This document shows, piece by piece, positions 1 to 64,000 of a stretch of DNA of 64,000 nucleotides. Both the position numbers and the translations under genes were made by a program. The stretch is from the NCBI RefSeq assembly GCF_000739575.1, contig NZ_BBJO01000020.1, forward strand, positions 1 through 64,000, written 5' to 3'. The number at the start of each line of letters is the position of its first letter. Position 1 is the stretch's first letter. Source of the stretch: Halobellus rufus (GTDB lineage: Archaea > Halobacteriota > Halobacteria > Halobacteriales > Haloferacaceae). The notes below the pieces were generated by a model. It was not told the DNA's origin, searched no databases, and worked only from the letters and a program-made list of their open reading frames with translations.

Positions 1-1
1 C

Positions 2-895
2 GAGACCCGCGACATCGACGACTTCGAGAGCATCACCGGCAAGGGCGTCCGCGCGGACCTCGACGGGACGACCCACTACGCCGGCAAGCCGGGGCTGTTC
101 GAGGAACTCGGCTTCGACCTCTCGCACGTCCACGCGACGACCGACGGCGGCGTCGTCACCCGGACCGCGCGGGCGATGTGCGAGCGCAACGGCTGCCTCG
201 ACCTGCTCGAGGAGACGGTCCCGGAACTCCAGTCGCAGGGCAAGACGGTCGTCCTCGTCGGCACCGAGGACGAACTGGAGGGAGTCGTCGCCGTCGCCGA
301 CGAGGTCCGGCCCGAGGCCGCCGAAACGGTGCGCCGGCTGAAGGACCTCGGAGTCGAGCGGACGGTGATGCTCACCGGCGACAACGAGCGGACCGCCCGC
401 GCCATCGCCGAGCAGGTCGGCGTCGACGACTTCCGCGCGGAGCTCCTCCCCGACGAGAAGGTCGCCGCGGTCGACGACCTCATTGACGAGCACGACGGCG
501 GCGTGGCGATGGTCGGTGACGGCATCAACGACGCGCCGGCGCTCGCGACCGCCACGGTCGGTGTGGCGATGGGCGCGGCCGGGACCGACACCGCCCTCGA
601 AACGGCGGACGTCGCGCTGATGGGCGACGACCTCTCGAAGCTCCCGTACCTCTACGAACTCGCGGGGGACGCAAACGGCGTGATCCGGCAGAACATCTGG
701 GCGAGCCTCGGCGTGAAGGCCGGACTCGCCATCGCCGTGCCGTTCGGTTACGTCCCCATCTGGCTGGCCGTCCTCGCCGGCGACGCGGGGATGACCGTCG
801 GCGTGACCGCGAACGCGATGCGGCTCTCGCGGGTAGCGCCCGCGGCTCTCGGCTCCGGTTCCGACGCCCCGCCGGCGTCGGAAACAGGGCGCTAA
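2..895 (+). CDS. Heavy-metal translocating P-type ATPase, C-terminal part (5' end outside window)
   Basis: The frame is open from the window edge, so only the last 297 codons are present. The piece covers the end of the nucleotide-binding domain and the HAD-like P-domain, with the hinge motif [10 protein letters not shown], then two C-terminal membrane segments (around [21 protein letters not shown] and [18 protein letters not shown]). This layout is typical of P1B ATPases that pump soft or transition metals across the cytoplasmic membrane. The phosphorylation motif and the metal-binding membrane motif lie outside the window, so the metal cannot be named. The following thioredoxin gene has its own start 54 bases downstream. 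Confidence 0.93.
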
Positions 896-949
896 TTCCC
901 GCGGTGGAAACGCTTATGCGACGCCCCGCGCAACGTCGCTACGCACACG

Positions 950-1228
950 ATGACCGTCCGAGTACTCGATTTCTACGCCGATTGGTGCGGCCCCTGCAAG
1001 AAGCAAGATCCGATCTTAGAGGAGCTCGAAGCCGAATACGGCGACGTCGAGTTCGCGAAGATCGACGTCGACGAGGAACAGGACGTCGCGAATCAGTATC
1101 AGGTCCGCTCGCTCCCGACGATCGTGATCGAGCGCGACGGCGAGATCGTCGACCGCTTCGTCGGCTTCACCCAGCGCGAAGACATCGAGTCGGCGCTGGA
1201 AGGCGCAGCACAGCCGGCGGGCGCGTAA
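950..1228 (+). CDS. trxA: Thioredoxin
   Basis: A 92-residue thioredoxin-fold protein with the classic redox motif W12-C13-G14-P15-C16 and the cis-proline segment RSLPTIVI. It should act as a cytoplasmic dithiol-disulfide exchanger. It is slightly shorter than bacterial TrxA (about 105 residues), a usual length for haloarchaeal thioredoxins. The ATG at 950 follows the P-type ATPase stop by 54 bases, and no strong TATA box is visible. The in-frame extent of the conserved fold supports this start. The partner reductase is not in the window. Confidence 0.95.
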
Positions 1229-1362
1229 TCGGGCCCGGCTTCGGGGACCGCCCGTCCCGCTGTCGGGCCGTCTCGCCCCCGGTGCGTCTCTCTCCGGCGA
1301 CGGCCTCACCGGGTATCGCTCGTCTCGCAAGCGTTATACTCCCGCGTCCGGAAGCCACCCGT

Positions 1363-1512
1363 ATGGCTAAGAACGAAGCTGCGGTCGACCGGATTCTGGA
1401 CAAGCAGATCTGTATGCGCTGTAACGCCCGCAACCCGAAGCGCGCCGAGGCCTGCCGCAAGTGCGGCTACAAGAAGCTTCGACCCAAGTCGAAGGAACGA
1501 CGCGCAGCGTAA
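1363..1512 (+). CDS. rpl40e: 50S ribosomal protein L40e
   Basis: A 49-residue basic zinc-ribbon protein. Cys17, Cys20, Cys31 and Cys34 form the C-x2-C...C-x2-C zinc site (CMRC ... CRKC), followed by a Lys/Arg-rich tail that fits rRNA binding. Length and motif match archaeal L40e. The ATG at 1363 starts the conserved [20 protein letters not shown] region. The longer upstream reading frame back to 904 is a shadow in another frame of thioredoxin. Confidence 0.96.
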
Positions 1513-1525
1513 GCCGCGAAACGCG

Positions 1526-2158
1526 CTACTCCTCGGGGTATTTCGGCTCGCGACGCTCGGCCCGTTCGAGCGCCCGCTCGATCACGTCGCGGACCGAATC
1601 GTTTCCGCCGTCCGGATCGGCGCGATAGACGTCACCGTGGCCGGCGTACAGCGCTTCTACCGTGTCGGGGAGCCGATCGAGTAGCGTCTCCAGGCTCTCG
1701 ATGAGTCGCTCGCGGGACTGTCCGGGCAGGTCGGTCCGACCGAAGCTCCCGTCGTCGAACGCGCCGTCGTTGTAGACGACGACGTCGCCGCTGAACACTC
1801 GGGTATCGCCGACGAGCGCGACGTGGTCGTCGGCGTGGCCGGGCGTGTACACCACCTCGTAGGACTCGCCGCAGAGGTCGACTACCTGCCCGTCTTCGAG
1901 CCCCGCGGTCCGTCGCGGATGATCGCCGTAGGCGTAGAGGTCGGCTTCGAACCGGTCCAAGACGGCGTCGAGTTCGCCGACGTGGTCGCGGTGCTGGTGG
2001 GTGAGATAGACCGCCGAGAGGTCGTCGACGTGCTCGCCGATCACGTCCTCGACGCCCGGCATCGTCCCCGCGTCGACGAGGACCGGATCGGGTCCGTCGA
2101 GCAGGTACGCGTTGCAGGTGAACTCCGTCGCGTCCTCGGTGACCGTGTGGACTTCCAT
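1526..2158 (-). CDS. MBL-fold metallo-hydrolase
   Basis: A 210-residue metallo-beta-lactamase-fold protein. The metal site is visible as T-H54-Q-H56-R-D58-H59, with later ligands in TPGHADDH and AGHGDVY and the acidic ligand in FSGDVVVY. Family members are glyoxalase II-like hydrolases, and the substrate here is unknown. The ATG at 2158 is preferred over the extension to 2245, because the fold begins directly with MEVHTV and the extension is low-complexity. It ends 14 bases from the convergent L40e stop. Confidence 0.88.
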   Translation of the reverse strand: MEVHTVTEDATEFTCNAYLLDGPDPVLVDAGTMPGVEDVIGEHVDDLSAVYLTHQHRDHVGELDAVLDRFEADLYAYGDHPRRTAGLEDGQVVDLCGESYEVVYTPGHADDHVALVGDTRVFSGDVVVYNDGAFDDGSFGRTDLPGQSRERLIESLETLLDRLPDTVEALYAGHGDVYRADPDGGNDSVRDVIERALERAERREPKYPEE

Positions 2159-2253
2159 ACCTCGGCGTTCGCCGGCCGGCGACGAAAAAGCCTCGGCCGG
2201 GGGCGAGACCCGTACCGCTTTCGATGGGTGCTCTTCCCCGGCCACCGCGAGCG

Positions 2254-2264
2254 TTTATATACGA
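2254..2264 (+). promoter_or_regulatory. TATA box of RNA element copy A
   Basis: TTTATATACGA is identical to the box of copy B (53550-53560) and similar to TTCAAGTACGA of copy C (63929-63939). Initiation about 26 bases from the box centre would put the RNA start near 2281-2285. GGCCA follows at +17 from the first T in all three copies. Confidence 0.7.
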
Positions 2265-2280
2265 GCGAGCGGCCACGCGG

Positions 2281-2395
2281 CGTATGCGTCGAACCGTACC
2301 CCGCGTCGGGTCGCGATAACTCGGCACGTCGACGCGGGAGCGACTGCGACGGCGGAGGCACGGGCGTCGTCGCGAGCGGGTGCCGATTGCTCGCC
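2281..2395 (+). ncRNA. Structured RNA candidate, copy A of a three-copy family
   Basis: Helix 1 pairs CCCGCGTCG (2300-2308) with CGACGCGGG (2330-2338) around a 21-base loop. Helix 2 pairs TCGGCAC (2321-2327, inside that loop) with GTGCCGA (2380-2386), a pseudoknot-like arrangement. Copy B at 53577 keeps both helices through compensatory changes. CCCCGCG begins exactly 45 bases after the TATA start in all three copies. The ends are estimates and the function is unknown. No long conserved reading frame explains the pattern. Confidence 0.62.
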
Positions 2396-2607
2396 CTACT
2401 CACCGCGTCGATGGAGCGCTGTGCTATAGTCGCGTTTGCACGTCTTCGTTCACTCGATGGCACGACAGCGTGCGATCGGATGAGCACTCTTGCAGACGCT
2501 ACCGTGCCGGTTTCGGCCACGTGCAGGGTATCCACCCCTGCTGCGTCCGATATACCCGGTGAATCCTGCGTGTGTTTTTTGTCGGTCGATTCCCTATCAC
2601 ACACTGT

Positions 2608-2790
2608 ATGGGATTTGGGAGCTACGACGAGTCCGAACAGGAGAACCAGGACTACGACACCGATCTCGACGACGGCGACGGGGTCGCGACCTCCCAAGCG
2701 GAGCACCGCGGCGACGTCGAGTTCGAGATCGGTGCCTCGAACGACGAACTCCTCGATCGGCTCAAAGACATCAAAGACGAGGAGGAGTGA
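2608..2790 (+). CDS. DUF5786 family small acidic protein
   Basis: A 60-residue, very acidic protein that opens with MGFGSYDESEQENQ, which I recognise as the haloarchaeal DUF5786 family. No membrane segment or cysteines are seen. The C-terminal half (FEIGASNDELLDRLKDIKDEEE) looks helical. The ATG at 2608 is chosen because the conserved N-terminus starts there; the 12 extra upstream codons are not family-like. The function is unknown. It stands alone between RNA element A and the DUF99 gene. Confidence 0.85.
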   Translation: MGFGSYDESEQENQDYDTDLDDGDGVATSQAEHRGDVEFEIGASNDELLDRLKDIKDEEE

Positions 2791-2829
2791 CGGCGACCGC
2801 CCGGCGCCGTCAGGAGGGGTGACTCGCCG

Positions 2830-3396
2830 GTGAAACCCGGCACGCGGGCGCTCGGTATCGCGGAATCGACCGACGAGTCGAGCGGTCGCTGCGTTCTCTG
2901 CGGAGCTGTCGTCCGTGCGGACCGCGTCGTCGACGGCGTCGCCTTCGCGACGGCCACCGTCGGCGGCCTCGACGCCACGGACGCGGTCCGTCGGCTGTTC
3001 CACCGCTTGGACCGCGAGGACGTCCAGTACCTGCTGGTCTCCGGCGTCGCGCCCGCGTGGTTCAACCTCCTCGATCTCGATCGGATCGCCGACGCGACGG
3101 AGCGGCCGGTCCTCTCGGTCTCGTTCGAGGAGAGCCCGGGGCTCGGTCCCGCGCTCGCCGAGCACTTCGAGGGCGACGCGCTCGACGCCCGGCTCTCGCT
3201 CTACGAGCGACTGCCGCCGCGCCGCCCCCTCCGCGTGAACGATGAGACGGTGTTCGTCAGGAGTGCCAACAGCGGCGACGACGTCGCGAGCGTCGTCCGC
3301 GCGTACACGCCCGCCGGCGGCCGTCCGGAACCGATCCGCGTCGCGCGTCTCGCGGCGCGGGCCGCCCGGCAGTGGCGTGCGGAGGGGACGCAGTAG
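2830..3396 (+). CDS. DUF99/UPF0215 family protein (endonuclease dU-like)
   Basis: A 188-residue protein with the DUF99 pattern: LGIAESTD near the N-terminus, the segment TVGGLDATDAVRRLF, and the core strand VQYLLVSGVAPAWFNLLDL. Archaeal members are often labelled endonuclease dU, thought to act on deoxyuridine in DNA. That name comes from the family, not from anything visible here. The next gene downstream is a uracil-DNA glycosylase, which fits a uracil-repair neighbourhood. The GTG at 2830 is the start that gives the usual family length. Confidence 0.8.
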   Translation: MKPGTRALGIAESTDESSGRCVLCGAVVRADRVVDGVAFATATVGGLDATDAVRRLFHRLDREDVQYLLVSGVAPAWFNLLDLDRIADATERPVLSVSFEESPGLGPALAEHFEGDALDARLSLYERLPPRRPLRVNDETVFVRSANSGDDVASVVRAYTPAGGRPEPIRVARLAARAARQWRAEGTQ

Positions 3397-3457
3397 CCAC
3401 TCCGCCTCGAACGCCTCGGACCGTCACGGGTAAGTCACCGCCGTGCACCCATCCGGT

Positions 3458-4096
3458 ATGACTGACGCGGAGACTGACACGCTCGCCGACGGCGGCACCG
3501 ACGGGACGATGGAGGGACTCGAAGTCGACGCGTGCGAACGCTGCCCCGAACTCGTCGAGTCGCGCTCGCAGATCGTCAACGGCGTCGGCCCCGGCGAGGC
3601 CGACCTCCTCTTCCTCGGGGAAGCGCCCGGGGCGAACGAGGACGAGCAGGGTGAGCCCTTCGTCGGTCGCTCCGGGAGCATCCTCGACGACGCGCTCCGC
3701 GACGCCGGACTCGCTCGCGCCGACGTTCGGATCACGAACTGCGTCCGCTGTCGGCCCCCGGACAACCGCGACCCCACGAGCGAGGAGCTCGCGAACTGCA
3801 AGGGCTACCTCGAACGCGAACTCGCGCTGGTCGATCCGGAACTCGTCGTGACGCTGGGGAAGGTCCCCTCCGAGCACCTGCTGGAGCGCTCGGTCGCCGT
3901 CACGAAGGAAGCCGGCGACGTCGTCGACGTCCGTCTCGGCGAGCGGAGCTACCGCGCGGTCGTCTCCGTGCACCCGGCTGCGACGCTCTACGACGGCAGC
4001 CAGCGGGAGACGTTCTTCGAGACCATCGCGCACGCGGTCGACCTCGCGGGCGTGGGCGAGAGCGACGGCGGTCAGGCGAACCTCGGGGACTTCTGA
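3458..4096 (+). CDS. udg: Uracil-DNA glycosylase, family 4 (Fe-S type)
   Basis: A 212-residue uracil-DNA glycosylase that excises uracil from DNA for base-excision repair. The motif [20 protein letters not shown] and the later SVHPAATLY are the two active-site signatures. Cys26, Cys29, Cys98 and Cys114 have the spacing of the 4Fe-4S ligands of family 4 enzymes (C-x2-C, then two Cys 16 apart). The ATG at 3458 is preferred to the GTG at 3443 because the extra five codons are not conserved-looking. It lies just after the DUF99 gene on the same strand. Confidence 0.95.
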
Positions 4097-4202
4097 ACGC
4101 GATTGGCGCGCGGTTGAGCGACGCGGGACCGCTCGACGCCGGGGCGGTTCGCCCGCCGAGAGTGTCGGAAACGATTTCACCCGCCGCCGCGAAGCGGCAC
4201 GT

Positions 4203-4847
4203 ATGAGCGTTCAGACGCTGGCAGATGTCGTCCTCGTGGATTACGGCCTCGGAAACCTCCGAAGCGCCCAGCGGGGGCTCGAACGCGCCGGCGCGTCGGT
4301 CTCGGTGACCGACGATCCGGCCGACTTCGAGGCGGCCGACGGGATCGTCCTCCCGGGCGTGGGCGCGTTCAGCGAGGGAATGGAGAACGCCGGGCCGTTC
4401 CGCGAGCCGCTGGCGGCCGCCGCGGAGCGAGGTCAGCCCATCTTCGGCATCTGCCTCGGGATGCAGATGCTGCTGACGACGAGCGAGGAGGCCGACCACG
4501 CCGGTCAGGGACAGGTCGAGGGGCTCGATTTCGTCCCCGGAACCAACGTCCGGTTCTCGCAGGGTCAGAAGGTCCCGCACATGGGTTGGAACGAACTGAA
4601 CGTCGAGCGCGAGCACCCGCTCGTCGACGGGGTCGACGGGGAGTACGCCTACTTCGTCCACTCCTACTACGCCGAACCCGACGACCCCGACGCCGTGGTC
4701 GCGACGACCGACTACGGGGTGTCGTTCCCGGCGGTGATCGCCAACGAGGCGGGCAACGTCTTCGGGACCCAGTTCCACCCGGAGAAGTCCGGCGAGACCG
4801 GGCTTCGCATCCTGCGGAACTTCGTCGAGTACTGCGCCGAGCAGTGA
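4203..4847 (+). CDS. hisH: Imidazole glycerol phosphate synthase, glutaminase subunit HisH
   Basis: A 214-residue class I glutamine amidotransferase. The nucleophile is Cys84 in FGICLGMQML, and the His/Glu pair is H192 and E194 in QFHPEKSG. The N-terminal VDYGLGNLRS is typical of HisH, which supplies ammonia to HisF in histidine biosynthesis. HisF is not in the window. HisE (60454-60756, - strand) is present but far away, so the histidine genes are scattered, as is common in haloarchaea. Confidence 0.97.
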   Translation: MSVQTLADVVLVDYGLGNLRSAQRGLERAGASVSVTDDPADFEAADGIVLPGVGAFSEGMENAGPFREPLAAAAERGQPIFGICLGMQMLLTTSEEADHAGQGQVEGLDFVPGTNVRFSQGQKVPHMGWNELNVEREHPLVDGVDGEYAYFVHSYYAEPDDPDAVVATTDYGVSFPAVIANEAGNVFGTQFHPEKSGETGLRILRNFVEYCAEQ

Positions 4848-4918
4848 CCTCGCGCTGACCGCCCGGGCTTCCCACAGCGGTTTTTCGCCGACGGCTCCGA
4901 GGCGGGCGTCCCCGACGG

Positions 4919-4926
4919 GCTTTTAG
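4919..4926 (+). promoter_or_regulatory. TATA box for pheA
   Basis: Sequence GCTTTTAGG centred about 27 bases before the ATG at 4950, the distance expected for a leaderless haloarchaeal transcript. Confidence 0.5.
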
Positions 4927-4949
4927 GATCCCGTGGAGTAGACCGGCCT

Positions 4950-5756
4950 ATGCAGGTAGTCACGTTGGGGCCCGAAGGAACGTACTCCCACCGCGCCGCC
5001 CGCGCCGTCGACGAGGACGTCGTGTTCCGCGAGTCGGTCTCGGGGATCGTCGAGGCCGTCGACAGCGGCGCCTACGAGCGCGGCGTCGTCCCGATCGAAA
5101 ACAGCATCGAGGGGAGCGTCACGGAGACGCTCGACGCCATCGCGAACGCCGACATCGCGGTCGTCCAGGAGATCGTCACGCCCATCCGACACGCCCTCCT
5201 CGCGCAGTCGGCGAACTTCGACACGGTCGCCTCCCACTCGCAGGCGCTCGCGCAGTGTCGTTCCTACCTCGAACGGGAGTACCCCGACGCCGAGTTGGAA
5301 CCGGTCACGAGCACCGCCCGCGGCGTCGAGTACGCCCGCGAAGACCCGACGGTCGCCGGTATCGGCCACCCCGACAACGCCGGCGACGACCTGACCGTCA
5401 TCGCCGAAGACATCCAGGACCGCTCCTCGAACGCGACGCGATTCCTGGTCATCGCGCCCGCCGAAGAGCGCGCCGACGGCGGCGGCAAGTCGACGATCGT
5501 CGTCTACCCGAACGCGAACTACCCCGGGCTCCTGCTCGAACTGCTCGAAGCGTTCGCCGAGCGCGACATCAACCTCTCGCGGATCGAGTCGCGACCGAGC
5601 GGCAACCGCCTCGGCGACTACCTCTTCCACATCGACTTCGACGCCGGCTTCTACGAGGACCGCGCCCAGGAGGCGCTCGAAGACATCGAGGAGATCGCCG
5701 AGAACGGCTGGGTGAAGCGTCTCGGGTCCTACGATAAGCGGCACGTGCTCTACTGA
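4950..5756 (+). CDS. pheA: Prephenate dehydratase
   Basis: A 268-residue monofunctional prephenate dehydratase, converting prephenate to phenylpyruvate for phenylalanine synthesis. The catalytic domain covers about 1-175 and starts VTLGPEGTYSHRAA; T163-R164-F165 is the catalytic TRF motif. An ACT domain follows (about 181-260) with E213-S-R-P216, the element that usually binds phenylalanine for feedback inhibition. No chorismate mutase domain is fused. The ATG at 4950 has a TATA box at leaderless distance. Confidence 0.96.
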   Translation: MQVVTLGPEGTYSHRAARAVDEDVVFRESVSGIVEAVDSGAYERGVVPIENSIEGSVTETLDAIANADIAVVQEIVTPIRHALLAQSANFDTVASHSQALAQCRSYLEREYPDAELEPVTSTARGVEYAREDPTVAGIGHPDNAGDDLTVIAEDIQDRSSNATRFLVIAPAEERADGGGKSTIVVYPNANYPGLLLELLEAFAERDINLSRIESRPSGNRLGDYLFHIDFDAGFYEDRAQEALEDIEEIAENGWVKRLGSYDKRHVLY

Positions 5757-5853
5757 CCTCTACGCGCTTGCTAACCCACGTGCCGTCTGAACTGCCGATA
5801 GTCCGAATCTGAGCGACGGAACCGTGCGATCTGCAATCACAGCTCCTGTCTGC

Positions 5854-5889
5854 TTTATTATCTCACAGGGTGTATCTCTACCTCGGTGA
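5854..5889 (+). promoter_or_regulatory. Promoter and Shine-Dalgarno-like site of hsp20
   Basis: TTTATTAT at 5854-5861 is a good TATA box. GGTGA at 5885-5889 sits six bases before the ATG at 5896 and can pair with the 16S rRNA tail. A short leader of about 10-15 bases is expected, unlike the leaderless genes around it. Confidence 0.5.
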
Positions 5890-5895
5890 AATTCA

Positions 5896-6336
5896 ATGAT
5901 GAGACGTTCCCCCAGTTTCGACGACTTCGAGTTTGACGACCTCTTCGGCCGGATGTCCCGGCAGTTCGAGGAGATGAGCCGCCAGTTCGACGGCGGCCGA
6001 GCGTTCGGCCGCGAGATGGCGATCGACCTCCGCGAGGACGACGACGAGTTCGTCGCGCTCGTCGATCTCCCGGGATTCGAGAAGAGCGACATCGACCTCT
6101 CGGTGACCGACGACGTGCTGACGATCGAGGCGTCCCGTTCGGAATCGGCCGAGGAGGAGGACGAACACTACGTCCACCGCGAACGCCGCTCCGACACGAT
6201 CCGACGCTCGATCCGCCTTCCCGCGGCAGTCCGTCCCGACGACGCGTCGGCGACGTACAACAACGGCGTCCTCTCCGTGACGCTGCCGAAGTTGCACGTC
6301 GAGGACGAGGGCTCTCACCACATCGACGTCGAGTGA
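5896..6336 (+). CDS. Small heat shock protein, Hsp20/alpha-crystallin family
   Basis: A 146-residue ATP-independent chaperone that should hold unfolding proteins in soluble complexes. The alpha-crystallin domain spans about 38-130, with EFVALVDLPGFEKSDIDLSV at its start and ATYNNGVLSVTLPK at its end (the A-x-x-x-N-G-V-L signature). The C-terminal IDV may serve as the I-x-I/V assembly motif. The N-terminal region is rich in Met, Phe and Arg, as usual. It stands alone with its own promoter. Confidence 0.93.
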   Translation: MMRRSPSFDDFEFDDLFGRMSRQFEEMSRQFDGGRAFGREMAIDLREDDDEFVALVDLPGFEKSDIDLSVTDDVLTIEASRSESAEEEDEHYVHRERRSDTIRRSIRLPAAVRPDDASATYNNGVLSVTLPKLHVEDEGSHHIDVE

Positions 6337-6423
6337 GAGAGGCCGCTCGTTGTGCCCGCTCTCCGTCTCTCCGCTGATTCTTTTCTGCTCTGCTGATTCC
6401 GCTCTGCTGATTCCGCTCCGAAA

Positions 6424-6834
6424 TCAACTCTGTTCGCGAGCGACGTAGAGCGTCTCGCCCTCCGCGAGCGACTCCGTCGAACACGACACCGACGGCGAGT
6501 CGTACCCGAGCGTGGTAAACAGGAAATCGGCGTCGACGGCGGTCGCGACGGCCAGCGTCGGGCGGTGGAGTTCCGGCGGGAGGTTCAGTCCGTAGAGCAG
6601 ATCCGCGCGGTAGTGGTCGCCGGGATCGTCGCGCGCCGCGGCGTCGACGACGTCGTCACGGACGAACGCGACCGAGGGCGGCACGTCGAACTCGGCGACG
6701 TCGACGGCGGTGACCGAGAGCCCCCGATCGGCGAGGCCGACCGCCACCTCCGGACGTCGGCCGACGCCGATTTCGACCGCCGAGCCGTACGCCGAAAATC
6801 GGGAGACGAGGGCGGTATCACGGGGCGTAACCAC
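6424..6834 (-). CDS. UPF0146 family protein
   Basis: A 136-residue archaeal protein of the UPF0146 family. EIGVGRRPEVAVGLADRGL resembles the nucleotide-binding loop of SAM-dependent methyltransferases, followed by the acidic strand VTAVDVAE. It is shorter than usual methyltransferases, and its activity is not established. The start is GTG at 6834. It is divergent from the archaemetzincin gene, with a 39-base shared promoter region. Confidence 0.85.
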   Translation of the reverse strand: MVTPRDTALVSRFSAYGSAVEIGVGRRPEVAVGLADRGLSVTAVDVAEFDVPPSVAFVRDDVVDAAARDDPGDHYRADLLYGLNLPPELHRPTLAVATAVDADFLFTTLGYDSPSVSCSTESLAEGETLYVAREQS

Positions 6835-6843
6835 GGCGGGGTA

Positions 6844-6867
6844 TTTATTAATCCGCCCCGCTTAAGC
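6844..6867. promoter_or_regulatory. Overlapping divergent promoters of UPF0146 and archaemetzincin genes
   Basis: TTTATTAA (6844-6851) is about 27 bases before the archaemetzincin ATG. The palindrome GCTTAAGC (6860-6867) lies about 29 bases before the UPF0146 GTG on the other strand. The two boxes are only eight bases apart, so TBP binding at one would likely hinder the other. Confidence 0.5.
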
Positions 6868-6873
6868 CCTTCT

Positions 6874-7395
6874 ATGCTCGTCGACATCGTGCCGATCGGG
6901 GACCTCTCCGCGCAAGTAAAGCGCGAGGCGTCGGCCGCGCTGAGAGGGGTCTACGACTGCGAGGTCGCGGTCCAGGAGGAACAGTCGATCCCCGACGGCG
7001 CGTTCGACCGCAGCCGGAATCAGTACCGAGCCGAGCAGTTCATCGAACTGGCGAGCCGGGTCGGAAACGGCGAGAAGAACATCGGCATCACCTCTCAGGA
7101 CCTCTACTACCGGCGGCGAAACTACGTCTTCGGCCTCGCGTATCTGAACGGCAACGGCTCTGTGATCTCGACGCATCGGCTTCAGACCTCCTCCGACGGC
7201 GGCATCACCACGAAGCCCCAATCGGAAGTGTTCGCCGACCGCGTCCGCAAGGAGGTCGTCCACGAGATCGGTCACACGCTCGGCCTCGAACACTGCGACA
7301 ACAGCAAGTGCGTGATGTCTTTCTCCCCGACGGTCCGCGAAGTCGACGTCAAAGAGGAGAACCTCTGCGGGACCTGCAGTCAGTTGTTGTACTGA
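6874..7395 (+). CDS. amzA: Archaemetzincin (zinc metalloprotease)
   Basis: A 173-residue metzincin-clan protease. The zinc motif is H130-E131-x2-H134-x5-H140, immediately followed by C141, C146, M148, C165 and C168, the conserved arrangement of archaemetzincins, where the four Cys hold a second zinc. No signal peptide is seen, so it should be cytoplasmic. The ATG at 6874 gives the family length and has a TATA box at leaderless distance; the longer frame back to 6565 is antisense to UPF0146. Confidence 0.95.
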   Translation: MLVDIVPIGDLSAQVKREASAALRGVYDCEVAVQEEQSIPDGAFDRSRNQYRAEQFIELASRVGNGEKNIGITSQDLYYRRRNYVFGLAYLNGNGSVISTHRLQTSSDGGITTKPQSEVFADRVRKEVVHEIGHTLGLEHCDNSKCVMSFSPTVREVDVKEENLCGTCSQLLY

Positions 7396-7702
7396 GTCAT
7401 CGTCGACCCGTATTCTACGCTGTGCCCGTTGCCGCCAGTTGTGACACCATCTTAATATAATTCACAAAATGACGAAAAAATAAATTCCCATTTAATACGG
7501 AAATGTAAAATATCGCGACTTCAGATCCTCATAGCTAGTAATCAGAAGCAAAAAGATAAAAATAGTATTTTTATTTATATTTAGTTCAAAATAATATTTC
7601 TGCCTCGAACAGTCGTCTCCCGCGCCGCTCGGTCCGTTCTCGATCCGGCGTGTGGTTCGCGGAGTGTGGCACGTTTATTATCGGACGAGGACAGAGAACC
7701 GT
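7396..7702. other. A+T-rich spacer at the left edge of the catabolic island
   Basis: About 307 bases without a gene. The part 7440-7600 is strikingly A+T-rich (runs such as AAAAAATAAATT and TATTTTTATTTATATTTAG), unlike the surrounding G+C-rich DNA. No tRNA, integrase or repeat is seen. The right end carries the promoter of the LarA-like gene. Confidence 0.8.
7674..7681 (+). promoter_or_regulatory. TATA box of the LarA-like gene
   Basis: TTTATTAT centred 26 bases before the ATG at 7703, as in leaderless haloarchaeal promoters. This also argues for the ATG at 7703 over the upstream GTG at 7652. Confidence 0.6.
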
Positions 7703-9055
7703 ATGGAACAAAACGACGTCGTCAGTGCGCTTTCCGTGTCGGAGACAACGATCCTCGAGGCGTGCGGCGACCCGCCGCTGCCGGAGACGGGCGTGATCGA
7801 ACAGGTCTGGGAGACGGACGCGATTCCCGTAGACGACGTCCGCGACCGCGCGGCCGAGGCCGCCGCGGCGCTCCCGCTCGAGTCGGTCCCGGCGGGCGGG
7901 GAGGTCGCCCTCGGCGTCGGCAGTCGGGGCATCGCGAACCTGCCGGCGATCGTCGCCGGCGTCGTCGACGCAGTCGTCGAGGCGGGCTACGAGCCGTTCG
8001 TCTTCCCGGCGATGGGGAGCCACGGCGGCGCGACCGGCGAGGGTCAGCGCGAGATGCTCAACGAACTCGGCGTCACCGAGGAGGCGATCGGCTGCGAGAT
8101 CCGCTCCAGTATGGACGTCGTCGAGGTCGGTCGCACGCCCGACCGCGACGTCCCAGTCGTCGCCGACGCCAACGCGGCCGCCGCCGACGGCATCATTCCG
8201 ATCAACCGCGTCAAGCCCCACACCGACTTCGACGGCGTCGTCGAGAGCGGCCTCTCGAAGATGCTCGTCATCGGGATGGGAAAGCAGCGCGGCGCGAAGA
8301 TCGCCCACGACTGGGCCGTCGACTGGTCGCTGCGGGAGATGATCCCCGAGATCACCGAGCGGCTGCTGGCGGAGCTCCCGGTCGTCGGCGGCGTCGCGAT
8401 CGTCGAGGACCAACACGACGACACGGCGATCCTCGAGGGCGTCCCGCCGGGCGGCTTCCTCGATCGGGAGACCGAACTGCTCGAGACGGCCTACGAGATT
8501 ATGCCGAAGATCCCCTTCGAGGCGGTCGACGTCGTCGTCTTCGACCGGCAGGGCAAGGACGTCAGCGGGCAGGGGATGGACACGAACGTGATCGGACGGC
8601 GGCCGTTCGCGATCAACGAGCCCGAGCCAGAGAGCCCCCGGATCAAGCGGATCTACGTGCGCGGGCTCACGGAGACGACCCACGGCAACGCGATGGGCGT
8701 CGGCTCCGCGGACGTGATCCACGAGGACATCGTCGCAGAACTCGACGCGCCGACGACGCTGATCAACGCGCTCACCGCGAGCACCATCCGCGGCGTCCGC
8801 CTCCCGCCGGTCGTCGAGACCGACCGGGCGGGGCTGGTCGCCGCGCTCTCGACGATCGGGGTCGTCGATCCCGAGACGGTCCGCGTCCTCCGCGCGCCGG
8901 ACACGATGCGGCTCCACCGGCTCGTCGCGTCGAAGGCGCTCGTCGAGGAGGCCCGCACCCGGGACGACCTCCGCGTGGTCGAAGAGCCAGCGCCGATCGA
9001 GTTCGACGACGGCGCGTTCGTCGATCCGCCCGGGTACGCGGGCGCGTCGGAGTGA
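7703..9055 (+). CDS. LarA-like (DUF2088) nickel-pincer cofactor-dependent isomerase candidate
   Basis: A 450-residue protein of the lactate racemase (LarA/DUF2088) superfamily. Family-like blocks are GVGSRGIANLPAIV, PAMGSHGGATGEGQ and the central NRVKPHTDFDG. Known LarA enzymes use a nickel pincer nucleotide to racemise or epimerise 2-hydroxy acids. The cofactor genes larB, larC and larE are not in the window. Nearby 2-hydroxyacid-type enzymes (a malate/lactate dehydrogenase-like protein and an FAD/Fe-S oxidoreductase) fit such a substrate. The exact reaction is not known. Confidence 0.75.
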   Translation: MEQNDVVSALSVSETTILEACGDPPLPETGVIEQVWETDAIPVDDVRDRAAEAAAALPLESVPAGGEVALGVGSRGIANLPAIVAGVVDAVVEAGYEPFVFPAMGSHGGATGEGQREMLNELGVTEEAIGCEIRSSMDVVEVGRTPDRDVPVVADANAAAADGIIPINRVKPHTDFDGVVESGLSKMLVIGMGKQRGAKIAHDWAVDWSLREMIPEITERLLAELPVVGGVAIVEDQHDDTAILEGVPPGGFLDRETELLETAYEIMPKIPFEAVDVVVFDRQGKDVSGQGMDTNVIGRRPFAINEPEPESPRIKRIYVRGLTETTHGNAMGVGSADVIHEDIVAELDAPTTLINALTASTIRGVRLPPVVETDRAGLVAALSTIGVVDPETVRVLRAPDTMRLHRLVASKALVEEARTRDDLRVVEEPAPIEFDDGAFVDPPGYAGASE

Positions 9056-9104
9056 CTCGCTTCCGAGACGCCGATCACTCCGGGATCACGCCCGGAGACG
9101 CCGA

Positions 9105-9833
9105 TCACTCTCGGGACGCCTGTTCGACGACGGAGTTCCGCAGGGTGCCGACGCCCTCGTAGGTGATCTCGATCTCGTCGCCGGGGTCGACCGTCCCGGG
9201 GTTCGCGGGGCTGCCGAAGGCGATCACGTCGCCCGGGCGGAACGTGAACCGCCGCGAGAGGTAGGAGACGACCTCGTAGGGATCGAACAGCATCAGTTCG
9301 GTGTTGGCGTCTTGGCGCACCTCGCCGTTGATCTCGGTTCGGATGTCGAGGTCGTACGGCGTGACGTCGGTCTCGATCCACGGGCCGAGCGGACCGGAGG
9401 TGTCGAACGCCTTCCGCGCGGTTCGGCCCTGCTGATCGAGGGCGTCGACGTCGTTGAGAACCGTGTACCCGCGAATCACGTCCGGGACGTCCTCGGGAGC
9501 GACGTCGTGACAGCGCTCGTCGACGACCGCCGCGAGCTCTCCGGCGTACGTCAGTTCCTCGGTCCACGCCGGGTAGCGAATCGGTTGCTCCGGTCCGACG
9601 AGCGACGTCGGCGGCTTGATGAAGAAGTCCGGCTCCTCCGGCCGGTCGTAGTCCATCTGATCGAGCGTCTCCGCGTAGTTCCGACCGACGCAGTACAGCG
9701 CCGACGGTGTGCAGGGGTACGTGAGCGCACCGTCGCGCCCGACGGTGTACCGCCCGTCGTCGGCGACGACGACGCCGTTCTCGTAGCGGCCGGTGACGGG
9801 GCCGTCCGGGGTCTGGATCCGTGCGAGTCGCAT
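9105..9833 (-). CDS. Fumarylacetoacetate hydrolase (FAH) family protein
   Basis: A 242-residue FAH-fold protein. The N-terminal third is the small family domain; the catalytic core starts near LYCVGRNYAETLDQM and contains FFIKPPTSLVG, the acidic metal ligands in ELTYAGELAAVVD, and GYTVLNDVDALDQQ. The family hydrolyses or decarboxylates acylpyruvates and related 2-oxo acids with Mg or Mn. Its place in the island suggests a late ring-cleavage or oxo-acid step, but the substrate is unknown. It is convergent with the LarA-like gene. Confidence 0.88.
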   Translation of the reverse strand: MRLARIQTPDGPVTGRYENGVVVADDGRYTVGRDGALTYPCTPSALYCVGRNYAETLDQMDYDRPEEPDFFIKPPTSLVGPEQPIRYPAWTEELTYAGELAAVVDERCHDVAPEDVPDVIRGYTVLNDVDALDQQGRTARKAFDTSGPLGPWIETDVTPYDLDIRTEINGEVRQDANTELMLFDPYEVVSYLSRRFTFRPGDVIAFGSPANPGTVDPGDEIEITYEGVGTLRNSVVEQASRE

Positions 9834-10115
9834 ACGCCGAGTGCGCGACCCGGTCGTAAAACGACAGCGAAACCGCGTTCGAGCGAGTTCGACGGCTGGT
9901 CACGACGAGTGGCCCCGTATCCGTCCTCGTCGGGCCGCTCTTTATATTTCAGATCTTACTATTCGTACTCTACTGTAATTTATTTTATATTCGTGAACGA
10001 TACGAGATTTAATGCAGTCTGTGTCTCGTTTTGTTACTTTCAGTAATATGTAATTTACCAGTCTCAGAGTAACATCTACGAGAACTATCAGAAGCTCTGA
10101 CGCCGTGGACTCGCC
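9834..10115. other. A+T-rich spacer without a gene
   Basis: A 282-base gap. Bases 9935-10080 are A+T-rich (for example TTTATTTTATATTC). It holds the upstream region of the FAH-family gene and the downstream region of amidohydrolase 1. No RNA gene or repeat is seen. Confidence 0.7.
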
Positions 10116-11192
10116 TCAGAGGTCGACGTAGTTTCTGAACATCCGGTCGTCCTCGACGTCGATGTCGAACAGCCGCACGGCGTTGCCGCCGAGAATCAGG
10201 TTCAGTTCCTCCTGGGGGAGGTCCTGCTCCATCGCGTACTTCCGGAGTTGCCGCAGCCCGGCCCCCCAGTAATCGGGCTGGTGGGCGGGCAGCCCGCGGT
10301 TCTCGATCTGCTCCCAGAACGTCGGCGGATCCTCGTTCGGCTGGCTGTGCTGCACCATCGAGGCCCCCCAGTCGTTGCCCCAGAGGATCTGATCGATCGC
10401 GATGTTGGGATCGTTCAACGGCTTCTTCATCAGGTCCGCCCAGTAGAGACCGATCTCGAGGTAGACGTCGTCGAAGGAGGCGGCCACCTGACAGCACTTC
10501 TCGACGTAGTCCTCGCGCCACCCCGCCTGCATCCCGCCGTGATCGAAGATGATCGGCACGTCGGGGTACTCGGCTTTCAGTTGGCTCGCCAGCGTCGGAT
10601 CGCTCCAGTCGGGGTAGAGGTTGAACAGGTGGTTCCCGCCGTAGCCCGAGGCGTAGCCGGTGTGCCAGCGGACGGGGACGCCGTGGTCGGCGGCGACGTC
10701 GAAGACGTGTCGCATGTCCTTCTTGCGCTGCTTCCACTCGATCGGCTCCGTTCGGGTCGGGTCGCCGCGGATCCCTTCGCCGGTCATCCGGAAGCCGTCT
10801 TGGGAGAGCCAGTAATCCAATTCCTCGGCGGCCGCCTCCCAGGACCACTCCTCCTCGCCGCGCAGCGCCTTCTTTTTCGTCTGTGCGGGGGCGGCGGCGG
10901 CGATGAACTTCTCGGGGTTCGCGTCGATGATCTGCTTGTTGATCTCGTTCGTCATCCCGAACCCCGAGAGCAGAACGCACATATCGACGCCGTAGGTGTC
11001 CATATCCCGCAGGACCCGATCGGAGTTGTCGTAGATGACGACGTCCTCGTCGCCGTCGGCCTCCTCCGCCGGCGTCGCGAGCTTCATCGCCTTCGCCAGG
11101 TTCCCGTAACTCGAGTCACCCTGCGCTTCGACGTTCACCGCGTGCCGCTGTGCGTGACAGTGCGTCTCGACGATAAATCGACCTAACTTCAT
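10116..11192 (-). CDS. Metal-dependent amidohydrolase (Amidohydro_2 type), paralogue 1
   Basis: A 358-residue TIM-barrel protein of the amidohydrolase-2 (ACMSD-like) family. H11 and H13 in ETHCHAQ are the first metal ligands; later ligands sit in PVRWHTG, IIFDHGG and WGNDWGAS. The family hydrolyses or decarboxylates aromatic and unsaturated acids. Paralogues lie at 16194-17294 and 27003-28097. This copy has no ligase partner and lies downstream of the TRAP transporter genes. The ATG at 11192 aligns with the paralogues' MKLGRF start; the seven upstream codons do not. Confidence 0.88.
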   Translation of the reverse strand: MKLGRFIVETHCHAQRHAVNVEAQGDSSYGNLAKAMKLATPAEEADGDEDVVIYDNSDRVLRDMDTYGVDMCVLLSGFGMTNEINKQIIDANPEKFIAAAAPAQTKKKALRGEEEWSWEAAAEELDYWLSQDGFRMTGEGIRGDPTRTEPIEWKQRKKDMRHVFDVAADHGVPVRWHTGYASGYGGNHLFNLYPDWSDPTLASQLKAEYPDVPIIFDHGGMQAGWREDYVEKCCQVAASFDDVYLEIGLYWADLMKKPLNDPNIAIDQILWGNDWGASMVQHSQPNEDPPTFWEQIENRGLPAHQPDYWGAGLRQLRKYAMEQDLPQEELNLILGGNAVRLFDIDVEDDRMFRNYVDL

Positions 11193-11217
11193 CGTCTCAC
11201 ACTGCGCAGCCACCCTA

Positions 11218-11232
11218 TTTAATAATTTAATT
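11218..11232 (-). promoter_or_regulatory. TATA-like region of amidohydrolase 1
   Basis: The minus strand carries a run of A/T (AATTATTAAATAG) about 26-35 bases before the ATG at 11192, so this gene can be transcribed apart from the TRAP genes upstream. Confidence 0.45.
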
Positions 11233-11306
11233 AACTTCTGTGATGTTTGGAGCGAACCCGCCGCCTCGATCCGAAAACGAAACGCGGCGCGTCCGCGAGG
11301 AACGCG

Positions 11307-13343
11307 TCAGTTACCGCCGTCGGCCGCGGGGGACGGCTTCGTGAGGTACTGCGCGTACATCCGCGAGACGCCGGGGACCTGCACGACGGACGTGGCGAGG
11401 ACGAGCACGACGATCGCGACGCCGATCGCCACCTGCGTGGTGAGACCGAAGAGCCCCAGGTAGGTCCCGAAGAACCCCAGCACGGCCAGCACCGCGTAGA
11501 TCGACCGGCCGACGAGCGAGAGACGGCTGCTGCCGTCGTACGCGAAGATGGTCATCGAGAGCGCGACGATACCCGCCAGCACGCTGAACGTCACGAGGGG
11601 CGTCGAGGGGAGCTCCCAGTAGATCAGCACGTCGTTGGCGACGAAGATGAACGGGATGACGAACCCCGAGAGCGCGAGCTTCGACGACTTGATCGCCGTG
11701 TCGATGTACTCCGCGTCCGCGATCTTCGCGGCGACGATCGTCGACGGGCCGACCGGCGGCGTGAGCGAGGAGTACATCGCGAAGTAGAAGACGAACATGT
11801 GCGCGACCAGTTCCTGCACGCCGAACCGGACCATCGCCGCGCCCGCCAGCGACGCCACGAGGACGTACGCGGCCGGTGCCGGCATCCCGAGCCCGAAGAT
11901 GAGGCTGACGCCCATCGCCAGGAGCAGCAGGAGCAGGACGCTCCCGCCGGCGAGGCTTATCATCAACGTGTTCAGCCGCTGGGCGAACCCGGTCTGGGTG
12001 AACACCGCGATGATGATCCCGATCGCACCGAGGATCACCAGCAGCGGCGCCATCTCCTCGGAACCGACTTTCAGCCCTTTGGCGGTGTCTCTGACGGCGT
12101 TTGTGACCCCGGCGGCGCGCTGTTCGACCAGGTACTTCACCGCGACGATGCCGATCAGCGTCAGCGTCGCGTAGTACCCCGACGTCAGCGGCGTGTACTG
12201 CAGGATCGCCAGGAAGTAGATGAGCACGGCGAACGGAGCGACGTACCAGAGTATCTCCAAGAAGACGCCGTACTCGACGTCGTCGACGTCCCGGGTGGTC
12301 TGCCAGCCGAACTTGTAAATCAGGAGTTGAACCGAGACGACGATGCTGAAGTAGAACAGCACCGCGGGAATGAGCCCAGCTTGGATGATTCTGACGTATG
12401 GAAGGCCCAGGAGGTCGGCCATGATGAACGCCGCGATGCCCATGATCGGCGGCACGAGTTGCCCGCCGATTGAGGCGACCGTTTCGATCCCGCCCGCGTA
12501 TCCCTTGTCGACGCCCTGATTCTTCATCAGCGGGATGGTGAAGCTCCCCGTCGTCGCCGTGTTCGCCGCCGACGCGCCGGTGATCGACCCGAACGCCAGA
12601 CTGGCCAACACCGCCGCGTGGACGATGCCGGACTTGAACAGTTTGCTCACCTCCTTGCTCACGTCCATCAGGTAATCGAGGATGCCGTAGGCCTTGGTCA
12701 GGCCGGCGAGCAGCAGGAATATCGCGACCCACGTCGCACCGACCTGGAGGATGAAGCCGTAGACGCCCTGCATCCCGAGGACCGTCAGTCGGAGCAACTG
12801 CTCGGTGCCCATTCCGCTGTGATAGAGCGCTCCGGGCAGATACGGCCCGAGGTACCCGTACAGGAACCCGAGCGGAACGATCGACGCCATGAGCTTCCCG
12901 AAGGAGCGGACCGTGACGTCGGTACAGAGATACACGATGATCGCCCCGATCACGTAGTCGGCCGTCCGGTACCCGACGATCGGCCCCTCCTCCATCAGGC
13001 GCACGTGGTGAACGTCGATGTAGACCATCACGACCATCGAGACGGCCGCCAGCGCGACGAACAACACCGGTCTGACGAACCGGACGTACGACCGGTCGAG
13101 TCGGTCGGACAGGTGAGTCAGGTAGGTCCCCGACAGCTCCTCGACCGGATCGAGCGCGTCCCGGACGAGACCCAGATAGAAGATTGTCAGGCACAGGCCG
13201 AGGACCAGGTTGGTGTGACGCACTCGCGCGCCGTAGAACGACTCGGCGTAGTACAGTAACAGCAGGCCCAGGGCGAGCCCGAAGAGAAAGACGCCGCGGT
13301 CGCTGAACCGGCGGAGCTGCCCCCTACGTAAATATGAGCTCAT
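11307..13343 (-). CDS. TRAP transporter fused permease (TAXI type, DctQ-DctM)
   Basis: A 678-residue integral membrane protein with many hydrophobic segments. The N-terminal portion corresponds to the small DctQ-like unit; the large C-terminal part has the DctM signature GASAANTATTGSFTIPLMK. It should import a carboxylate using a sodium or proton gradient together with the TAXI receptor encoded just upstream. The ATG at 13343 is preferred over a TTG four codons earlier. The gap to the TAXI stop is 27 bases, so the two are co-transcribed. Confidence 0.94.
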   Translation of the reverse strand: MSSYLRRGQLRRFSDRGVFLFGLALGLLLLYYAESFYGARVRHTNLVLGLCLTIFYLGLVRDALDPVEELSGTYLTHLSDRLDRSYVRFVRPVLFVALAAVSMVVMVYIDVHHVRLMEEGPIVGYRTADYVIGAIIVYLCTDVTVRSFGKLMASIVPLGFLYGYLGPYLPGALYHSGMGTEQLLRLTVLGMQGVYGFILQVGATWVAIFLLLAGLTKAYGILDYLMDVSKEVSKLFKSGIVHAAVLASLAFGSITGASAANTATTGSFTIPLMKNQGVDKGYAGGIETVASIGGQLVPPIMGIAAFIMADLLGLPYVRIIQAGLIPAVLFYFSIVVSVQLLIYKFGWQTTRDVDDVEYGVFLEILWYVAPFAVLIYFLAILQYTPLTSGYYATLTLIGIVAVKYLVEQRAAGVTNAVRDTAKGLKVGSEEMAPLLVILGAIGIIIAVFTQTGFAQRLNTLMISLAGGSVLLLLLLAMGVSLIFGLGMPAPAAYVLVASLAGAAMVRFGVQELVAHMFVFYFAMYSSLTPPVGPSTIVAAKIADAEYIDTAIKSSKLALSGFVIPFIFVANDVLIYWELPSTPLVTFSVLAGIVALSMTIFAYDGSSRLSLVGRSIYAVLAVLGFFGTYLGLFGLTTQVAIGVAIVVLVLATSVVQVPGVSRMYAQYLTKPSPAADGGN

Positions 13344-13370
13344 TGTTTCGTTCAAAGAACAGATGCGAGT

Positions 13371-14495
13371 CTAGTTAAGACCGTACTCTTCGAGGAAGTC
13401 CTCGGTGCCCTGGTGGAGCGAGAAGCCCGGGTGCGGCTCTCGCGTCCAGTGCTCGTCGTTCGTGTAGAACGAGAGGAGCTCGTGGTACTCGCCCATCGAA
13501 TCTCGGTTCTCGTACATCGTCTCCAGCGTCGTGTAGACCGCGTCCGCCGACGTCTCCGCGGTCCCGTAGAGCCACGTCACCTGCGACATCGACCGGGGCG
13601 TGTCGGGGACGTACGCCCACCCCTCGGGGTCGACCTCGAACTCGAAGGAGTTGCCCCAGCCCTCGTCGTTTATCTCGCTCTGGAGCTCCGCGGGGAGTCC
13701 GAGCAGTCGGGCGTCGACCGTACCCTTGATCTCCTGCACCCAGCCGGGGGTGACCGTTCCGACCTGTACGTTCGTGAACGCACCGAGAGCGACATCGACG
13801 CGGCCTTCGGCGACTGCGGCACCCATATCACCGTAGCCCACGTTCCGCTCTTGGTACTCGATGCCTCCGAGTTCGAGGACGCGCCGGACCATGTCCGTCA
13901 CGCGCGATCCGGACGGACCCGGTGCGACGTAGTGGTCCGACGTGATATCGTCGATCGTCGAGAGCGACTCGTCCTCCGTGAAGAGGAACCAGTCGGAGGT
14001 GGAGCCGTGAACGATCTGTCGGAGGTCGACGGCGACGTCGCCGAAGGGCTCGTTCCCCTCGTTGACGTCGTGTGCCGTCGTGCTCTCGATGAGTCCGATG
14101 TCGATCTCGTCTCGGCCCATCCGGCCGATGTTCGCGGCCATCGAGGCGCTCGGGCGGACGTCGAGGAACACGTCGTCGGTGTTCTCGTTCACGACGCCGC
14201 CGAGGCCGGACATCATCGCGAAGTTCGCGCTCACTTCGGAGGCCGTCCCCATGACGAGCGTCTCCTCGGACCCGCCGCCGTTCTCCGAGCCGGAATCGGT
14301 CGATTCGCCGCCGCTGTCGCCGCTTCCCTCGCTGTCGCCACCGTCGCTGCCGCCGTCTCCCGAACTCCCGTCTCCGGAGCCGCCGTTGCCCATACAGCCC
14401 GCGAGGCCGACGGCCCCGAGCAGGCCGGCGGATTTCAGAAATCGACGTCGACGAGTAGTGCTGGAGCTACGGTCTCCACTGGTACCATTTACCAT
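13371..14495 (-). CDS. TAXI-family TRAP transporter solute receptor (Tat lipoprotein)
   Basis: A 374-residue solute-binding protein. The N-terminus has R15-R-R-R18-F-L-K and a lipobox ending in Cys34 (LAGC), so it should be exported folded through Tat and anchored outside as a lipoprotein. A Gly/Ser/Asp-rich linker follows to about residue 75. The receptor domain begins ETLVMGTASEVSANF, typical of TAXI proteins, which bind small carboxylates. It precedes the fused permease in the same operon. Confidence 0.93.
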   Translation of the reverse strand: MVNGTSGDRSSSTTRRRRFLKSAGLLGAVGLAGCMGNGGSGDGSSGDGGSDGGDSEGSGDSGGESTDSGSENGGGSEETLVMGTASEVSANFAMMSGLGGVVNENTDDVFLDVRPSASMAANIGRMGRDEIDIGLIESTTAHDVNEGNEPFGDVAVDLRQIVHGSTSDWFLFTEDESLSTIDDITSDHYVAPGPSGSRVTDMVRRVLELGGIEYQERNVGYGDMGAAVAEGRVDVALGAFTNVQVGTVTPGWVQEIKGTVDARLLGLPAELQSEINDEGWGNSFEFEVDPEGWAYVPDTPRSMSQVTWLYGTAETSADAVYTTLETMYENRDSMGEYHELLSFYTNDEHWTREPHPGFSLHQGTEDFLEEYGLN

Positions 14496-14511
14496 ACTCC
14501 CACAGATACGA

Positions 14512-14526
14512 TTATTATAATATAAA
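14512..14526 (-). promoter_or_regulatory. TATA region of the TAXI-TRAP operon
   Basis: The minus strand reads TTTATATTATAATAA, 17-31 bases before the ATG at 14495. It provides a promoter inside the larger same-direction run 17294-10116, so the transporter can be expressed apart from the ligase gene upstream. Confidence 0.55.
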
Positions 14527-14615
14527 TCTATTGTCGACGGCTTGATCGATACCCAGCCGGGACGCCGATCGGCGTCCCCGATCCGACGGAGGCGCTGCTG
14601 TGGCGGCTCTTCGGA

Positions 14616-16184
14616 CTACGTGTCTTCGACGGCGCGCGCTTTGATCGCCGCGCGATCCAGTTTGTCGCTGGCGGTTCGGGGGAGGGTGTCCCGATAGAAG
14701 TGATACGCCCGCGGCCGCTCGTATCGAGAGAGGCTCTCGCTCTGTAAGCACCACTCGTCGAGGTCCTCCTCGGTGAGGTCGGCGTCGGCCGTGTGTACGG
14801 CCGCCGTCACCCGCTCTCCGTACTCATCGTCTTCGACGCCGAAGACCGCCGACTCGACGACGTCGGGGTGGGCGTTGAGGCGCTCTTCGACGGGCGTCGG
14901 GAAGACTTTGATCCCCTTCGAGAGGATCATGTTGTCGTCCCGGCCCTCGATGAACAGGTAGCCGTCCGCGTCCTGGTAGCCGAGGTCGCCGGAGTACCAC
15001 CAGCCGTCCTCGAAGGACTCCCGGGTCTTCTCGGAGTCCTCCCAGACCCAAACGGCGGCGTCGCTGGACTTCACGATGATCTCGCCGACCTCGCCGGGTT
15101 CGAGGACGTCTTCGGGCGATCCGCCGCGTTCGACGACGCGCACCTGGACGCCGAGGAGCGGCTTGCCGACGCTGTCGATGCGGTCGCCCTCCATCTCCTC
15201 GGCGTCGATGTAGGTCCCGCAGATCTCGGTCGCGGCGTACGACTGCGAGACCGACGGGGAGATGTGCTCTTGGAGCTGCTCCAGCGTGGTCGTCGTGAGC
15301 GTCTCCCCGCCGGATTCGACCGTCACGAGGCTGCTCAGGTCGTACTCGTCGAGGTCCGGCAACCGCAGCACCTCCCGCCACATCGTCGGCACGAGATTCG
15401 AGCTGGTGATCGAGCGCTCCTCGACGAGTTCGACGTACGCCTCGGGGCTCCACTGCTTCACGTAGTACGAGGAGCCGTTCGCGAGCATCGTCGGCAGCGT
15501 CGTCGAGTACCACGCCGCGAACGACGGCGTGAAGAAGTTCGACACCCGCGTCAGTCTGGTCGTTCCCTTCTTGTGCGCGAGCTTCATCGCGCGGTGGACG
15601 AGGCTGCGGTTGGTGTGACACCAGCCCTTCGGCTTCCCGGTCGTCCCGGAGGTCCACATCACGACGGCGACGTCGTCGGGGGCGCTGGTGACGTCCGGCT
15701 CGTCGGCGGGCTGTCCGTCCGTGAGCGACGACAGCGACCGCTCGTACTCGGTCTGGGGCTCGCCCGTCGTGACGACCGCGGCGAGGTCGGTATCGACCGC
15801 GCCGCGGACGTGCTCCTCGACGAACGCCGAGCGTTCCTCGTCGACGACGAGCACGCGCGGCCGGAGGGACTCGATGCACGACCGGACCGATTCGGGCGAC
15901 CCGCGAACGTGGAGATTCGAGACGATACACCCCGCTTTCAGGCCCGCGTTCCAGAGTGTCGTCTGTTCGACGCTCGCCTCGGTGAGATAGGCGATCCGAT
16001 CGCCCTGCTTGACGTGGGCTCGGAGCCCGTTGGCCGCGCGGTTGCTCTCGGCGTCGAACTCCGACCACGTGACCTCGCGGCCGGCGCTCCCGTTCCCGAA
16101 CGCGACCCGGTTCGGGTTGGTCTCGGCGGCGTTGCTCGACAGTTCCCGAACCGCGGGCAGCGTCACTCTGGATGGTACCTGCAT
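14616..16184 (-). CDS. AMP-forming acyl-CoA synthetase-like ligase, paralogue 1
   Basis: A 522-residue adenylate-forming enzyme. The ATP loop is WTSGTTGKPKGW; the adenine motif is SQSYAATEICGT; the hinge is GDLGYQDADGYLFIEGR; and the C-terminal lysine lies in ASDKLDRAAIKA. Such enzymes activate a carboxylic acid to an acyl-AMP and then usually to a CoA thioester. It starts nine bases after the amidohydrolase 2 stop, the same order as the second cassette at 27003-29648. The substrate is unknown. The usual YGxTE motif reads YAATE here, while paralogue 2 has YGSTE. Confidence 0.92.
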   Translation of the reverse strand: MQVPSRVTLPAVRELSSNAAETNPNRVAFGNGSAGREVTWSEFDAESNRAANGLRAHVKQGDRIAYLTEASVEQTTLWNAGLKAGCIVSNLHVRGSPESVRSCIESLRPRVLVVDEERSAFVEEHVRGAVDTDLAAVVTTGEPQTEYERSLSSLTDGQPADEPDVTSAPDDVAVVMWTSGTTGKPKGWCHTNRSLVHRAMKLAHKKGTTRLTRVSNFFTPSFAAWYSTTLPTMLANGSSYYVKQWSPEAYVELVEERSITSSNLVPTMWREVLRLPDLDEYDLSSLVTVESGGETLTTTTLEQLQEHISPSVSQSYAATEICGTYIDAEEMEGDRIDSVGKPLLGVQVRVVERGGSPEDVLEPGEVGEIIVKSSDAAVWVWEDSEKTRESFEDGWWYSGDLGYQDADGYLFIEGRDDNMILSKGIKVFPTPVEERLNAHPDVVESAVFGVEDDEYGERVTAAVHTADADLTEEDLDEWCLQSESLSRYERPRAYHFYRDTLPRTASDKLDRAAIKARAVEDT

Positions 16185-16193
16185 AGCGGCGGC

Positions 16194-17294
16194 TTAGATG
16201 TACTCCGGGAAGAGCCGCTTGTGCGGCGGTTCGATGTCGAGCAGGCGGCAGATGTTCCCGCCCATGATGAGGTTGAGGTCGTCCGCGGGGAGGTCGACCT
16301 CGCGGGCGTACTTGTCGATCTGCCGCATCGAGGTGCCCCACGCGTCCGCCTGGTGCGCCTGCAGGCCGCGGCTCTTGATCTGGGTCCACCGCTGCGGCGG
16401 GTAGTCGTACTCGCCGGTCGAGCGGTTCGCCGGGTTGTTCGTCGCGATCCACGACGCCCCCCAGTCGGTGCCCCAGATCAACTGGTCGGCCCCGATGTTC
16501 GGGTCGTTCATCGGCCGCTTGATGAGGTCCGACCAGTAGTTGCCGATCTCGATGTAGACGTTGTCGTACGTCGCAGCGACGTTGCAGGACTCCTCGACGT
16601 TCTTCCGCCAGTTGCCCTGGACGCCGCCGTGGTCGATGATGATCGGCACCTCGGGGTACTCGAGGTGCAGGTCGATCGCGTACTTGATGCTGCGTCGGTC
16701 GGGCAGCAGCGTGCTCGGGTCGCGCTCGTAGCCGCCGTTGACGGAGCCGGGGTGCCAGCGCACGGGCACGTCGTGCTTCGCGGCGACGTCGTAGATCTTC
16801 CGCAGCTGGTCGTGGCGCTCCTCCCACGGGACGCGCTCTGCGCGGTCAGTGATCGTCGGGTCGAACGGGAGCATCTCGCCGATGCCGACGAAACCGTCCT
16901 GGCTCAGCCGTTCGTCCATCTCCTCGCAGGCGCGGTCGATGTCCCACTCCTCCTCGCCGGCGACCGCCTTCCGGTTCGTCTCGTAGGGGTGTGCGAAGGC
17001 GACGAACTTGTCGGGGTGCTCTTCGATCATCTTCCCGTGGAGGCGGTCGCTGAACCCGAACCCGGGCTGGAGACAGACCATATCGACGCCGTACAGGTCC
17101 ATGTCGTACAGGAGCCGGTCCGTGTTTCGGTAGGTGACGATCTCCGCGTCGTCGTCGGCCCGGTCGGCGTCCTGTGCGTTCCACATCAGGCGGCTGAGCG
17201 TGGCGTAGTCCGGTCGTTCTTCCCTGTCCTGGAAGTTCACGGCGACGCGCTGGCCGTGAACGTGTGTATCGATAACGAATCTTCCCATTCGCAT
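16194..17294 (-). CDS. Metal-dependent amidohydrolase (Amidohydro_2 type), paralogue 2
   Basis: A 366-residue TIM-barrel enzyme, clearly paralogous to 10116-11192 and 27003-28097: a shared MxxGRF start, D9-T-H11-V-H13, GEEEW, VRWHPG, IIDHGG, WGTDWGAS and a C-terminal RLFPE. Metal ligands should be H11, H13, the His of IIDHGG or VRWHPG, and the Asp of GTDWG. It is the first gene of a two-gene unit with ligase paralogue 1. The likely reaction is a hydrolysis or non-oxidative decarboxylation of an acid; whether the ligase product or its substrate is used is unknown. Confidence 0.9.
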   Translation of the reverse strand: MRMGRFVIDTHVHGQRVAVNFQDREERPDYATLSRLMWNAQDADRADDDAEIVTYRNTDRLLYDMDLYGVDMVCLQPGFGFSDRLHGKMIEEHPDKFVAFAHPYETNRKAVAGEEEWDIDRACEEMDERLSQDGFVGIGEMLPFDPTITDRAERVPWEERHDQLRKIYDVAAKHDVPVRWHPGSVNGGYERDPSTLLPDRRSIKYAIDLHLEYPEVPIIIDHGGVQGNWRKNVEESCNVAATYDNVYIEIGNYWSDLIKRPMNDPNIGADQLIWGTDWGASWIATNNPANRSTGEYDYPPQRWTQIKSRGLQAHQADAWGTSMRQIDKYAREVDLPADDLNLIMGGNICRLLDIEPPHKRLFPEYI

Positions 17295-17494
17295 AGCAAC
17301 TGATCCGTTGAGTACATTCGTATATTACCTTGTCGGTAGGTGACGTGAGACAGACAAACGTCACTGCGGTAGACCCCCTCTCGAAAGCCACGGTAGCCGA
17401 TCGCTTCGACCAAAGCTACGGAAGCCGACCGCCCCGCTCGAAACGACGCTCGACGCCCGATCAACATATAACGGGTTGCGCCGACACTCGTGGT
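17295..17494. promoter_or_regulatory. Divergent promoter region, amidohydrolase 2 and dehydrogenase
   Basis: ACATATAA at 17464-17471 lies 27 bases before the + strand ATG at 17495. On the minus strand GGTAATATACG lies near 17320-17330, about 30 bases before the ATG at 17294. Both genes can be leaderless. The 130 bases between the boxes have room for an operator, but no clear palindrome is seen. Confidence 0.55.
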
Positions 17495-18469
17495 ATGCAC
17501 GTGGGCATCATCGGCGGTGCGAGCACGATCGGGTCGACGCTCGCGTACGGCCTCGTCTGCGACGATCCGCGCAACTCGGTCACGCTCTTCGAGGCGGACT
17601 TAGACGCCGCGTGGGGGCACGCCACCGACCTGCGACACGCGAACTACCACTTCTCGGGGGCTCCGCTCACCGGACAGGACCCACGAAACCGACCCGGCAC
17701 GGTCGCGCACGCACCGACCGACGCGATCGGCGAACACGACCTCGACGCCGTGGTCATCACCGCCCGCGTCGCACCGAGCGCGGACGACGAAGCGCGCAGC
17801 GCGGAGGGAGCGCGTTCGAGAGAGCTCGACGCCAACGTCCCGCTGATCGACGCCATCGCCCGCGATCTCCGGTCGATCGAGCCGGTGCCGACGGTCGTCG
17901 TCACCAACCCCGTCGACCGGATCGTCTACCGGCTCCGGTCGCGGCTCGACTGGCCGCGCTCGACGGTCCTCGGGTTCTCGCTGGCGGAGACCGCCCGGGT
18001 CGCCGACGCGATCGCGCGGCGGCACGACGTCCACCCGACCGCCGTGTCCTGTCCCACGATGGGCGAACACGGCGAGCACGTCGTTCCGATCTTCTCGCGG
18101 ACCACCGTCGAGGGCGAGTCGGTCTCCTTCGCGCGGGACGAGCGGGAGGCGATCGTCGACGAGATCCGAGCGGTTCCGTTCGAGATCGCCGGAAAGCGGG
18201 GATTGGAGGACTCCTCGCGCTGGGTGAGCGGCGCGGGGCTACTCCGGGTGCTCCGAACTATCGCCTCGCCGGAGCGGACCGGTCCGCTCTGTCTGTCGAC
18301 CGTCCTCGACGGCGAGTACGGCTTCGACGACGGCTGTCTGAGCGTCCCGGTGGCGCTGACCGCCGACGGCGTCGACGAGATCGTCGAGTGGGATCTCGCC
18401 GACGCGGAACTCGAGCGGCTCCAGGCGGCGCACGACGTCGTCTGGCGGGACATACAGGGGTTCGAGTAG
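17495..18469 (+). CDS. Malate/lactate dehydrogenase-like protein with altered active-site motifs
   Basis: A 324-residue protein of the LDH/MDH superfamily. The Rossmann loop is GIIGGASTIGS, the cofactor segment is VVTNPVDRIVY, and the catalytic His lies in GEHGEHVVP. Two usual features differ: the mobile loop reads ARVAPSADDEARS instead of the R-(Q/K)-P-G-M-(S/T)-R pattern, and the LDSAR-like motif that carries the catalytic Asp reads AETAR. It should still bind NAD(P), but the substrate is probably not plain malate or lactate. The ATG at 17495 follows a TATA box at leaderless distance. Confidence 0.8.
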   Translation: MHVGIIGGASTIGSTLAYGLVCDDPRNSVTLFEADLDAAWGHATDLRHANYHFSGAPLTGQDPRNRPGTVAHAPTDAIGEHDLDAVVITARVAPSADDEARSAEGARSRELDANVPLIDAIARDLRSIEPVPTVVVTNPVDRIVYRLRSRLDWPRSTVLGFSLAETARVADAIARRHDVHPTAVSCPTMGEHGEHVVPIFSRTTVEGESVSFARDEREAIVDEIRAVPFEIAGKRGLEDSSRWVSGAGLLRVLRTIASPERTGPLCLSTVLDGEYGFDDGCLSVPVALTADGVDEIVEWDLADAELERLQAAHDVVWRDIQGFE

Positions 18470-18480
18470 CTTCCGCCGCT

Positions 18481-18499
18481 ACAGCGGGAGTCCCGCTGT
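18481..18499. promoter_or_regulatory. Perfect 19-base inverted repeat before the ThDP gene promoter
   Basis: ACAGCGGGA, one G, then TCCCGCTGT: nine base pairs, perfect. It ends 14 bases before the TATA box CTATATAC (18514-18521), so it may be an operator. As RNA it would be only a very tight hairpin and lacks a T-run, so a terminator is less likely. Confidence 0.45.
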
Positions 18500-18545
18500 C
18501 ACAGAGCGAACTCCTATATACGATTGTGTGGAACACTTCGACGAT

Positions 18546-20297
18546 ATGGGCGAGGCCGCAGCGGACGGGACGGACGATAGTGAACTGACTGCCGCAGAGG
18601 TGATCCTCCGATCCCTCCGCGCGTACGACGTCGAGTACGTGTTCGGCAACTTCGGCACCGACCACCCGCCGCTCCTCGAAGCGGCGGCGCGACTCCGCGA
18701 GGAGGAGCCCGACGCGATCCCCGAGTTCGTGCTCTGCCCCCACGAGTCCGGCGCGCTGAGCGCGGCGGCCGGCTACGCGGCGGTGACCGGTAGACCCCAA
18801 GCGGTGTTCGTTCACGTCGACGTCGGGACGCAGAACCTCGGCGCGATGGTCCACAACGTCCACCGCGGCGACGTCCCCGTCTTCATCTTCGCGGGGCTCG
18901 CGCCGATCACCCACGGCGACGAACCCGGGGCGCGTTCGAGCGGCATCCAGTACATCCAGGACGTCTACGATCAAGAGGCGATCCTCGAACAGTACTGTCG
19001 GTGGACCGGCGAGTACCGCCCGCCCGCCGATCCCGACGAGTTCGTCGCCCGCGCGCTGACGCTCGCGTCGACCCCGCGGCAGGGACCGAGCTATCTGACG
19101 GCCACGCGCGAGGCCCTCGAAACGACCGTCGACGCCACGCCGGGGTCGCACTCCGTCGCCAGCGCCCGCCCCTCCGCCGCGGACGAGGCGACGGTCGATC
19201 GGCTCGCGTCGATGGTGCGGGAGGCCGACGCCCCGCTCGTCGTCACGAGCAAGCTCGGAGCCAACCGCCCCGCCGAATCGGTCGATCGGCTCGTCCGCTT
19301 CGCGGAGGCCGCGGGCGCAGGCGTCGTCGAACAGCGCCCGACGGCGCTGAACTTCCCCCGGACGCACGATCTCCACGTCGGCTTCGCGCCGCGCGAGGCG
19401 ATGGACGCGGCGGACCTCGTCGTGATCGCCGACGCCGACGTCCCGTGGGAACCGGGCTCGGAGCCGCCGGTCGGTTCCGACGTCACCGTCGTCCACGTCG
19501 ACGTCGACCCCGAAAAGCGGCACTACCCGCTGTGGGACTTCGAGATCGACCTCCCGATCCGCGCCGACCCTGCCGCGACGCTCGCCGCGGTCGCGGAGCG
19601 ACTCGATGCGGAGACAGGTAGAGGCGGGGCGGACGGGGCCGCCGACACCGGTGCCCGCGCGACGCCGTGGCGTCGACGACACGACGAGCGCCTGAGCGAG
19701 CGCGCGGACTCGCTGGCGGACGCCCGCGAGGCCGGAGCGCTCACCCCCGCCGCGTTGACCGCGGCGATCGACGAGGTCCTCGACGACTCGGCGATCGTGC
19801 TGAACGAGACGACGACGAACAAGCGCACGGTCCTGGAACACCTCGACCTCGACCGCCCGGGGAGCTACCGCTCGCCGTACGGCTCGGGGCTGGGCTGGGC
19901 CCCCGGCGCGGCGACGGGGGTCAAACTGGCCGCGCCGGACCACACGGTGGTCACGCTCGTCGGCGACGGCTCCTACGTCTTCGCGAACCCGACCGCCTCG
20001 GCGTGGATGGCCGCCGCCCACGACGCGCCGTCGCTGACGGTCGTGTACAACAACTCCCGGTGGAACGCCGTCCGGACGTCGACGCTCGATCAGCACCCGG
20101 AGGGCAGCGCCGCGGCCGCGGACGTCCCCGAGAGCAAGTTCGAGCCGACTATGGACCTCTCGCACGCCGCCCGCGTCGTCGACGCGCACACCGCCGTCGT
20201 CGACTCCCTCGCGTCGCTCGAAACCGACTTGCGAAACGCGCTCGACGCCGTCGAACGCGGGACGCCGGCCGTGTTGGACGTCCGCGTCGAGCAGTAA
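18546..20297 (+). CDS. Thiamine-diphosphate-dependent enzyme (acetolactate synthase/decarboxylase-like)
   Basis: A 583-residue ThDP enzyme of the POX/decarboxylase group. The N-terminal domain carries the catalytic Glu in CPHESGALSAAAGYA; the C-terminal domain has the ThDP-binding GDGSYVFANP...NN motif. The family decarboxylates 2-oxo acids or joins them to an acceptor. The neighbouring dehydrogenase, aminotransferase and oxidoreductase would supply or use 2-oxo acids. The ATG at 18546 is chosen over the GTG at 18528 because the TATA box at 18514-18521 lies 28 bases before it. Confidence 0.88.
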   Translation: MGEAAADGTDDSELTAAEVILRSLRAYDVEYVFGNFGTDHPPLLEAAARLREEEPDAIPEFVLCPHESGALSAAAGYAAVTGRPQAVFVHVDVGTQNLGAMVHNVHRGDVPVFIFAGLAPITHGDEPGARSSGIQYIQDVYDQEAILEQYCRWTGEYRPPADPDEFVARALTLASTPRQGPSYLTATREALETTVDATPGSHSVASARPSAADEATVDRLASMVREADAPLVVTSKLGANRPAESVDRLVRFAEAAGAGVVEQRPTALNFPRTHDLHVGFAPREAMDAADLVVIADADVPWEPGSEPPVGSDVTVVHVDVDPEKRHYPLWDFEIDLPIRADPAATLAAVAERLDAETGRGGADGAADTGARATPWRRRHDERLSERADSLADAREAGALTPAALTAAIDEVLDDSAIVLNETTTNKRTVLEHLDLDRPGSYRSPYGSGLGWAPGAATGVKLAAPDHTVVTLVGDGSYVFANPTASAWMAAAHDAPSLTVVYNNSRWNAVRTSTLDQHPEGSAAAADVPESKFEPTMDLSHAARVVDAHTAVVDSLASLETDLRNALDAVERGTPAVLDVRVEQ

Positions 20298-20335
20298 TAT
20301 AAAGACGAATCCGTGCGGTCGCAGTCGGGCCCGAC

Positions 20336-21478
20336 CTACGCCTCGTAGCCCTGGTTCGCCAGCGCCTCTTCGAGCGCCGAGAGGACGAACTCGACGTTCT
20401 TGCGCTGGGCGGAGTACCCCATACAGCCGATCCGGAGGATCTCGCCCTCCAGATCGCCGAGCCCGCTGGCGATTTCGAGGTCGTGCTTCTCCTGCAGTTC
20501 CGCGAGCAACTCTCCGTCGTCGACGCTGTCGGGGATTCGAACCGCGTTCAGCGACGGCAGCCAGAACTCGTCGTCGGAGTTCATCTCCAGTCCCAGTTCC
20601 TCCAGTCCCGCCTTCAGCTCGCCGGCGACCTCGCGGTGCCGCTCCCAACGGTTTTCGAGGCCCTCCTCGGCCACTAGCTGGAGCGCCTCGCGCAGCGCGT
20701 AGACGTTCGTGATCGGCGCGGTGTGGTGATACGACCGGTCGTCGCCCCAGTAGCCCTCGAGCAGCGAGAGGTCGAGGTACCACGAGCGGACCTCGGTGTC
20801 GCGGTCGAGCACCTTCTCCATCGCCCGGTCGTTGAGCGTCAGCGGACTCGCGCCCGGCGGACAGGAGAGGCACTTCTGGCCGCCCGAGTAGGCGACGTCG
20901 ATGTCCCACTCGTCGACGCGGAGTTCGACGCCGCCCAGCGACGTCACGCAGTCGGCGATGACGTAGGCGTCGTGCTCGTGGGCGATGCTCGTCAGCTCCG
21001 AGACGTTCGGTTGGAGCACGCCCGTGCTCGTCTCGGCGTGGACGAACCCGAACACGTCGGGGTCGTGGACCTCGAACGCCGCGGCGACGTCGTCGGGGTC
21101 GAGGGGTTCGCCCCACGGCGCGTCGACGTGGACGACCTCGCCGCCCGCGCGCCGGGCCATCGACTCCATCCGGCCGCCGAAGTAGCCGTTCGTCGGCACG
21201 AGCACGGTGTCGCCCGGTTCGACGAGGTTCCCGAACGCGGTCTCCATCGACGCCGACCCGGTTCCGCTCACCGGGATCGTCCAGCGGTTCTCCGTCTGGA
21301 ACGTGTAGCGCAGGAGGTCTTGGACCTCGTTCATAATCTCGATGAACGCCGGATCGAGGTGACCGATGAGCGGCGCGCTCATGATCCGGAGCACTCGCGG
21401 GTGGACCTCACTCGGTCCCGGCCCCATCAGCGTTCGTTCCGGCGGGTTAAGCGGGTCGGTGTCTGGTGCGTCCAGCAT
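20336..21478 (-). CDS. Alanine-glyoxylate/serine-type aminotransferase (class V)
   Basis: A 380-residue PLP enzyme of the aminotransferase class V family. [13 protein letters not shown] is the typical opening; [10 protein letters not shown] binds the pyridine ring, and the Schiff-base Lys is in [12 protein letters not shown]. Family members use alanine, serine or glycine with glyoxylate or pyruvate. Which pair is used here is not clear. The ATG at 21478 is chosen because AGTTTTATTG on the minus strand lies about 30 bases upstream, and the extra 14 codons to 21520 contain that box. It is convergent with the ThDP gene. Confidence 0.9.
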
Positions 21479-21592
21479 ACGATGCCCTACGTAACACCGC
21501 GTCAATAAAACTATCTGCATCCGACCGCCCGCTACACCCCTCGCGCCGACGTTGCGAAAGAGTATTACTGGACGGTGGCGACGCTCACACAG

Positions 21593-22501
21593 ATGGCCGA
21601 GATCTCACACCTGCTGGCGATCGGGCTGGCGGTCGGCGCGGCGGTCTCCTCGGCCACGTCGAACCTGAGCGTGCGCAAGGGGACCGACGACGGCCGGACC
21701 GAAGACGCGATTCTCGTGGTCGCGCTGGTCAACGTCGCCGTCCTGCTCCCAGTGGTGGCGGTGCGCTATTACCCCGACTACGGGCTGACGTGGCTCTCGC
21801 TCGGATCGTTCGCGGTCGCCGGCGTCCTCGGCACCCTGATCGGCCGCGCGCTGAACTTCGTCAGCATCGACAAGATCGGTGCGAGTCGGACCGCGCCGAT
21901 CATCGCCTCGTGGGCGCTCATCTCGACGGTCCTCGGCGTCATCTTCCTCGGCGAGACGTTTTCGGCCGTTCACGGCGTCGGTATCCTCCTCGTCGTCGGC
22001 GGCGTCGCCGTCATCGCGTGGATGACGAGCAACGACAACCCCGAGGACCTCCCCCGGCGCGAACTCCTCCTCGGCATTCTGATCCCGTTCGGGGCCGCGG
22101 TCGCCGTCGGCTGGGAGCCGATCTTCGCGAACGTCGGCTTCGACGAGGGGACCCCGCCGATGGTCGGCCTCGCGGTGAAGTCAGTCGCCGCCACGCTCGG
22201 CTTCGCGCTGTACCTCTGGTGGGACGACGCGCTCCCCGACCGGTCGGTCTTCCGCGGGACCAGCGCCCGCTGGTTCGTGTTCGCCGGCCTCACGAACACG
22301 CTCTTCCTGCTCGGGTACTACGTGGCGCTCTCGATCGCCCCGGTGAACATCGTGAGCCCGATCGTCGTGACGAACACGCTGTTCGTCGTCGTGCTCGCGG
22401 CGCTGTTCATGCCCGACCGCCTCGAACGCGTCTCCTGGCGACTGATCGCGGCCGCCGGTGTCGTCGTGACCGGGGTCGTACTGATAACCACGTCCGGGTA
22501 G
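21593..22501 (+). CDS. EamA-family (DMT) membrane transporter
   Basis: A 302-residue hydrophobic protein with about ten membrane segments in two EamA repeats. The first repeat ends near LGTLIGRALNFVSIDKIGASRTAPIIASW; the second has the matching LLGYYVALSIAPVNIVSPIVVTN. DMT proteins export or import small metabolites, and direction and substrate cannot be read from sequence. The ATG at 21593 is preferred to the GTG at 21575, which only adds MATLTQ. It is divergent from the aminotransferase. Confidence 0.9.
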   Translation: MAEISHLLAIGLAVGAAVSSATSNLSVRKGTDDGRTEDAILVVALVNVAVLLPVVAVRYYPDYGLTWLSLGSFAVAGVLGTLIGRALNFVSIDKIGASRTAPIIASWALISTVLGVIFLGETFSAVHGVGILLVVGGVAVIAWMTSNDNPEDLPRRELLLGILIPFGAAVAVGWEPIFANVGFDEGTPPMVGLAVKSVAATLGFALYLWWDDALPDRSVFRGTSARWFVFAGLTNTLFLLGYYVALSIAPVNIVSPIVVTNTLFVVVLAALFMPDRLERVSWRLIAAAGVVVTGVVLITTSG

Positions 22502-22587
22502 CCCCCCGGGCGGTCCCGTGACGCGCCGCCCGCACGCCGGTCGCCTCATCCCTCATCTTTACGTCGTCGCATCGCAACCGCTGACGT

Positions 22588-25572
22588 ATGTCACAAAAGA
22601 CCATCGACGGATCCGATGGGCTCGGCTCTCTCCCGTCCCCTCGGGAAGAAGCGCCCGAGTACCGGGCGCTGGCCGCGGCCCTCCGCGAGGCGGTCGACGG
22701 GTCGGTGCGCTTCGACGAGTACGCGCAGATCCTCTACGCCACGGACGGGAGCATCTATCAGGCCCGCCCCGCGGGCGTCGTGGAACCGAAAGACGTCGAC
22801 GACGTGCGCGCCGCCGTCTCCATCGCGGCCGACCACGACGTCCCGGTCATCGCCCGGGGGACCGGCTCCTCGCTCGGCGGGCAGGCCGTCGGTCCCGGCT
22901 GTCTCGTCGTCGACGTCTCGACGCATCTGGACGAGATCCTCGAAGTCGACCCCGACGAGCAGCGCGCCGTCGTCCAGCCCGGGGTCGTACAGGACCACCT
23001 CGACGAGCGGTTGGCCAGAGACGGATTGAAGTTCGCGCCCGACCCGGCCTCCTCGAACCGCGCGACGATCGGCGGCGGCATCGGGAACAACTCCACGGGC
23101 GCACACTCCGTCAGGTACGGCATCACCGACGCCTACACCGAGCGGCTGACGGTCGTCCTCGCCGACGGCAGCCTCGTCGAGACGGGAGAGATCGTACTCG
23201 ACGGCCCCGAGTGGGAGGAACTCGTCGCCGCCGAGACGCGGGAGGCCGAACTGCACCGGACCGTCCGCCGCCTGGTCGAGGAGAACGCCGACGAGATCGA
23301 CGCGCGGTACCCCGATCTGAAGCGCAACGTCTCGGGCTACAACCTCGACAAGGTGATCTACGAGAACGACGACGGCGAGGAGGTCATCAACCTCTCGAAG
23401 CTGTTCGTCGGCGCGGAGTCGACGCTCGGCGTCGTCGTCGAGGCGGAGGTCTCGCTCGTCACGAAGCCCGAGGAGACCGCGCTGGCGCTGTACTGCTTCG
23501 ACGACCTGATCGACGCGCTCGAAGCGGTCCCCCGCGCGCTCGAACACGACGTGAGCGCGGTGGAACTGATGGACGAGGAGGTGTTCCGTCTGGCCCGGGA
23601 GTCCGAGCAGTACGCCCGCTACGAGGAGCCGATCCCGGAGGGCACGGCCGCGGCGCTGATGGTCGAGTTCGACTCCGAACTCGTCGGGGACTTCGAGTCG
23701 GCGATCGCGGAGGTGACCGAGCGGTTCGTCGACGACGGCGACGCCTTCGACGTCATCGAGGCGTACAGCGACGAGGCGCAGGCGGACCTCTGGAAGCTCC
23801 GGAAGGCGGCGATTCCGCTGTTGATGAGCCTCGAAGGCGACCCCAAGCCGTACCCGTTCATCGAGGACGCCACGGTGCCGCCCGAGGAACTGGCCGAGTA
23901 CACGCAGAAGTTCATGGACATCCTCGAGGACCACGGGACGTCGGCGGCCTACTTCGCGCACGCGGGCAGCGGCACGCTCCACATCCGGCCGATCCTCTCG
24001 CTGAAGGAGGACCAGGGGATCCAGACGATGCGGTCGATCACCGACGAGGTCACCGACATCGTCGTCGAACACCACGGGGCGTTCTCCGGGGAGCACGGCG
24101 ACGGGCTCGCGCGGACCGAGTTCAACCCGAAGATGTACGGCGACCGCCTCTGGACGGCGTTTCAGGATCTCAAAACCGCGTTCGACCCCGACTGGCGGAT
24201 GAACCCGGGGAAGGTCGTCTACCGCGAGGACGATCCGACGGACATGCGCGAGCACCTCCGCTACGGCGCAGCGTACTCCTCGATCGAACCGCAGACGAAA
24301 CTCGATTTCTCCGCGGAGGGCGGGTTCTCCCACCTCGTGGAACTGTGTAACGGCTGCGGGACGTGCCGCCAGCAGGACGCCGACGTGATGTGTCCGACCT
24401 ACCGCGCGACCGACGACGAACTCGCGGCGACGCGGGGGCGTGCCAATATGCTCCGCGCGGCGATCAGCGGGGAGATCCCCGAGGAACGGCTGACCGACCC
24501 CGACTTCCAGGAGGACGTCTTGGACCTCTGCGTCGGCTGTAAGGGCTGCAAGTCGGACTGTCCGACCGGAGTCGATATGGCGAAGCTCAAGACGGAGCTC
24601 AAACACCGGTACCACGAGGAGGAGGGCGCGAGCCTGCGCTCGAAGCTGTTCGGCAACATCGACACCGCCTCGAAGTGGGGCTCTCGGCTGGCACCGCTGT
24701 CGAACTGGGCCGCGTCGCTTCCCGGCTCGGAGGTGGTGATGGAGCGTGTATTCGGGATCGCGCCCGAGCGCTCGCTGCCGCCGTTCGCCGACGAGTCGCT
24801 CGTCGAGTGGTTCCGGCGTCGCGGACCGACCATTTCGGAAGTAGAAGCCGACCGAAAGGTCGTGCTGTTCCCGGACACGTACACGAACTACAGCTACCCC
24901 GAGCCCGGGAAGGCGGCGGTTCGCGTCCTCGAAGCCGCCGGCGTTCACGTCCGGATACCGTCGGACCTCGCGCCCAGCGGGCGGGCGGCCTACTCCCTCG
25001 GACTGTTGGACCGGGCGGCCGATCGGGCACAGCGCAACGTCGACGCGTTCTCGACGTACCTCGACGGTGGCTGGGAGATCGTCGCGGTCGAACCGAGCGA
25101 CGCCGTGGTCTTCCAAGACGAGTACACGGACCTTCTGAGCACGGACGCGGCCGAGCGCGTCTCCCGGCACGCCTACGGCGTCTGCGAGTACCTCGACGTC
25201 CACCGACTCGTCGAGGACCTGCCGGTGCGGACGGACCGAATCGGCGAGTCGCTGGCGTATCACGGTCACTGCCACCAGCACGCGGCCGGAAAGGACCACC
25301 ACGCGGTCGGCGTGCTTCGCCGGGCGGGCTACGAGGTCGACCCGCTCGACTCGGGCTGTTGCGGGATGGCCGGGAGCTTCGGCTACGAGGCCGAACACTA
25401 CGAGGTGTCCCAGTCGATCGCCGAACTGCTGTTCGAGAAGATCCGCGCGAGCGAGGCGACTCAGGTGGTCGCCCCAGGCGGTTCCTGCCGCAGTCAGATC
25501 GGCGACAGCACGATCGTCGACGAACACCCGCCGCACCCGATCGAACTACTCGACCGAGCGATCGACCGGTAA
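22588..25572 (+). CDS. FAD-linked oxidase / Fe-S fusion protein (D-lactate or glycolate dehydrogenase type)
   Basis: A 994-residue fusion. Residues about 60-280 are the FAD-binding (PCMH) domain, with VIARGTGSSLGGQ and SSNRATIGGGIGNNSTGAH; an FAD-oxidase C-terminal domain follows to about 560. Then come two 4Fe-4S motifs (CNGCGTCRQQDADVMCP and CVGCKGCKSDCP) and a CCG-type domain with YHGHCHQHA and DSGCCGMAGSFG. Such proteins oxidise a 2-hydroxy acid and pass electrons to the membrane chain. No signal peptide is seen, so it is cytoplasmic. It fits a 2-hydroxyacid pathway with the LarA-like isomerase. Confidence 0.93.
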   Translation: MSQKTIDGSDGLGSLPSPREEAPEYRALAAALREAVDGSVRFDEYAQILYATDGSIYQARPAGVVEPKDVDDVRAAVSIAADHDVPVIARGTGSSLGGQAVGPGCLVVDVSTHLDEILEVDPDEQRAVVQPGVVQDHLDERLARDGLKFAPDPASSNRATIGGGIGNNSTGAHSVRYGITDAYTERLTVVLADGSLVETGEIVLDGPEWEELVAAETREAELHRTVRRLVEENADEIDARYPDLKRNVSGYNLDKVIYENDDGEEVINLSKLFVGAESTLGVVVEAEVSLVTKPEETALALYCFDDLIDALEAVPRALEHDVSAVELMDEEVFRLARESEQYARYEEPIPEGTAAALMVEFDSELVGDFESAIAEVTERFVDDGDAFDVIEAYSDEAQADLWKLRKAAIPLLMSLEGDPKPYPFIEDATVPPEELAEYTQKFMDILEDHGTSAAYFAHAGSGTLHIRPILSLKEDQGIQTMRSITDEVTDIVVEHHGAFSGEHGDGLARTEFNPKMYGDRLWTAFQDLKTAFDPDWRMNPGKVVYREDDPTDMREHLRYGAAYSSIEPQTKLDFSAEGGFSHLVELCNGCGTCRQQDADVMCPTYRATDDELAATRGRANMLRAAISGEIPEERLTDPDFQEDVLDLCVGCKGCKSDCPTGVDMAKLKTELKHRYHEEEGASLRSKLFGNIDTASKWGSRLAPLSNWAASLPGSEVVMERVFGIAPERSLPPFADESLVEWFRRRGPTISEVEADRKVVLFPDTYTNYSYPEPGKAAVRVLEAAGVHVRIPSDLAPSGRAAYSLGLLDRAADRAQRNVDAFSTYLDGGWEIVAVEPSDAVVFQDEYTDLLSTDAAERVSRHAYGVCEYLDVHRLVEDLPVRTDRIGESLAYHGHCHQHAAGKDHHAVGVLRRAGYEVDPLDSGCCGMAGSFGYEAEHYEVSQSIAELLFEKIRASEATQVVAPGGSCRSQIGDSTIVDEHPPHPIELLDRAIDR

Positions 25573-25740
25573 CTGGCGGTTCCCCGACGCCCATTTCACA
25601 TCGTAAAATACGGCCGAACCGCTTTTATTCACTGCGAGCCTCCGGTGTGGGATCACTGCAAAAATGACAAACGTACATATGTTATTCTACGGAACGTCAC
25701 TGAGTGTGCGGGCGCTCCGAATTATCGACGGCGGATCCGC

Positions 25741-26505
25741 TCAGGAGTACGTGATCCGTAGTTCGATGAGATTCGCGGTGTTTTTGATATCGTCGACGTA
25801 CGTCCGGCGCTCCGCGTCGCTCGCGAGTTGGCTCTTCGGGACGGAGAGGCTGATCGCGCCCTTCACGACGCCGTCGTCGGTGAGTATCGGCGCGGCGACG
25901 CAGCGCAGCCCGCGCCAGTTCTCTTCGTCGTCGAAGGCGTAGCCCTGTTCGGCGATTCTGTCCAGTTCCGCGTACAGTTCGTCCTCGTCGGTGATCGAGT
26001 TCTCGGTCGTCGCGGGGAGGCCCCGATCGGCGACGATCTCCTCGACGCGCTCCCGCGGGAGGTGCGCGAGGATCGCCTTCCCGAGCCCCGAGTTGTGGAG
26101 GGTGAGCTGACTGCCGACGTGCGTGTCGATCTCGACGGCGTCCTCGCCCTTCGCCCGGTAGAGAACGACGCCCAGTCCCCGCTCGTGCGTCGCGAGCGTG
26201 ACCAACGCGCCGGTCTCTTCGGCGAGTTGGTCGAGTTTCGCCTTCGCCGCGTCGTACAGGTCGACCTCGTTTCTGAGCACGCCGCCGATGTGGAGGAACT
26301 GGAGGCTCAACCGGTACTCGTCGCCGGACTTGACCACGTACTCGTGCTCGCGGAGCGTCGCCAGGTGATTGTGGACCGTGCTCTTGTTCAAATCCAGTTC
26401 GTCGGCTATCTCCCGCAACTGCGCGGATCGTCGACGCTTGAGCACGTCGATGATCCGAGCCGTCTTTTCGAGGGATTTGATCGGGTGGTTCGCAGGCGCG
26501 GCCAT
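25741..26505 (-). CDS. IclR family transcriptional regulator 1
   Basis: A 254-residue regulator: an N-terminal winged helix (about 10-75, with LREIADELDLNKSTVHNHLATL as recognition region) and an IclR effector domain (about 85-254). Members sense small organic acids. It is divergent from the amidohydrolase 3-ligase 2 unit across a 497-base spacer, which makes that unit a likely target (inference from position). The ATG at 26505 is chosen because the family starts just before KSLEKTARIIDVL. Confidence 0.93.
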   Translation of the reverse strand: MAAPANHPIKSLEKTARIIDVLKRRRSAQLREIADELDLNKSTVHNHLATLREHEYVVKSGDEYRLSLQFLHIGGVLRNEVDLYDAAKAKLDQLAEETGALVTLATHERGLGVVLYRAKGEDAVEIDTHVGSQLTLHNSGLGKAILAHLPRERVEEIVADRGLPATTENSITDEDELYAELDRIAEQGYAFDDEENWRGLRCVAAPILTDDGVVKGAISLSVPKSQLASDAERRTYVDDIKNTANLIELRITYS

Positions 26506-27002
26506 ACCTCTCGTCTCGTCCGGAACCCCATCAATGTTTACTATTGGATAATGCGCCAGTCGGAGAGCGTCCGAAGCCTCTCGCAGGCGCACTACACCCG
26601 GCAGTGTGCAGAAAGTTCGTCTTCGATGGCGCTCTCGATGATCGAACGTGGAAATTTCGATCGCTACGCTCGCCCCCGATCGGTCGATTGTAACCCCATC
26701 GCAGGCAACCTACCTAACGGGGGCTCGGAGGCTGTACGTTTCGCATTGGATAACGGCACGACTGGGGACGATCTCCGACAGTATCGACCGAACACGAAGC
26801 CGCAAAACCGACGGGTGATGAGCCGAAATCGGGTCAACGCGGACGTTACGGCCTCGAACTATGGTCCGGTCATTTCGGTTAGTTACTGGCGCCTATCGGA
26901 CCGGCAGTCGGTGTCGCTCCGGGCCGAGTAGCGTCGATGTCGACCGTCGACGTCCGTCCTAACGGAAAGATTATTACCGTTCGAGCGAACCGCTGAGCCA
27001 GA
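26506..27002. promoter_or_regulatory. Long divergent intergenic region, IclR 1 and amidohydrolase 3
   Basis: 497 bases without a convincing gene. AGATTATTACC (26969-26979) is a TATA box about 30 bases before the amidohydrolase 3 ATG, with a purine-rich BRE-like stretch (GGAAAG) before it. AATAGTAAAC on the minus strand near 26535 may serve the IclR gene. The middle, about 26600-26950, shows no repeat or RNA that I can recognise. Confidence 0.55.
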
Positions 27003-28097
27003 ATGAAACTCGGACGATTCGTCGTGGACACCCACGTCCACGGCCAGCGACACGCGGTCAGATTCAACCAGAGCGACGAGGACGCGGAGTACTCCCGACT
27101 CGGCGAGTTGATGCACACGGCGACCCCGGCCGACGAGGCCGACGAGGACGACGCGGTCATCGTCTACGACAACTCCGATCGGCTCGTCTACGACATGGAC
27201 TCCTACGGCGTCGATATGTCGCTTCTACTCCCTGCGTTCGGGATGAACAACGAGATCAACAAGCAGATCATCGACAAGCACCCCGACAAGTTCGTCGCCT
27301 GCGCGTACCCCGTCCAGACGAAGAAAGCCGCGATGCGGGGCGAGGAGGAGTGGACGACCGAGCGCGCCGTCGAGGAACTCGACGAGGTCCTCTCGTGGGA
27401 CGGGATGGTCGGCATCGGCGAGTTCATGCCCTCGGACCCGCTGGTCGAAGAGCGGATGACGTGGCGCGAACGCAAACAGGAGATCCGTCAGTACTTCGAC
27501 CTCGCCGCGAAGCACGACGTGCCGATCCGCTGGCATCCCGGCGCGGCCTCCGGGTACCAGGCGGGCGGCCTCCGCGAGCAGGACAAACTGCCGGACTGGC
27601 GCGACCCGCTCAACGCCACCGACATCATCCACGAGTACCCCGACGTCGACCTCGTGTTCGAGCACGGCGGCATTCAGGGCCACTGGCGGTACAACGTCGA
27701 GCGCGCCTGTATGGTCGCGGCCCAGCACGACAACGTCTACCTCGAAGTGGGGCTGTGGTGGGACGACATCCTCAACCGGCCGATGAACGACCCGGACATC
27801 GGACCCGACCAGCTGCTGTGGGGCACCGACTGGGGCGCGTCGATGGTCGCGAAGTCGAACAACTCCGAGAGCCCGATGGACTTCCCCTCGATGCGCTGGG
27901 AGCAGTTCAGCGCCGACGGCGTCCCCGCCCACCAGCCGGACTACTGGGGGACGTCGCTGCGGATGCTGAACAAGTACGCGATGGACCACAACGTCCCGCA
28001 GGACGAACTCAACAAGATCCTCGGCGGGAACTTCTGTGACATCTACGACATCGAGCCGCCGCACAGTCGCCTCTTCCCCGAGTTCATCGACAAGTAG
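27003..28097 (+). CDS. Metal-dependent amidohydrolase (Amidohydro_2 type), paralogue 3
   Basis: A 364-residue TIM-barrel enzyme opening MKLGRFVVDTHVHGQ, with H11 and H13 as metal ligands, and WHPG, VFEHGGIQG and WGTDWGAS downstream. It is closer in many blocks to paralogue 1 (NNEINKQIID, KYAMD) than to paralogue 2. It starts a two-gene operon with ligase 2 six bases downstream, repeating the order of the 17294-14616 unit. No signal peptide is seen. The substrate is unknown; the IclR gene next door suggests induction by an organic acid. Confidence 0.9.
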   Translation: MKLGRFVVDTHVHGQRHAVRFNQSDEDAEYSRLGELMHTATPADEADEDDAVIVYDNSDRLVYDMDSYGVDMSLLLPAFGMNNEINKQIIDKHPDKFVACAYPVQTKKAAMRGEEEWTTERAVEELDEVLSWDGMVGIGEFMPSDPLVEERMTWRERKQEIRQYFDLAAKHDVPIRWHPGAASGYQAGGLREQDKLPDWRDPLNATDIIHEYPDVDLVFEHGGIQGHWRYNVERACMVAAQHDNVYLEVGLWWDDILNRPMNDPDIGPDQLLWGTDWGASMVAKSNNSESPMDFPSMRWEQFSADGVPAHQPDYWGTSLRMLNKYAMDHNVPQDELNKILGGNFCDIYDIEPPHSRLFPEFIDK

Positions 28098-28103
28098 CGC
28101 AGT

Positions 28104-29648
28104 ATGGAACGCATTCACAACCAGCTTCCGGCGCTGAAGGACCTCTCGGCGCACAACGCGGTCAAGAGCCCCGATTCGATCGCCTTCGAGGACGCCACCG
28201 AATCGGTCACGTGGGCGGAGTTCGAAGAGCGCAGCCGCAAGGCGGCGAACGTATTCGGCGAGTACGTCGGCAAGGGCGACCGGATCGCGCTGTTCTCGAA
28301 GCCGTCGGTCGAGCACGCGATCCTATTTAACGGGGCGCTCAAGGCGGGGGCGATCACGACGAACTTGCACAAGCGCATCGCGCCGGGCTCGTTCCGCTCC
28401 TGTCTCGACCGGACGAAGCCGACGCTCGCGATCGTCGACTCGGACCGCTCCGACGCCTTCGCCGAGATGGTCGGAGAGCCGCAGTTAGACCGACTCACGG
28501 CCGTGTTCAGCACCGGCGAGCCCCAACGGGAGTACGAGACGGGGCTCTCCGAGCGGCTCGCTGCAGCCGACCCCGACGAACCCGACATCCTCGTCGAGGA
28601 GGACGACACCGTGACCATCGCGTGGACCTCCGGCAGCACTGGCCATCCAAAGGGCTGGTGCCACACGAACCGGACGATGTTCCTCAAGGGAATGGAACTC
28701 GGCACCCGTTCGGGGTTCACCCGCTCTGACAAGCAGTTGGTCGTCAACCAACCGTCGTTCCTGATCTGGACGAGTTTCCTCACTCGCTCGCTGCTCGGCT
28801 GTGAGAGCACCTACTACATGCCCGAGTGGGACCCCCAGCGTTGGCTGGAGGTCGTCGACGAGCGCGACATCACCCGAGCGGTGCTCGTTCCGACGATGTG
28901 GAAGGAGATCCTCGAAGCCGGTCCCGAGGACTACGATCTCGACTCGCTGCGGTCGATCAACTCCACCGGGGAGAAACTGAACCCGGAAACGCTGACTCGA
29001 CTCCGCGACCGGATCTGCGAGAACATCAACCAGTCTTACGGATCGACGGAGATCCACTCGACGGTCCTCTACAACAACGAGTTGACCGAGGAGCGCATCG
29101 AGAGCGTCGGGAAGCCCCAGTCGGGGACGCAGGTTCGAATCGTCGATCCCGACGGCACGGTCGAGGACACGCTGCCGCCGAACGAGAGCGGTGAGATCGC
29201 CGTCAAGAGCTATCAGGCTCCCGCGTGGATGTGGGAGGACGAGCGCGGCGAGGCCGCCTTCGAGGACGGCTGGTGGCGCTCGGGCGACAAGGGATATCTC
29301 GACGAGGAGGGCTTCCTCTACATCGAGGGCCGCATCGACTTCCAGATCAAATCGAAGGGCGTGAAGATCACGCCGGAGCCGATCGAGGAGGGGCTCGAAC
29401 GGCATCCCGACGTGACGAACGCCGCGGTCGTCGGCGTCGACGACCCGGAGTACGGGCAGAAAGTGACAGCGATCGTCGAAGGGAGCGCGGACCTGACCGA
29501 GGACGACCTCGAAGCGTGGATGCTCGACAGCGAGGCGGTCGCCAGCCACGAGCGCCCGCGCGAGTACCACTTCGTGACCGCGATCGACCGCACACCGAGC
29601 GGGAAACTCGATCGGCAGGGCACGAAGTCGCGGCTCGGTCTCGACTGA
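28104..29648 (+). CDS. AMP-forming acyl-CoA synthetase-like ligase, paralogue 2
   Basis: A 514-residue adenylate-forming ligase. Core motifs: WTSGSTGHPKGW, NQSYGSTEIHST, GDKGYLDEEGFLYIEGR and the C-terminal RTPSGKLDRQ with the catalytic Lys. It is paralogous to 14616-16184: the N-termini (LPALKDLSAHN and LPAVRELSSNA) and the phrase PKGWCHTNR match. It lies six bases after amidohydrolase 3, so translation is probably coupled. The acid it activates is unknown. Confidence 0.92.
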   Translation: MERIHNQLPALKDLSAHNAVKSPDSIAFEDATESVTWAEFEERSRKAANVFGEYVGKGDRIALFSKPSVEHAILFNGALKAGAITTNLHKRIAPGSFRSCLDRTKPTLAIVDSDRSDAFAEMVGEPQLDRLTAVFSTGEPQREYETGLSERLAAADPDEPDILVEEDDTVTIAWTSGSTGHPKGWCHTNRTMFLKGMELGTRSGFTRSDKQLVVNQPSFLIWTSFLTRSLLGCESTYYMPEWDPQRWLEVVDERDITRAVLVPTMWKEILEAGPEDYDLDSLRSINSTGEKLNPETLTRLRDRICENINQSYGSTEIHSTVLYNNELTEERIESVGKPQSGTQVRIVDPDGTVEDTLPPNESGEIAVKSYQAPAWMWEDERGEAAFEDGWWRSGDKGYLDEEGFLYIEGRIDFQIKSKGVKITPEPIEEGLERHPDVTNAAVVGVDDPEYGQKVTAIVEGSADLTEDDLEAWMLDSEAVASHERPREYHFVTAIDRTPSGKLDRQGTKSRLGLD

Positions 29649-30169
29649 GCTACGCGCTTTCTAAACACTCCGGCATCTATTCATAATTATATCGTTAAAA
29701 AGAGTGATCTAAAATAAATTTATGATAATGAATTCGGGTCGATATCTTTCATATAGCTATTTTATACGCGTATACAATATAAATAACAGACAACAAACTA
29801 TAAATGAATACTTACTAATCTGTCCCTAAATTGGCCTGCAAAACCAAATAACACTGAAGCGAGAGACTGAACCGAGTCAAGTCGCTATCTCTCAGACTCT
29901 CAAAATTGTAACGAGTGTACAGATGTTATTTTGATGTGCTTTTGTCGGATTGCCTGTCCCTCCTCGCCGAACCGGTTGTGGATCACTACCAAATCACACA
30001 TCCGAACGAGTCGTTTGGAGTCGCCGAAGCGAGGCCCCGGTGTATGTGACTAACGTCCGTGAGTCACCAGATCAAGTCGTTATTCGACGGTGGGACCCGA
30101 GATCGTTTCGCTCTCCCATACAGGTCGTTCATCTCTACCAGTTTCGTCTGGAAAATCGACTGCAGAGTG
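29649..30169. other. A+T-rich spacer between ligase 2 and IclR 2
   Basis: 521 bases between two convergent genes. Bases 29680-29850 are very A+T-rich; the rest is mixed. A small reading frame at 29950-30189 has no recognisable features and overlaps the IclR end. I see no RNA, repeat or gene remnant I can name. Confidence 0.65.
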
Positions 30170-30925
30170 CTACGAGTACTCTGTCCTGATGTGTATGACG
30201 TCGGCGCTCTGCATCACGAGTTCTGGCAGTTCCTCGCGGAATCGATCGCCCCGGAGGTGGGTCGTCGGACCGGATAGACTGATCGCTCCGAGGACAGTGT
30301 CGTCTTCGTCGAGGATGGGGGCTCCAACAGCCCTCAGCCCTCTGAGCCGCTCTTCGTCGTTGACGGAGAAACCTCGCTCTCTGATTTGATCGAGCGTATC
30401 GATGAACGCTTCTCGATCGGTAATCGTTCGATCGGTTCGTTCGGGAAGCCCGTGTTCGTCGAGTATCTCTCTCACTCTGTCGCGGTCGGTAAACGCGAGT
30501 ATCGCTTTCCCGGCCGAGGTGCAGTGGAGTTCGGCTTGGCGTCCGGCGCGTGTGCTGACGCCTTGGCGACCCTTCATCCGATAAATGTAGTACCCGGCCG
30601 TGTTCTCCAGCACCATTATCTGCGCCTTCTCGTTCGTCTTCTCGGCGAGTTCGTCGACGATCGGAATCGCCGGTTCGTAGATCGGTATCCTGCTCCGCAC
30701 TCGCTCACCGGTGTCGAAGAACTCGAGGCTGAGCCGAAAGACCCCGTCGTCGTCCATCACGACGTACTGGTGCTTCCGCAGCGTCTGAAGATGCGTCCGC
30801 GCGGTACTCTTCGACACCTCCAGTTCCCGGGAGACGCGGGAGAGAGTCGCCCCACCGAGCGTCTTCAACACACGGATGATTTCGAGAGAGGTCTCCGTTG
30901 TCTGGACTGTCGGTATCTCGTCCAT
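30170..30925 (-). CDS. IclR family transcriptional regulator 2
   Basis: A 251-residue IclR protein, with a winged helix at about 8-70 (GGATLSRVSRELEVSKSTARTHLQTL) and an effector domain after it. It is clearly paralogous to IclR 1 (both end with an IRTEYS/LRITYS-like tail and share HKGxAILA-type blocks). It is divergent from the MFS transporter gene, its most likely target by position. The ATG at 30925 is used. Confidence 0.92.
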   Translation of the reverse strand: MDEIPTVQTTETSLEIIRVLKTLGGATLSRVSRELEVSKSTARTHLQTLRKHQYVVMDDDGVFRLSLEFFDTGERVRSRIPIYEPAIPIVDELAEKTNEKAQIMVLENTAGYYIYRMKGRQGVSTRAGRQAELHCTSAGKAILAFTDRDRVREILDEHGLPERTDRTITDREAFIDTLDQIRERGFSVNDEERLRGLRAVGAPILDEDDTVLGAISLSGPTTHLRGDRFREELPELVMQSADVIHIRTEYS

Positions 30926-31072
30926 ACACGCCTTGTGTGCGCCTCTAGTATAAATATGTCCTCTCCCGTAACGTAGAGTCGAACGGTGCGTCTGCCTCGA
31001 CGGAACGATTGCTGACGGAGCGGTCTCTCTCGGAACGAATGAATTAACACCCGCTGCGTCGTTCGACCAGTC

Positions 31073-32284
31073 GTGCTAGAACGACGGACCGATGGGAGGG
31101 TGCGTACGCTGTACGAGGAGTACGAACCCCTCGTGCTCATTTCGATCCTCTGGTTTCTCGTGCAGTTCCTCCGGTTTGCGTTCCCCCCGCTTTTCGGGAC
31201 GTTCCAAACGGAGTACGGTGTCTCGAACACCGAGACGGGACTGCTCTTCACGTCGTTGATGATGGCGTACGCGGTTATGCAGTTTCCTGCTGGATTGATC
31301 TCCGATCGCATCGGACGGTCTCGAAGTATCGCGCTGGGGGCGGTGCTGTTCGGTGGCGTCGGTGTCGCGATTCTACTCGCACAGAGCTTCGTGCTGCTCT
31401 TCGGACTCGCGGTTCTGATGGGCGCGACGACCGCCGGCCACAAGACGATCTCGATCAATATGGTCTCGAATCGGTATCCGGACCGGACGGGTTGGTGTCT
31501 CGGCATCCTCGACACTGTCGGGCAGTTCGGCGGCGTCGTCGCCCCACTCGCCGCGGTCGCGTTTCTGTCGTCGATCGGATGGCAGTGGACGTTCGCGGTC
31601 GGAGGATTGCTCTGCCTGCTCTTGGCGGCGATTAGCGAAACGCGAATCCGGACGGTCTCCGTTTCGTCCCGAACGCGTGAAGACGAAAGCGAGGAGGAGG
31701 CTGGAACCGTCCGTCGGCGCTATCTAACGCTCCTCTCGGACTGGCGACTCCTCGTGTTCGTCGTCGTGACGATGGCGTTCACGTTCGCTTGGAACGGCGT
31801 TTCGGCGTTCTTGCCGCTGTATCTCACCGAACAGAAGGGGATTTCGACACAGCTGTCGAGCGTGCTCTACAGCGCGTTCTTCGTGGTCAGTCTGAGCCAG
31901 TTGGTCACGGGGAAAGTCAGCGATTCGATCGGACAGCTGTGGGTCGGATTTGGGACCTTCGCCGGGATGGTCGCCACCGTCGCCGGTCTCCTGTTCGCCG
32001 AGGGGGTACTCGTCGTCAGCGCGCTCACACTCCTGTTGGGAACGACCTTCCACAGCTTCCGCCCGGTCCGCGATTCGTATCTGATGACGCTGATCCCCAA
32101 CGACATCGGCGGCGGGAGCCTCGGCATCATCCGAACGGGGATGATCGTCGTCGGAGCCGCTTCACCAGCCGTCGTGGGATTCGTCGCCGACGTCTCCGGT
32201 TTCAGCGCCGCGTTCGGGGTGGTGTTCGTCGCCGTGGTACTGGGTGGCCTACTGACTGGGACGCTGGCGGTGCTCGGACAGTAG
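31073..32284 (+). CDS. MFS transporter
   Basis: A 403-residue membrane protein with about twelve segments. The loop between segments 2 and 3 shows the major facilitator signature GLISDRIGRSRSIALG; a long charged central loop (residues about 195-215) separates the halves. Candidates for cargo are organic acids handled by the island. The start is GTG at 31073; the next in-frame ATG would cut into the first segments. It is divergent from IclR 2. Confidence 0.9.
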   Translation: MLERRTDGRVRTLYEEYEPLVLISILWFLVQFLRFAFPPLFGTFQTEYGVSNTETGLLFTSLMMAYAVMQFPAGLISDRIGRSRSIALGAVLFGGVGVAILLAQSFVLLFGLAVLMGATTAGHKTISINMVSNRYPDRTGWCLGILDTVGQFGGVVAPLAAVAFLSSIGWQWTFAVGGLLCLLLAAISETRIRTVSVSSRTREDESEEEAGTVRRRYLTLLSDWRLLVFVVVTMAFTFAWNGVSAFLPLYLTEQKGISTQLSSVLYSAFFVVSLSQLVTGKVSDSIGQLWVGFGTFAGMVATVAGLLFAEGVLVVSALTLLLGTTFHSFRPVRDSYLMTLIPNDIGGGSLGIIRTGMIVVGAASPAVVGFVADVSGFSAAFGVVFVAVVLGGLLTGTLAVLGQ

Positions 32285-32312
32285 ATCGCGAAAAAACGTG
32301 AGGAGGGACGGT

Positions 32313-33655
32313 TTAGCCGAGGTATCCGGTGAGAACGTCGAGGTCGGTCTCTTCGAGATCGAGGATCGACTCTTCGAGCGCTTCGGCGTCCGACCGACTG
32401 AGCCGTGACTCGGCGCACTCGAAGAACTTGCTCCGCAGTCGGTCCTCGCTGACGGGGTTGTTCGGGCTCCCCGGGGCGTACCGTACCTCGTTGTAGTACT
32501 CCTCGGAGTCGGTCCGGACGCGGACGATCGCCCCGTATCCGGCGAAGTCGTCGCCGAAGAGGTCCTCCTCGAACGCGCGAGAGACCTTCGAGATGGCGTC
32601 GCGCGTCGCCTCCTGGGTCACGTACTCGTCGGTGAACTCGTGGATCCCGGCGTCCCCCTCGCGCAAGATGGCGGCGAGACAGAACTCGATCGAGAACTTC
32701 GCTTGCAGGGCGTCGTCCGGTTCGGCGTGAATCAGCATCTCCGAGGCGGCGTCTTCGAGGTGACGACGACTTCCTCGACGTCGTCGGGCGTGAGGTCGTG
32801 GTCCTTCACCAACGTCCGCATCGCGTCCATCGCCGCGTGTGTGATGACCCCCGATGGGTACGGCTTGTATCCGATGTCGCGGACGGCCCACTCCTCGCCG
32901 AGGCCATCGGTGATCTCTTCGGGATCGTACGCCCCATCGACAGTCATCACCTGGCTGTAGCCGATGTCGCCTTCGAGGATTTCAGTATCCGCGGTGAATC
33001 CGTCGCGAGCGAGCAACGCGGACCGAACGCCCATCTGCGCGGCGTGACCGGCGTGCAGCGGTTTCGTCATCGTCCCGAAGTTCTTTTTCAACGAGGAGGA
33101 CGCGGAGCCGACGATACCCAGCGCGTGGTGGATCTCCGACTGCGGGAGGTCGAACACCGACGCCGCGGCCGCCGTCGCACCGAACGATCCCGCCGTTCCG
33201 GTACTGTGCCAGCCGTTCTGGTAGTGTTCGGGATAGGTGCTCTGCCCGACGCGGTACGCCGCTTCGCAGCCGACGACGTAGCCGACGAGGAGGTCCTCGG
33301 TCGATCCGTCGACTTCCTCGGTCGCCGCGAGTGATGCGGCGAAGATCGGCGAGGTAGGATGGATGACGATCGATTCGAACGTGTCGTCGTAGTCGATCGC
33401 GTGCCCGAACGCGCCGTTGGCCAGCGCAGCGGCAGGTGCCGAACGAGACTCCCGTTGGAAGACCGTTGCCGGTCCGTCGCCGCCGTACGTGGAGGTGTAC
33501 GCCGAAATTTTGTCCCCGACTTCGTGGTGAGATCCGTACAGTGCCACGCCGACGTAGTCGCGGATCGCTTCCTTCGCGTGGGACACCGCTTCGGATGGAA
33601 TCTCGTCGTACGTAGTGGATGCTACAAACTCAGCTAGCTCTGCCGTTTCTGGCAT
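32313..33655 (-). pseudogene. MmgE/PrpD family gene with a one-base frameshift
   Basis: Two reading frames together make one MmgE/PrpD protein (2-methylcitrate dehydratase/isomerase-like superfamily). The first (33655-32732) runs to VEEVVVTSK and then hits a stop after a short wrong-frame tail. The second frame continues from about 32760 with EDAASEMLIHAEPDDALQAKFS, the typical AKFS block, to 32313. Restoring one base near 32757 gives a protein of about 447 residues, the normal family length. It is either a true pseudogene or a sequencing error; the rest of both parts looks intact. Confidence 0.85.
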
Positions 33656-33720
33656 AGCCGGTAGTTGCTATCCTCTCATTTATTAGCTTTTCGCACGGCA
33701 CGGCACAGAGTGGCAAAGAG

Positions 33721-33728
33721 TTTTATAC
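33721..33728 (+). promoter_or_regulatory. TATA box of the SDR gene
   Basis: TTTTATAC lies 27 bases before the ATG at 33751. This supports that ATG over the GTG three bases earlier and a leaderless transcript. A minus-strand box (CTAATAAATG, near 33685) faces the PrpD gene. Confidence 0.55.
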
Positions 33729-33750
33729 GACGTTTCCCATCGTCTGCGTG

Positions 33751-34548
33751 ATGGATCTGGAACTGACCGATCGCACCGCGATCGTCGCCGCCTCCAGCAA
33801 GGGTATCGGCTACGCCACGGCGGAACGGTTCCTCGAAGAGGGCGCGAACGTCACGATCTGTTCGCGATCGGTCGACAGCGTCGAGGAAGCGGCCGAGAGC
33901 CTCCGCGAAACCGTTGGGGTCGACGAAGAACGGGTGTTACCGGCCGTTTGCGACATCACAGACCGAGATCAGATCGAGCGGTTAGTGAACGACACCGTGG
34001 ACACGTTCGGCGGCGTCGACGTCCACGTGAACAACCACGGCGGGCCGCCGGCGGTGACGTTCGAGGAGGCGACCGAAGAGCAGTGGGACGATAGCTACCG
34101 AAGCGTTATCAGTAGCACTCGTTGGCTGACGGAGGCGGTGTTACCCCACCTCGAGGCGAGCGACATCGGGTCCCTGATTACCGTCACCAGTGCGTCGGCC
34201 CGCGAACCACCGCGTGGCCACGCCATCTCGAACATGTTCAGACTCGGCCTCTACGGTTTGGCGAAGACCATCTCGCGTGAGTACGCCCCCGACGTCAGAT
34301 CGAACGCGATCACGCCCCGATTCATCATGACCGACCGGATCGAGTACAAAGTCCAGCGGCGGGCCGAACAGCGAGACCTCTCGCGGGAGGAGGCGCTCCA
34401 GTCGCGAGTCGAAGAGGTTTCGATGGATCGGCCCGGCGAGCCGTCAGAGTTCGCCGACGCGGTCGCGTTCCTCGCCTCGCCACGATCGAGTTATATCACG
34501 GGCGAGGTACTGAGCGTCGATGGAGGGTGGAGCCGACACGTGCTGTGA
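33751..34548 (+). CDS. SDR family oxidoreductase lacking the usual Y-x3-K motif
   Basis: A 265-residue short-chain dehydrogenase-fold protein. The cofactor loop is ASSKGIGYATAERF and the structural motif NNHGGPP replaces NNAG. At the place of the catalytic Y-x3-K the sequence reads SNMFR, in AISNMFRLGLYGLAKTIS; the upstream Ser motif VTSASA is present. Some SDR groups share this loss, so it may be a divergent reductase or a non-catalytic member. The C-terminal GEVLSVDGGWSRHVL is standard. It sits 60 bases before the enolase-superfamily gene. Confidence 0.85.
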   Translation: MDLELTDRTAIVAASSKGIGYATAERFLEEGANVTICSRSVDSVEEAAESLRETVGVDEERVLPAVCDITDRDQIERLVNDTVDTFGGVDVHVNNHGGPPAVTFEEATEEQWDDSYRSVISSTRWLTEAVLPHLEASDIGSLITVTSASAREPPRGHAISNMFRLGLYGLAKTISREYAPDVRSNAITPRFIMTDRIEYKVQRRAEQRDLSREEALQSRVEEVSMDRPGEPSEFADAVAFLASPRSSYITGEVLSVDGGWSRHVL

Positions 34549-34575
34549 CAGCACCAGTCGCGACCCACCCGCATA

Positions 34576-34585
34576 TTTTTATAAC
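34576..34585 (+). promoter_or_regulatory. TATA box of the enolase-superfamily gene
   Basis: TTTTTATAAC lies 28 bases before the ATG at 34609, showing that this gene has its own promoter despite following the SDR gene closely. Confidence 0.55.
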
Positions 34586-34608
34586 ATAAACTGTACTACC
34601 GAACTGCA

Positions 34609-35736
34609 ATGGAAGTCATCGATATCGAAACTGCAGTTCTAGGCAGCGCCGTCGACGCCGCCTCTCTCCCGGCACAGGTCGGCGCGCGGGAACTGGACAT
34701 CAGTTCGGTCGTCGTGAAAGTTCACACGGACGACGGGATCACCGGGCTCGGCGAATCGTTCTACCGGTCCGAAGAGAACAACCGGTTCCTGGCGCAGTCC
34801 ATCGAGGCGATGGGTCGCCACGTCGTCGGCAAAGACCCGCGGAACGTCAAAGACATCTGGCACGAACTGTACCTCCACGTGAAGCGTGCGGGAGCGTACG
34901 GCGCACTCAGTGCGATCGACGAGGCCCTCTGGGACATCGTCGGAAAGAAGGCCGGACTCCCGGTCTACGAACTGCTCGGCGGACAGACCGGGACGGTCAA
35001 CGCGTACGCGACCTTCCCCGTCGACAAGGAGGCCGACGAACTGGTCGACTACGCGCACTGGCTCAACGACAAGGGCTTCGAGGCGATGAAGATCGGCGCG
35101 GGCTTCGGCGTCGAGGAGGACCGACACCGGATCCGAACGATCACCGAGGGAAGTCCGGACGGATTCGGACTCGCGATCGACGCGAACACCTCCTACAACT
35201 ACACGGACGCTCGTGCGGTCGCCGAAACTGCGGGCGAACACGAGGTAGAGTGGTTCGAGGAGCCGATCGCCCACACCGACATCCAAGGACAGGCCCAGCT
35301 CAACGAGGCGGTCGACGTCCCGATCTCGGGCTACCAGACGCACACGCCGCACTACCCGGCGCTGGATCACCTCCAGGCGAACGCGCTCGACATCTACCAG
35401 CCGTCGGTCGACTACGTGGGCGGTATCACCGGGGCGATGCGCGTCGCGAGCCTCGTCGAAGCGTTCAACAAGGAGATGGTCCCCCACGCTCTCGGACCGG
35501 CGATCAATTACGCCGCCAGTCTCCACGTCGCCGCGGCCAGCCGTCAGTGCTCGCTCATCGAATTCGCCGTCCTGGACGACGACATCGACGATCCCGGTAC
35601 CTACATCGCCGGGCAGTACGTCGAGAACCAAGAGGCGATCTACGTCCAAGACGGCGGTCGGATCGACCCGCCGTCCGAGCCGGGTCTCGGCGTCACGATC
35701 GACGAGACCGTCTTCGAGGAGTACCGCGTCGATTAA
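34609..35736 (+). CDS. Mandelate racemase/muconate lactonizing enzyme family protein with altered active site
   Basis: A 375-residue enolase-superfamily protein with an N-terminal capping domain and a TIM-like barrel. Metal ligands Asp (LAIDANTSY) and Glu (WFEEPIAH) are present. The third ligand, usually in a G-E-x pattern, is replaced: the segment reads ISGYQTHT. The K-x-K base motif is reduced to AMKIGAG, with one Lys. The His of VPHALGP remains. Family members dehydrate or racemise sugar acids; this one may use different chemistry. It precedes the Tct transporter, which imports carboxylates. Confidence 0.85.
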   Translation: MEVIDIETAVLGSAVDAASLPAQVGARELDISSVVVKVHTDDGITGLGESFYRSEENNRFLAQSIEAMGRHVVGKDPRNVKDIWHELYLHVKRAGAYGALSAIDEALWDIVGKKAGLPVYELLGGQTGTVNAYATFPVDKEADELVDYAHWLNDKGFEAMKIGAGFGVEEDRHRIRTITEGSPDGFGLAIDANTSYNYTDARAVAETAGEHEVEWFEEPIAHTDIQGQAQLNEAVDVPISGYQTHTPHYPALDHLQANALDIYQPSVDYVGGITGAMRVASLVEAFNKEMVPHALGPAINYAASLHVAAASRQCSLIEFAVLDDDIDDPGTYIAGQYVENQEAIYVQDGGRIDPPSEPGLGVTIDETVFEEYRVD

Positions 35737-35844
35737 TTTCGCGACCGCTGGACACCTTCGGGCCAATCTTTTTTCGCGGCGGCGTCCCGATGCATTAGCG
35801 TTCACGTCGTCGCGGTACTGTGCTTACTGCCAATTAACACGAAA

Positions 35845-35853
35845 GATTTATGT
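35845..35853 (+). promoter_or_regulatory. TATA box of the tctCBA operon
   Basis: AGATTTATG preceded by the BRE-like CGAA. Initiation should fall near 35875-35880, about 60 bases before the tctC ATG, so this operon has a leader, unlike its neighbours. Confidence 0.5.
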
Positions 35854-35890
35854 GGTATGTGCAAACATTGTCTATCAGCCCCAAAGGAGA

Positions 35891-35941
35891 ATGCGTACCG
35901 TACTCACACGTAGCGCTCCTGGGGAGAAAGTCAACCTATGA
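35891..35941 (+). CDS. Possible 16-residue leader peptide before tctC
   Basis: ATG at 35891 after AAAGGAGA opens a 16-codon frame (MRTVLTRSAPGEKVNL) whose TGA overlaps the tctC ATG as ATGA. It lies in the predicted leader. The ribosome-binding stretch is very close to the ATG, which weakens the case. If translated it could couple translation to tctC. Confidence 0.25.
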   Translation: MRTVLTRSAPGEKVNL

Positions 35942-37035
35942 CCAACGACAGATTACCAACTCGACGCGACTACCTGAAGTGGACGTCTGCTGCAGGGCTT
36001 GCGGGACTCGCAGGCTGTTCCTCGGGTGGCGATGGGAGCGGTGATGGTGACAGTTCCGGTGATAGCTCCGGAGACAGTTCGAGCGACGGTTCCGGTGACA
36101 GTTCGGGTGACGGCTCGGGAAGCGGTAGCGACTACCCGTCCCAGCGGATGACGATCGTCGCGTGGGCCAGCCGAGGCGGCGGCAGCGACACGATCGTTCG
36201 ACAGGGGTACGTGCGGTCGATCCGCGAGAACGACCTCCTCCCGGTGGACGTCCGAGCTATCAACCAGACCGGTGGCGGTGGCGAAGCGGGGATGCGCTAC
36301 ACCCTCGATCAGGATCCCAACGGATACACGATACTCAACGTGACGACGAACCTCGTCGTGACGCCGCTTTCCCGTGACATCGGAATCTCGTACGAAGACT
36401 TCACGCCGATCGCGCGGATGGGTGTCGAACCGATCCTCCTCGTGACCCGTGGCGACGACGACCGCTTCAACAACATTCAGGAGTTCCGCGATTACGCGGC
36501 CGAAAACCGCGTCTCGATCGCGTCCTTCGACGTCGGAACGCAGGACCACACGGCCGCGTTCCTCCTGAGTCAGCGGACGGATATGAACGCGGAGATCGTT
36601 CCGTTCTCCGGCGGAGGCGAGCAGGTCTCCGCACTCCTCGCTGGCGACGTCGACGCCGCGGTGACCGCACCGAGCGAAGTCAGCGATATGCGCGAATCCG
36701 GCGAGGTGCAGTATATGTTGCACTTCTCGGGTCAGGAACTCGAACTCTACCCGGACGTCCCGTACGTCAGTCAGGCGTTCGACACCGAGATCGTCGTCGA
36801 GCAGTTCCGCGGAACCGTCGTGCACGGGGACACTCCCGACGAACAGGTCGAATATCTCCGAGACCTCTACGAGGAGATCTACAACAGCACCGAGTTCGAG
36901 GAGTACGCCGACAACAACAACGTCAACCCCGCGTTCCTCCGCGGCGAGGAATTCTACGACTACGTCGAGGGAGTCAACCAACGGTTCACCGAGGTGTTCC
37001 AAGAGAACAACCTCGGCGTCTACTCGGATAGCTGA
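35938..37035 (+). CDS. tctC: Tripartite tricarboxylate transporter receptor, TctC type (Tat lipoprotein)
   Basis: A 365-residue periplasmic-type binding protein. R9-R10-D-Y-L-K with a lipobox ending in Cys27 (LAGC) marks a Tat-exported lipoprotein. A Ser/Gly/Asp linker built of repeated GDSSGDSS-like units runs to about residue 65. The receptor domain begins MTIVAWASRGGGSDTIVR, typical of TctC/Bug proteins that bind carboxylates. tctB overlaps its stop and tctA follows. Confidence 0.93.
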   Translation: MTNDRLPTRRDYLKWTSAAGLAGLAGCSSGGDGSGDGDSSGDSSGDSSSDGSGDSSGDGSGSGSDYPSQRMTIVAWASRGGGSDTIVRQGYVRSIRENDLLPVDVRAINQTGGGGEAGMRYTLDQDPNGYTILNVTTNLVVTPLSRDIGISYEDFTPIARMGVEPILLVTRGDDDRFNNIQEFRDYAAENRVSIASFDVGTQDHTAAFLLSQRTDMNAEIVPFSGGGEQVSALLAGDVDAAVTAPSEVSDMRESGEVQYMLHFSGQELELYPDVPYVSQAFDTEIVVEQFRGTVVHGDTPDEQVEYLRDLYEEIYNSTEFEEYADNNNVNPAFLRGEEFYDYVEGVNQRFTEVFQENNLGVYSDS

Positions 37036-37583
37036 TGGAGCTAGACGCGAACACGGTCCGGGATCGGCTCGACAGGACACTCCGCCTGCGCAAGAGCACA
37101 GGCGAGATCGCGATAGTGATACTGCTCGGCGTCCTCGGCTTGTTCGCTGCCATCTACAGTCAACTGAACCTCCCGCTGGAGAACCCGTTCGGTGCCGGGG
37201 TCGGTCCCCGTCTCTTTCCGCAGGTGGCCGGTATCACGATGGTAGCGATGAGTGTCTACTTACTCGTACTCAGGCTCTGGAGACGGAGAAAGGGAACGAT
37301 AGACGACGAAGTCGTGGAGATGAACGTGCGGGACGGACTGCGCGTCTTCGTGTTTATCGTGCTGTGCGCCGGATACATGTGGGTATTCGAGGCCATCGGA
37401 TTCGGCGTTTCGACCGTCGCGCTCCTGTTCTTGCTGTTCGTCACGAACGGGTTCCGACGCTACATCCTCGCTGCAGTCCTCGCTATCGCGTTCACCTTCG
37501 GGATCTACCTCGTCTTCACTACGGCGTTAGGATTGCCGCTTCCGTCGCCGATCCTCCGTGACGTAACCACTGGGATCTTGTGA
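37035..37583 (+). CDS. tctB: Tripartite tricarboxylate transporter small membrane subunit, TctB type
   Basis: A 182-residue membrane protein with about four hydrophobic segments (AIVILLGVLGLFAAIY, GITMVAMSVYLLVL, VFVFIVLCAGYMWVF, ILAAVLAIAFTFGIYLV). GVGPRLFPQVAG is typical of TctB. The ATG overlaps the tctC stop by one base and tctA begins six bases after its own stop, so the three are one operon. Confidence 0.88.
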   Translation: MELDANTVRDRLDRTLRLRKSTGEIAIVILLGVLGLFAAIYSQLNLPLENPFGAGVGPRLFPQVAGITMVAMSVYLLVLRLWRRRKGTIDDEVVEMNVRDGLRVFVFIVLCAGYMWVFEAIGFGVSTVALLFLLFVTNGFRRYILAAVLAIAFTFGIYLVFTTALGLPLPSPILRDVTTGIL

Positions 37584-37589
37584 GTACCT

Positions 37590-39104
37590 ATGATTAGCCA
37601 AACCACATTACAAGTCGGAGCGATGTTCGAGATCTTCACCGATCCCTATCTGATCGGGATCACCATCGCGTCGGTGATCATCGGCGTCTCCGCCGGGATG
37701 ATTCCCGGACTCAACGCCTCGGTCACGGTCGCGATCTTGCTGCCGGTCGCCTTCGGGATGGACCCGATCCCGGCGATGATCTTCTTCTTCGGCATCTACG
37801 CCGGAGCGCAGTACGGGGGATCTGTCGCCGCAATTCTGATCAACACTCCCGGGACGACGGCCGCGGCCGCGACGACGTTCGACGGCTACCCGATGTCGAA
37901 AAACGGGGAATCCGGTCGCGCGTTGGGAATCGCTGCACTCGCGTCCGGCGTCGGCGGGCTGTTCAGTGTCATCGTGCTCATCACGATCGGGCCGCCATTC
38001 GCCGAGTTCGCGCTCAACTTCGGTCCCGCAGAGATCGCAGCGATCTCGATATTCGGACTGAGCCTCGTCTCGGCAGTCTCCGGCGATAGCCTCGCGAAGG
38101 GGCTCGTCGGGACTGCTCTGGGGATCTTCATCGCGACGATCGGTCGCGATCCGGTCTCCGGGTACAGTCGGTTCACGCTCGATACGCTCCTGCTGACAGA
38201 CGGGATCGACTTCATCGCCGCACTCATCGGCCTCTTCGCGGTCTCGGAGGTGCTTCTCAACGTGGAGACGATCCACGAGTCCGTCAAGGGATTCGGCCAG
38301 CGCGTCGACTCGACGTTCCCGTCGCTGTCGGACATCCGCGAGTCCGCCCGCGTCATCGTGAGCGGGATGTTCGTGGGATCCTTCATCGGGACGCTCCCCG
38401 GTTCGGGGTCGACGCTCGGTTCGTTCATCCACTACGGGATCGCACAGCGTATCGCACACCGTGGCAAGGAGTTCGGATCGGGCGTCATCGAAGGCGTCGC
38501 GGCCTCCGAATCTGCGAACAACGCCGCGACCGGCGGCGCGATGATCCCGCTTCTGACGCTGGGCATTCCCGGGAGCGGGACCACTGCGGTGATGCTGGGC
38601 GCGCTCAACATCCTGAACATCAGTCCGGGTCCAGAGCTGTTCACGCAGCAGTCTGACCTTCTCTGGATGTGGTTCGGCGGCTTCATCCTCGCGAACATCT
38701 TCTTCGTCGTGGTCGCGTTCCTCCTTCTCCCGGTGTTCGTCCGGGTTCTGGAGACGCCGCGCGCGATCCTGTTCTCGGTGATCGCCGTCTTGACGATCGT
38801 CGGGACGTTCGCGCTCGAGAACACGCTCCGGCAGGCGTGGTTGATGTTCTCGATGGGGGTTCTCGGGTACGTCCTGAAGAAGTTCGACTTCCCCGTCGGG
38901 CCGATCGTGCTCGCGATCGTCCTCGCTCCCATCATCGAACTGGGGATCCGACGCGCGCTGTCAATCAGCGGTGGTGCGGTCGGTCCGGTCGTCACGAAGC
39001 CGATCGTGGCGATCCTACTGGTCCTGTCGGTGATCACGTTCTTCTCGCCGTACTTCAGGGAGATCGCGGGCGGCCTCTCCCGGATTGGCGGGAGTCGGTC
39101 GTAG
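37590..39104 (+). CDS. tctA: Tripartite tricarboxylate transporter large membrane subunit, TctA type
   Basis: A 504-residue protein with about twelve membrane segments. Signature blocks are GMIPGLNASVTVAILLPVAF and the internal repeat GTLPGSGSTLGSFIHYGIAQ, then GIPGSGTTAVMLGALNI. It is the transport channel of the Tct system, driven by an ion gradient. It may import the acid handled by the nearby enolase-superfamily, SDR and PrpD proteins (inference from position). Confidence 0.95.
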   Translation: MISQTTLQVGAMFEIFTDPYLIGITIASVIIGVSAGMIPGLNASVTVAILLPVAFGMDPIPAMIFFFGIYAGAQYGGSVAAILINTPGTTAAAATTFDGYPMSKNGESGRALGIAALASGVGGLFSVIVLITIGPPFAEFALNFGPAEIAAISIFGLSLVSAVSGDSLAKGLVGTALGIFIATIGRDPVSGYSRFTLDTLLLTDGIDFIAALIGLFAVSEVLLNVETIHESVKGFGQRVDSTFPSLSDIRESARVIVSGMFVGSFIGTLPGSGSTLGSFIHYGIAQRIAHRGKEFGSGVIEGVAASESANNAATGGAMIPLLTLGIPGSGTTAVMLGALNILNISPGPELFTQQSDLLWMWFGGFILANIFFVVVAFLLLPVFVRVLETPRAILFSVIAVLTIVGTFALENTLRQAWLMFSMGVLGYVLKKFDFPVGPIVLAIVLAPIIELGIRRALSISGGAVGPVVTKPIVAILLVLSVITFFSPYFREIAGGLSRIGGSRS

Positions 39105-39157
39105 CTCTCAGTCTTCTTTGCGGTATTTCTCTCTCGATCGACCGAAGAGCGGCCACG

Positions 39158-39595
39158 CTACTCGTCGGTGACGATCGTGACCGGGCCGTCGAAGTCGAGA
39201 ACGAGTTTCTGCGCGTCGTCGCCGAAGAGCATCTTCCCCGCCGGGGACCGCTTCTTCCCGCCGACGAACACGTGCGTGCTGTTCATCTCTGTGGCGATGT
39301 CGAGAACGTCTTCGGGGATAGTTCCGACGCGTCCGACAGCCGTGTGAGCGACGCCCTCGAAAGACGCGGACGCGACGGCCTCCGCCTCCGCTGTCGCCTC
39401 CGCCTCGACCGCCTCGATGCTGTCGAAGCGCTCTTTCGACTCCGCCTTTCGGCGGACTTCTGACTGGTACTCGTCACGGTCGACGATCCGACAGACGACC
39501 ACCTCGAGATCGGTTCCCGCGATGTGGCGTTTCGCCGCGTCGAGAAGCTGTTCACTGGGGCTATCGCTATCTACTACGACCGCTATTGATTCCAT
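39158..39595 (-). CDS. Universal stress protein family protein 1
   Basis: A 145-residue UspA-like domain. It opens MESIAVVVDSDSPSEQLL and ends GKMLFGDDAQKLVLDFDGPVTIV; the usual G-x2-G-x9-G-(S/T) nucleotide loop is only partly kept as VGGKKRSPAGKMLFGDDAQ. Nucleotide binding is therefore uncertain. The ATG at 39595 is chosen because the 54 upstream codons are not Usp-like and span a TATA box (ATTTATATATTAGG on the minus strand, near 39620). TctABC operons often carry a Usp gene at the end, but this one is on the other strand. Confidence 0.88.
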   Translation of the reverse strand: MESIAVVVDSDSPSEQLLDAAKRHIAGTDLEVVVCRIVDRDEYQSEVRRKAESKERFDSIEAVEAEATAEAEAVASASFEGVAHTAVGRVGTIPEDVLDIATEMNSTHVFVGGKKRSPAGKMLFGDDAQKLVLDFDGPVTIVTDE

Positions 39596-39948
39596 ACACT
39601 CCGATACGCCGTCCCCTAATATATAAATTGTAGCCTGTAGCGCTGTTCGGACCGGGCCCCCCCACGGCGGACCCATCGAATCCGTGACTCCCGTCGCCTC
39701 GCGGCTGCGAGTTGTGAACGGCTCGATCCTGCCTCCCAAAGTATATAAAAAACTCAACTACAAGTATCTGACATAGTATGGGAAATTTGATTAATATATA
39801 AAATAGAGTAGAAAATGATTTGAAGCGCTAAAAACGCAAGTTGAATATATAAGTAAACATACTTAATCTCATAAATACCAATATTCTGACTAACTAACTC
39901 GCAGCACCCGCGTTAAAGCTAAACGGCGGGAAATCCTGTTATTCGTAT
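39596..39948. other. A+T-rich spacer at the right edge of the island
   Basis: 353 bases between two divergent Usp genes. Bases 39735-39900 are A+T-rich, mirroring the spacer at 7440-7600 at the other edge. It carries the promoter of Usp 1 on its left and a box (GTTAAAGC, near 39913) before Usp 2. No tRNA or attachment-like repeat is seen. Confidence 0.7.
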
Positions 39949-40392
39949 ATGAAGTTTCTCGTCGCCGTCGACGGATCAGAATCGAGTACCGAGGCGCTCG
40001 AACACGCGATCGACCTCGCGTCGCGCGTCGACGGGTCGCTCGTGGTCGCGTACGCCGTCGAGCCGCGAGTCCTCGTCGAAGGGGGCGAGGAAGCGCCGAC
40101 GAACGCCGAGGTCGGCCAGCGGATCTACACCGAGGACATCGAAGTCGCCGAGGAGCGGGGCGAGGAGGTACTCGAGGACGCCCGTTCCCGGGCCGAATCC
40201 GCGGGCGTCGCAGTCGAGACGACGCTGCTCTACGGTGATCCCGTCGACAGCATCGTCGAGTACGCCGACGGCGCCGTCGACGGAATCGTCGTCGGCCACC
40301 GCGGGCTCTCCGGGCGCGTCGAGGGGATGGTCGGGAGCGTCGCTAAGGGGCTCGTCGGTCACGCGAGCGTGCCGGTGACCGTGGTGAAGTGA
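39949..40392 (+). CDS. Universal stress protein family protein 2
   Basis: A 147-residue UspA domain. MKFLVAVDGSESSTEAL is the N-terminal strand-loop, and VGHRGLSGRVEGMVGSVAKGLVGHASVPV is the ATP-binding G-x2-G-x9-G-(S/T) loop in complete form, followed by the last strand. Unlike Usp 1 it should bind ATP. It lies 25 bases before rtcA on the same strand. Confidence 0.93.
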   Translation: MKFLVAVDGSESSTEALEHAIDLASRVDGSLVVAYAVEPRVLVEGGEEAPTNAEVGQRIYTEDIEVAEERGEEVLEDARSRAESAGVAVETTLLYGDPVDSIVEYADGAVDGIVVGHRGLSGRVEGMVGSVAKGLVGHASVPVTVVK

Positions 40393-40417
40393 GTCGCGGG
40401 CCCAAGTGACCCGCGAG

Positions 40418-41515
40418 ATGCTCGAACTGGACGGCACCGACGGCGGCGGACAGCTGATCCGAACGGCGCTGACACTGTCGGTCCTCGACGGCCGTCCGTT
40501 TCGGATGGAGAACGTCCGCGGGAACCGGTCGAACCCGGGACTCAAACGCCAGCACCTCGCCTGCGTCGACCTGCTGGCGGACCTCGCCGACGCCGACGTT
40601 TCCGGTGCGGACGTCGGCTCGGAGACGCTTACCTTCGATCCGGGTGGTTCCGATGGCGTGCTCGGGATCCGGGCGAATAGCGATACCGACGGTTCTGAAC
40701 CCGTCGAAGTCGCGGTCGACGTCGGTACCGCCGGGAGCGTCACGCTCGTCGCGGACGCGCTACTGCCGCTCGCGGGCCGGCTCTCGACGCCGGTCCGCGC
40801 GACGCTCGGCGGCGGGACCGACGTGAAGTGGTCCCCGCCGACGGACTACCTCCGCCACGTCAAACTCCCGCTCCTCCGCGCCGGTGGCCTCGACGCCGAC
40901 GTCGAGGTGCATCGACGGGGGTTCTATCCCGCTGGCGGCGGGGAACTCGTCGTCGACGTCCGGCGGTCCGCGCTCGCGCCGATCGATCTCGACGTCCGTC
41001 GCGGTGAATCAATGGAGTGGTCGATCTACGCGGTCTCCGCCGAGGCGCTCGAAGACGCCTCGGTCGCCGACCGACTCGCGGAGACCGCAGCGGCGTCGCT
41101 CGTCGACCAGGAGATGGCGGTCGATCCCGCCGTACACGTGGGGTACGTCGAATCTCGATCGCCCGGCGCGGTCGTCACGCTCGTCGCCGAGAGCGGTTCG
41201 TCGTCAGCCAGCAGTCAGCAGTTCCGAGCGGGGTTCGCCGCGTACGGCGAACGAGGCGTCCTCTCCGAGGACGTCGCCGCCGAGGCGGTGGACGCGGCGG
41301 TTCAGTGGGCCGAGACGGACGCCTCCATCGACGCCCACCTCGGAGACCAACTCGTGGTCTGGCTCGCGCTGGCGGGCGGTCGGGTGCGGATCCCGCGCGT
41401 CACCGACCACGTCAGAACGAACGTCGCGGTCGTCCGCGCCTTCGGGTACGACGTGTCGATCGAGGAGAGTTTCAGTGGGCCGGCGGCGACGCTGTCGGCG
41501 TCGCCGTCGGAGTAA
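40418..41515 (+). CDS. rtcA: RNA 3'-terminal phosphate cyclase
   Basis: A 365-residue RtcA protein that turns RNA 3'-phosphate ends into 2',3'-cyclic phosphates using ATP. Its opening, MLELDGTDGGGQLIRTALTL, matches the family start, so the ATG at 40418 is preferred to the GTG at 40406. RSNPGLKRQHL and GGGTDVKWSPP are family blocks. The catalytic His is in DAHLGDQLVVWLALAGG. It is convergent with the RLI gene. Confidence 0.95.
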   Translation: MLELDGTDGGGQLIRTALTLSVLDGRPFRMENVRGNRSNPGLKRQHLACVDLLADLADADVSGADVGSETLTFDPGGSDGVLGIRANSDTDGSEPVEVAVDVGTAGSVTLVADALLPLAGRLSTPVRATLGGGTDVKWSPPTDYLRHVKLPLLRAGGLDADVEVHRRGFYPAGGGELVVDVRRSALAPIDLDVRRGESMEWSIYAVSAEALEDASVADRLAETAAASLVDQEMAVDPAVHVGYVESRSPGAVVTLVAESGSSSASSQQFRAGFAAYGERGVLSEDVAAEAVDAAVQWAETDASIDAHLGDQLVVWLALAGGRVRIPRVTDHVRTNVAVVRAFGYDVSIEESFSGPAATLSASPSE

Positions 41516-41574
41516 CGATCGTCTTCGGCTATCGGGGCGCAGTCCGGCAGTTTCGGAGCGCGATCAGAGAGCGC

Positions 41575-43404
41575 TCAGGGCGCGTAGTAGTACTCGCCCT
41601 GCTTCTTCTGCTTGCGGTCGAGTTGGGACCCCGGCTTGTTGATCCGCGGGCGCTGGGTCCGCTCGTCGCGGCGGAACGTGATGTCGAGGTCCGCGAGGAA
41701 GTCGTTCATCCCCTCGCGCATCTCCTGCGGCGTCGAGGCGTGCCCGTACTCGGAGGGCTCGCCGTCGAACACCATCAGCCGGTCGGCGAGCAGATCGATC
41801 ATGTAGATGTCGTGGTCGATCACGAGCACCGTTTCGTCGTGGTTCTCCGCGTAGCGGCGGATCGCCGTCGTCGCTTGCACGCGCTGCTCGACGTCGAGGT
41901 GCGCGGAGGGCTCGTCCATCACGTAGAGGTCGGCGTCCTCGGAGAGACACGCCGCGATGGCGACGCGCTGGCGCTCCCCGCCCGAGAGGTCGTCGAGGTT
42001 ACGCTCCATAATTCGGTTCAGCTGGAGCGGGTTCGCGATCTCGGTGTTCCAGTAGGAGGTGCCGAACTCGTCGGTGATCGACGAGAGGAACGCGTCGACG
42101 CGCATCGGCTGGTCGATCTCGATGTACTGCGGCTTGTACGCGATGTCGAGCCGGAAGTCGAGTTCGCCCGCGTCAGGTTCGAGCGCGCCCGTGAACAGCT
42201 TCGCCAGCGTCGACTTCCCGATCCCGTTGGGACCGACGACGCCCAGCACTTCCGATTCGTAGATCGTCCCCGAGTCGACTTCGAGGGAGAACTCCCCCTC
42301 GCCGTAGGACTTCGAGAGCTCGGGGTACTCGACGAGCGGCGTCGACTTCGACGTCTCCCGCGGCGCGTGCTCGTGGAACTCGATCTCGTCCGGGCGGATC
42401 CGCATGTTCTCGTTGGAGAGATAGCCCGTGAGGTACTCGTTGATTCCGTTGCGGACCGACTTCGGATCGGTGATGACACCGAACGCCCCGGGCTCACCGT
42501 AGGCGACGTGCAGCGAGTCCGCGAGCAGATCGAGGATCGCGAGGTCGTGCTCGACGACGAGCACCGCGCGGTCCTCGTCCTCGGCGAGTTCGCGGATGAG
42601 TCGGGCGGCGGTGACGCGCTGGCCGATGTCCAGATACGGCGAGATCTCGTCGAGGAAGTAGAAGTCGCGGTCGCGAGCGAGCGTGGCCGCGAGCGCGACG
42701 CGCTGGAGCTCTCCGCCGGAGAGCGTGTCGAGCGGCTGGTCGACGACCGGGCGGATTCCCAGTCGGTCGATGTAGTCGTCGAGCGCGCCGCGCTCGTCGG
42801 TCGACTCCAGCAGTTCGATCGTCGTCCCGTCGAACTGCTTGGGGATCTGGTCGACGTACTGCGGCTTGCGGGCGATGGAGACGTCGCCGCCCTGCACGCG
42901 CTCGATGTACGTCTGTAACTCGGTCCCCCGGAAGCGGTCGAGGACGGTCTCCCACGACGGCTCGTCGCCGTACTCGCCGAGGTTCGGGATCATCTCGCCG
43001 GCGAGCGCGCGGACGGCGGTCGTCTTCCCGATCCCGTTCGGGCCGAGAATCCCGGTCACGGTGCCCGATTCGGGGACGGGGAGCCCGTAGAGCGCGAAGG
43101 CGTTCTCGCCGTAGCGGTGGACGGGGTCGTCTTCGAGTTCGGTGGGGAGGTTGATGATCTCGATGGCGTCGAAGGGGCACTTCTCGACGCAGATGCCGCA
43201 GGTCTCACCGAGGCAGACCTCCTCGGAGATCCGGACCTGATCGGGGCCGCCGTCGTACGGTTCGTCCTCCTCGTAGTACTCCCCGCGGGTGACGATGCAC
43301 TCCTTGCCCGTCCGGTTCGGCGGGCAGTAGTTCGCGCACTCGTAACTGCAGCGGTCGGGCTGACACCGATCGAGGTCGACGACCGCGATGCTGTCGTCCG
43401 CCAT
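41575..43404 (-). CDS. rli: Ribosome recycling ATPase RLI/ABCE1
   Basis: A 609-residue twin-ABC protein that splits ribosomes after termination. The N-terminal ferredoxin-like part has eight Cys in two 4Fe-4S clusters (C14 to C36, then CLGETCGICVEKCP). ABC 1 has GPNGIGKTTA (121-130) and TLSGGELQR; ABC 2 has GPNGIGKSTLAK and DLSGGERQR, with the hinge between. Length and order match archaeal ABCE1. It follows the EMC6-like gene with three bases between. Confidence 0.98.
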   Translation of the reverse strand: MADDSIAVVDLDRCQPDRCSYECANYCPPNRTGKECIVTRGEYYEEDEPYDGGPDQVRISEEVCLGETCGICVEKCPFDAIEIINLPTELEDDPVHRYGENAFALYGLPVPESGTVTGILGPNGIGKTTAVRALAGEMIPNLGEYGDEPSWETVLDRFRGTELQTYIERVQGGDVSIARKPQYVDQIPKQFDGTTIELLESTDERGALDDYIDRLGIRPVVDQPLDTLSGGELQRVALAATLARDRDFYFLDEISPYLDIGQRVTAARLIRELAEDEDRAVLVVEHDLAILDLLADSLHVAYGEPGAFGVITDPKSVRNGINEYLTGYLSNENMRIRPDEIEFHEHAPRETSKSTPLVEYPELSKSYGEGEFSLEVDSGTIYESEVLGVVGPNGIGKSTLAKLFTGALEPDAGELDFRLDIAYKPQYIEIDQPMRVDAFLSSITDEFGTSYWNTEIANPLQLNRIMERNLDDLSGGERQRVAIAACLSEDADLYVMDEPSAHLDVEQRVQATTAIRRYAENHDETVLVIDHDIYMIDLLADRLMVFDGEPSEYGHASTPQEMREGMNDFLADLDITFRRDERTQRPRINKPGSQLDRKQKKQGEYYYAP

Positions 43405-43407
43405 CGC

Positions 43408-43722
43408 TTACAGCGTGACTCCTTCGGTCAGTATGACGCCGAACGTGATGAACCACAGCGTGAACGTCATGAACGCCACGTAGAGGTAGTCCTTCGCGCC
43501 GAACTCCGAGATGTCGATGCCGACGGCGCGCAGGATCGGGAACTGCGCGAGGACGAGCGCCGCGACGTAGAGCAGCGACTGCTGGCCCCCCGCGGCAGCG
43601 ACGCTGGTCCCGACGAACCTGGCGGTGGCCAGCGCGGCGGCGACGCCGGCGAGACAGGCGATCGTGGTGACCGTGACTCCCCGCATGTGATCGGAAAGCC
43701 CGCTCTGCGTTTCCGTAGCCAT
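43408..43722 (-). CDS. EMC6-like small membrane protein
   Basis: A 104-residue protein with three hydrophobic segments (TTIACLAGVAAALATARFVG, QSLLYVAALVLAQFPIL, YVAFMTFTLWFITFGVIL). Haloarchaeal proteins of this size and position are called EMC6-like by resemblance to a eukaryotic membrane-insertion complex subunit; activity is not shown. The ATG at 43722 starts the conserved part; the upstream codons are shadows. It is co-transcribed with RLI. Confidence 0.75.
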   Translation of the reverse strand: MATETQSGLSDHMRGVTVTTIACLAGVAAALATARFVGTSVAAAGGQQSLLYVAALVLAQFPILRAVGIDISEFGAKDYLYVAFMTFTLWFITFGVILTEGVTL

Positions 43723-43928
43723 ACGTACGGTTCCGATACCCGGCATCAAAAGCCGTTCGTTCCCGCGCCGACAGCGAGCGCAGGGATTCGAAGTCGTTAA
43801 GAACGCCACGAGGGAAGTGGAGACAACTCGCTGGTCGAACGGGACGCCAGTGGGCACCCGAGGAATCGGGACGAAATGTGGGTCGGCGTCGAACGCCGCC
43901 CGAATCGAAAGCGCCCGTGGTGAAACCA

Positions 43929-44519
43929 ATGGCACGAAGCTTCTACTCTCACATCAAGGAAGCGTGGAAACAGCCCGGCGACGGCAAGCTCGCCGAGCTG
44001 CAGTGGCAGCGAAAACAGGAGTGGCGCGACCAGGGCGCCATCGTCCGCGTCGACCGACCGACGCGCCTCGACAAGGCCCGCGAACTCGGCTACAAGGCCA
44101 AGCAGGGCATCGTCGTGGTGCGCGTGGCGGTCCGCAAGGGCGGCGCTCGCAAGCAGCGACACAAGGCCGGTCGACGCTCGAAACGGCAGGGCGTCAACCG
44201 CATCGGCCGCCGCAAGAGCATCCAGCGCATCGCCGAGGAGCGCGCTTCGCGGAAGCACCCGAACCTCCGCGCGCTCGCCTCCTACTGGGTCGGCGAAGAC
44301 GGCTCTCAGAAGTGGCACGAAGTGATCCTCGTCGATCCCGAGCACGGCGCGATCCAGAGCGACGACGACCTCAACTGGATCTGCAGCGACGATCAGAAGG
44401 GCCGCGCCTTCCGCGGGCTGACGAACGCCGGCCGCTCGAACCGCGGCCTCCAGAACCGCGGCAAGGGCGCAGAGCACACCCGCCCGAGCCTCGGCTCGGA
44501 CCGCCGACGCGGTAACTGA
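43929..44519 (+). CDS. rpl15e: 50S ribosomal protein L15e
   Basis: A 196-residue basic ribosomal protein, MARSFYSHIKEAWKQPGDGK onward, with the typical RGKGAEHTRPSLGSDRRRGN-like tail. It binds 23S rRNA. The ATG at 43929 is the family start; the longer upstream frame is not conserved. A TATA-like GTTAAGAAC near 43796 would give a leader of about 105 bases, unusual among the leaderless genes here. Confidence 0.97.
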   Translation: MARSFYSHIKEAWKQPGDGKLAELQWQRKQEWRDQGAIVRVDRPTRLDKARELGYKAKQGIVVVRVAVRKGGARKQRHKAGRRSKRQGVNRIGRRKSIQRIAEERASRKHPNLRALASYWVGEDGSQKWHEVILVDPEHGAIQSDDDLNWICSDDQKGRAFRGLTNAGRSNRGLQNRGKGAEHTRPSLGSDRRRGN

Positions 44520-44624
44520 CGCCGCTCTCGACCCGACGATTCTTTCGCGACTATCCCTCAGTCAGCGACGGCGCTCACGAACGAGTTCCGAGCCGTTTTC
44601 ACACCGTGAGAACGACACGCACGC

Positions 44625-44631
44625 TTTTTAC
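44625..44631 (+). promoter_or_regulatory. TATA box of the 33-residue zinc-ribbon gene
   Basis: TTTTTAC lies 27 bases before the ATG at 44655, at leaderless distance. This independently supports that the tiny frame is a real gene. Confidence 0.5.
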
Positions 44632-44654
44632 ACCCCGATCGCGGACCGTGACGT

Positions 44655-44756
44655 ATGGACGAAGAAGCCTGTCCCAAGTGTCGATCCACGGAGTACGAGG
44701 TCGAAGACGGCGGTCTGTACGTCTGCGACAACTGCGGACTCCGCTGGCAAGGCTGA
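44655..44756 (+). CDS. 33-residue zinc-ribbon microprotein
   Basis: ATG at 44655, TGA at 44754-44756. The peptide reads MDEEACPKCRSTEYEVEDG, then GLYVCDNCGLRWQG: two Cys pairs (C6-x2-C9 and C24-x2-C27) with a 14-residue spacer, a complete zinc ribbon. It is acidic and has its own TATA box. Small zinc-finger proteins of this kind are common in haloarchaea; the function is unknown. It sits between L15e and the convergent rhodanese gene. Confidence 0.8.
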   Translation: MDEEACPKCRSTEYEVEDGGLYVCDNCGLRWQG

Positions 44757-44762
44757 CCCGAC

Positions 44763-45152
44763 TCAAAAGGGCGCGTCGTGGCCGCTGCGGTGTGCTGAGC
44801 CTGCGGACGGCCCTTCGTCGGCCGCCGCCGACGACTCCGGTCGGCCGCTCGCGACCGGCCCGTCCCACGCCTCGAAGCCGCCGCGCAGACTCGAGATCTC
44901 CGCGTCGAGATGCTCGCCGAGGACCATCGCGACGCGCTTCGAGCTCTCGCCGACGTAGCAGGAGACGACGATCTCGTCGGCCTGCGCCCACGGGGCGTCG
45001 AGCGCCTCGGGACTGAGTCGGTTCGGCGGGACGTTCACCGCGCCGTCGATGTGGCCGTCGGCGTACGACGACGGATCGCGGATGTCGACGACCGCGACGT
45101 CGTCCTCCTCGAGGCGCGTCTGCAACTCCGCGGGCGTCGTTTCCGGTATCAT
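44763..45152 (-). CDS. Rhodanese-like domain protein
   Basis: A 129-residue rhodanese domain. DVAVVDIRDPSSYADGHIDGAVNVP is family-like, and the active Cys is in VSCYVGESSKRVA. Such proteins move sulfane sulfur. The C-terminal 25 residues are a low-complexity Ser/Gly/Ala tail. The ATG at 45152 is preferred; the 19 codons upstream are not conserved. It ends six bases from the zinc-ribbon gene. Confidence 0.88.
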   Translation of the reverse strand: MIPETTPAELQTRLEEDDVAVVDIRDPSSYADGHIDGAVNVPPNRLSPEALDAPWAQADEIVVSCYVGESSKRVAMVLGEHLDAEISSLRGGFEAWDGPVASGRPESSAAADEGPSAGSAHRSGHDAPF

Positions 45153-45264
45153 AGCTCTCCCTTCGCCCGCACGCTGAAACGGGCTTCGATTGTATTCCAC
45201 TATGGCCACACGTTTGCACTACCGGCTCGGGAGCCACGTATGCGCGAACTGCGGCATACACGCC

Positions 45265-45909
45265 TCACTCTCGCGGGTCGCGATCCGGCCCGGGATAGTC
45301 GCCGTCTTCGACTTCCCGGTACAGGCTCTCGGCGTCGAAGAGCGCCGCGAACGCGTCGGGGCGGCGGGCGCTCACCGACAATCGGCTGCCCAGTTCGGCC
45401 CCGGCCCGGGCAGATAGGAGTCGCTCGTCTCCGGTGAGAATGTGCATCGCGCCGCCGCGGTAGGCGGTCGCGAGCGCCGGGTGGTCGCCCGGTGGGTGAG
45501 AGACGGTCGCACACCACGCCGAGACGCGCTCGCGCCACGCCGACGCGAGGTCGGGATCGGCTAAGTCGGCGATCACGTGCTCTGCCTCCGAGAGCAGCGC
45601 GTCGCTCGCGAGCAGCGTCGTCCACGAGTGCTTCCGGAGGTGATCCAGCGCGCGTCTGGCGTCGCCGTCGACGAGGAGGTCCGCCGCGAGCACGTCGGCG
45701 TCGGCGACGACCCGCGCGGGGCTCGACTCCGCTGGCGGGGCTGATCTCTCGGTTCGCGCGCCGGACTCGTCGGACTCGTCGGACTCGGCCGCTCGATCCG
45801 TGGTCCGCGAATCCGATTCGGCGCGCACGTCGGCGAGCGTCTCGCGGACTGCGGCCTCGTCGACGTCGTACGCTGCCGCCCGTTCGAAGAGCGCGCTCCA
45901 AGCGTCCAT
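45265..45909 (-). CDS. PIN-like domain protein
   Basis: A 214-residue protein. After a variable acidic linker (about 30-65), residues 66-200 resemble a PIN nuclease fold: the first acidic strand VVADADVLAADLL, a middle acid in LLSEAEHVIADL, and the last strand HILTGDERLLSA. PIN domains cut RNA. No antitoxin-like partner is adjacent, so it is probably not a toxin-antitoxin pair. The family assignment is moderately sure, the role unknown. Confidence 0.65.
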   Translation of the reverse strand: MDAWSALFERAAAYDVDEAAVRETLADVRAESDSRTTDRAAESDESDESGARTERSAPPAESSPARVVADADVLAADLLVDGDARRALDHLRKHSWTTLLASDALLSEAEHVIADLADPDLASAWRERVSAWCATVSHPPGDHPALATAYRGGAMHILTGDERLLSARAGAELGSRLSVSARRPDAFAALFDAESLYREVEDGDYPGPDRDPRE

Positions 45910-45990
45910 ACTCGCGTCTCCCGCCGGACGGACAAGAAATCAGTCGGTCTCCCGTCGTCGCAAACGAGTCGGCGTCGAATCGGTCGCCGT

Positions 45991-46578
45991 TCAGACGAGC
46001 AGTTGGATGTCGGCGTCGGCCATGTCCTGGATGGCCGTCGCCGCGCCGACGCCCGTCCGAACGCCGTCGTAGAAGTCGTCCTCGTCGTAGCCCATCAGTT
46101 CGATCGTCATCTGACACGCCTGGAACTCGACGCCCATGTCGAGGGAGGTCTCGATGAGCTCCTCGATCGTGGCGGTGTCGTTGTCGTCGATCTTCTTCTC
46201 CATCATCGAGGTCGTCACGCGGTCCATCCCGGGGAGCGCGCCGACCACGTTCGGAACCGGCATGTTGGGGTTGCCGACGGAGCTGAGCTTGAGGTTCTTC
46301 GAGCGTTCCTCGTGGAGGATGTCCAGCCCCCAGAAGGTGTGGAACACCGTGACGTCGTAACCGAAGGCGGCCGCCGTGCTGGCGAGGATGAGCGGCGGGT
46401 ACGCCATATCGAGGGTGCCTTTCGTCGCGATGATGGACATCTTCTTCCCGCTGTCGGCCGCCGTGGCCTCCGCGAGCGACTCTTCGAGTTCCTCGATGCG
46501 CGCGGCGAGTTCGGCGCGGGAGGGTGCCTCCTCCGCGACGCCGTCGTCGGTCGCCGTGTCGGATGTGTCCGCGCTCAT
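45991..46578 (-). CDS. DsrE/DsrF/DrsH-like (DsrE2) family protein
   Basis: A 195-residue protein with a short coiled-coil N-terminus (RAELAARIEELEESLAEA) and a DsrE-like domain from about 47 (MSIIATKGTLDMAYPPLILASTA). The conserved Cys is in EFQACQMTIELMG. DsrE2 proteins take part in sulfur trafficking, usually with TusA. It is the third gene of the minus-strand TusA-DsrE-DsrE2 operon, one base after the DsrE stop. Confidence 0.9.
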   Translation of the reverse strand: MSADTSDTATDDGVAEEAPSRAELAARIEELEESLAEATAADSGKKMSIIATKGTLDMAYPPLILASTAAAFGYDVTVFHTFWGLDILHEERSKNLKLSSVGNPNMPVPNVVGALPGMDRVTTSMMEKKIDDNDTATIEELIETSLDMGVEFQACQMTIELMGYDEDDFYDGVRTGVGAATAIQDMADADIQLLV

Positions 46579-46579
46579 A

Positions 46580-46966
46580 TTAGAAGCTGAACACCTGATC
46601 GGCGTCTTCGACTGCCTCGAGGAACGTCGCCGCGCCCGCGAACTTGGTGGTGACCGAGTCGTCGATGGCGTCCTGATCCCACGCGAGCATGTCGAGCGTG
46701 GTCGTACACGCCACCGTCGTCACCATCTCGCCGCCGTCGGCGACGAACGCGTCGAGCAGGTCGTAGGGGTTCGGCATCCCCTCGTCGAGGAGCGGCTGGA
46801 TCTCCGAGACGTCCTTCTCGCCCTCGAGGAGGTGGGTGAGTCCGTCGAAGGTGAAGTACACGAGCACCTCGGTGTCGGAGGCGAGCGCGGTGTGTCCGAG
46901 GTTCATCGCCATCGCGAGGCTCTTCGGACTGTCGCTGTCGACGATGATTCCGATCTTGTCCATCAT
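46580..46966 (-). CDS. DsrE family protein
   Basis: A 128-residue DsrE-fold protein: GIIVDSDSPKSLAMAMNLG opening and the conserved Cys in TTVACTTTLDMLA. It is expected to carry persulfide sulfur in a relay. Two ATG codons are adjacent at the start; the first is listed. It begins one base after the TusA stop, so it is translationally coupled. Confidence 0.9.
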   Translation of the reverse strand: MMDKIGIIVDSDSPKSLAMAMNLGHTALASDTEVLVYFTFDGLTHLLEGEKDVSEIQPLLDEGMPNPYDLLDAFVADGGEMVTTVACTTTLDMLAWDQDAIDDSVTTKFAGAATFLEAVEDADQVFSF

Positions 46967-46967
46967 C

Positions 46968-47213
46968 TCACTCCGTCTTGCGGACGTAGTGCTTGTACAC
47001 GTCGTCGCCTTCGACCTGTTCGACCATCTCGACGCCGTCGGTGCCGGCCGCCCAGCCGTCGAGGTCGCTCATACTGCCCGGGTCGGTCGCGAGTACTTCG
47101 AGGACTTCGCCCTCCGAGAGCTCGTCGATGGCTCCCTTCGTCTTGACAACCGGCATTGGGCACGATGCACCTTTCACGTCGAGCGTCTCCGCGATATCGA
47201 ATTCTACACTCAT
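46968..47213 (-). CDS. TusA-like sulfur carrier protein
   Basis: An 81-residue TusA/SirA domain with the sulfur-binding motif C18-P-M-P21 in LDVKGASCPMPVVKTKG. It carries persulfide sulfur between proteins. It is the first gene of the minus-strand operon and faces the rhodanese-MBL gene across a 284-base region with repeated sites. Confidence 0.93.
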   Translation of the reverse strand: MSVEFDIAETLDVKGASCPMPVVKTKGAIDELSEGEVLEVLATDPGSMSDLDGWAAGTDGVEMVEQVEGDDVYKHYVRKTE

Positions 47214-47497
47214 GGGTTATCTGCTCCGTGCTTCGTATTGGAGCTAATGCACAATATTGGGTCGGTGATTAAAAGAATGTCGATTCTTGTGCATACTACA
47301 AACTACTGTTCGGTGTCTGGTGCGGGAAGAGCCAAACCTGACTCGCGCACACCGGCCCCATACACGCGCTAAAACAAACATAGCTGGTGGGATCTCTCCG
47401 AATACGCCGTTCGAACTGCCGCCAACTATATTGTGCACTTGCTGAACTACTATGCAAACATTTTTGTGCGACCACCCAGTACGAAGGGGTGTACAAC
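47214..47497. promoter_or_regulatory. Divergent sulfur-gene promoter with four TTGTGCA-like sites
   Basis: TTGTGCA occurs at 47287-47293 and 47431-47437, its reverse TGCACAA at 47248-47254, and TTGTGCG at 47464-47470. The first and third extend to a ten-base inverted match (TGCACAATAT at 47248-47257, ATATTGTGCA at 47428-47437). One site lies near each gene and the others between, as expected for a common operator controlling both directions. The regulator is not in the window. Confidence 0.45.
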
Positions 47498-48691
47498 ATG
47501 AATCCCGAAGACTTCCCGACGCCCGATGCGGACGTCGAGACTGTCACCCCTGAAGCGCTCAAGGAACGCATCGACGCCGGCGAGGACGTCACACTCCTCG
47601 ACGCGCGGATGCAATCGGATTACGACGAGTGGCGCATCGACGGCGAGAACGTCACCTCGATCAACGTCCCCTACTTCGAGTTCCTCGACGAGGAGATCGA
47701 CGAGGACGTCCTCGATCAGATCCCCGAGGACCGCAACGTCACCGTCCTGTGTGCGAAGGGCGGCGCGAGCGAGTTCGTCGCCGGGACGCTCGCCGACCGC
47801 GGCTACGAGGTGAACCACCTCGAAGACGGGATGAACGGCTGGGCGAGCATCTACGAGCGCGTCGAGGTCTCGAACTACGACGGGGCCGGCACGCTCTATC
47901 AGTACCAGCGCCCCTCCTCGGGCTGTCTCGGCTACCTCCTCGTCGACGGCGACGAGGCCGCGATCGTCGACCCGCTGCGCGCGTTCACCGACCGCTACCT
48001 CGACGACGTCGAGGAACTGGGCGCGGAACTCGCGTACGCGCTCGACACGCACATCCACGCCGACCACATCTCGGGGGTCCGCGACCTCGACGAGGAAGGC
48101 GTCGAGGGCGTCATCCCGGCCGCGGCGGTCGACCGCGGAGTCACCTACGCCGACGACCTGACCACCGCCGAGGACGGCGACACCTTCGCCGTCGGCGACG
48201 CGACGGTCGAAGCCGTCTACACGCCCGGTCACACGACGGGGATGACCTCCTACCTCCTCGACGACAGCCTGCTGGCGACCGGCGACGGCCTGTTCATCGA
48301 GAGCGTCGCGCGCCCGGACCTCGAAGAGGGTGACGACGGCGCCCCCGATGCCGCGCGGATGCTCTACGACTCGCTGCAGACGCGCGTCCTGACGCTTCCG
48401 GACGACACGCTCGTCGGCGGTGCCCACTTCAGCGACGCGGCGGAACCGGCCGATGACGGAACCTATACGGCCACCATCGGCGAACTGGAGGCACAGATGG
48501 ACGCACTCACGATGGACGAAGACGACTTCGTCGACCTGATCCTCTCGGACATGCCGCCGCGGCCGGCCAACTACGAGGACATCATCGCGACGAACCTCGG
48601 ACAGAACGTCGTCGACGACGACGAGGCCTTCACCCTCGAACTGGGCCCGAACAACTGCGCTGCGAGCCAAGAGTCGCTCGCGGGTGACTAA
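47498..48691 (+). CDS. Rhodanese / MBL-fold fusion protein (persulfide dioxygenase-type)
   Basis: A 397-residue fusion in the order rhodanese (about 10-120, active Cys85 in TVLCAKGGAS) then a metallo-beta-lactamase domain (about 130-330, with THIHADH: H185, H187, D189, H190). MBL persulfide dioxygenases oxidise glutathione or small-thiol persulfide to sulfite; fused rhodanese domains feed or use that sulfur. The thiol in haloarchaea would not be glutathione but perhaps gamma-glutamylcysteine (inference). It is followed by two YeeE/YedE genes. Confidence 0.9.
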   Translation: MNPEDFPTPDADVETVTPEALKERIDAGEDVTLLDARMQSDYDEWRIDGENVTSINVPYFEFLDEEIDEDVLDQIPEDRNVTVLCAKGGASEFVAGTLADRGYEVNHLEDGMNGWASIYERVEVSNYDGAGTLYQYQRPSSGCLGYLLVDGDEAAIVDPLRAFTDRYLDDVEELGAELAYALDTHIHADHISGVRDLDEEGVEGVIPAAAVDRGVTYADDLTTAEDGDTFAVGDATVEAVYTPGHTTGMTSYLLDDSLLATGDGLFIESVARPDLEEGDDGAPDAARMLYDSLQTRVLTLPDDTLVGGAHFSDAAEPADDGTYTATIGELEAQMDALTMDEDDFVDLILSDMPPRPANYEDIIATNLGQNVVDDDEAFTLELGPNNCAASQESLAGD

Positions 48692-48699
48692 CGAGACCG

Positions 48700-49257
48700 A
48701 TGGTGACTGATCCAGTAGCGCTTCAGTTGGCCGCCGACCTGTTCCCCAACGGGATCAGTCGCTACGCCGTCGGCGGGCTCTTCGTCGGTCTCGGCGTGAC
48801 CGTGATCTACCTCGGGACGGGCATCAGCGCCGGCGCGAGCACGTTCCTCGAATCGACGCTGTCGTACGTCTCCGAGAAGTCCCGCTTCCAGCAGTACGTC
48901 TCCTCGCGGGATTGGCGGCTCGTGTTCACCGCCGGCATCATCCTCGGCGCGGCCGCGTTCGCCGCGACGTTCCAGTCCGGCCTCGTCACGAGTTCGCTCT
49001 ACCAACCGGGGACGACCGGACAGCTCTACGAGGTGGGCGGCGTGACGCTCTGGACGACCGACGTCCAGCCGTGGCGGCTGCTCGTCGGCGGCATCTTCGT
49101 CGGCGTCGGCACCCGGATCGGCAAGGGCTGTACGTCCGGCCACGGTGTCTGTGGCGTCGGCTCCGCGTCGAAGACGTCGATCGTCGGCGTCCTCACGTTC
49201 CTCGCGGTCGCCATCGTCACCGCACAGATCGTCGCGGCACTGGGGGTGAGCCCGTAG
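48700..49257 (+). CDS. YeeE/YedE family membrane protein, N-terminal half
   Basis: A 185-residue protein with about four to five membrane segments and the sulfur-transport motif GKGCTSGHGVCG. YeeE/YedE (TsuA) proteins bring thiosulfate or similar sulfur compounds into the cell. In many bacteria one longer protein carries both halves; here the second half is the next gene, which starts at the base after this stop. Confidence 0.88.
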   Translation: MVTDPVALQLAADLFPNGISRYAVGGLFVGLGVTVIYLGTGISAGASTFLESTLSYVSEKSRFQQYVSSRDWRLVFTAGIILGAAAFAATFQSGLVTSSLYQPGTTGQLYEVGGVTLWTTDVQPWRLLVGGIFVGVGTRIGKGCTSGHGVCGVGSASKTSIVGVLTFLAVAIVTAQIVAALGVSP

Positions 49258-49677
49258 ATGGCCGACCGTCACCCCCTCTTCATGCCGCTGATCCTCGTCG
49301 GCGGCCTGATCTTCGGCTTCGGCCTCGGATTCAGCCACATGGCCCGCCCGGAGGTCGTGCTGAACTTCCTCCTGTTCGAGGACTTCGGGCTGATCTTCGT
49401 GATGTTCGGCGGGGCGATCGTCACCGGACTGACGTTCTTCCTCGCCCCGCGACTGTTCGGGCGCGCCCCGCTCACGGGCGACGCGTTCGAGCGCCGTCTG
49501 AAGTCGTTCGACCGCAACGTCCTGATCGGCGGCGCGATCTTCGGCGTCGGCTGGGGGCTTTCGGGCATCTGTCCCGGTGCCGCCTACGCCAGCCTCGGCG
49601 TCGGAAACGTCACCATCCTCTGGGCGCTCGCCGGGATGTTCATCGGCGCGTACGCCCAGGGATACTGGCGAAGCTGA
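49258..49677 (+). CDS. YeeE/YedE family membrane protein, C-terminal half
   Basis: A 139-residue membrane protein with about four segments and the matching motif LSGICPGAAYASLG. Together with the preceding gene it forms a split YeeE/YedE transporter. It abuts the upstream stop directly, so the two are translated together. The four-gene order rhodanese-MBL, YeeE-1, YeeE-2 supports uptake of a reduced sulfur compound. Confidence 0.88.
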   Translation: MADRHPLFMPLILVGGLIFGFGLGFSHMARPEVVLNFLLFEDFGLIFVMFGGAIVTGLTFFLAPRLFGRAPLTGDAFERRLKSFDRNVLIGGAIFGVGWGLSGICPGAAYASLGVGNVTILWALAGMFIGAYAQGYWRS

Positions 49678-49766
49678 CGCCGGCGACCGACGCTGCCGTC
49701 GCGACCGACGCTCGTTTTCACGATTCGGACGCACCCCCGGCCGAGTCAGCCTCCCGTCTGACACGG

Positions 49767-49775
49767 TTTTAAGTA
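49767..49775 (+). promoter_or_regulatory. TATA box of the trkA-side RNA candidate
   Basis: TTTTAAGTA centred about 27 bases before GGGCGCGC at 49798, the 5' strand of the outer stem. Box position and stem start agree, so the RNA would begin with its own stem. Confidence 0.5.
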
Positions 49776-49797
49776 CGGTAGCGAAGAGCACACTACC

Positions 49798-49949
49798 GGG
49801 CGCGCACTGATACCGTAGCGTTGCACACGCTACGACAGGACGGTTGCTCCGTCCCCGACGGCCATCAGTTCCCATCCTCCCACCGCGCGCCCCACACGCG
49901 GACGCTGCACCCCGGTACCGACGTCGCCGTTCCCGCGGCGACGTGTCCG
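49798..49949 (+). ncRNA. Structured RNA candidate beside trkA (H/ACA-like possibility)
   Basis: Nested and adjacent perfect stems: GGGCGCGC/GCGCGCCC (49798-49805 with 49885-49892), ACTGAT/ATCAGT (49806-49811 with 49864-49869), CGTAGCG/CGCTACG (49814-49820 with 49828-49834), GGACGG/CCGTCC (49838-49843 with 49849-49854), then ACGTCGCCG/CGGCGACGT (49921-49929 with 49936-49944) inside CGGAC/GTCCG. ACA (49894-49896) follows the outer stem by one base, as in H/ACA guides. No protein frame fits. Identity and ends are uncertain. Confidence 0.5.
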
Positions 49950-49970
49950 ACGGCGCGTCGACGCGCCGTC
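49949..49970. repeat. Perfect 22-base palindrome after the RNA candidate
   Basis: GACGGCGCGTC followed directly by GACGCGCCGTC. It lies 19 bases from the trkA stop on the other strand, between two converging transcripts, so it may end either. There is no T-run. Confidence 0.5.
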
Positions 49971-49988
49971 CGATTCCGCCGAGTCGGC

Positions 49989-50672
49989 TTACTCCGTCGA
50001 TATCCCTGCGCTCGATGCCTCGCCGATGAGCACCTCTCTCGCCCGTTCGAGCCCGTCGCCTTCGACGACGAGCGCGAGCTGATCGCCCGGTTCGATCACC
50101 GTCCCCGGGAGCGGGATCGTCATCGCCTCGCGCCGCCGACCGTGCGCGTAGATCCGGCCGAAGTCCCCGAGGTCGACGTCGTTCACCTTCTGGCCGATCA
50201 CCGGCGCACCCTCGGGGATCGTCACGGTGGTGAGCCGGAGTTGCTCGGTCAGTTCGCCGAGCGCGTTGAACGTGCCGCCGAGCAGCGCCGTCTTCGCGCC
50301 CGCCGCGCCGAGGCGCTCGGGGTAGATCACCTCGTCGACGTCCGATTCGTACTGCTCGTAGATCTCCTCGGTGAAGTCCTCGCTGATCCGCATCGCCACG
50401 CGACAGCCGTGCCGTTTGCCGATCTTACACGCGGCGAAGTTGATGTTCGGATCGCCGGTGAGTCCGCCGACGGCGACCGCGTCTTCGACGCCGGCGCGCT
50501 TCAGTACCGACTCGTTGCTGCCGTCTCCCTCGACGACCTCGAACCCCGCGGTTCGCGCTCGCTCGGCCTTGTCCGGGTCGTTGTCGACCACGACGACCGG
50601 ATAGCCCTCCTCGTGGAGAATCCGTGCCGTCCGCGCACCGACCCGGCCGTACCCGACGATGATGAACGTCAT
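49989..50672 (-). CDS. trkA: TrkA-family potassium transport NAD-binding regulator
   Basis: A 227-residue protein with an N-terminal RCK-N domain (GYGRVGARTARILHEEGYPVVVVDND, a Rossmann loop followed by the acidic residue of NAD binding) and a C-terminal RCK-C domain (about 140-220, VTIPEGAPVIGQKVNDVDL). It gates a potassium channel or transporter on the membrane, important for haloarchaeal osmobalance. The membrane partner is not adjacent here. It faces the RNA candidate. Confidence 0.93.
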   Translation of the reverse strand: MTFIIVGYGRVGARTARILHEEGYPVVVVDNDPDKAERARTAGFEVVEGDGSNESVLKRAGVEDAVAVGGLTGDPNINFAACKIGKRHGCRVAMRISEDFTEEIYEQYESDVDEVIYPERLGAAGAKTALLGGTFNALGELTEQLRLTTVTIPEGAPVIGQKVNDVDLGDFGRIYAHGRRREAMTIPLPGTVIEPGDQLALVVEGDGLERAREVLIGEASSAGISTE

Positions 50673-50751
50673 GTGTCAACACAACACGCTCGGAGTACAA
50701 AAGCGTAGACCCGCATCCGAGTGGGCGACGGCCCCGGACGTCACCTCTCCC

Positions 50752-53481
50752 TCACTCGGTATCGGCCGAGCCGTCGTCGAGCCGCCGCTGCCACTCCTGG
50801 ACTCTCGCCATCACGTCGATCGGGGACGTCCCGTTCAGATCCAACTCGCTCAACTCCGCCGCGATCGATTCGAATTCCGGCGCGGGGGCGGCGTCGCTCG
50901 CCTCGGTGTCGGCCGCCGCACCGTTCGTGATCCCCTGCGACGACGCGTCCCCCGACGCTCCGTCGCTGGCGAACTGCCCGGCCGAGAGGTCGAAGACCGC
51001 CTGCACCGGCTCGTCGCGCTCGTCGCGCCCACTGCCCCGAGCCTCGATCGCCTCCTCCGCTCGGAGCCGCGCGAGCACGTCGTCGGCGCGGGAGACGACC
51101 GGGTCGGGGACGCCCGCGAGTTCCGCGACGTGGACTCCGTAGGACCGGTCGGTCGGTCCCTCCTCGATCGTCCGCAGGAACGTCACGCCGTCGCCCGACT
51201 CCCGCCCGCCGTCGACCGCCACGTGGACGTTCGCGACGCGGTCGAGGTGCTCCGCCAGCGACGTGAGTTCGTGGTAGTGCGTCGCGAAGAGCGTCTTCGC
51301 GCGCACCTCGTTGTGGAGGTACTCCGTCGCGGCCCACGCGATCGAGATGCCGTCGTAGGTGGCGGTTCCGCGCCCCACTTCGTCGAGGACGACCAGCGAG
51401 TCCTCAGAGGCGGAGTGGAGGATGTTCGAGAGCTCCTGCATCTCGACCATGAACGTCGACCGGCCCTGCGCGAGTTCGTCGAGCGCGCCGACGCGGGTGT
51501 AGATGCCGTCGACGACGCCGACGGTCGCCGAGCGCGCCGGGACGAAACTGCCGATCTGCGCGAGCAGCGCGATGAGCGCGACCTGTCGCATGTACGTCGA
51601 CTTGCCGCTCATGTTCGGCCCGGTGACGAGCAGGAACTCGCGGTCTTCTCCCATCCGGAGGTCGTTCGGGACGAAGTCGGTCGTCTGCTCGACGACGGGG
51701 TGTCGCCCGGCGTCGATGTCGAGCGGCCCGGACGCGGTCAGCTCAGGCCGCGTCCAGTCGTTGCCGGCCGCGTGCGTCGCCAGCGACGCCAACGCGTCGA
51801 TCTCGGCGAGCGCGCGCCCGACGTCCTGCAGGAGCGCCGCGCGGTCGGCGACGCGCTCGCGGAGCTCGCAGAACAGTTCGTACTCGAGATCGCCGCGGGC
51901 CTCCTCCAGCCTGAGGACGTCGCGCTCGCGCTCCTCCAGTTCGTCGGTGACGAACCGCTTCGAGTTCTTCAGCGTCTTGATCTCCCGGTAGTGCTCGGGC
52001 ACGTCGTCGGCGACGGACTTGCCAACCTGGATGTAGTAGCCGTCGGTCTTGTTGCGGTCGACGGTGACGTGGCTCAGGCCGTGCTGGCGCTTCTCGCGCT
52101 CGGCGAGGGTGTCGATCCACTCTCGGGCCTCGTCGTGGCGCTCCAGCAACTCGTCCAGTTCGTCGTCGTGGCCCCGGCGGAACAGCCCGCCCTGTCGCAG
52201 GGTCTTCGGTGGGTCCTCGGCCAGCGCCGACTCCAGTTCCTCGCGCAGGCGGCCAGCGGCCTCCCTGTCCGGCCGCTCGACGACGTCGGCGAGCGGCGAG
52301 TCGGCCAGCGGCGATCCCGCGATGGCGTCGGCGACGTCCGGGAGGATCGCGAGCGTGTCGCGGGCGGCCAGCAGGTCCCGCGCGTCGGCGCTGCCGGAGG
52401 TCGCCCGCGCGGCCAGCCGTTCGAGGTCGTAGCCGCCGTCGAGCGTCTCCCGCACGCGTTCGCGAGCCAGCGCCGCCGAGGCCAACGCGTCGACGCAGTC
52501 GAGCCGTCGGTTCAACTCCCCGCGGTCCCGCCGCGGCCGCGTCACCCACTCGCGGAGGAGCCGCCCGCCGGGGCTCGTGACGGTGTGGTCGATCGTGTCG
52601 ACGAGCGTGCCGTCCCGATCGCCCTGCATCGTCTCGGTGAGTTCGAGGTTCCGCTGGGTGGTCGCGTCGAGTTCGAGGTGCTCGCTCGTCTCGAAGGTCC
52701 GGAGGCGCGTCATCGACGGAAGCACGCCCGCGCCGGTGTCCTCCACGTAGCGGAGCGCCGCGCCCGCGGCCCGGACCGCCGGGTCGGCTTCGATCCCGAC
52801 GCTCGAAAGCGTCTCGCGACCGAACTGCTCCCGGAGCGCGTGCTTCGCTCGCCCGGGTGCGAACGCGTCGGTCTCGAACAGCGCGACCGACGCGTCCGTC
52901 TCCTCGCGGAGCCGCCGGACGAACGCGTCGTCGTCGCGGGCGTCCGGCCCCGGGAGGACCTCGACCGGACCGAAGCGGTACAGCTCCGAGAGCGCGTCGT
53001 CGACATCGGCGGCGACGGTCACGAGGAACTGCCCCGTCGTCGCGTCGACGAACGCGAGGCCGACGCCGTCGGCGTTCGACTGCGTCGCCGACTCCGACCC
53101 GCTCCCACCGTCGACGACGGCGGCGATGTATCGCGCGTCGGCGTCGTCGGTCTCCAGCAGCGTTCCGGGCGTCACGACGCGCGTCACCTCGCGGTAGTGG
53201 TCGCCCGCGTCGTCCTCGAACTGGTCGGCGACCGCGACCCGGTAGCCGCGCTCGACAAGCGCCTTCAGGTACGGCGTGAGGTCGTCGACGGGGACGCCGG
53301 CCATCGGGTAGGACGACCCGTGCGAGGACTTCTGTGAGACCTTCAGATCCAACTCCTCGGCGACCAACTCGGCGTCGTCGGCGAAGAACTCGTAGAAGTC
53401 GCCGCACTGCATCGTCAGGATGTCGGCGTCGGTGTCGGACTTCAGAGAGAGAAACTGCTCGACGATTCCCTGCGAGGCCAT
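50752..53481 (-). CDS. mutS: DNA mismatch repair protein MutS
   Basis: A 909-residue MutS. The mismatch-binding domain has the phenylalanine wedge in GDFYEF (F29-Y30-E31), the core and clamp domains follow, and the ATPase carries GPNMSGKSTYMRQ, DEVGRGT and FATHYHEL. The C-terminal 90 residues are a low-complexity tail with an extra region near DLNGTSPIDVMARVQEWQRRL. mutL is not in the window. RNA element copy B lies upstream of its start. Confidence 0.98.
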   Translation of the reverse strand: MASQGIVEQFLSLKSDTDADILTMQCGDFYEFFADDAELVAEELDLKVSQKSSHGSSYPMAGVPVDDLTPYLKALVERGYRVAVADQFEDDAGDHYREVTRVVTPGTLLETDDADARYIAAVVDGGSGSESATQSNADGVGLAFVDATTGQFLVTVAADVDDALSELYRFGPVEVLPGPDARDDDAFVRRLREETDASVALFETDAFAPGRAKHALREQFGRETLSSVGIEADPAVRAAGAALRYVEDTGAGVLPSMTRLRTFETSEHLELDATTQRNLELTETMQGDRDGTLVDTIDHTVTSPGGRLLREWVTRPRRDRGELNRRLDCVDALASAALARERVRETLDGGYDLERLAARATSGSADARDLLAARDTLAILPDVADAIAGSPLADSPLADVVERPDREAAGRLREELESALAEDPPKTLRQGGLFRRGHDDELDELLERHDEAREWIDTLAEREKRQHGLSHVTVDRNKTDGYYIQVGKSVADDVPEHYREIKTLKNSKRFVTDELEERERDVLRLEEARGDLEYELFCELRERVADRAALLQDVGRALAEIDALASLATHAAGNDWTRPELTASGPLDIDAGRHPVVEQTTDFVPNDLRMGEDREFLLVTGPNMSGKSTYMRQVALIALLAQIGSFVPARSATVGVVDGIYTRVGALDELAQGRSTFMVEMQELSNILHSASEDSLVVLDEVGRGTATYDGISIAWAATEYLHNEVRAKTLFATHYHELTSLAEHLDRVANVHVAVDGGRESGDGVTFLRTIEEGPTDRSYGVHVAELAGVPDPVVSRADDVLARLRAEEAIEARGSGRDERDEPVQAVFDLSAGQFASDGASGDASSQGITNGAAADTEASDAAPAPEFESIAAELSELDLNGTSPIDVMARVQEWQRRLDDGSADTE

Positions 53482-53549
53482 ACGCGCACCAGGGCAGCGG
53501 GCGGATAAAACGCTGCGGTCTGTCGGCTTCCCGGTCCTCCGAGCGACGA

Positions 53550-53560
53550 TTTATATACGA
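53550..53560 (+). promoter_or_regulatory. TATA box of RNA element copy B
   Basis: TTTATATACGA, identical to copy A. GGCCA follows at 53567-53571, offset 17 as in copies A and C. Confidence 0.65.
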
Positions 53561-53576
53561 GAACGCGGCCAGCGCC

Positions 53577-53685
53577 CTCGTGAGCTAGAAACAGCCCCGC
53601 GCCGGGCCGCGGTTGTCTGGCACGTCGGCGCGGGCAATCGGCGGCGCTCGGGGGCGCGTCGTCGATGCGGGTGCCAGCTGTTCGC
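53577..53685 (+). ncRNA. Structured RNA candidate, copy B of a three-copy family
   Basis: Helix 1: CCCGCGCCG (53596-53604) with CGGCGCGGG (53626-53634), loop 21 bases, the same as copy A. Helix 2: CTGGCAC (53617-53623) with GTGCCAG (53671-53677). Relative to copy A one pair in helix 1 changes T-A to C-G; two pairs in helix 2 change, T-A to C-G and C-G to T-A. All stay paired. This supports RNA structure under selection, not chance repeats. Confidence 0.65.
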
Positions 53686-53747
53686 CACGTCGAGCCGAGG
53701 AGCGACTGCCCCGTCAGTCCACGCCGACCGTATACGTCGCCGGGACC

Positions 53748-54560
53748 TCAGTCCGCGCCGATCGTGCACGCTTCGGTGTACTCCACGTCGTCGATGGAGT
53801 CGATCGGGTCGTCGCCGCAGACGGGACAGTCGGGGTTCCGCTGGTAGGGGACCGTCTCGAAACTCATCTCCATCGCGTCGTAGAAGAGCAGCCGACCGCG
53901 GAGCGTCTCGCCGGCACCGAGCAGCAGCTTCACCGCCTCGGTCGCTTGGACGCAGCCCACGGTCCCGGGGAGGACGCCGAGGACGCCCGTGGTCGCGCAG
54001 TCGGGGACCGTCCCGGGCTCGGGCGCTTCCGGGAACAGACAGCGGTAGCAGGGGCCGTCCGGCTCCAGCGTCGTGAGCTGTCCCTCGAACTTGTAGATCG
54101 CGCCGTGAGCGATGGGTATCTCCCGCAGCCGACAGAAGTCGTTGAGCAGGTAGCGCGTGGGGAAGTTGTCGGAGGCGTCGACGACGACGTCGTGGCCGGG
54201 GACGACGTCGGCGACGTTCTCCTTTCCCAGCCTCGTCTCGTACGTGTCGACGTCGACGTCCGGGTTGAGGTTCGCGACGAAGTCCGCGGCGCTGTCGACC
54301 TTCGGCCGCCCGACGTCGTCGTCGCCGTGGATCACCTGCCGCTGGAGGTTGCTCCGCTCGACGACGTCGTCGTCGATGATGCCGAGCGTGCCGACCCCCG
54401 CGGCGGCGAGGTACTGGATCACCGGCGCGCCGAGTCCGCCCGCGCCGACGACGAGCACGCGCGAGTCGAGGAGCTTCGCCTGGCCCTCGGGGCCGACCTC
54501 GTCCATAATGATGTGTCTGGAGTACCGATCCAGTTGCGTCGAATCGAGTGAGAGTGACAT
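53748..54560 (-). CDS. ubaA: SAMP-activating E1-like enzyme UbaA (HesA/MoeB/ThiF family)
   Basis: A 270-residue E1-like adenylyltransferase that activates the C-terminus of ubiquitin-like SAMP and sulfur-carrier proteins for protein tagging, tRNA thiolation and molybdopterin synthesis. ATP loop GAGGLGAPVIQYLAAAG (39-55); zinc Cys171, Cys174, Cys245 and Cys248; and Cys188 in VPDCATTGV, the position of the catalytic Cys in the Haloferax enzyme. It is complete and of normal length. Confidence 0.95.
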   Translation of the reverse strand: MSLSLDSTQLDRYSRHIIMDEVGPEGQAKLLDSRVLVVGAGGLGAPVIQYLAAAGVGTLGIIDDDVVERSNLQRQVIHGDDDVGRPKVDSAADFVANLNPDVDVDTYETRLGKENVADVVPGHDVVVDASDNFPTRYLLNDFCRLREIPIAHGAIYKFEGQLTTLEPDGPCYRCLFPEAPEPGTVPDCATTGVLGVLPGTVGCVQATEAVKLLLGAGETLRGRLLFYDAMEMSFETVPYQRNPDCPVCGDDPIDSIDDVEYTEACTIGAD

Positions 54561-54635
54561 ACGCGTAGTCGGTGCTCTATCGGGATAACTTCTCGTGGAA
54601 CTCGACGCGCCGTCTCGCGCGGTCGCTGGTGGTCC

Positions 54636-54929
54636 TTATTCGGCGCAGCAGGCTTCCGCCTCGTCGGTGTCGCCCTCGGCCGGCGGGACCTCCGGCGCGT
54701 CGTCGGTGAGCTGATAGAGGTTCTGCCGCGCGTCGGCGAAGTAGACGTCCTCGTCGACGACGTCGATCCCTTCGAGCCGTTCGAGCGCGTACCGGACCGT
54801 CCGCGCCGACAGCATCGACTCCTGGACGATCCCCTTCTGGGTCAGCGGCCCGTTGTATTCGAGTACCTTGAAAACCAGCTTCGCGCTCGGCGGGAGGTCG
54901 TCGAGACTCTCCTGTTCTGCCTCTGCCAT
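54636..54929 (-). CDS. Small winged-helix DNA-binding protein (MarR/TrmB-like)
   Basis: A 97-residue winged helix-turn-helix. SAKLVFKVLEYNGPLTQKGIVQESMLSARTVRYALERLEGIDVV covers helices 1-3 with the recognition helix near SARTVRYAL. The acidic tail ends EACCAE, with a Cys pair that might sense redox or metal. It lies between ubaA and leuS on the same strand but with its own spacing. The target is unknown. Confidence 0.82.
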   Translation of the reverse strand: MAEAEQESLDDLPPSAKLVFKVLEYNGPLTQKGIVQESMLSARTVRYALERLEGIDVVDEDVYFADARQNLYQLTDDAPEVPPAEGDTDEAEACCAE

Positions 54930-55132
54930 CAGTACGAATCAGCGGTCGAACGGGCATAAACCTTCGCGAGTTATGACGGTAACGCGCCCAAATAGCGGAG
55001 TGACAGCGGGTTACGGCGACGTAACCACGCTGTCTTTCAGGCGGGAGCGAAACCGATCGGTGATGACAACCGACGCGAAAGTCGCGGACGTCGACGACGT
55101 CCCGGAGTCGACGTCGCACCGCTCCTTTCGCG

Positions 55133-58030
55133 CTACTCCGCTTCGAGTTCGATCGCCGGGCGGAACGGCACGGCCTGCTTGCGGGCCTCGACGTCCTCGC
55201 CCTCGCGCTGGACGACGATCTCGGCGTCGAACTCCGTCGCGAGGAAGTCCGCGGCCCGCTCGTAGGCGTCGGCCTCGTCGACCGCCGAGAGCGTCGCGAG
55301 CGTCTCCTCGTCGCGTCCGCGTGCGAACTCGACGAGTTCGCCCACGAGGTCGTTGACCGCGTTCCCGCGCTCGCGGAGGTCGGGGTCCTGCATCACTTCG
55401 CCCATCACCGCGCCCTGATCCGCGCCGACGTCGGCGACCGTCGCGAACACCTCGCGCTTCCAGTCGGCGGCGACGGTGATCCGGATGCGGTCGGGTTCGG
55501 CCTCGGGGACGTCCTCGTCGGCGTTCTGCAGCGACTGCTGGATCCCCTGAATGTCGTCGACGAGCCGTTCGATCTGGGTCTCGGCGGCTTCGATCTCGGG
55601 ATCGAGTAGGTCCTCGTCGACGTCCGGCCACGGAGCGTCTTCGGCGGGCGTGCCCGTGAGCTGTTCGTGGAGCTCGTTCGTCAGGAACGGGACGAACGGC
55701 GCGAGGAGTCGGAGGCGCGTCTCGAGTACCTCCCGCAGCGTCCAGCGCGCCGCGGGCCGCGAGCGGTCCGTCCGGCGGCGGTACCACCGAAGGTCCTCCT
55801 CGAAGTCGTAGAAGGCCGCCTGACTCGCGGTTCTGGTCTCCGAGCCCTCCATCGCCTCGGTGACCGTCGAGATCGTGTGTTGCAGGCGCGACAGCAGCCA
55901 GCGGTCCGCGGTGGTCAGTTCGGGTCGCTCCTCGGGACCGGGGTCGTCGACGACGTCGTGCGCGCGGTTCCAGAAGCGTTCGAGCTGATTCCGGACGGAG
56001 GCGACCTGTTCGGCGCGCCAGTCGTAGTCCTGCCACGGCTCCGCCGAGTTGAGGAGGAAGAAGCGAACCGTGTCCGCGCCGTACTCCTCGATGGCCTTGC
56101 CGGGGAGGACCACGTGGCCCTTCGAGGAGGACATCTTCTCGCCCTCGAGGAGGCCCATCCCCATAATGACGATCCCCTCGGGCCACTGCGCCTCGTCGAA
56201 CAGTTCGGCGTGGTGGAACAGGTAGAACGTCAGGTGATTCGAGATGAGGTCGTTCGCGGAGAACCGGTAGGTGACCGGGTACCAATAGAGCCACTCCGCG
56301 CGGAGCTCCAGCGCGCGCTCGTCGGGGTCGTCGACGGCGTCTGCGCCGTAAAAGAGCGCGTCGAAGAACTCCCGATCGAGGTCGTCTGCGGGGATCTCGT
56401 CGAGCCGGTGGGCGATCGTGTAGTACGCCATGTAGATCGTCGAGTCCGACAGTGGCTCGATGACGAAGTCCTGATCCCACGGCAGCCGCGTTCCGAGCCC
56501 GTAGTTCCGGATGCAGGGCCACTCGTTCAGCCAGTCGATCGTGTGGTCGTACTCCCCGCGGGTGTTCTCGGGGACGGCCTCCATCCGCGAGACGACCTCG
56601 TGGGCCTTCGCTTTCCACGCCTCGTCGTTGTAGCGCAGGAACCACGTGTCCTGCTCGGCGACGACGACGTCGCCCCCGCAGCGGCAGACGACCTCCTCGG
56701 AGAACTCCCGCATCGTGCCGAACGCGCCCTCTTCGCGGTAGGCGTCGCGGAAGCGCCCGCGGACGTCCTCGACGACCTCGCCGGCGAACTCGCCATACTC
56801 GTCGTTCAGTCGGCCGCTGTGGAACTCGCTGTTGTACAGCTCTTTCGTGGCCTCTTCGAGCGCGGGATCGGCGCTGGACTCGATGCCCGCGTCCTCGACG
56901 GCCGTCTTCGCGGGGATCTCGCCGTAGCCCTCGATCGTGAGGATCGGAATCGGCTCGATCTCCGCGACCTCGGCGGGGTCGATCCCGTATTCCCGCATCC
57001 GCTCGTCGTCGGCCTTCGCCTCTTCGAGCGCGACGTAGTCGTCCGGCGAGTGCGCCGGCACCGACATCACGACGCCGGTGGCGTTGTCGGCGTCGACGAA
57101 GTCCGCGGGCAGGACGAGCACCTCGTCGCCGGTGATCGGGTTGGTGACGCGCTCGCCGACGAGGTGCTCGCCCGCGACGGTCCGCTTCGGCGTCACCTCG
57201 TGGCCCTGCAGTTGGAGCTTCTCGACCGCCGCGGCGGAGACGAACCACTCCTCGCCGTCGACGTCGGCGACGACGTAGTCGGCGTCGGGATCGATGTAGG
57301 CGTTGGTCACGCCGCGGACCGTCTCGGGGCGGAGCGTCGCCATCGGCACGACCGTGTCGCCGTGGCCGAAGCGGACCAGCGTGTACTCCTGGAACTCCGC
57401 CTCCTCGCCTTCCAGCAGGTCGTGGGTCGTGACCGGCTGTTTCTCGTTCGTGCAGTACTTGACCGGGTGCAGGCCCTTCTCTAGGAGTCCCCGGTCGCGG
57501 AGCGTCTCGTACTGCCAGGTGATGAACTTCGAGTACCGGTCGTCGTTGGTGGTGAACTCCCGCCGCCAGTCGATCGAGAGCCCGAGGTCCTTCATCCCCT
57601 TCTTGTAGTGTTCCTCGATGAAGTGGCGGGCGTAGCCCATCGGCGTTTCGAGGTCCTGCAGGGTGTCCTCGGCGACGTTGTAGGTGTCCCGAAGCACCGA
57701 GAGTTGTTCCTCCTCGCCCTTCTTCAGGCGCTCGACCGCGCCGATGATCGGCGTGCCGGTGACGTGCCAGGCGATCGGAAAGAGGACGTTGTCGCCCTGC
57801 TGTCGCCGGTAGCGGGCGTACACGTCGGGGACGGTGTACGTCCGGGCGTGACCGATGTGCATCCCGCCGCTGGGGTAGGGGTAGGGGACGGTGATGAACG
57901 TCGGTTCGTCGCCCTCGGCGTCGCCGTCGTCGCCCGCTGGGACGTCCGCGTCGGGGTCGGCCTCGTAGCGACCCTCTTCGGCCCACCGCTCCCGCCAGCG
58001 CGCTTCGAGTTCCTGCGGGTCGTAGTCCAT
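55133..58030 (-). CDS. leuS: Leucyl-tRNA synthetase
   Basis: A 965-residue class I synthetase charging tRNA-Leu. HIGH-type motif is GMHIGHART, the KMSKS-type motif is EKMSSSKGH, and an inserted editing domain lies about 220-430. The archaeal/eukaryotic type, with a long C-terminal part, fits its length. The ATG at 58030 follows GGTAAAATATC (58053-58063) on the minus strand, a TATA-like stretch about 26 bases upstream. The extension to 58183 is not family-like. Confidence 0.98.
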
Positions 58031-58154
58031 ACCTATGGTCTCTGGACGGGAGGGTAAAATATCTCCTAACTCCGACGAGCGTCCGCTCCGGCGTCGCTTC
58101 TCGCACGCGAGCCGAAAGGACAACGCTAAGGCCGCCGCGCGGCCGGGTTCCAGT

Positions 58155-59021
58155 ATGCACGCAGACGCGGTCGTCCTCGACATCGACGGCGTCCTCCTCG
58201 ACGTCGCCGACTCCTACCGGCGCGCAATCGTCGAGTCCGTCGACAGACTGTACGGCCGGACGATCGACCGCGACGACGTCCAGTTGTTCAAGGACGCGGG
58301 CGGCTTCAACAACGACTGGGACGTGACGTACGCCGCGGCGCTGTACGTCCTCGTCGACGAGCGCGAACCGATCGACCTTTCGACGTTCACAGCGCGGATC
58401 GACTCCGGCGGCGGCCTCGCCGGGGCGGAAGCGGTTGCGGCCGATCACTTGGATCCGGACGACCTCGACGCCGTCCGACAGCGGTGGGACCGCGAGGGAC
58501 TTCGATCGGCGTTCCAGGCGCTCTACCTCGGTGCCGACCTGTACCGCGAGCTCGAAGGCGGCGAACCGCCCTTCGAGACCGCGGGGTACATCCACGACGA
58601 ACCGATCCTCGTCGACCCCGAGACGCTCCGATCGCTCGAGGCCACCGCCGCGGTCGGCGTGCTCACCGGTCGACCGGCCGCCGAGGCCGACATCGCGCTC
58701 GAACGCGTCGGTCTCGACCTCCCCGCCGAGCACCGCTTCACGATGGACGACTGGGAGGAGGGAAAGCCGCACCCGAACGCGCTGACGACACTCGCGGAGC
58801 GGTTCGACGCCGACGGCGTCGCCTTCGCCGGCGACACCCTCGACGACGTGAAGACCGCGGTCAACGCCGCGGAGGCTGACCCCACACGGACGTATCACGG
58901 GATCGGCGTCCTCACCGGCGGACTGACGGGCGAGTCGGGCCGGCGGGCGTTCGAGTCCGTCGGTGCGGCCGCAGTCGTCGATTCGGTGAACGACCTCCCG
59001 GAGCTGCTCTTCGGGGAGTGA
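58155..59021 (+). CDS. HAD-superfamily hydrolase (TIGR01548-like)
   Basis: A 288-residue HAD phosphatase-type protein. Motif I is DIDGVLLD at the N-terminus, motif II is [12 protein letters not shown], and motif IV is [13 protein letters not shown]. It closely fits the haloarchaeal HAD group TIGR01548, some of which are linked to histidine biosynthesis; here no histidine gene is adjacent. The ATG at 58155 gives the family start just before the motif I strand. It is divergent from leuS. Confidence 0.88.
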
Positions 59022-59028
59022 GTGACGG

Positions 59029-59475
59029 ATGGACCTGCCGCGCCCGCTAGACGCGATCCGCTCGGGGCTGTCGCGGCCACTGGACGCGCTTCGGTCGACG
59101 GACGCGGTCCGGATCGAACGGCTGTTCTGGGCGGGGGTGTTCGCCGCCCTCGTCGCCGTCTTCGCCGCGCTCGTGCTCGCTCCCGATCCGACCGGCGCGG
59201 TTTCGATCGCCGTGGCACTGGCGGCGTTCGCCGTCGTCGCGCCGATCGCGGCGCGGCTGTCGGCCGGATCGGTCTCCCCGAACGCCCAACCGGGGGATCA
59301 GACCGTCCGCTACGTGGTCTTCTTCGCCGTCGCCACCGTCGGTCGCGTCGGATTCGGCGCGCTCGGTTACGACGGACTCGGTGCGAGCATCGTCACCTTC
59401 GGCGCGGCGTGGGTGCTCGCGACCCGCGCGGAGTGGCTCAATCCGCGGCGGTGGAGCGGGGGGACGACGCCGTGA
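59029..59475 (+). CDS. Small integral membrane protein
   Basis: A 148-residue protein with three to four hydrophobic segments (LFWAGVFAALVAVFAALVLA, AVALAAFAVVAPIAARL, YVVFFAVATVGRVGFGALGY, GASIVTFGAAWVLA). I do not recognise a family. It starts seven bases after the HAD stop, and its stop overlaps the next gene's start (GTGA). The function is unknown. Confidence 0.75.
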   Translation: MDLPRPLDAIRSGLSRPLDALRSTDAVRIERLFWAGVFAALVAVFAALVLAPDPTGAVSIAVALAAFAVVAPIAARLSAGSVSPNAQPGDQTVRYVVFFAVATVGRVGFGALGYDGLGASIVTFGAAWVLATRAEWLNPRRWSGGTTP

Positions 59476-59669
59476 GCGGCGTTCGGTCGGACCTCCTCCG
59501 CTTCGTTGCGGTGGTTCTCGTCGTCGACGCGCTCGGCCTGCTCGCGTGGCGACTGCTGCCGCCGGCGACGAACGCGCGGACGATCGTCCTCTTCGGGACG
59601 TTGCTGGCGGCCCCCCTGCTCGGTTTTCTCTACGTCTATGCACCCGCGGTGTCCGGCCCGCGACCCTGA
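59472..59669 (+). CDS. Very small membrane protein (65 residues)
   Basis: GTG start at 59472 overlapping the previous stop as GTGA. Two membrane segments (LLRFVAVVLVVDALGLLAW and TIVLFGTLLAAPLLGFLYVY). The overlap suggests translational coupling with the 148-residue membrane protein; the two probably work together. The upstream part of the longer frame is a shadow of that gene. The function is unknown. Confidence 0.65.
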   Translation: MSGVRSDLLRFVAVVLVVDALGLLAWRLLPPATNARTIVLFGTLLAAPLLGFLYVYAPAVSGPRP

Positions 59670-59730
59670 ACTTGGCCGTTTGTCCCGGCGCGCTCGCAAC
59701 GCTTTACCCGGTCGCTACCGCACGCTCGGT

Positions 59731-60399
59731 ATGCGAATCGCGCTTCTCGGCGGCACCGGCGACCTCGGTAACGGCCTCGCGCTCCGCCTCGCCGCCTACA
59801 CGAACCACGACGTCGTGATCGGCTCTCGCGACCCGGACGCCGCGCACGACGCGGCCGACGCATACCAGGCCACGCTCTCGGAGCGCGGCCGCGACGTCAA
59901 GGTGACCGGCTTCGAGAACGCGATGGCGGCCGACCGTGCCGACGTCGTCGTGCTCGCGGTCCCGCCCTACGCCGTCACCGACGTCGTCGACGCCGTCGCT
60001 AGCGGTCTCCACGCCGACGACGTCCTCGTCGCGCCCGCCGCGGGGATGCGCCGAGACGACGACGGCTTCCGCGCACACCTCCCCTCGGCGGGCAGCGTGA
60101 CCGCGCTCGTCGCCGACGCCGCCCCCGACGACGTCGGGGTCGTCGGGGCGTTCCACTCGATCCCCGCGGGCCGCCTCGCCGACCTCGACGCGGACCTCGG
60201 CATCGACACGCTCCTCGTCGGCGACGACGACCGGGCGAAGCGGGTCGTTTCGGGAATCGTCGACGACGTCGACGGACTGCGCGCGCTCGACGCCGGGGGC
60301 CTCGCCAACGCCGCCGAGGTAGAGTCGCTGACGCCGCTACTCCTCAACGTCGCGAGAGAGAACGACGGGATGCGCGACGTCGGCGTCTCGTTCCGGTAG
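59731..60399 (+). CDS. F420-dependent NADP reductase-like protein (NpdG type)
   Basis: A 222-residue Rossmann protein: ALLGGTGDLGNGLALRLA opening, then VVIGSRDPDAAH at the NADP-phosphate site, and VAPAAGMRRDDDGF and VVGAFHSIPAGRL as family blocks. NpdG moves hydride between F420 and NADP. Haloarchaea make F420, so this is plausible, but the F420 genes are not nearby. The start at 59731 is the family start. Confidence 0.88.
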   Translation: MRIALLGGTGDLGNGLALRLAAYTNHDVVIGSRDPDAAHDAADAYQATLSERGRDVKVTGFENAMAADRADVVVLAVPPYAVTDVVDAVASGLHADDVLVAPAAGMRRDDDGFRAHLPSAGSVTALVADAAPDDVGVVGAFHSIPAGRLADLDADLGIDTLLVGDDDRAKRVVSGIVDDVDGLRALDAGGLANAAEVESLTPLLLNVARENDGMRDVGVSFR

Positions 60400-60453
60400 C
60401 AGTCGACGGCGTCCGCCGCGCTCACCGTTCTGACGCCTCGCCGCTCCGACTCC

Positions 60454-60756
60454 TCAGAACCGGTCTCGGAGCTCGACGCGGAGGTCTTCGAGCGTGACGT
60501 CCTCCATCGCGAGGAGGACCAGCAGGTGGTAGACGAGGTCCGCGCTCTCGGCGAGCAGTTCCTCCTCCTCCTCGTCCTTCGCCGCGAGGATCGTCTCGGT
60601 CGTCTCCTCGCCGAGCTTCTCGAGGACGGCGTTCTTCCCCTTCTCGTGGGTGAAAAGCGAGGCGGTGTAGGAGCCCTCCGGGAGCGTCTCCTTCCGGTCT
60701 TCGATCGTCGCGAACAGTTCGTCGAGAACGTCTTCGGCGGGCGTGTCGGCGTCCAT
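60454..60756 (-). CDS. hisE: Phosphoribosyl-ATP pyrophosphatase HisE
   Basis: A 100-residue all-alpha pyrophosphohydrolase, the second step of histidine biosynthesis. The acidic, EExxE-like core is seen in KLGEETTETILAAKDEEEEELLAESADLVYHLLVLL. Length and blocks fit stand-alone HisE. hisH lies 56 kb away in this window, so the pathway is dispersed. Confidence 0.94.
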   Translation of the reverse strand: MDADTPAEDVLDELFATIEDRKETLPEGSYTASLFTHEKGKNAVLEKLGEETTETILAAKDEEEEELLAESADLVYHLLVLLAMEDVTLEDLRVELRDRF

Positions 60757-60842
60757 ACCGCAGGTGTGTCCGCGTCGGGAAAAGAATCGTCCGGTTCAGC
60801 CGTCCGGTCCCCTCCTCCGGGTCGCTCGGCCGCGAGCGGGAT

Positions 60843-62702
60843 TCAGGCCGTGTGAACCGTGATCTGCTGTCGGCGGTCGATCGCCTGTTCGAGTTCGTCG
60901 GCGATGGCGCTGCCGCGCGACACCTGGATGTCGCCGCCGCGGCCGACCGTCGCGGTGAAGAGGTACTCGCCGTCCGCGCGGATCTCGACGGTCTCGCCGA
61001 CGTGTTCGTCCATCCGGATCACGACGTGCCGGGAGGTCACCTCCGGCGTGACGACGACGCCCTCGGAGGTGCTGCCGCCCGTCCCGCCGTTGCCTTCGGT
61101 GCTTCCAGCGCCGCCGCGTCCGGGTTTCTCGTCGTGCGTCCGCACGTCGATGTCGATGCCCAGTCTGTCCTCGACGTCCGAGATCCGTCCGCCGCCCTTG
61201 CCGATGACGTAGGAGATGTCGTCCTCCTCGACGTAGACGACGGCCTCGTTCTGCCCCCTGAGTTCGACGTCGACGTGGCCGCGCGCGATCGAGCGGATCT
61301 CGCGTTCGATCTCCTGGCGGGCGAGTCGGCCGACGCCGGTCTCGTCGCTCCCCTCGCTGTCGCCGAGCGGCACGGTGACGACCTGGCGGTTGAAGGTGTA
61401 GATCTCGTACTCGGGCTTTCCGGTCTCGAAGTCCGCGACCTGGATGACCGGGCGCGCGAGGTCCTCGGCGGTGAGGCCCTCCGGAACCTTCACCTGCGTG
61501 GTGACGTCGTAGACGGTGTCGACGCGGCCGTCCTCGATGTAGACGACGGTATCGACGACCTGCGGGATCATCCCGAGTTCGACGCGGCCGACGAGCCGCT
61601 GGAGGGCGTCGATCGCGCGGGTGGCGTGGACGACGCCGACCATCCCGACGCCCGCGAGCCGCATGTCCGCGAAGACGCCGAAGTCCTCGGTCTTCCGCAC
61701 CTCGTCGTAGATCGTGTAGTCCGGGCGGACCAAGAGCAGCGAGTCGGCGGTCTTCGCCATATCCCCGCCGAGGGCGGTGTACTGGGTGATGTCGGGACCG
61801 ACCTGGAGGTCGCGGGGCTTCTCCATCGTCTTGACCGCGTAGTCGGCGTCGGTGAGGAACTCCGCGACCGCCTGCGCGAACGTCGACTTCCCGGCCCCGG
61901 GCGACCCGGAGATGAGGACGCCGCGCTGGCGCTCCTTCAGCCGGTCTCGGAGCTCGTCGGCGAACTCGTAGTCGTCGAGGTCGGTCTTGACGATCGGTCG
62001 GACCGCGGTGATCTCGATGCCGTCGGCGAACGGCGGCCGGGCGACCGCGATGCGGTAATCGCGGAACTGGACGATGCTCATCCCGGGTTCGGACAGTTCC
62101 AAGAAGCCGTCCGGGCTGCTCCGGGCGGTGTTCTCGATGTCGTCGGCCCACTCTTTCATCGTCGCCTCGTCGGTCACCTCCTCGTCGATCGTCTGGTAGT
62201 GCATCTCGCCGATGGCCCCCCGCTTTGCCTTCGGCTTCGTCCCCGTCTTCAGGTGCACCGACATCGTCTGCTCGTCGAAGAAGTCCTCGATGACGAGCCC
62301 GCCGGATCCCCGGGTCCGCGGTTCGACGTACTCGACGTCGAGACCCTTCGCCCGCGCGACCTCTGCCTGGACGACGTCGCTGGTCAGAAGCGTCGCGCCC
62401 TCGTTCTCGGCGACCTCGCGGATGAGCGCGTCGATGTCGCCCTCGTGGGCTCCGGTGGCCTCGCTGGGCTTCGTCCGGCGGCCGACGTACCGGACCTCGA
62501 CCGCGCCGTCGTCGGCGAGTTCGGCGAGCCGCTGGAGCTCTTCGAGCCCCTCCCAGCCGGTGTCGAGGCCGTCGTTGGCCTGCGATTCGAGTTCGCCGAC
62601 GACGGCTTCGGGGACCAGGACCGTCGCCGCGTCGCCGTCCGACTCGATCCGCTCGGACACGCGACCGTCGATGATCGCGCTCGTGTCCGGAACTATATTC
62701 AT
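60843..62702 (-). CDS. PIN / ATPase / KH-domain fusion (archaeal PINc-VapC ATPase)
   Basis: A 619-residue protein. An N-terminal PIN domain (V-P-D6-T-S and later acidic residues to about 120) is followed by a PilT/VirB11-like ATPase with Walker A G266-SPGAGKST274, then a KH RNA-binding domain (about 500-550, with VIGKGGGRISDVEDRLG) and a short beta-rich C-terminal part. This order is conserved in archaea. A role in RNA cleavage or ribosome-linked quality control is plausible but not shown. The ATG at 62702 is the family start. Confidence 0.9.
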   Translation of the reverse strand: MNIVPDTSAIIDGRVSERIESDGDAATVLVPEAVVGELESQANDGLDTGWEGLEELQRLAELADDGAVEVRYVGRRTKPSEATGAHEGDIDALIREVAENEGATLLTSDVVQAEVARAKGLDVEYVEPRTRGSGGLVIEDFFDEQTMSVHLKTGTKPKAKRGAIGEMHYQTIDEEVTDEATMKEWADDIENTARSSPDGFLELSEPGMSIVQFRDYRIAVARPPFADGIEITAVRPIVKTDLDDYEFADELRDRLKERQRGVLISGSPGAGKSTFAQAVAEFLTDADYAVKTMEKPRDLQVGPDITQYTALGGDMAKTADSLLLVRPDYTIYDEVRKTEDFGVFADMRLAGVGMVGVVHATRAIDALQRLVGRVELGMIPQVVDTVVYIEDGRVDTVYDVTTQVKVPEGLTAEDLARPVIQVADFETGKPEYEIYTFNRQVVTVPLGDSEGSDETGVGRLARQEIEREIRSIARGHVDVELRGQNEAVVYVEEDDISYVIGKGGGRISDVEDRLGIDIDVRTHDEKPGRGGAGSTEGNGGTGGSTSEGVVVTPEVTSRHVVIRMDEHVGETVEIRADGEYLFTATVGRGGDIQVSRGSAIADELEQAIDRRQQITVHTA

Positions 62703-62805
62703 ACGAGCGGATTCGACCGGCGGACGGATAAGGCTATAGACTGGTTCGCTTGGGATCGTCGGACCCCGTCGACTGCGGTGCCGCAACCGCGATTCGGTCC
62801 GTCGC

Positions 62806-63453
62806 TCAGTTCTGTCGGCCTTCGAGCCACTCCGCGAACTTCGCGAACGCGCGGCCGCGGTGGGAGACGGCGTTCTTCTCGGCGGCGCTCATCTCCGCGA
62901 AGGTGGTGCCGTCGTGCTCGAAGATCGGATCGTATCCGAAGCCGCCCTCGCCGCGCGGTTCGACGACCCGACCGCGGACCGTCCCGTGGAACAGTTTCAC
63001 CGGAAGCGCGTCGGCGTCTTCGTCACCGTCGCTCGCCTCGGTCGCCGAGCCCGCGGCCGCCGCGGCGCTTCGATCCTCGCGGTCGACGGGATCCGGTGAA
63101 GCCTCGAACGGTTCGCCGTCGCAGTACGCCAGCACGCAGCGGAACGACGCGCGCCGCGGCTCGTCGATCTCGCGTTCGACGAGCCGCTGGACGGTCTCGA
63201 CGCCCAGCGTGTCCTCGACGTAGGCGGAGTACGGGCCGGGGAAGCCGTCGAAGCCCTCGACGAACAGCCCCGCGTCGTCGACGAGGACCGGCTCGCCGGC
63301 GTGCCGGTACGCCTCGCGCGCTCCGCGCGCGGCGATCGGTCCCAACTCGGCGGCCTGTACCTCGGTGTAATCGTAGTCTAACTGCTCGACGCCGTCGAGG
63401 TACTCGCGCGCCTCCCGCACTTTCCCGGCGTTCGTCGTGACGTAGCGAAGCAT
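62806..63453 (-). CDS. rdgB: Non-canonical purine NTP pyrophosphatase (RdgB/HAM1)
   Basis: A 215-residue enzyme that cleaves XTP, ITP and dITP to keep them out of nucleic acids. Blocks: YVTTNAGKVREAREYL, PVLVDDAGLFVEGFDGFPGPYSAYV and the C-terminal FGYDPIFEHDGTTFAEMSAAEKNAVSHRGRA. A variable insert (about 140-160, Ala/Ser/Asp-rich) sits between the halves. The ATG at 63453 is chosen because it leads directly into the nucleotide-binding strand. Confidence 0.95.
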   Translation of the reverse strand: MLRYVTTNAGKVREAREYLDGVEQLDYDYTEVQAAELGPIAARGAREAYRHAGEPVLVDDAGLFVEGFDGFPGPYSAYVEDTLGVETVQRLVEREIDEPRRASFRCVLAYCDGEPFEASPDPVDREDRSAAAAAGSATEASDGDEDADALPVKLFHGTVRGRVVEPRGEGGFGYDPIFEHDGTTFAEMSAAEKNAVSHRGRAFAKFAEWLEGRQN

Positions 63454-63564
63454 CTGACCGGACACTCGTCGAGTCGAGAGAAAGTAGCGTCGGTTCCGCG
63501 GCACCAGGGCGGCGACGCCGCGGCCGCATCCATCGCCAGCGCGTCCCGAACCGTCGTGAGTCGA

Positions 63565-63846
63565 TCAGTCGACGATGACTTCGACCGGGCCGTCGTCGTC
63601 CTCGTCGGCTTCGGCGGCGTCGCCGCTCCGTGACTTCTGCTCCTGCCAGAGCAGTCCGCCGACGACGACGAGCGCGACCCACGAGCGCCAGTTCGCGAGG
63701 TTGAGCGTGTAGCCGATGCCGAAGGGCTTCTTCACGAGCATCCCCTCTCCGGGCTTCCAGTAGGAGGCGAGCATCCGCCCGATCGACGGCCGCTCGAAGT
63801 TGTACGGGATCCCGAGAATCTCACCCTGCTTCGGTTTGTCTACCAT
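63565..63846 (-). CDS. DUF5808 family membrane protein
   Basis: A 93-residue protein: GIPYNFERPSIGRMLASYWKPG, then PFGIGYTLNLANWRSW leading into one membrane segment (WVALVVVGGLLW), then an acidic tail. The pattern matches haloarchaeal DUF5808. Its function is unknown. It is divergent from RNA element copy C. Confidence 0.85.
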   Translation of the reverse strand: MVDKPKQGEILGIPYNFERPSIGRMLASYWKPGEGMLVKKPFGIGYTLNLANWRSWVALVVVGGLLWQEQKSRSGDAAEADEDDDGPVEVIVD

Positions 63847-63928
63847 ACGACAGGGTACGCTGGGCTGTCATAAATCGTTTTGGCATCCGAATCTCCCCCA
63901 CGGCGACGCCGCCGATCCTCCACGAGAC

Positions 63929-64000
63929 TTCAAGTACGATCCCGGGGCCACCGTCGCCGTGACGTAACAGCCACCCCGCGTCGGCTCGCGGTTGCTCGGC
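63929..64000 (+). ncRNA. RNA element copy C, cut by the window end
   Basis: A TATA-like box TTCAAGTACGA (63929-63939), GGCCA at 63946-63950 (offset 17), and CCCCGCG at 63974 (offset 45), all at the same spacing as copies A and B. CCCGCGTCG begins helix 1, then GCTCGCGGTTGCTCGGC matches the loop, ending at the window edge before the helix can close. Confidence 0.5.

What the first reader, a model, noticed from the sequence alone, without database searches (positions are those of the whole stretch)
2254..2395. Three-copy noncoding element with fixed promoter-to-core spacing, copy A
Three + strand sites share a TATA-like box, GGCCA exactly 17 bases on, and CCCCGCG exactly 45 bases on, in different intergenic places. 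Two helices, one a pseudoknot-like contact from the loop of the first to a downstream strand, can form. I know of no named RNA family that matches, though I cannot rule one out.
Basis: seen in the sequence. Interest (0 to 1): 0.85.

Follow-up and report, generated by a model that had tools for sequence, protein, structure and literature searches.

The report
Haloarchaeal pseudoknot RNAs with two-codon messages
The three copies belong to an apparently undescribed RNA family of salt-loving archaea in which most members are predicted to begin with a message only two codons long, placed one ribosome's reach from a conserved knot, suggesting an RNA built to hold ribosomes rather than to make a protein.

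Summary
They belong to a large haloarchaeal RNA family with no Rfam match. Twelve of 17 genomes of the window's genus (Halobellus) hold 10-38 copies by a strict pattern; elsewhere one to four were detected per matched genome. The pseudoknot is real: among 193 members the eleven strongest covarying column pairs all belong to its two helices. The promoter places +1 on a GTG or ATG, followed by one sense codon and a stop, with the knot starting 14-17 nt after the start codon. Of 103 hits found from the core alone, 93 have this two-codon ORF. With RTG at the standard position, codon 3 is a stop in 135 of 137 (background 1.6%). Start and stop codons interchange; the middle codon varies. Most likely this is a leaderless RNA that loads a ribosome at its 5' end against a pseudoknot. 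Conservation supports translation of two codons; ribosome trapping and its purpose are inferred. No expression data were available. Window copy A is atypical: its early stop is missing.

The parts
2254..2261 (+). Copy A: TATA box (TTTATATA), 30 nt before the predicted +1
   Evidence: promoter columns; promoter-only search
2271..2275 (+). Copy A: GGCCA, core-promoter motif (-13 to -9)
   Evidence: CCA invariant in 51 of 51 copies, 86-95% per column over 169
2284..2319 (+). Copy A: predicted leaderless ORF. Atypical: ATG-CGT-CGA instead of RTG-NNN-stop, so it reads 11 codons (MRRTVPRVGSR) to a TAA inside the pseudoknot loop
   Evidence: alignment
2300..2308 (+). Copy A: P1 5' strand (CCCGCGTCG)
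2321..2327 (+). Copy A: P2 (pseudoknot) 5' strand (TCGGCAC)
2330..2338 (+). Copy A: P1 3' strand (CGACGCGGG)
2339..2379 (+). Copy A: variable loop 3
2380..2394 (+). Copy A: P2 3' strand (GTGCCGA) and 3' tail
53550..53557 (+). Copy B: TATA box
53567..53571 (+). Copy B: GGCCA promoter motif
53580..53588 (+). Copy B: two-codon leaderless ORF GTG-AGC-TAG
53596..53604 (+). Copy B: P1 5' strand
53617..53623 (+). Copy B: P2 5' strand (CTGGCAC)
53626..53634 (+). Copy B: P1 3' strand
53635..53670 (+). Copy B: loop 3 with predicted hairpin P3
53671..53685 (+). Copy B: P2 3' strand (GTGCCAG) and conserved 3' tail
63929..63936 (+). Copy C: TATA-like box (TTCAAGTA)
63946..63950 (+). Copy C: GGCCA promoter motif
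63959..63967 (+). Copy C: two-codon leaderless ORF GTG-ACG-TAA
63974..64000 (+). Copy C: start of the pseudoknot core; the rest lies beyond the window (contig C62 to 64081)

Best explanation
A family of small stand-alone RNAs with their own promoter. Transcription starts on a GTG or ATG, so the RNA is a leaderless message whose whole reading frame is start-X-stop. An H-type pseudoknot (P1 about 9-10 bp, P2 7 bp, an optional hairpin in loop 3) begins 14-17 nt after the first base of the start codon, which is about where the leading edge of an initiating ribosome lies. Proposed mechanism: a ribosome loads at the 5' end, is held between start and stop codons with the folded knot at its mRNA entrance, and can neither run on nor unfold the knot. 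The RNA thus becomes translation-dependently ribosome-bound and can sequester or regulate ribosomes or leaderless initiation. Shown here: the family, the structure, the promoter geometry and the conservation of the two-codon ORF. Inferred from that conservation: transcription start and translation. Proposed only: ribosome holding and its physiological purpose.
For: In the genome contigs pattern set 93 of 103 hits have RTG-one codon-stop, 2 have two sense codons, 2 have RTG-stop (one of them, L188, probably by chance) and 6 have none, one of these a chance bacterial hit. 21 of 23 named genera have it. In the pooled set 169 of 193 have it; where an RTG sits at the standard position codon 3 is TGA 100, TAG 23, TAA 12, TGG 1, TGT 1, against 1.6% stops after RTG in the same DNA; over all four offsets it is 169 of 175. 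GTG and ATG interchange (144/25), as do the three stops (128/26/15), while the middle codon has 20 different values. Start-to-P1 distance is 14-17 nt in all 169. The same promoter motif, searched alone, also heads three open frames of 303, 159 and at least 497 codons that begin with GTG or ATG at the same +1 (L266, L274, L276), so the early stop is not part of the promoter. Pseudoknot: blind covariation ranks nine P1 pairs and two P2 pairs as the top eleven; the free P2 pair L9-T7 shows UA 61, CG 60, GC 48, AU 20 and is paired in 103 of 103 pattern hits against 42 expected. The downstream gene is convergent in 121 of 162, so this is not a leader.
Against: No transcript, start site, ribosome footprint or peptide was available. 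22 of the 193 have no RTG-stop frame: 11 have ATT, ATA, ATC or GTA before a kept TGA, and 11 have lost stop or start. Window copy A reads through to 11 codons. The sequences are related (effective number about 37), so counts are not independent. A shielding role of the stop codon, without ribosome trapping, would give a similar pattern. A third pairing that would lengthen P2 (GCG with the 3' CGC) shows no covariation. The neighbour analysis uses my own gene caller, which was not validated and which overlaps 24 of the 162 elements by more than 40 nt.
Confidence: 0.55

Rival explanations
1. Shielding: the promoter happens to put a start codon at the 5' end, so leaderless initiation is unavoidable, and the early stop only keeps ribosomes from unfolding a pseudoknot whose real task lies elsewhere, for example binding a protein.
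For: Where the frame is present the stop precedes P1. In 11 of 193 members the first codon is not RTG but the TGA is kept. Promoter and predicted start site are conserved.
Against: Up to three sense codons would fit before P1, yet of the 171 members with any RTG-stop frame found by a scan for zero to three sense codons (one preferred on ties) 169 have exactly one and 2 have none; two sense codons occur only in Halegenticoccus (2 of 103). Loss of the start codon would be the simpler escape but is rare.
Confidence: 0.25
2. RTG-NNN-TRA is a nucleic-acid motif (protein or RNA binding, or an initiator element), not a reading frame.
For: Its position is nearly fixed relative to promoter and knot; the first base of the middle codon is mostly A or C.
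Against: The three stop codons interchange with almost no TGG or TGT (2 of 137), GTG and ATG interchange, and start and stop stay in frame when the gap to the knot changes from 19 to 22 nt. Open frames under the same promoter have no early stop.
Confidence: 0.08
3. A dispersed, mobile-like repeat whose copies spread for their own sake; the RNA features are relics.
For: Many copies in Halobellus. Two copies in the window's genome are 98% identical from -36 to +50 but have unrelated flanks.
Against: Covariation and ORF conservation persist across seven families of the order, where one to four copies were detected in matched genomes outside the genus (detection capped). No exact match in viral contigs. 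Dispersal does not exclude function.
Confidence: 0.08
4. A cis-acting leader or attenuator of the downstream gene.
For: A short ORF followed by a strong structure resembles attenuators; in 41 of 162 the next gene is co-directional.
Against: 121 of 162 have a convergent downstream gene by my gene caller, and the neighbours that I looked at differ between copies and genera.
Confidence: 0.04

Closest known systems
Two-codon minigenes (phage lambda bar RNA, recalled; axe-txe minigene, PMC8708949, start of abstract in search listing only)
   Same: A message of start-one codon-stop (recalled for lambda bar).
   Different: Those are bacterial, not stand-alone structured leaderless RNAs, and have no conserved pseudoknot or multi-copy family (recalled).
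Start-stop uORFs that stall ribosomes (Arabidopsis NIP5;1 AUGUAA, PMC11915504, start of abstract in search listing only)
   Same: A minimal ORF at which a ribosome stalls.
   Different: That one lies in the 5' UTR of a regulated mRNA; here no consistent downstream gene was found and one sense codon is present.
Ribosome-trapping pseudoknots of ribosomal-protein mRNAs (rpsO/S15; recalled)
   Same: A pseudoknot next to the start codon positions a ribosome.
   Different: Those are autoregulated mRNAs with a leader and a protein ligand.
Haloferax volcanii ribosome-associated RNAs (rancRNA_s194 and Hts4, PMC6104027: abstract, sections 6-7, passages; sRNA_61 and others, PMC12482152: abstract, section 9, first part of section 10, passages)
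   Same: Small intergenic haloarchaeal RNAs found with ribosomes and without detected protein product.
   Different: s194 and hts4 are reported absent from other haloarchaeal genomes (PMC3956466, passage with Table 5), unlike this family; no two-codon ORF or pseudoknot family is described in the parts I read. Whether sRNA_61 is a member could not be tested.

Membership tests
Any Rfam 15 family | Covariance-model score at the gathering threshold | tested here: not met
   Window: 0 hits. 7 Halobellus loci (E up to 10) and 10 distant loci (E up to 1): no match on an RNA core; one chance-level match (GlsR5, 18.5 bits, gathering 100, E 3.1) touches the promoter of copy B
Two-codon minigene RNA | Start-one sense codon-stop reading frame | tested here: met
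   93 of 103 and 169 of 193; not met by window copy A
Two-codon minigene RNA | Peptidyl-tRNA drop-off or tRNA sequestration | not testable with these tools
   Needs biochemistry
Ribosome-trapping pseudoknot | Conserved pseudoknot at ribosome distance from the start codon | tested here: met
   Covariation; distance 14-17 nt in 169 of 169 with the ORF
Ribosome-trapping pseudoknot | Ribosome stalled at the start codon (toeprint) | not testable with these tools
   No ribosome data
H. volcanii rancRNA s194/Hts4 | Sequence identity with those RNAs | tested here: inconclusive
   No sequence available; published conservation (0 other genomes each, PMC3956466) does not fit a family found in 15 of 15 Haloferax genomes
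Cis-regulatory leader / riboswitch | Consistently 5' of a co-directional gene | tested here: not met
   41 of 162 co-directional, 121 convergent, by an unvalidated gene caller
tRNA or tmRNA | ARAGORN match | tested here: not met
   0 in window

The most novel reading that the evidence does not exclude
A new class of RNA: leaderless 'ribosome-trap' RNAs whose two-codon message exists only to dock a ribosome against a pseudoknot, expanded to dozens of genes in Halobellus and used as a cell-wide regulator or reservoir of ribosomes or leaderless initiation.
Probability: 0.35. Interest if true: 0.95.

Novelty: categorically new. Interest (0 to 1): 0.85.

Why it matters
If right, translation of two codons is itself the function: a message that makes no protein but captures a ribosome. 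That gives a natural, genetically tractable system (Haloferax genomes carry one or two detected copies) for studying leaderless initiation in archaea, and a candidate explanation for small haloarchaeal RNAs that show ribosome occupancy but no protein. The copy-number expansion in Halobellus is also unexplained.

Tried and rejected
Rejected: leader or attenuator (downstream genes mostly convergent); known Rfam family; tRNA/tmRNA; virus-borne element (0 exact pattern matches in viral contigs); single-sequence folding as evidence (copy A z = 0.39); an extended P2 pairing GCG with the 3' CGC (no covariation). RNAalifold on the first corrected alignment found P1 but not the pseudoknot, as it cannot. 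A first alignment (A1) was spoilt by two minus-strand copies given on the wrong strand and was redone. A first regex script found nothing because of my error.

E-values are per genome, so at E 0.01 about four of the 392 genomes could match by chance; I read the sequence of many but not all of its hits. The 53-copy figure for the H. limi chromosome is a two-pattern capture estimate (35 core, 32 promoter, 21 shared) that counts promoter hits as elements although at least one (L251) is not. Of 54 promoter-pattern places 30 were read. Identity with published H. volcanii sRNAs was left open, because sequences sit in supplements that are not available.

Full report
WHAT WAS CHECKED. The three sites share the stated spacing to the base: TATA-like box, GGCCA 17 bases on, CCCCGCG 45 bases on. 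The gapped pattern is seen 3 times in the window against 0.27 expected. The window is contig C62 of a 3.85-Mb genome. Its genus is Halobellus: the same-genus handle G009 has a 397,862-bp contig, the length of the H. limi plasmid NZ_CP031312 found by similarity (inferred).

COPY NUMBER AND SPREAD. A strict core pattern finds 9 places in the genome, 7 of them true elements by eye. A covariance model built on the core alone (R1) finds 24 in the window's genome, which is the cap of candidates scored, and 24 of 170 genomes of the family have matches. A degenerate core pattern gives 23 in G000, 38 in G009 and 10-38 in the 12 of 17 genomes of the genus that have it; the reversed control pattern gives 0 in all 17. 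Two independent patterns give an estimate of about 53 copies on the H. limi chromosome. A second model from diverse cores (R2) finds the family at E up to 0.01 in 55 of 392 genomes of the order, in seven families (about four of these could be chance), and at E up to 0.05 in 15 of 15 Haloferax genomes with one or two copies each. A sample of the phylum gives 6 of 294, all within the window's own family (strict filters). A core-only pattern in the named genome collection gives 103 stretches: 102 in haloarchaea, of 23 named genera plus unclassified archaea, and one in a Rhodobacteraceae MAG that looks like chance. No viral contig matches the pattern exactly.

STRUCTURE. P1 and P2 form an H-type pseudoknot. 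In 51 Halobellus-group copies 99.1% of pair cells are standard, with 25 cells changed on both sides against 7.7 in shuffles (the P1 5' strand was fixed by the search there). In 21 diverse copies 50 cells change on both sides against 14.8, and partners slid by 1-3 columns give at most 13; that structure also held a third pairing (GCG with the 3' CGC), which does not covary. A blind mutual-information scan of 193 copies (effective number 37) ranks nine P1 pairs and two P2 pairs first. Those copies were filtered for pairing, so I repeated the test on the 103 unfiltered hits: P1 has 9 of 9 pairs in 91 and 8 of 9 in 10, but with free choice of offset the swapped control also reaches 8-9 in 28%, so this figure alone is weak. 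The free P2 pair is standard in 103 of 103 (the chance hit included) against 42 expected. Loop 3 is short in many copies and holds a predicted hairpin in others: of 66 loops of 28-110 nt, 28 fold with z below -2 and none above +2. Folding copy A alone gives no support (z 0.39).

THE TWO-CODON ORF. In aligned copies the promoter columns are TTTA at -30 to -27, A at -20, G at -15, CCA at -11 to -9 and a pyrimidine at -1. This is the usual distance of an archaeal TATA box from the start site (general knowledge), so +1 falls on GTG or ATG. One codon later comes a stop. In the 193 set 169 have this, 2 have RTG-stop (one, L188, probably chance) and 22 have neither. Eleven of the 22 keep a TGA after ATT, ATA, ATC or GTA; eight of these are one Haloferax paralogue. 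With RTG at the standard position the third codon is a stop in 135 of 137; the background after RTG in the same DNA is 1.6%. Over all four offsets it is 169 of 175; the six others are L067, L179, L187, L188, L217 and the ATG-TAA copy L191. In the unfiltered 103 hits the ORF is there in 93; Halegenticoccus has two copies with two sense codons. 21 of 23 named genera have at least one such ORF. Start-to-P1 distance is 14-17 nt in all 169, about where the leading edge of an initiating ribosome lies (recalled, toeprint +15 to +17). The middle codon is variable, so no dipeptide is conserved.

AN INTERNAL CONTROL. Searching G000 and G009 with the promoter alone gives 21 and 33 places. Of the 30 loci read, 26 are family members, 24 of them with RTG-NNN-stop (exceptions: L255 with TGG, and window copy A). 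Three of the other four begin with GTG or ATG at the same position after CCA and stay open for 303, 159 and at least 497 codons, so they look like leaderless protein genes; they were not tested against protein families. The fourth (L251) has GTA there. So the promoter sets the start codon at +1, and the early stop belongs to the RNA family, not to the promoter.

SURROUNDINGS. In the window copy A lies between a metallo-beta-lactamase-fold gene (divergent) and a DUF5786 gene, copy B between mutS and a ThiF-family gene, and copy C between a DUF5808 gene and a TsaD/Kae1 gene. By my own unvalidated gene caller, 121 of 162 elements have a convergent downstream gene; among tandem contexts the element opposes the genes in 71 and runs with them in 20; in 24 of 162 a called gene overlaps the element by more than 40 nt (binomial p, not corrected for relatedness). 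That argues against a leader and suggests that reading through into a sense gene is avoided. Two copies in the window's genome are 98% identical across promoter, ORF and the first part of the knot but have unrelated flanks, so units do spread.

MECHANISM. I commit to a leaderless ribosome-docking RNA. Steps supported here: own promoter, start site on the start codon (inferred from geometry and the open-frame control), frame closed after one sense codon, knot at ribosome distance. Steps inferred: a ribosome initiates, sits between start and stop with the knot at its entrance, and stays or re-initiates there. Unknown: what the captured ribosome is for. The main rival is shielding of the knot by an early stop; the preference for exactly one sense codon speaks against it but does not exclude it.

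LITERATURE. In ten full-text searches (at most 25 results listed each, with the start of each abstract) no listed paper describes such a family. H. volcanii has small RNAs with ribosome occupancy but no protein, among them sRNA_61, 111 nt (PMC12482152: abstract, section 9, part 1 of 2 of section 10, passages); an intergenic 111-nt RNA was also the most abundant one in an earlier set (PMC5892119, passages). Ribosome-bound s194 and Hts4 (PMC6104027: abstract, sections 6 and 7, passages) are reported without homologues in other haloarchaea (PMC3956466, passages), which does not fit this family. PMC7002113 mentions a conserved H. limi intergenic RNA of 209 nt (passages), identity untested. The main text of PMC2864571 has no hit for Halobact, haloarch or Haloarcula. 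Single transcripts of the family may therefore already be listed without being recognised.

VERDICT. A real, widespread RNA family, not in Rfam, with an unusual and strongly conserved two-codon leaderless frame. The window's own copy A is a divergent member; copies B and C are typical, C cut by the window end.

Noticed in passing
L266, L274, L276 (window's genome): Three long open frames, probably leaderless protein genes, share the family's promoter motif TTTATNNNCGANNNNGSGRCCA with the start codon at the same +1; the CCA element may mark a wider promoter class.
   Followed up: partly
L060 4106-6085 and 5317-5718, - strand (just past the window): The Kae1/TsaD gene's apparent N-terminal part lies in another frame than the rest: frameshift or assembly error.
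   Followed up: no
L078, L240-L246, L250 (Haloferax paralogue 2): Start codon replaced by ATT (ATA in L250) while the following CTG-TGA is kept, as if a near-cognate start were used; L239 and L247 read ACG-ATG-TGA.
   Followed up: partly
G001, G008, G010, G012, G016: Five of 17 genomes of the genus have no copy and far fewer first-look candidates than the rest, perhaps because of different base composition; two of them are also incomplete.
   Followed up: no
Elements with ATC as middle codon (27 of 169): GUGAUC is complementary to GAUCAC near the 16S rRNA 3' end (recalled), a possible extra ribosome contact in some copies.
   Followed up: no
window 2611-2787: 59-aa DUF5786 protein downstream of copy A.
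   Followed up: no
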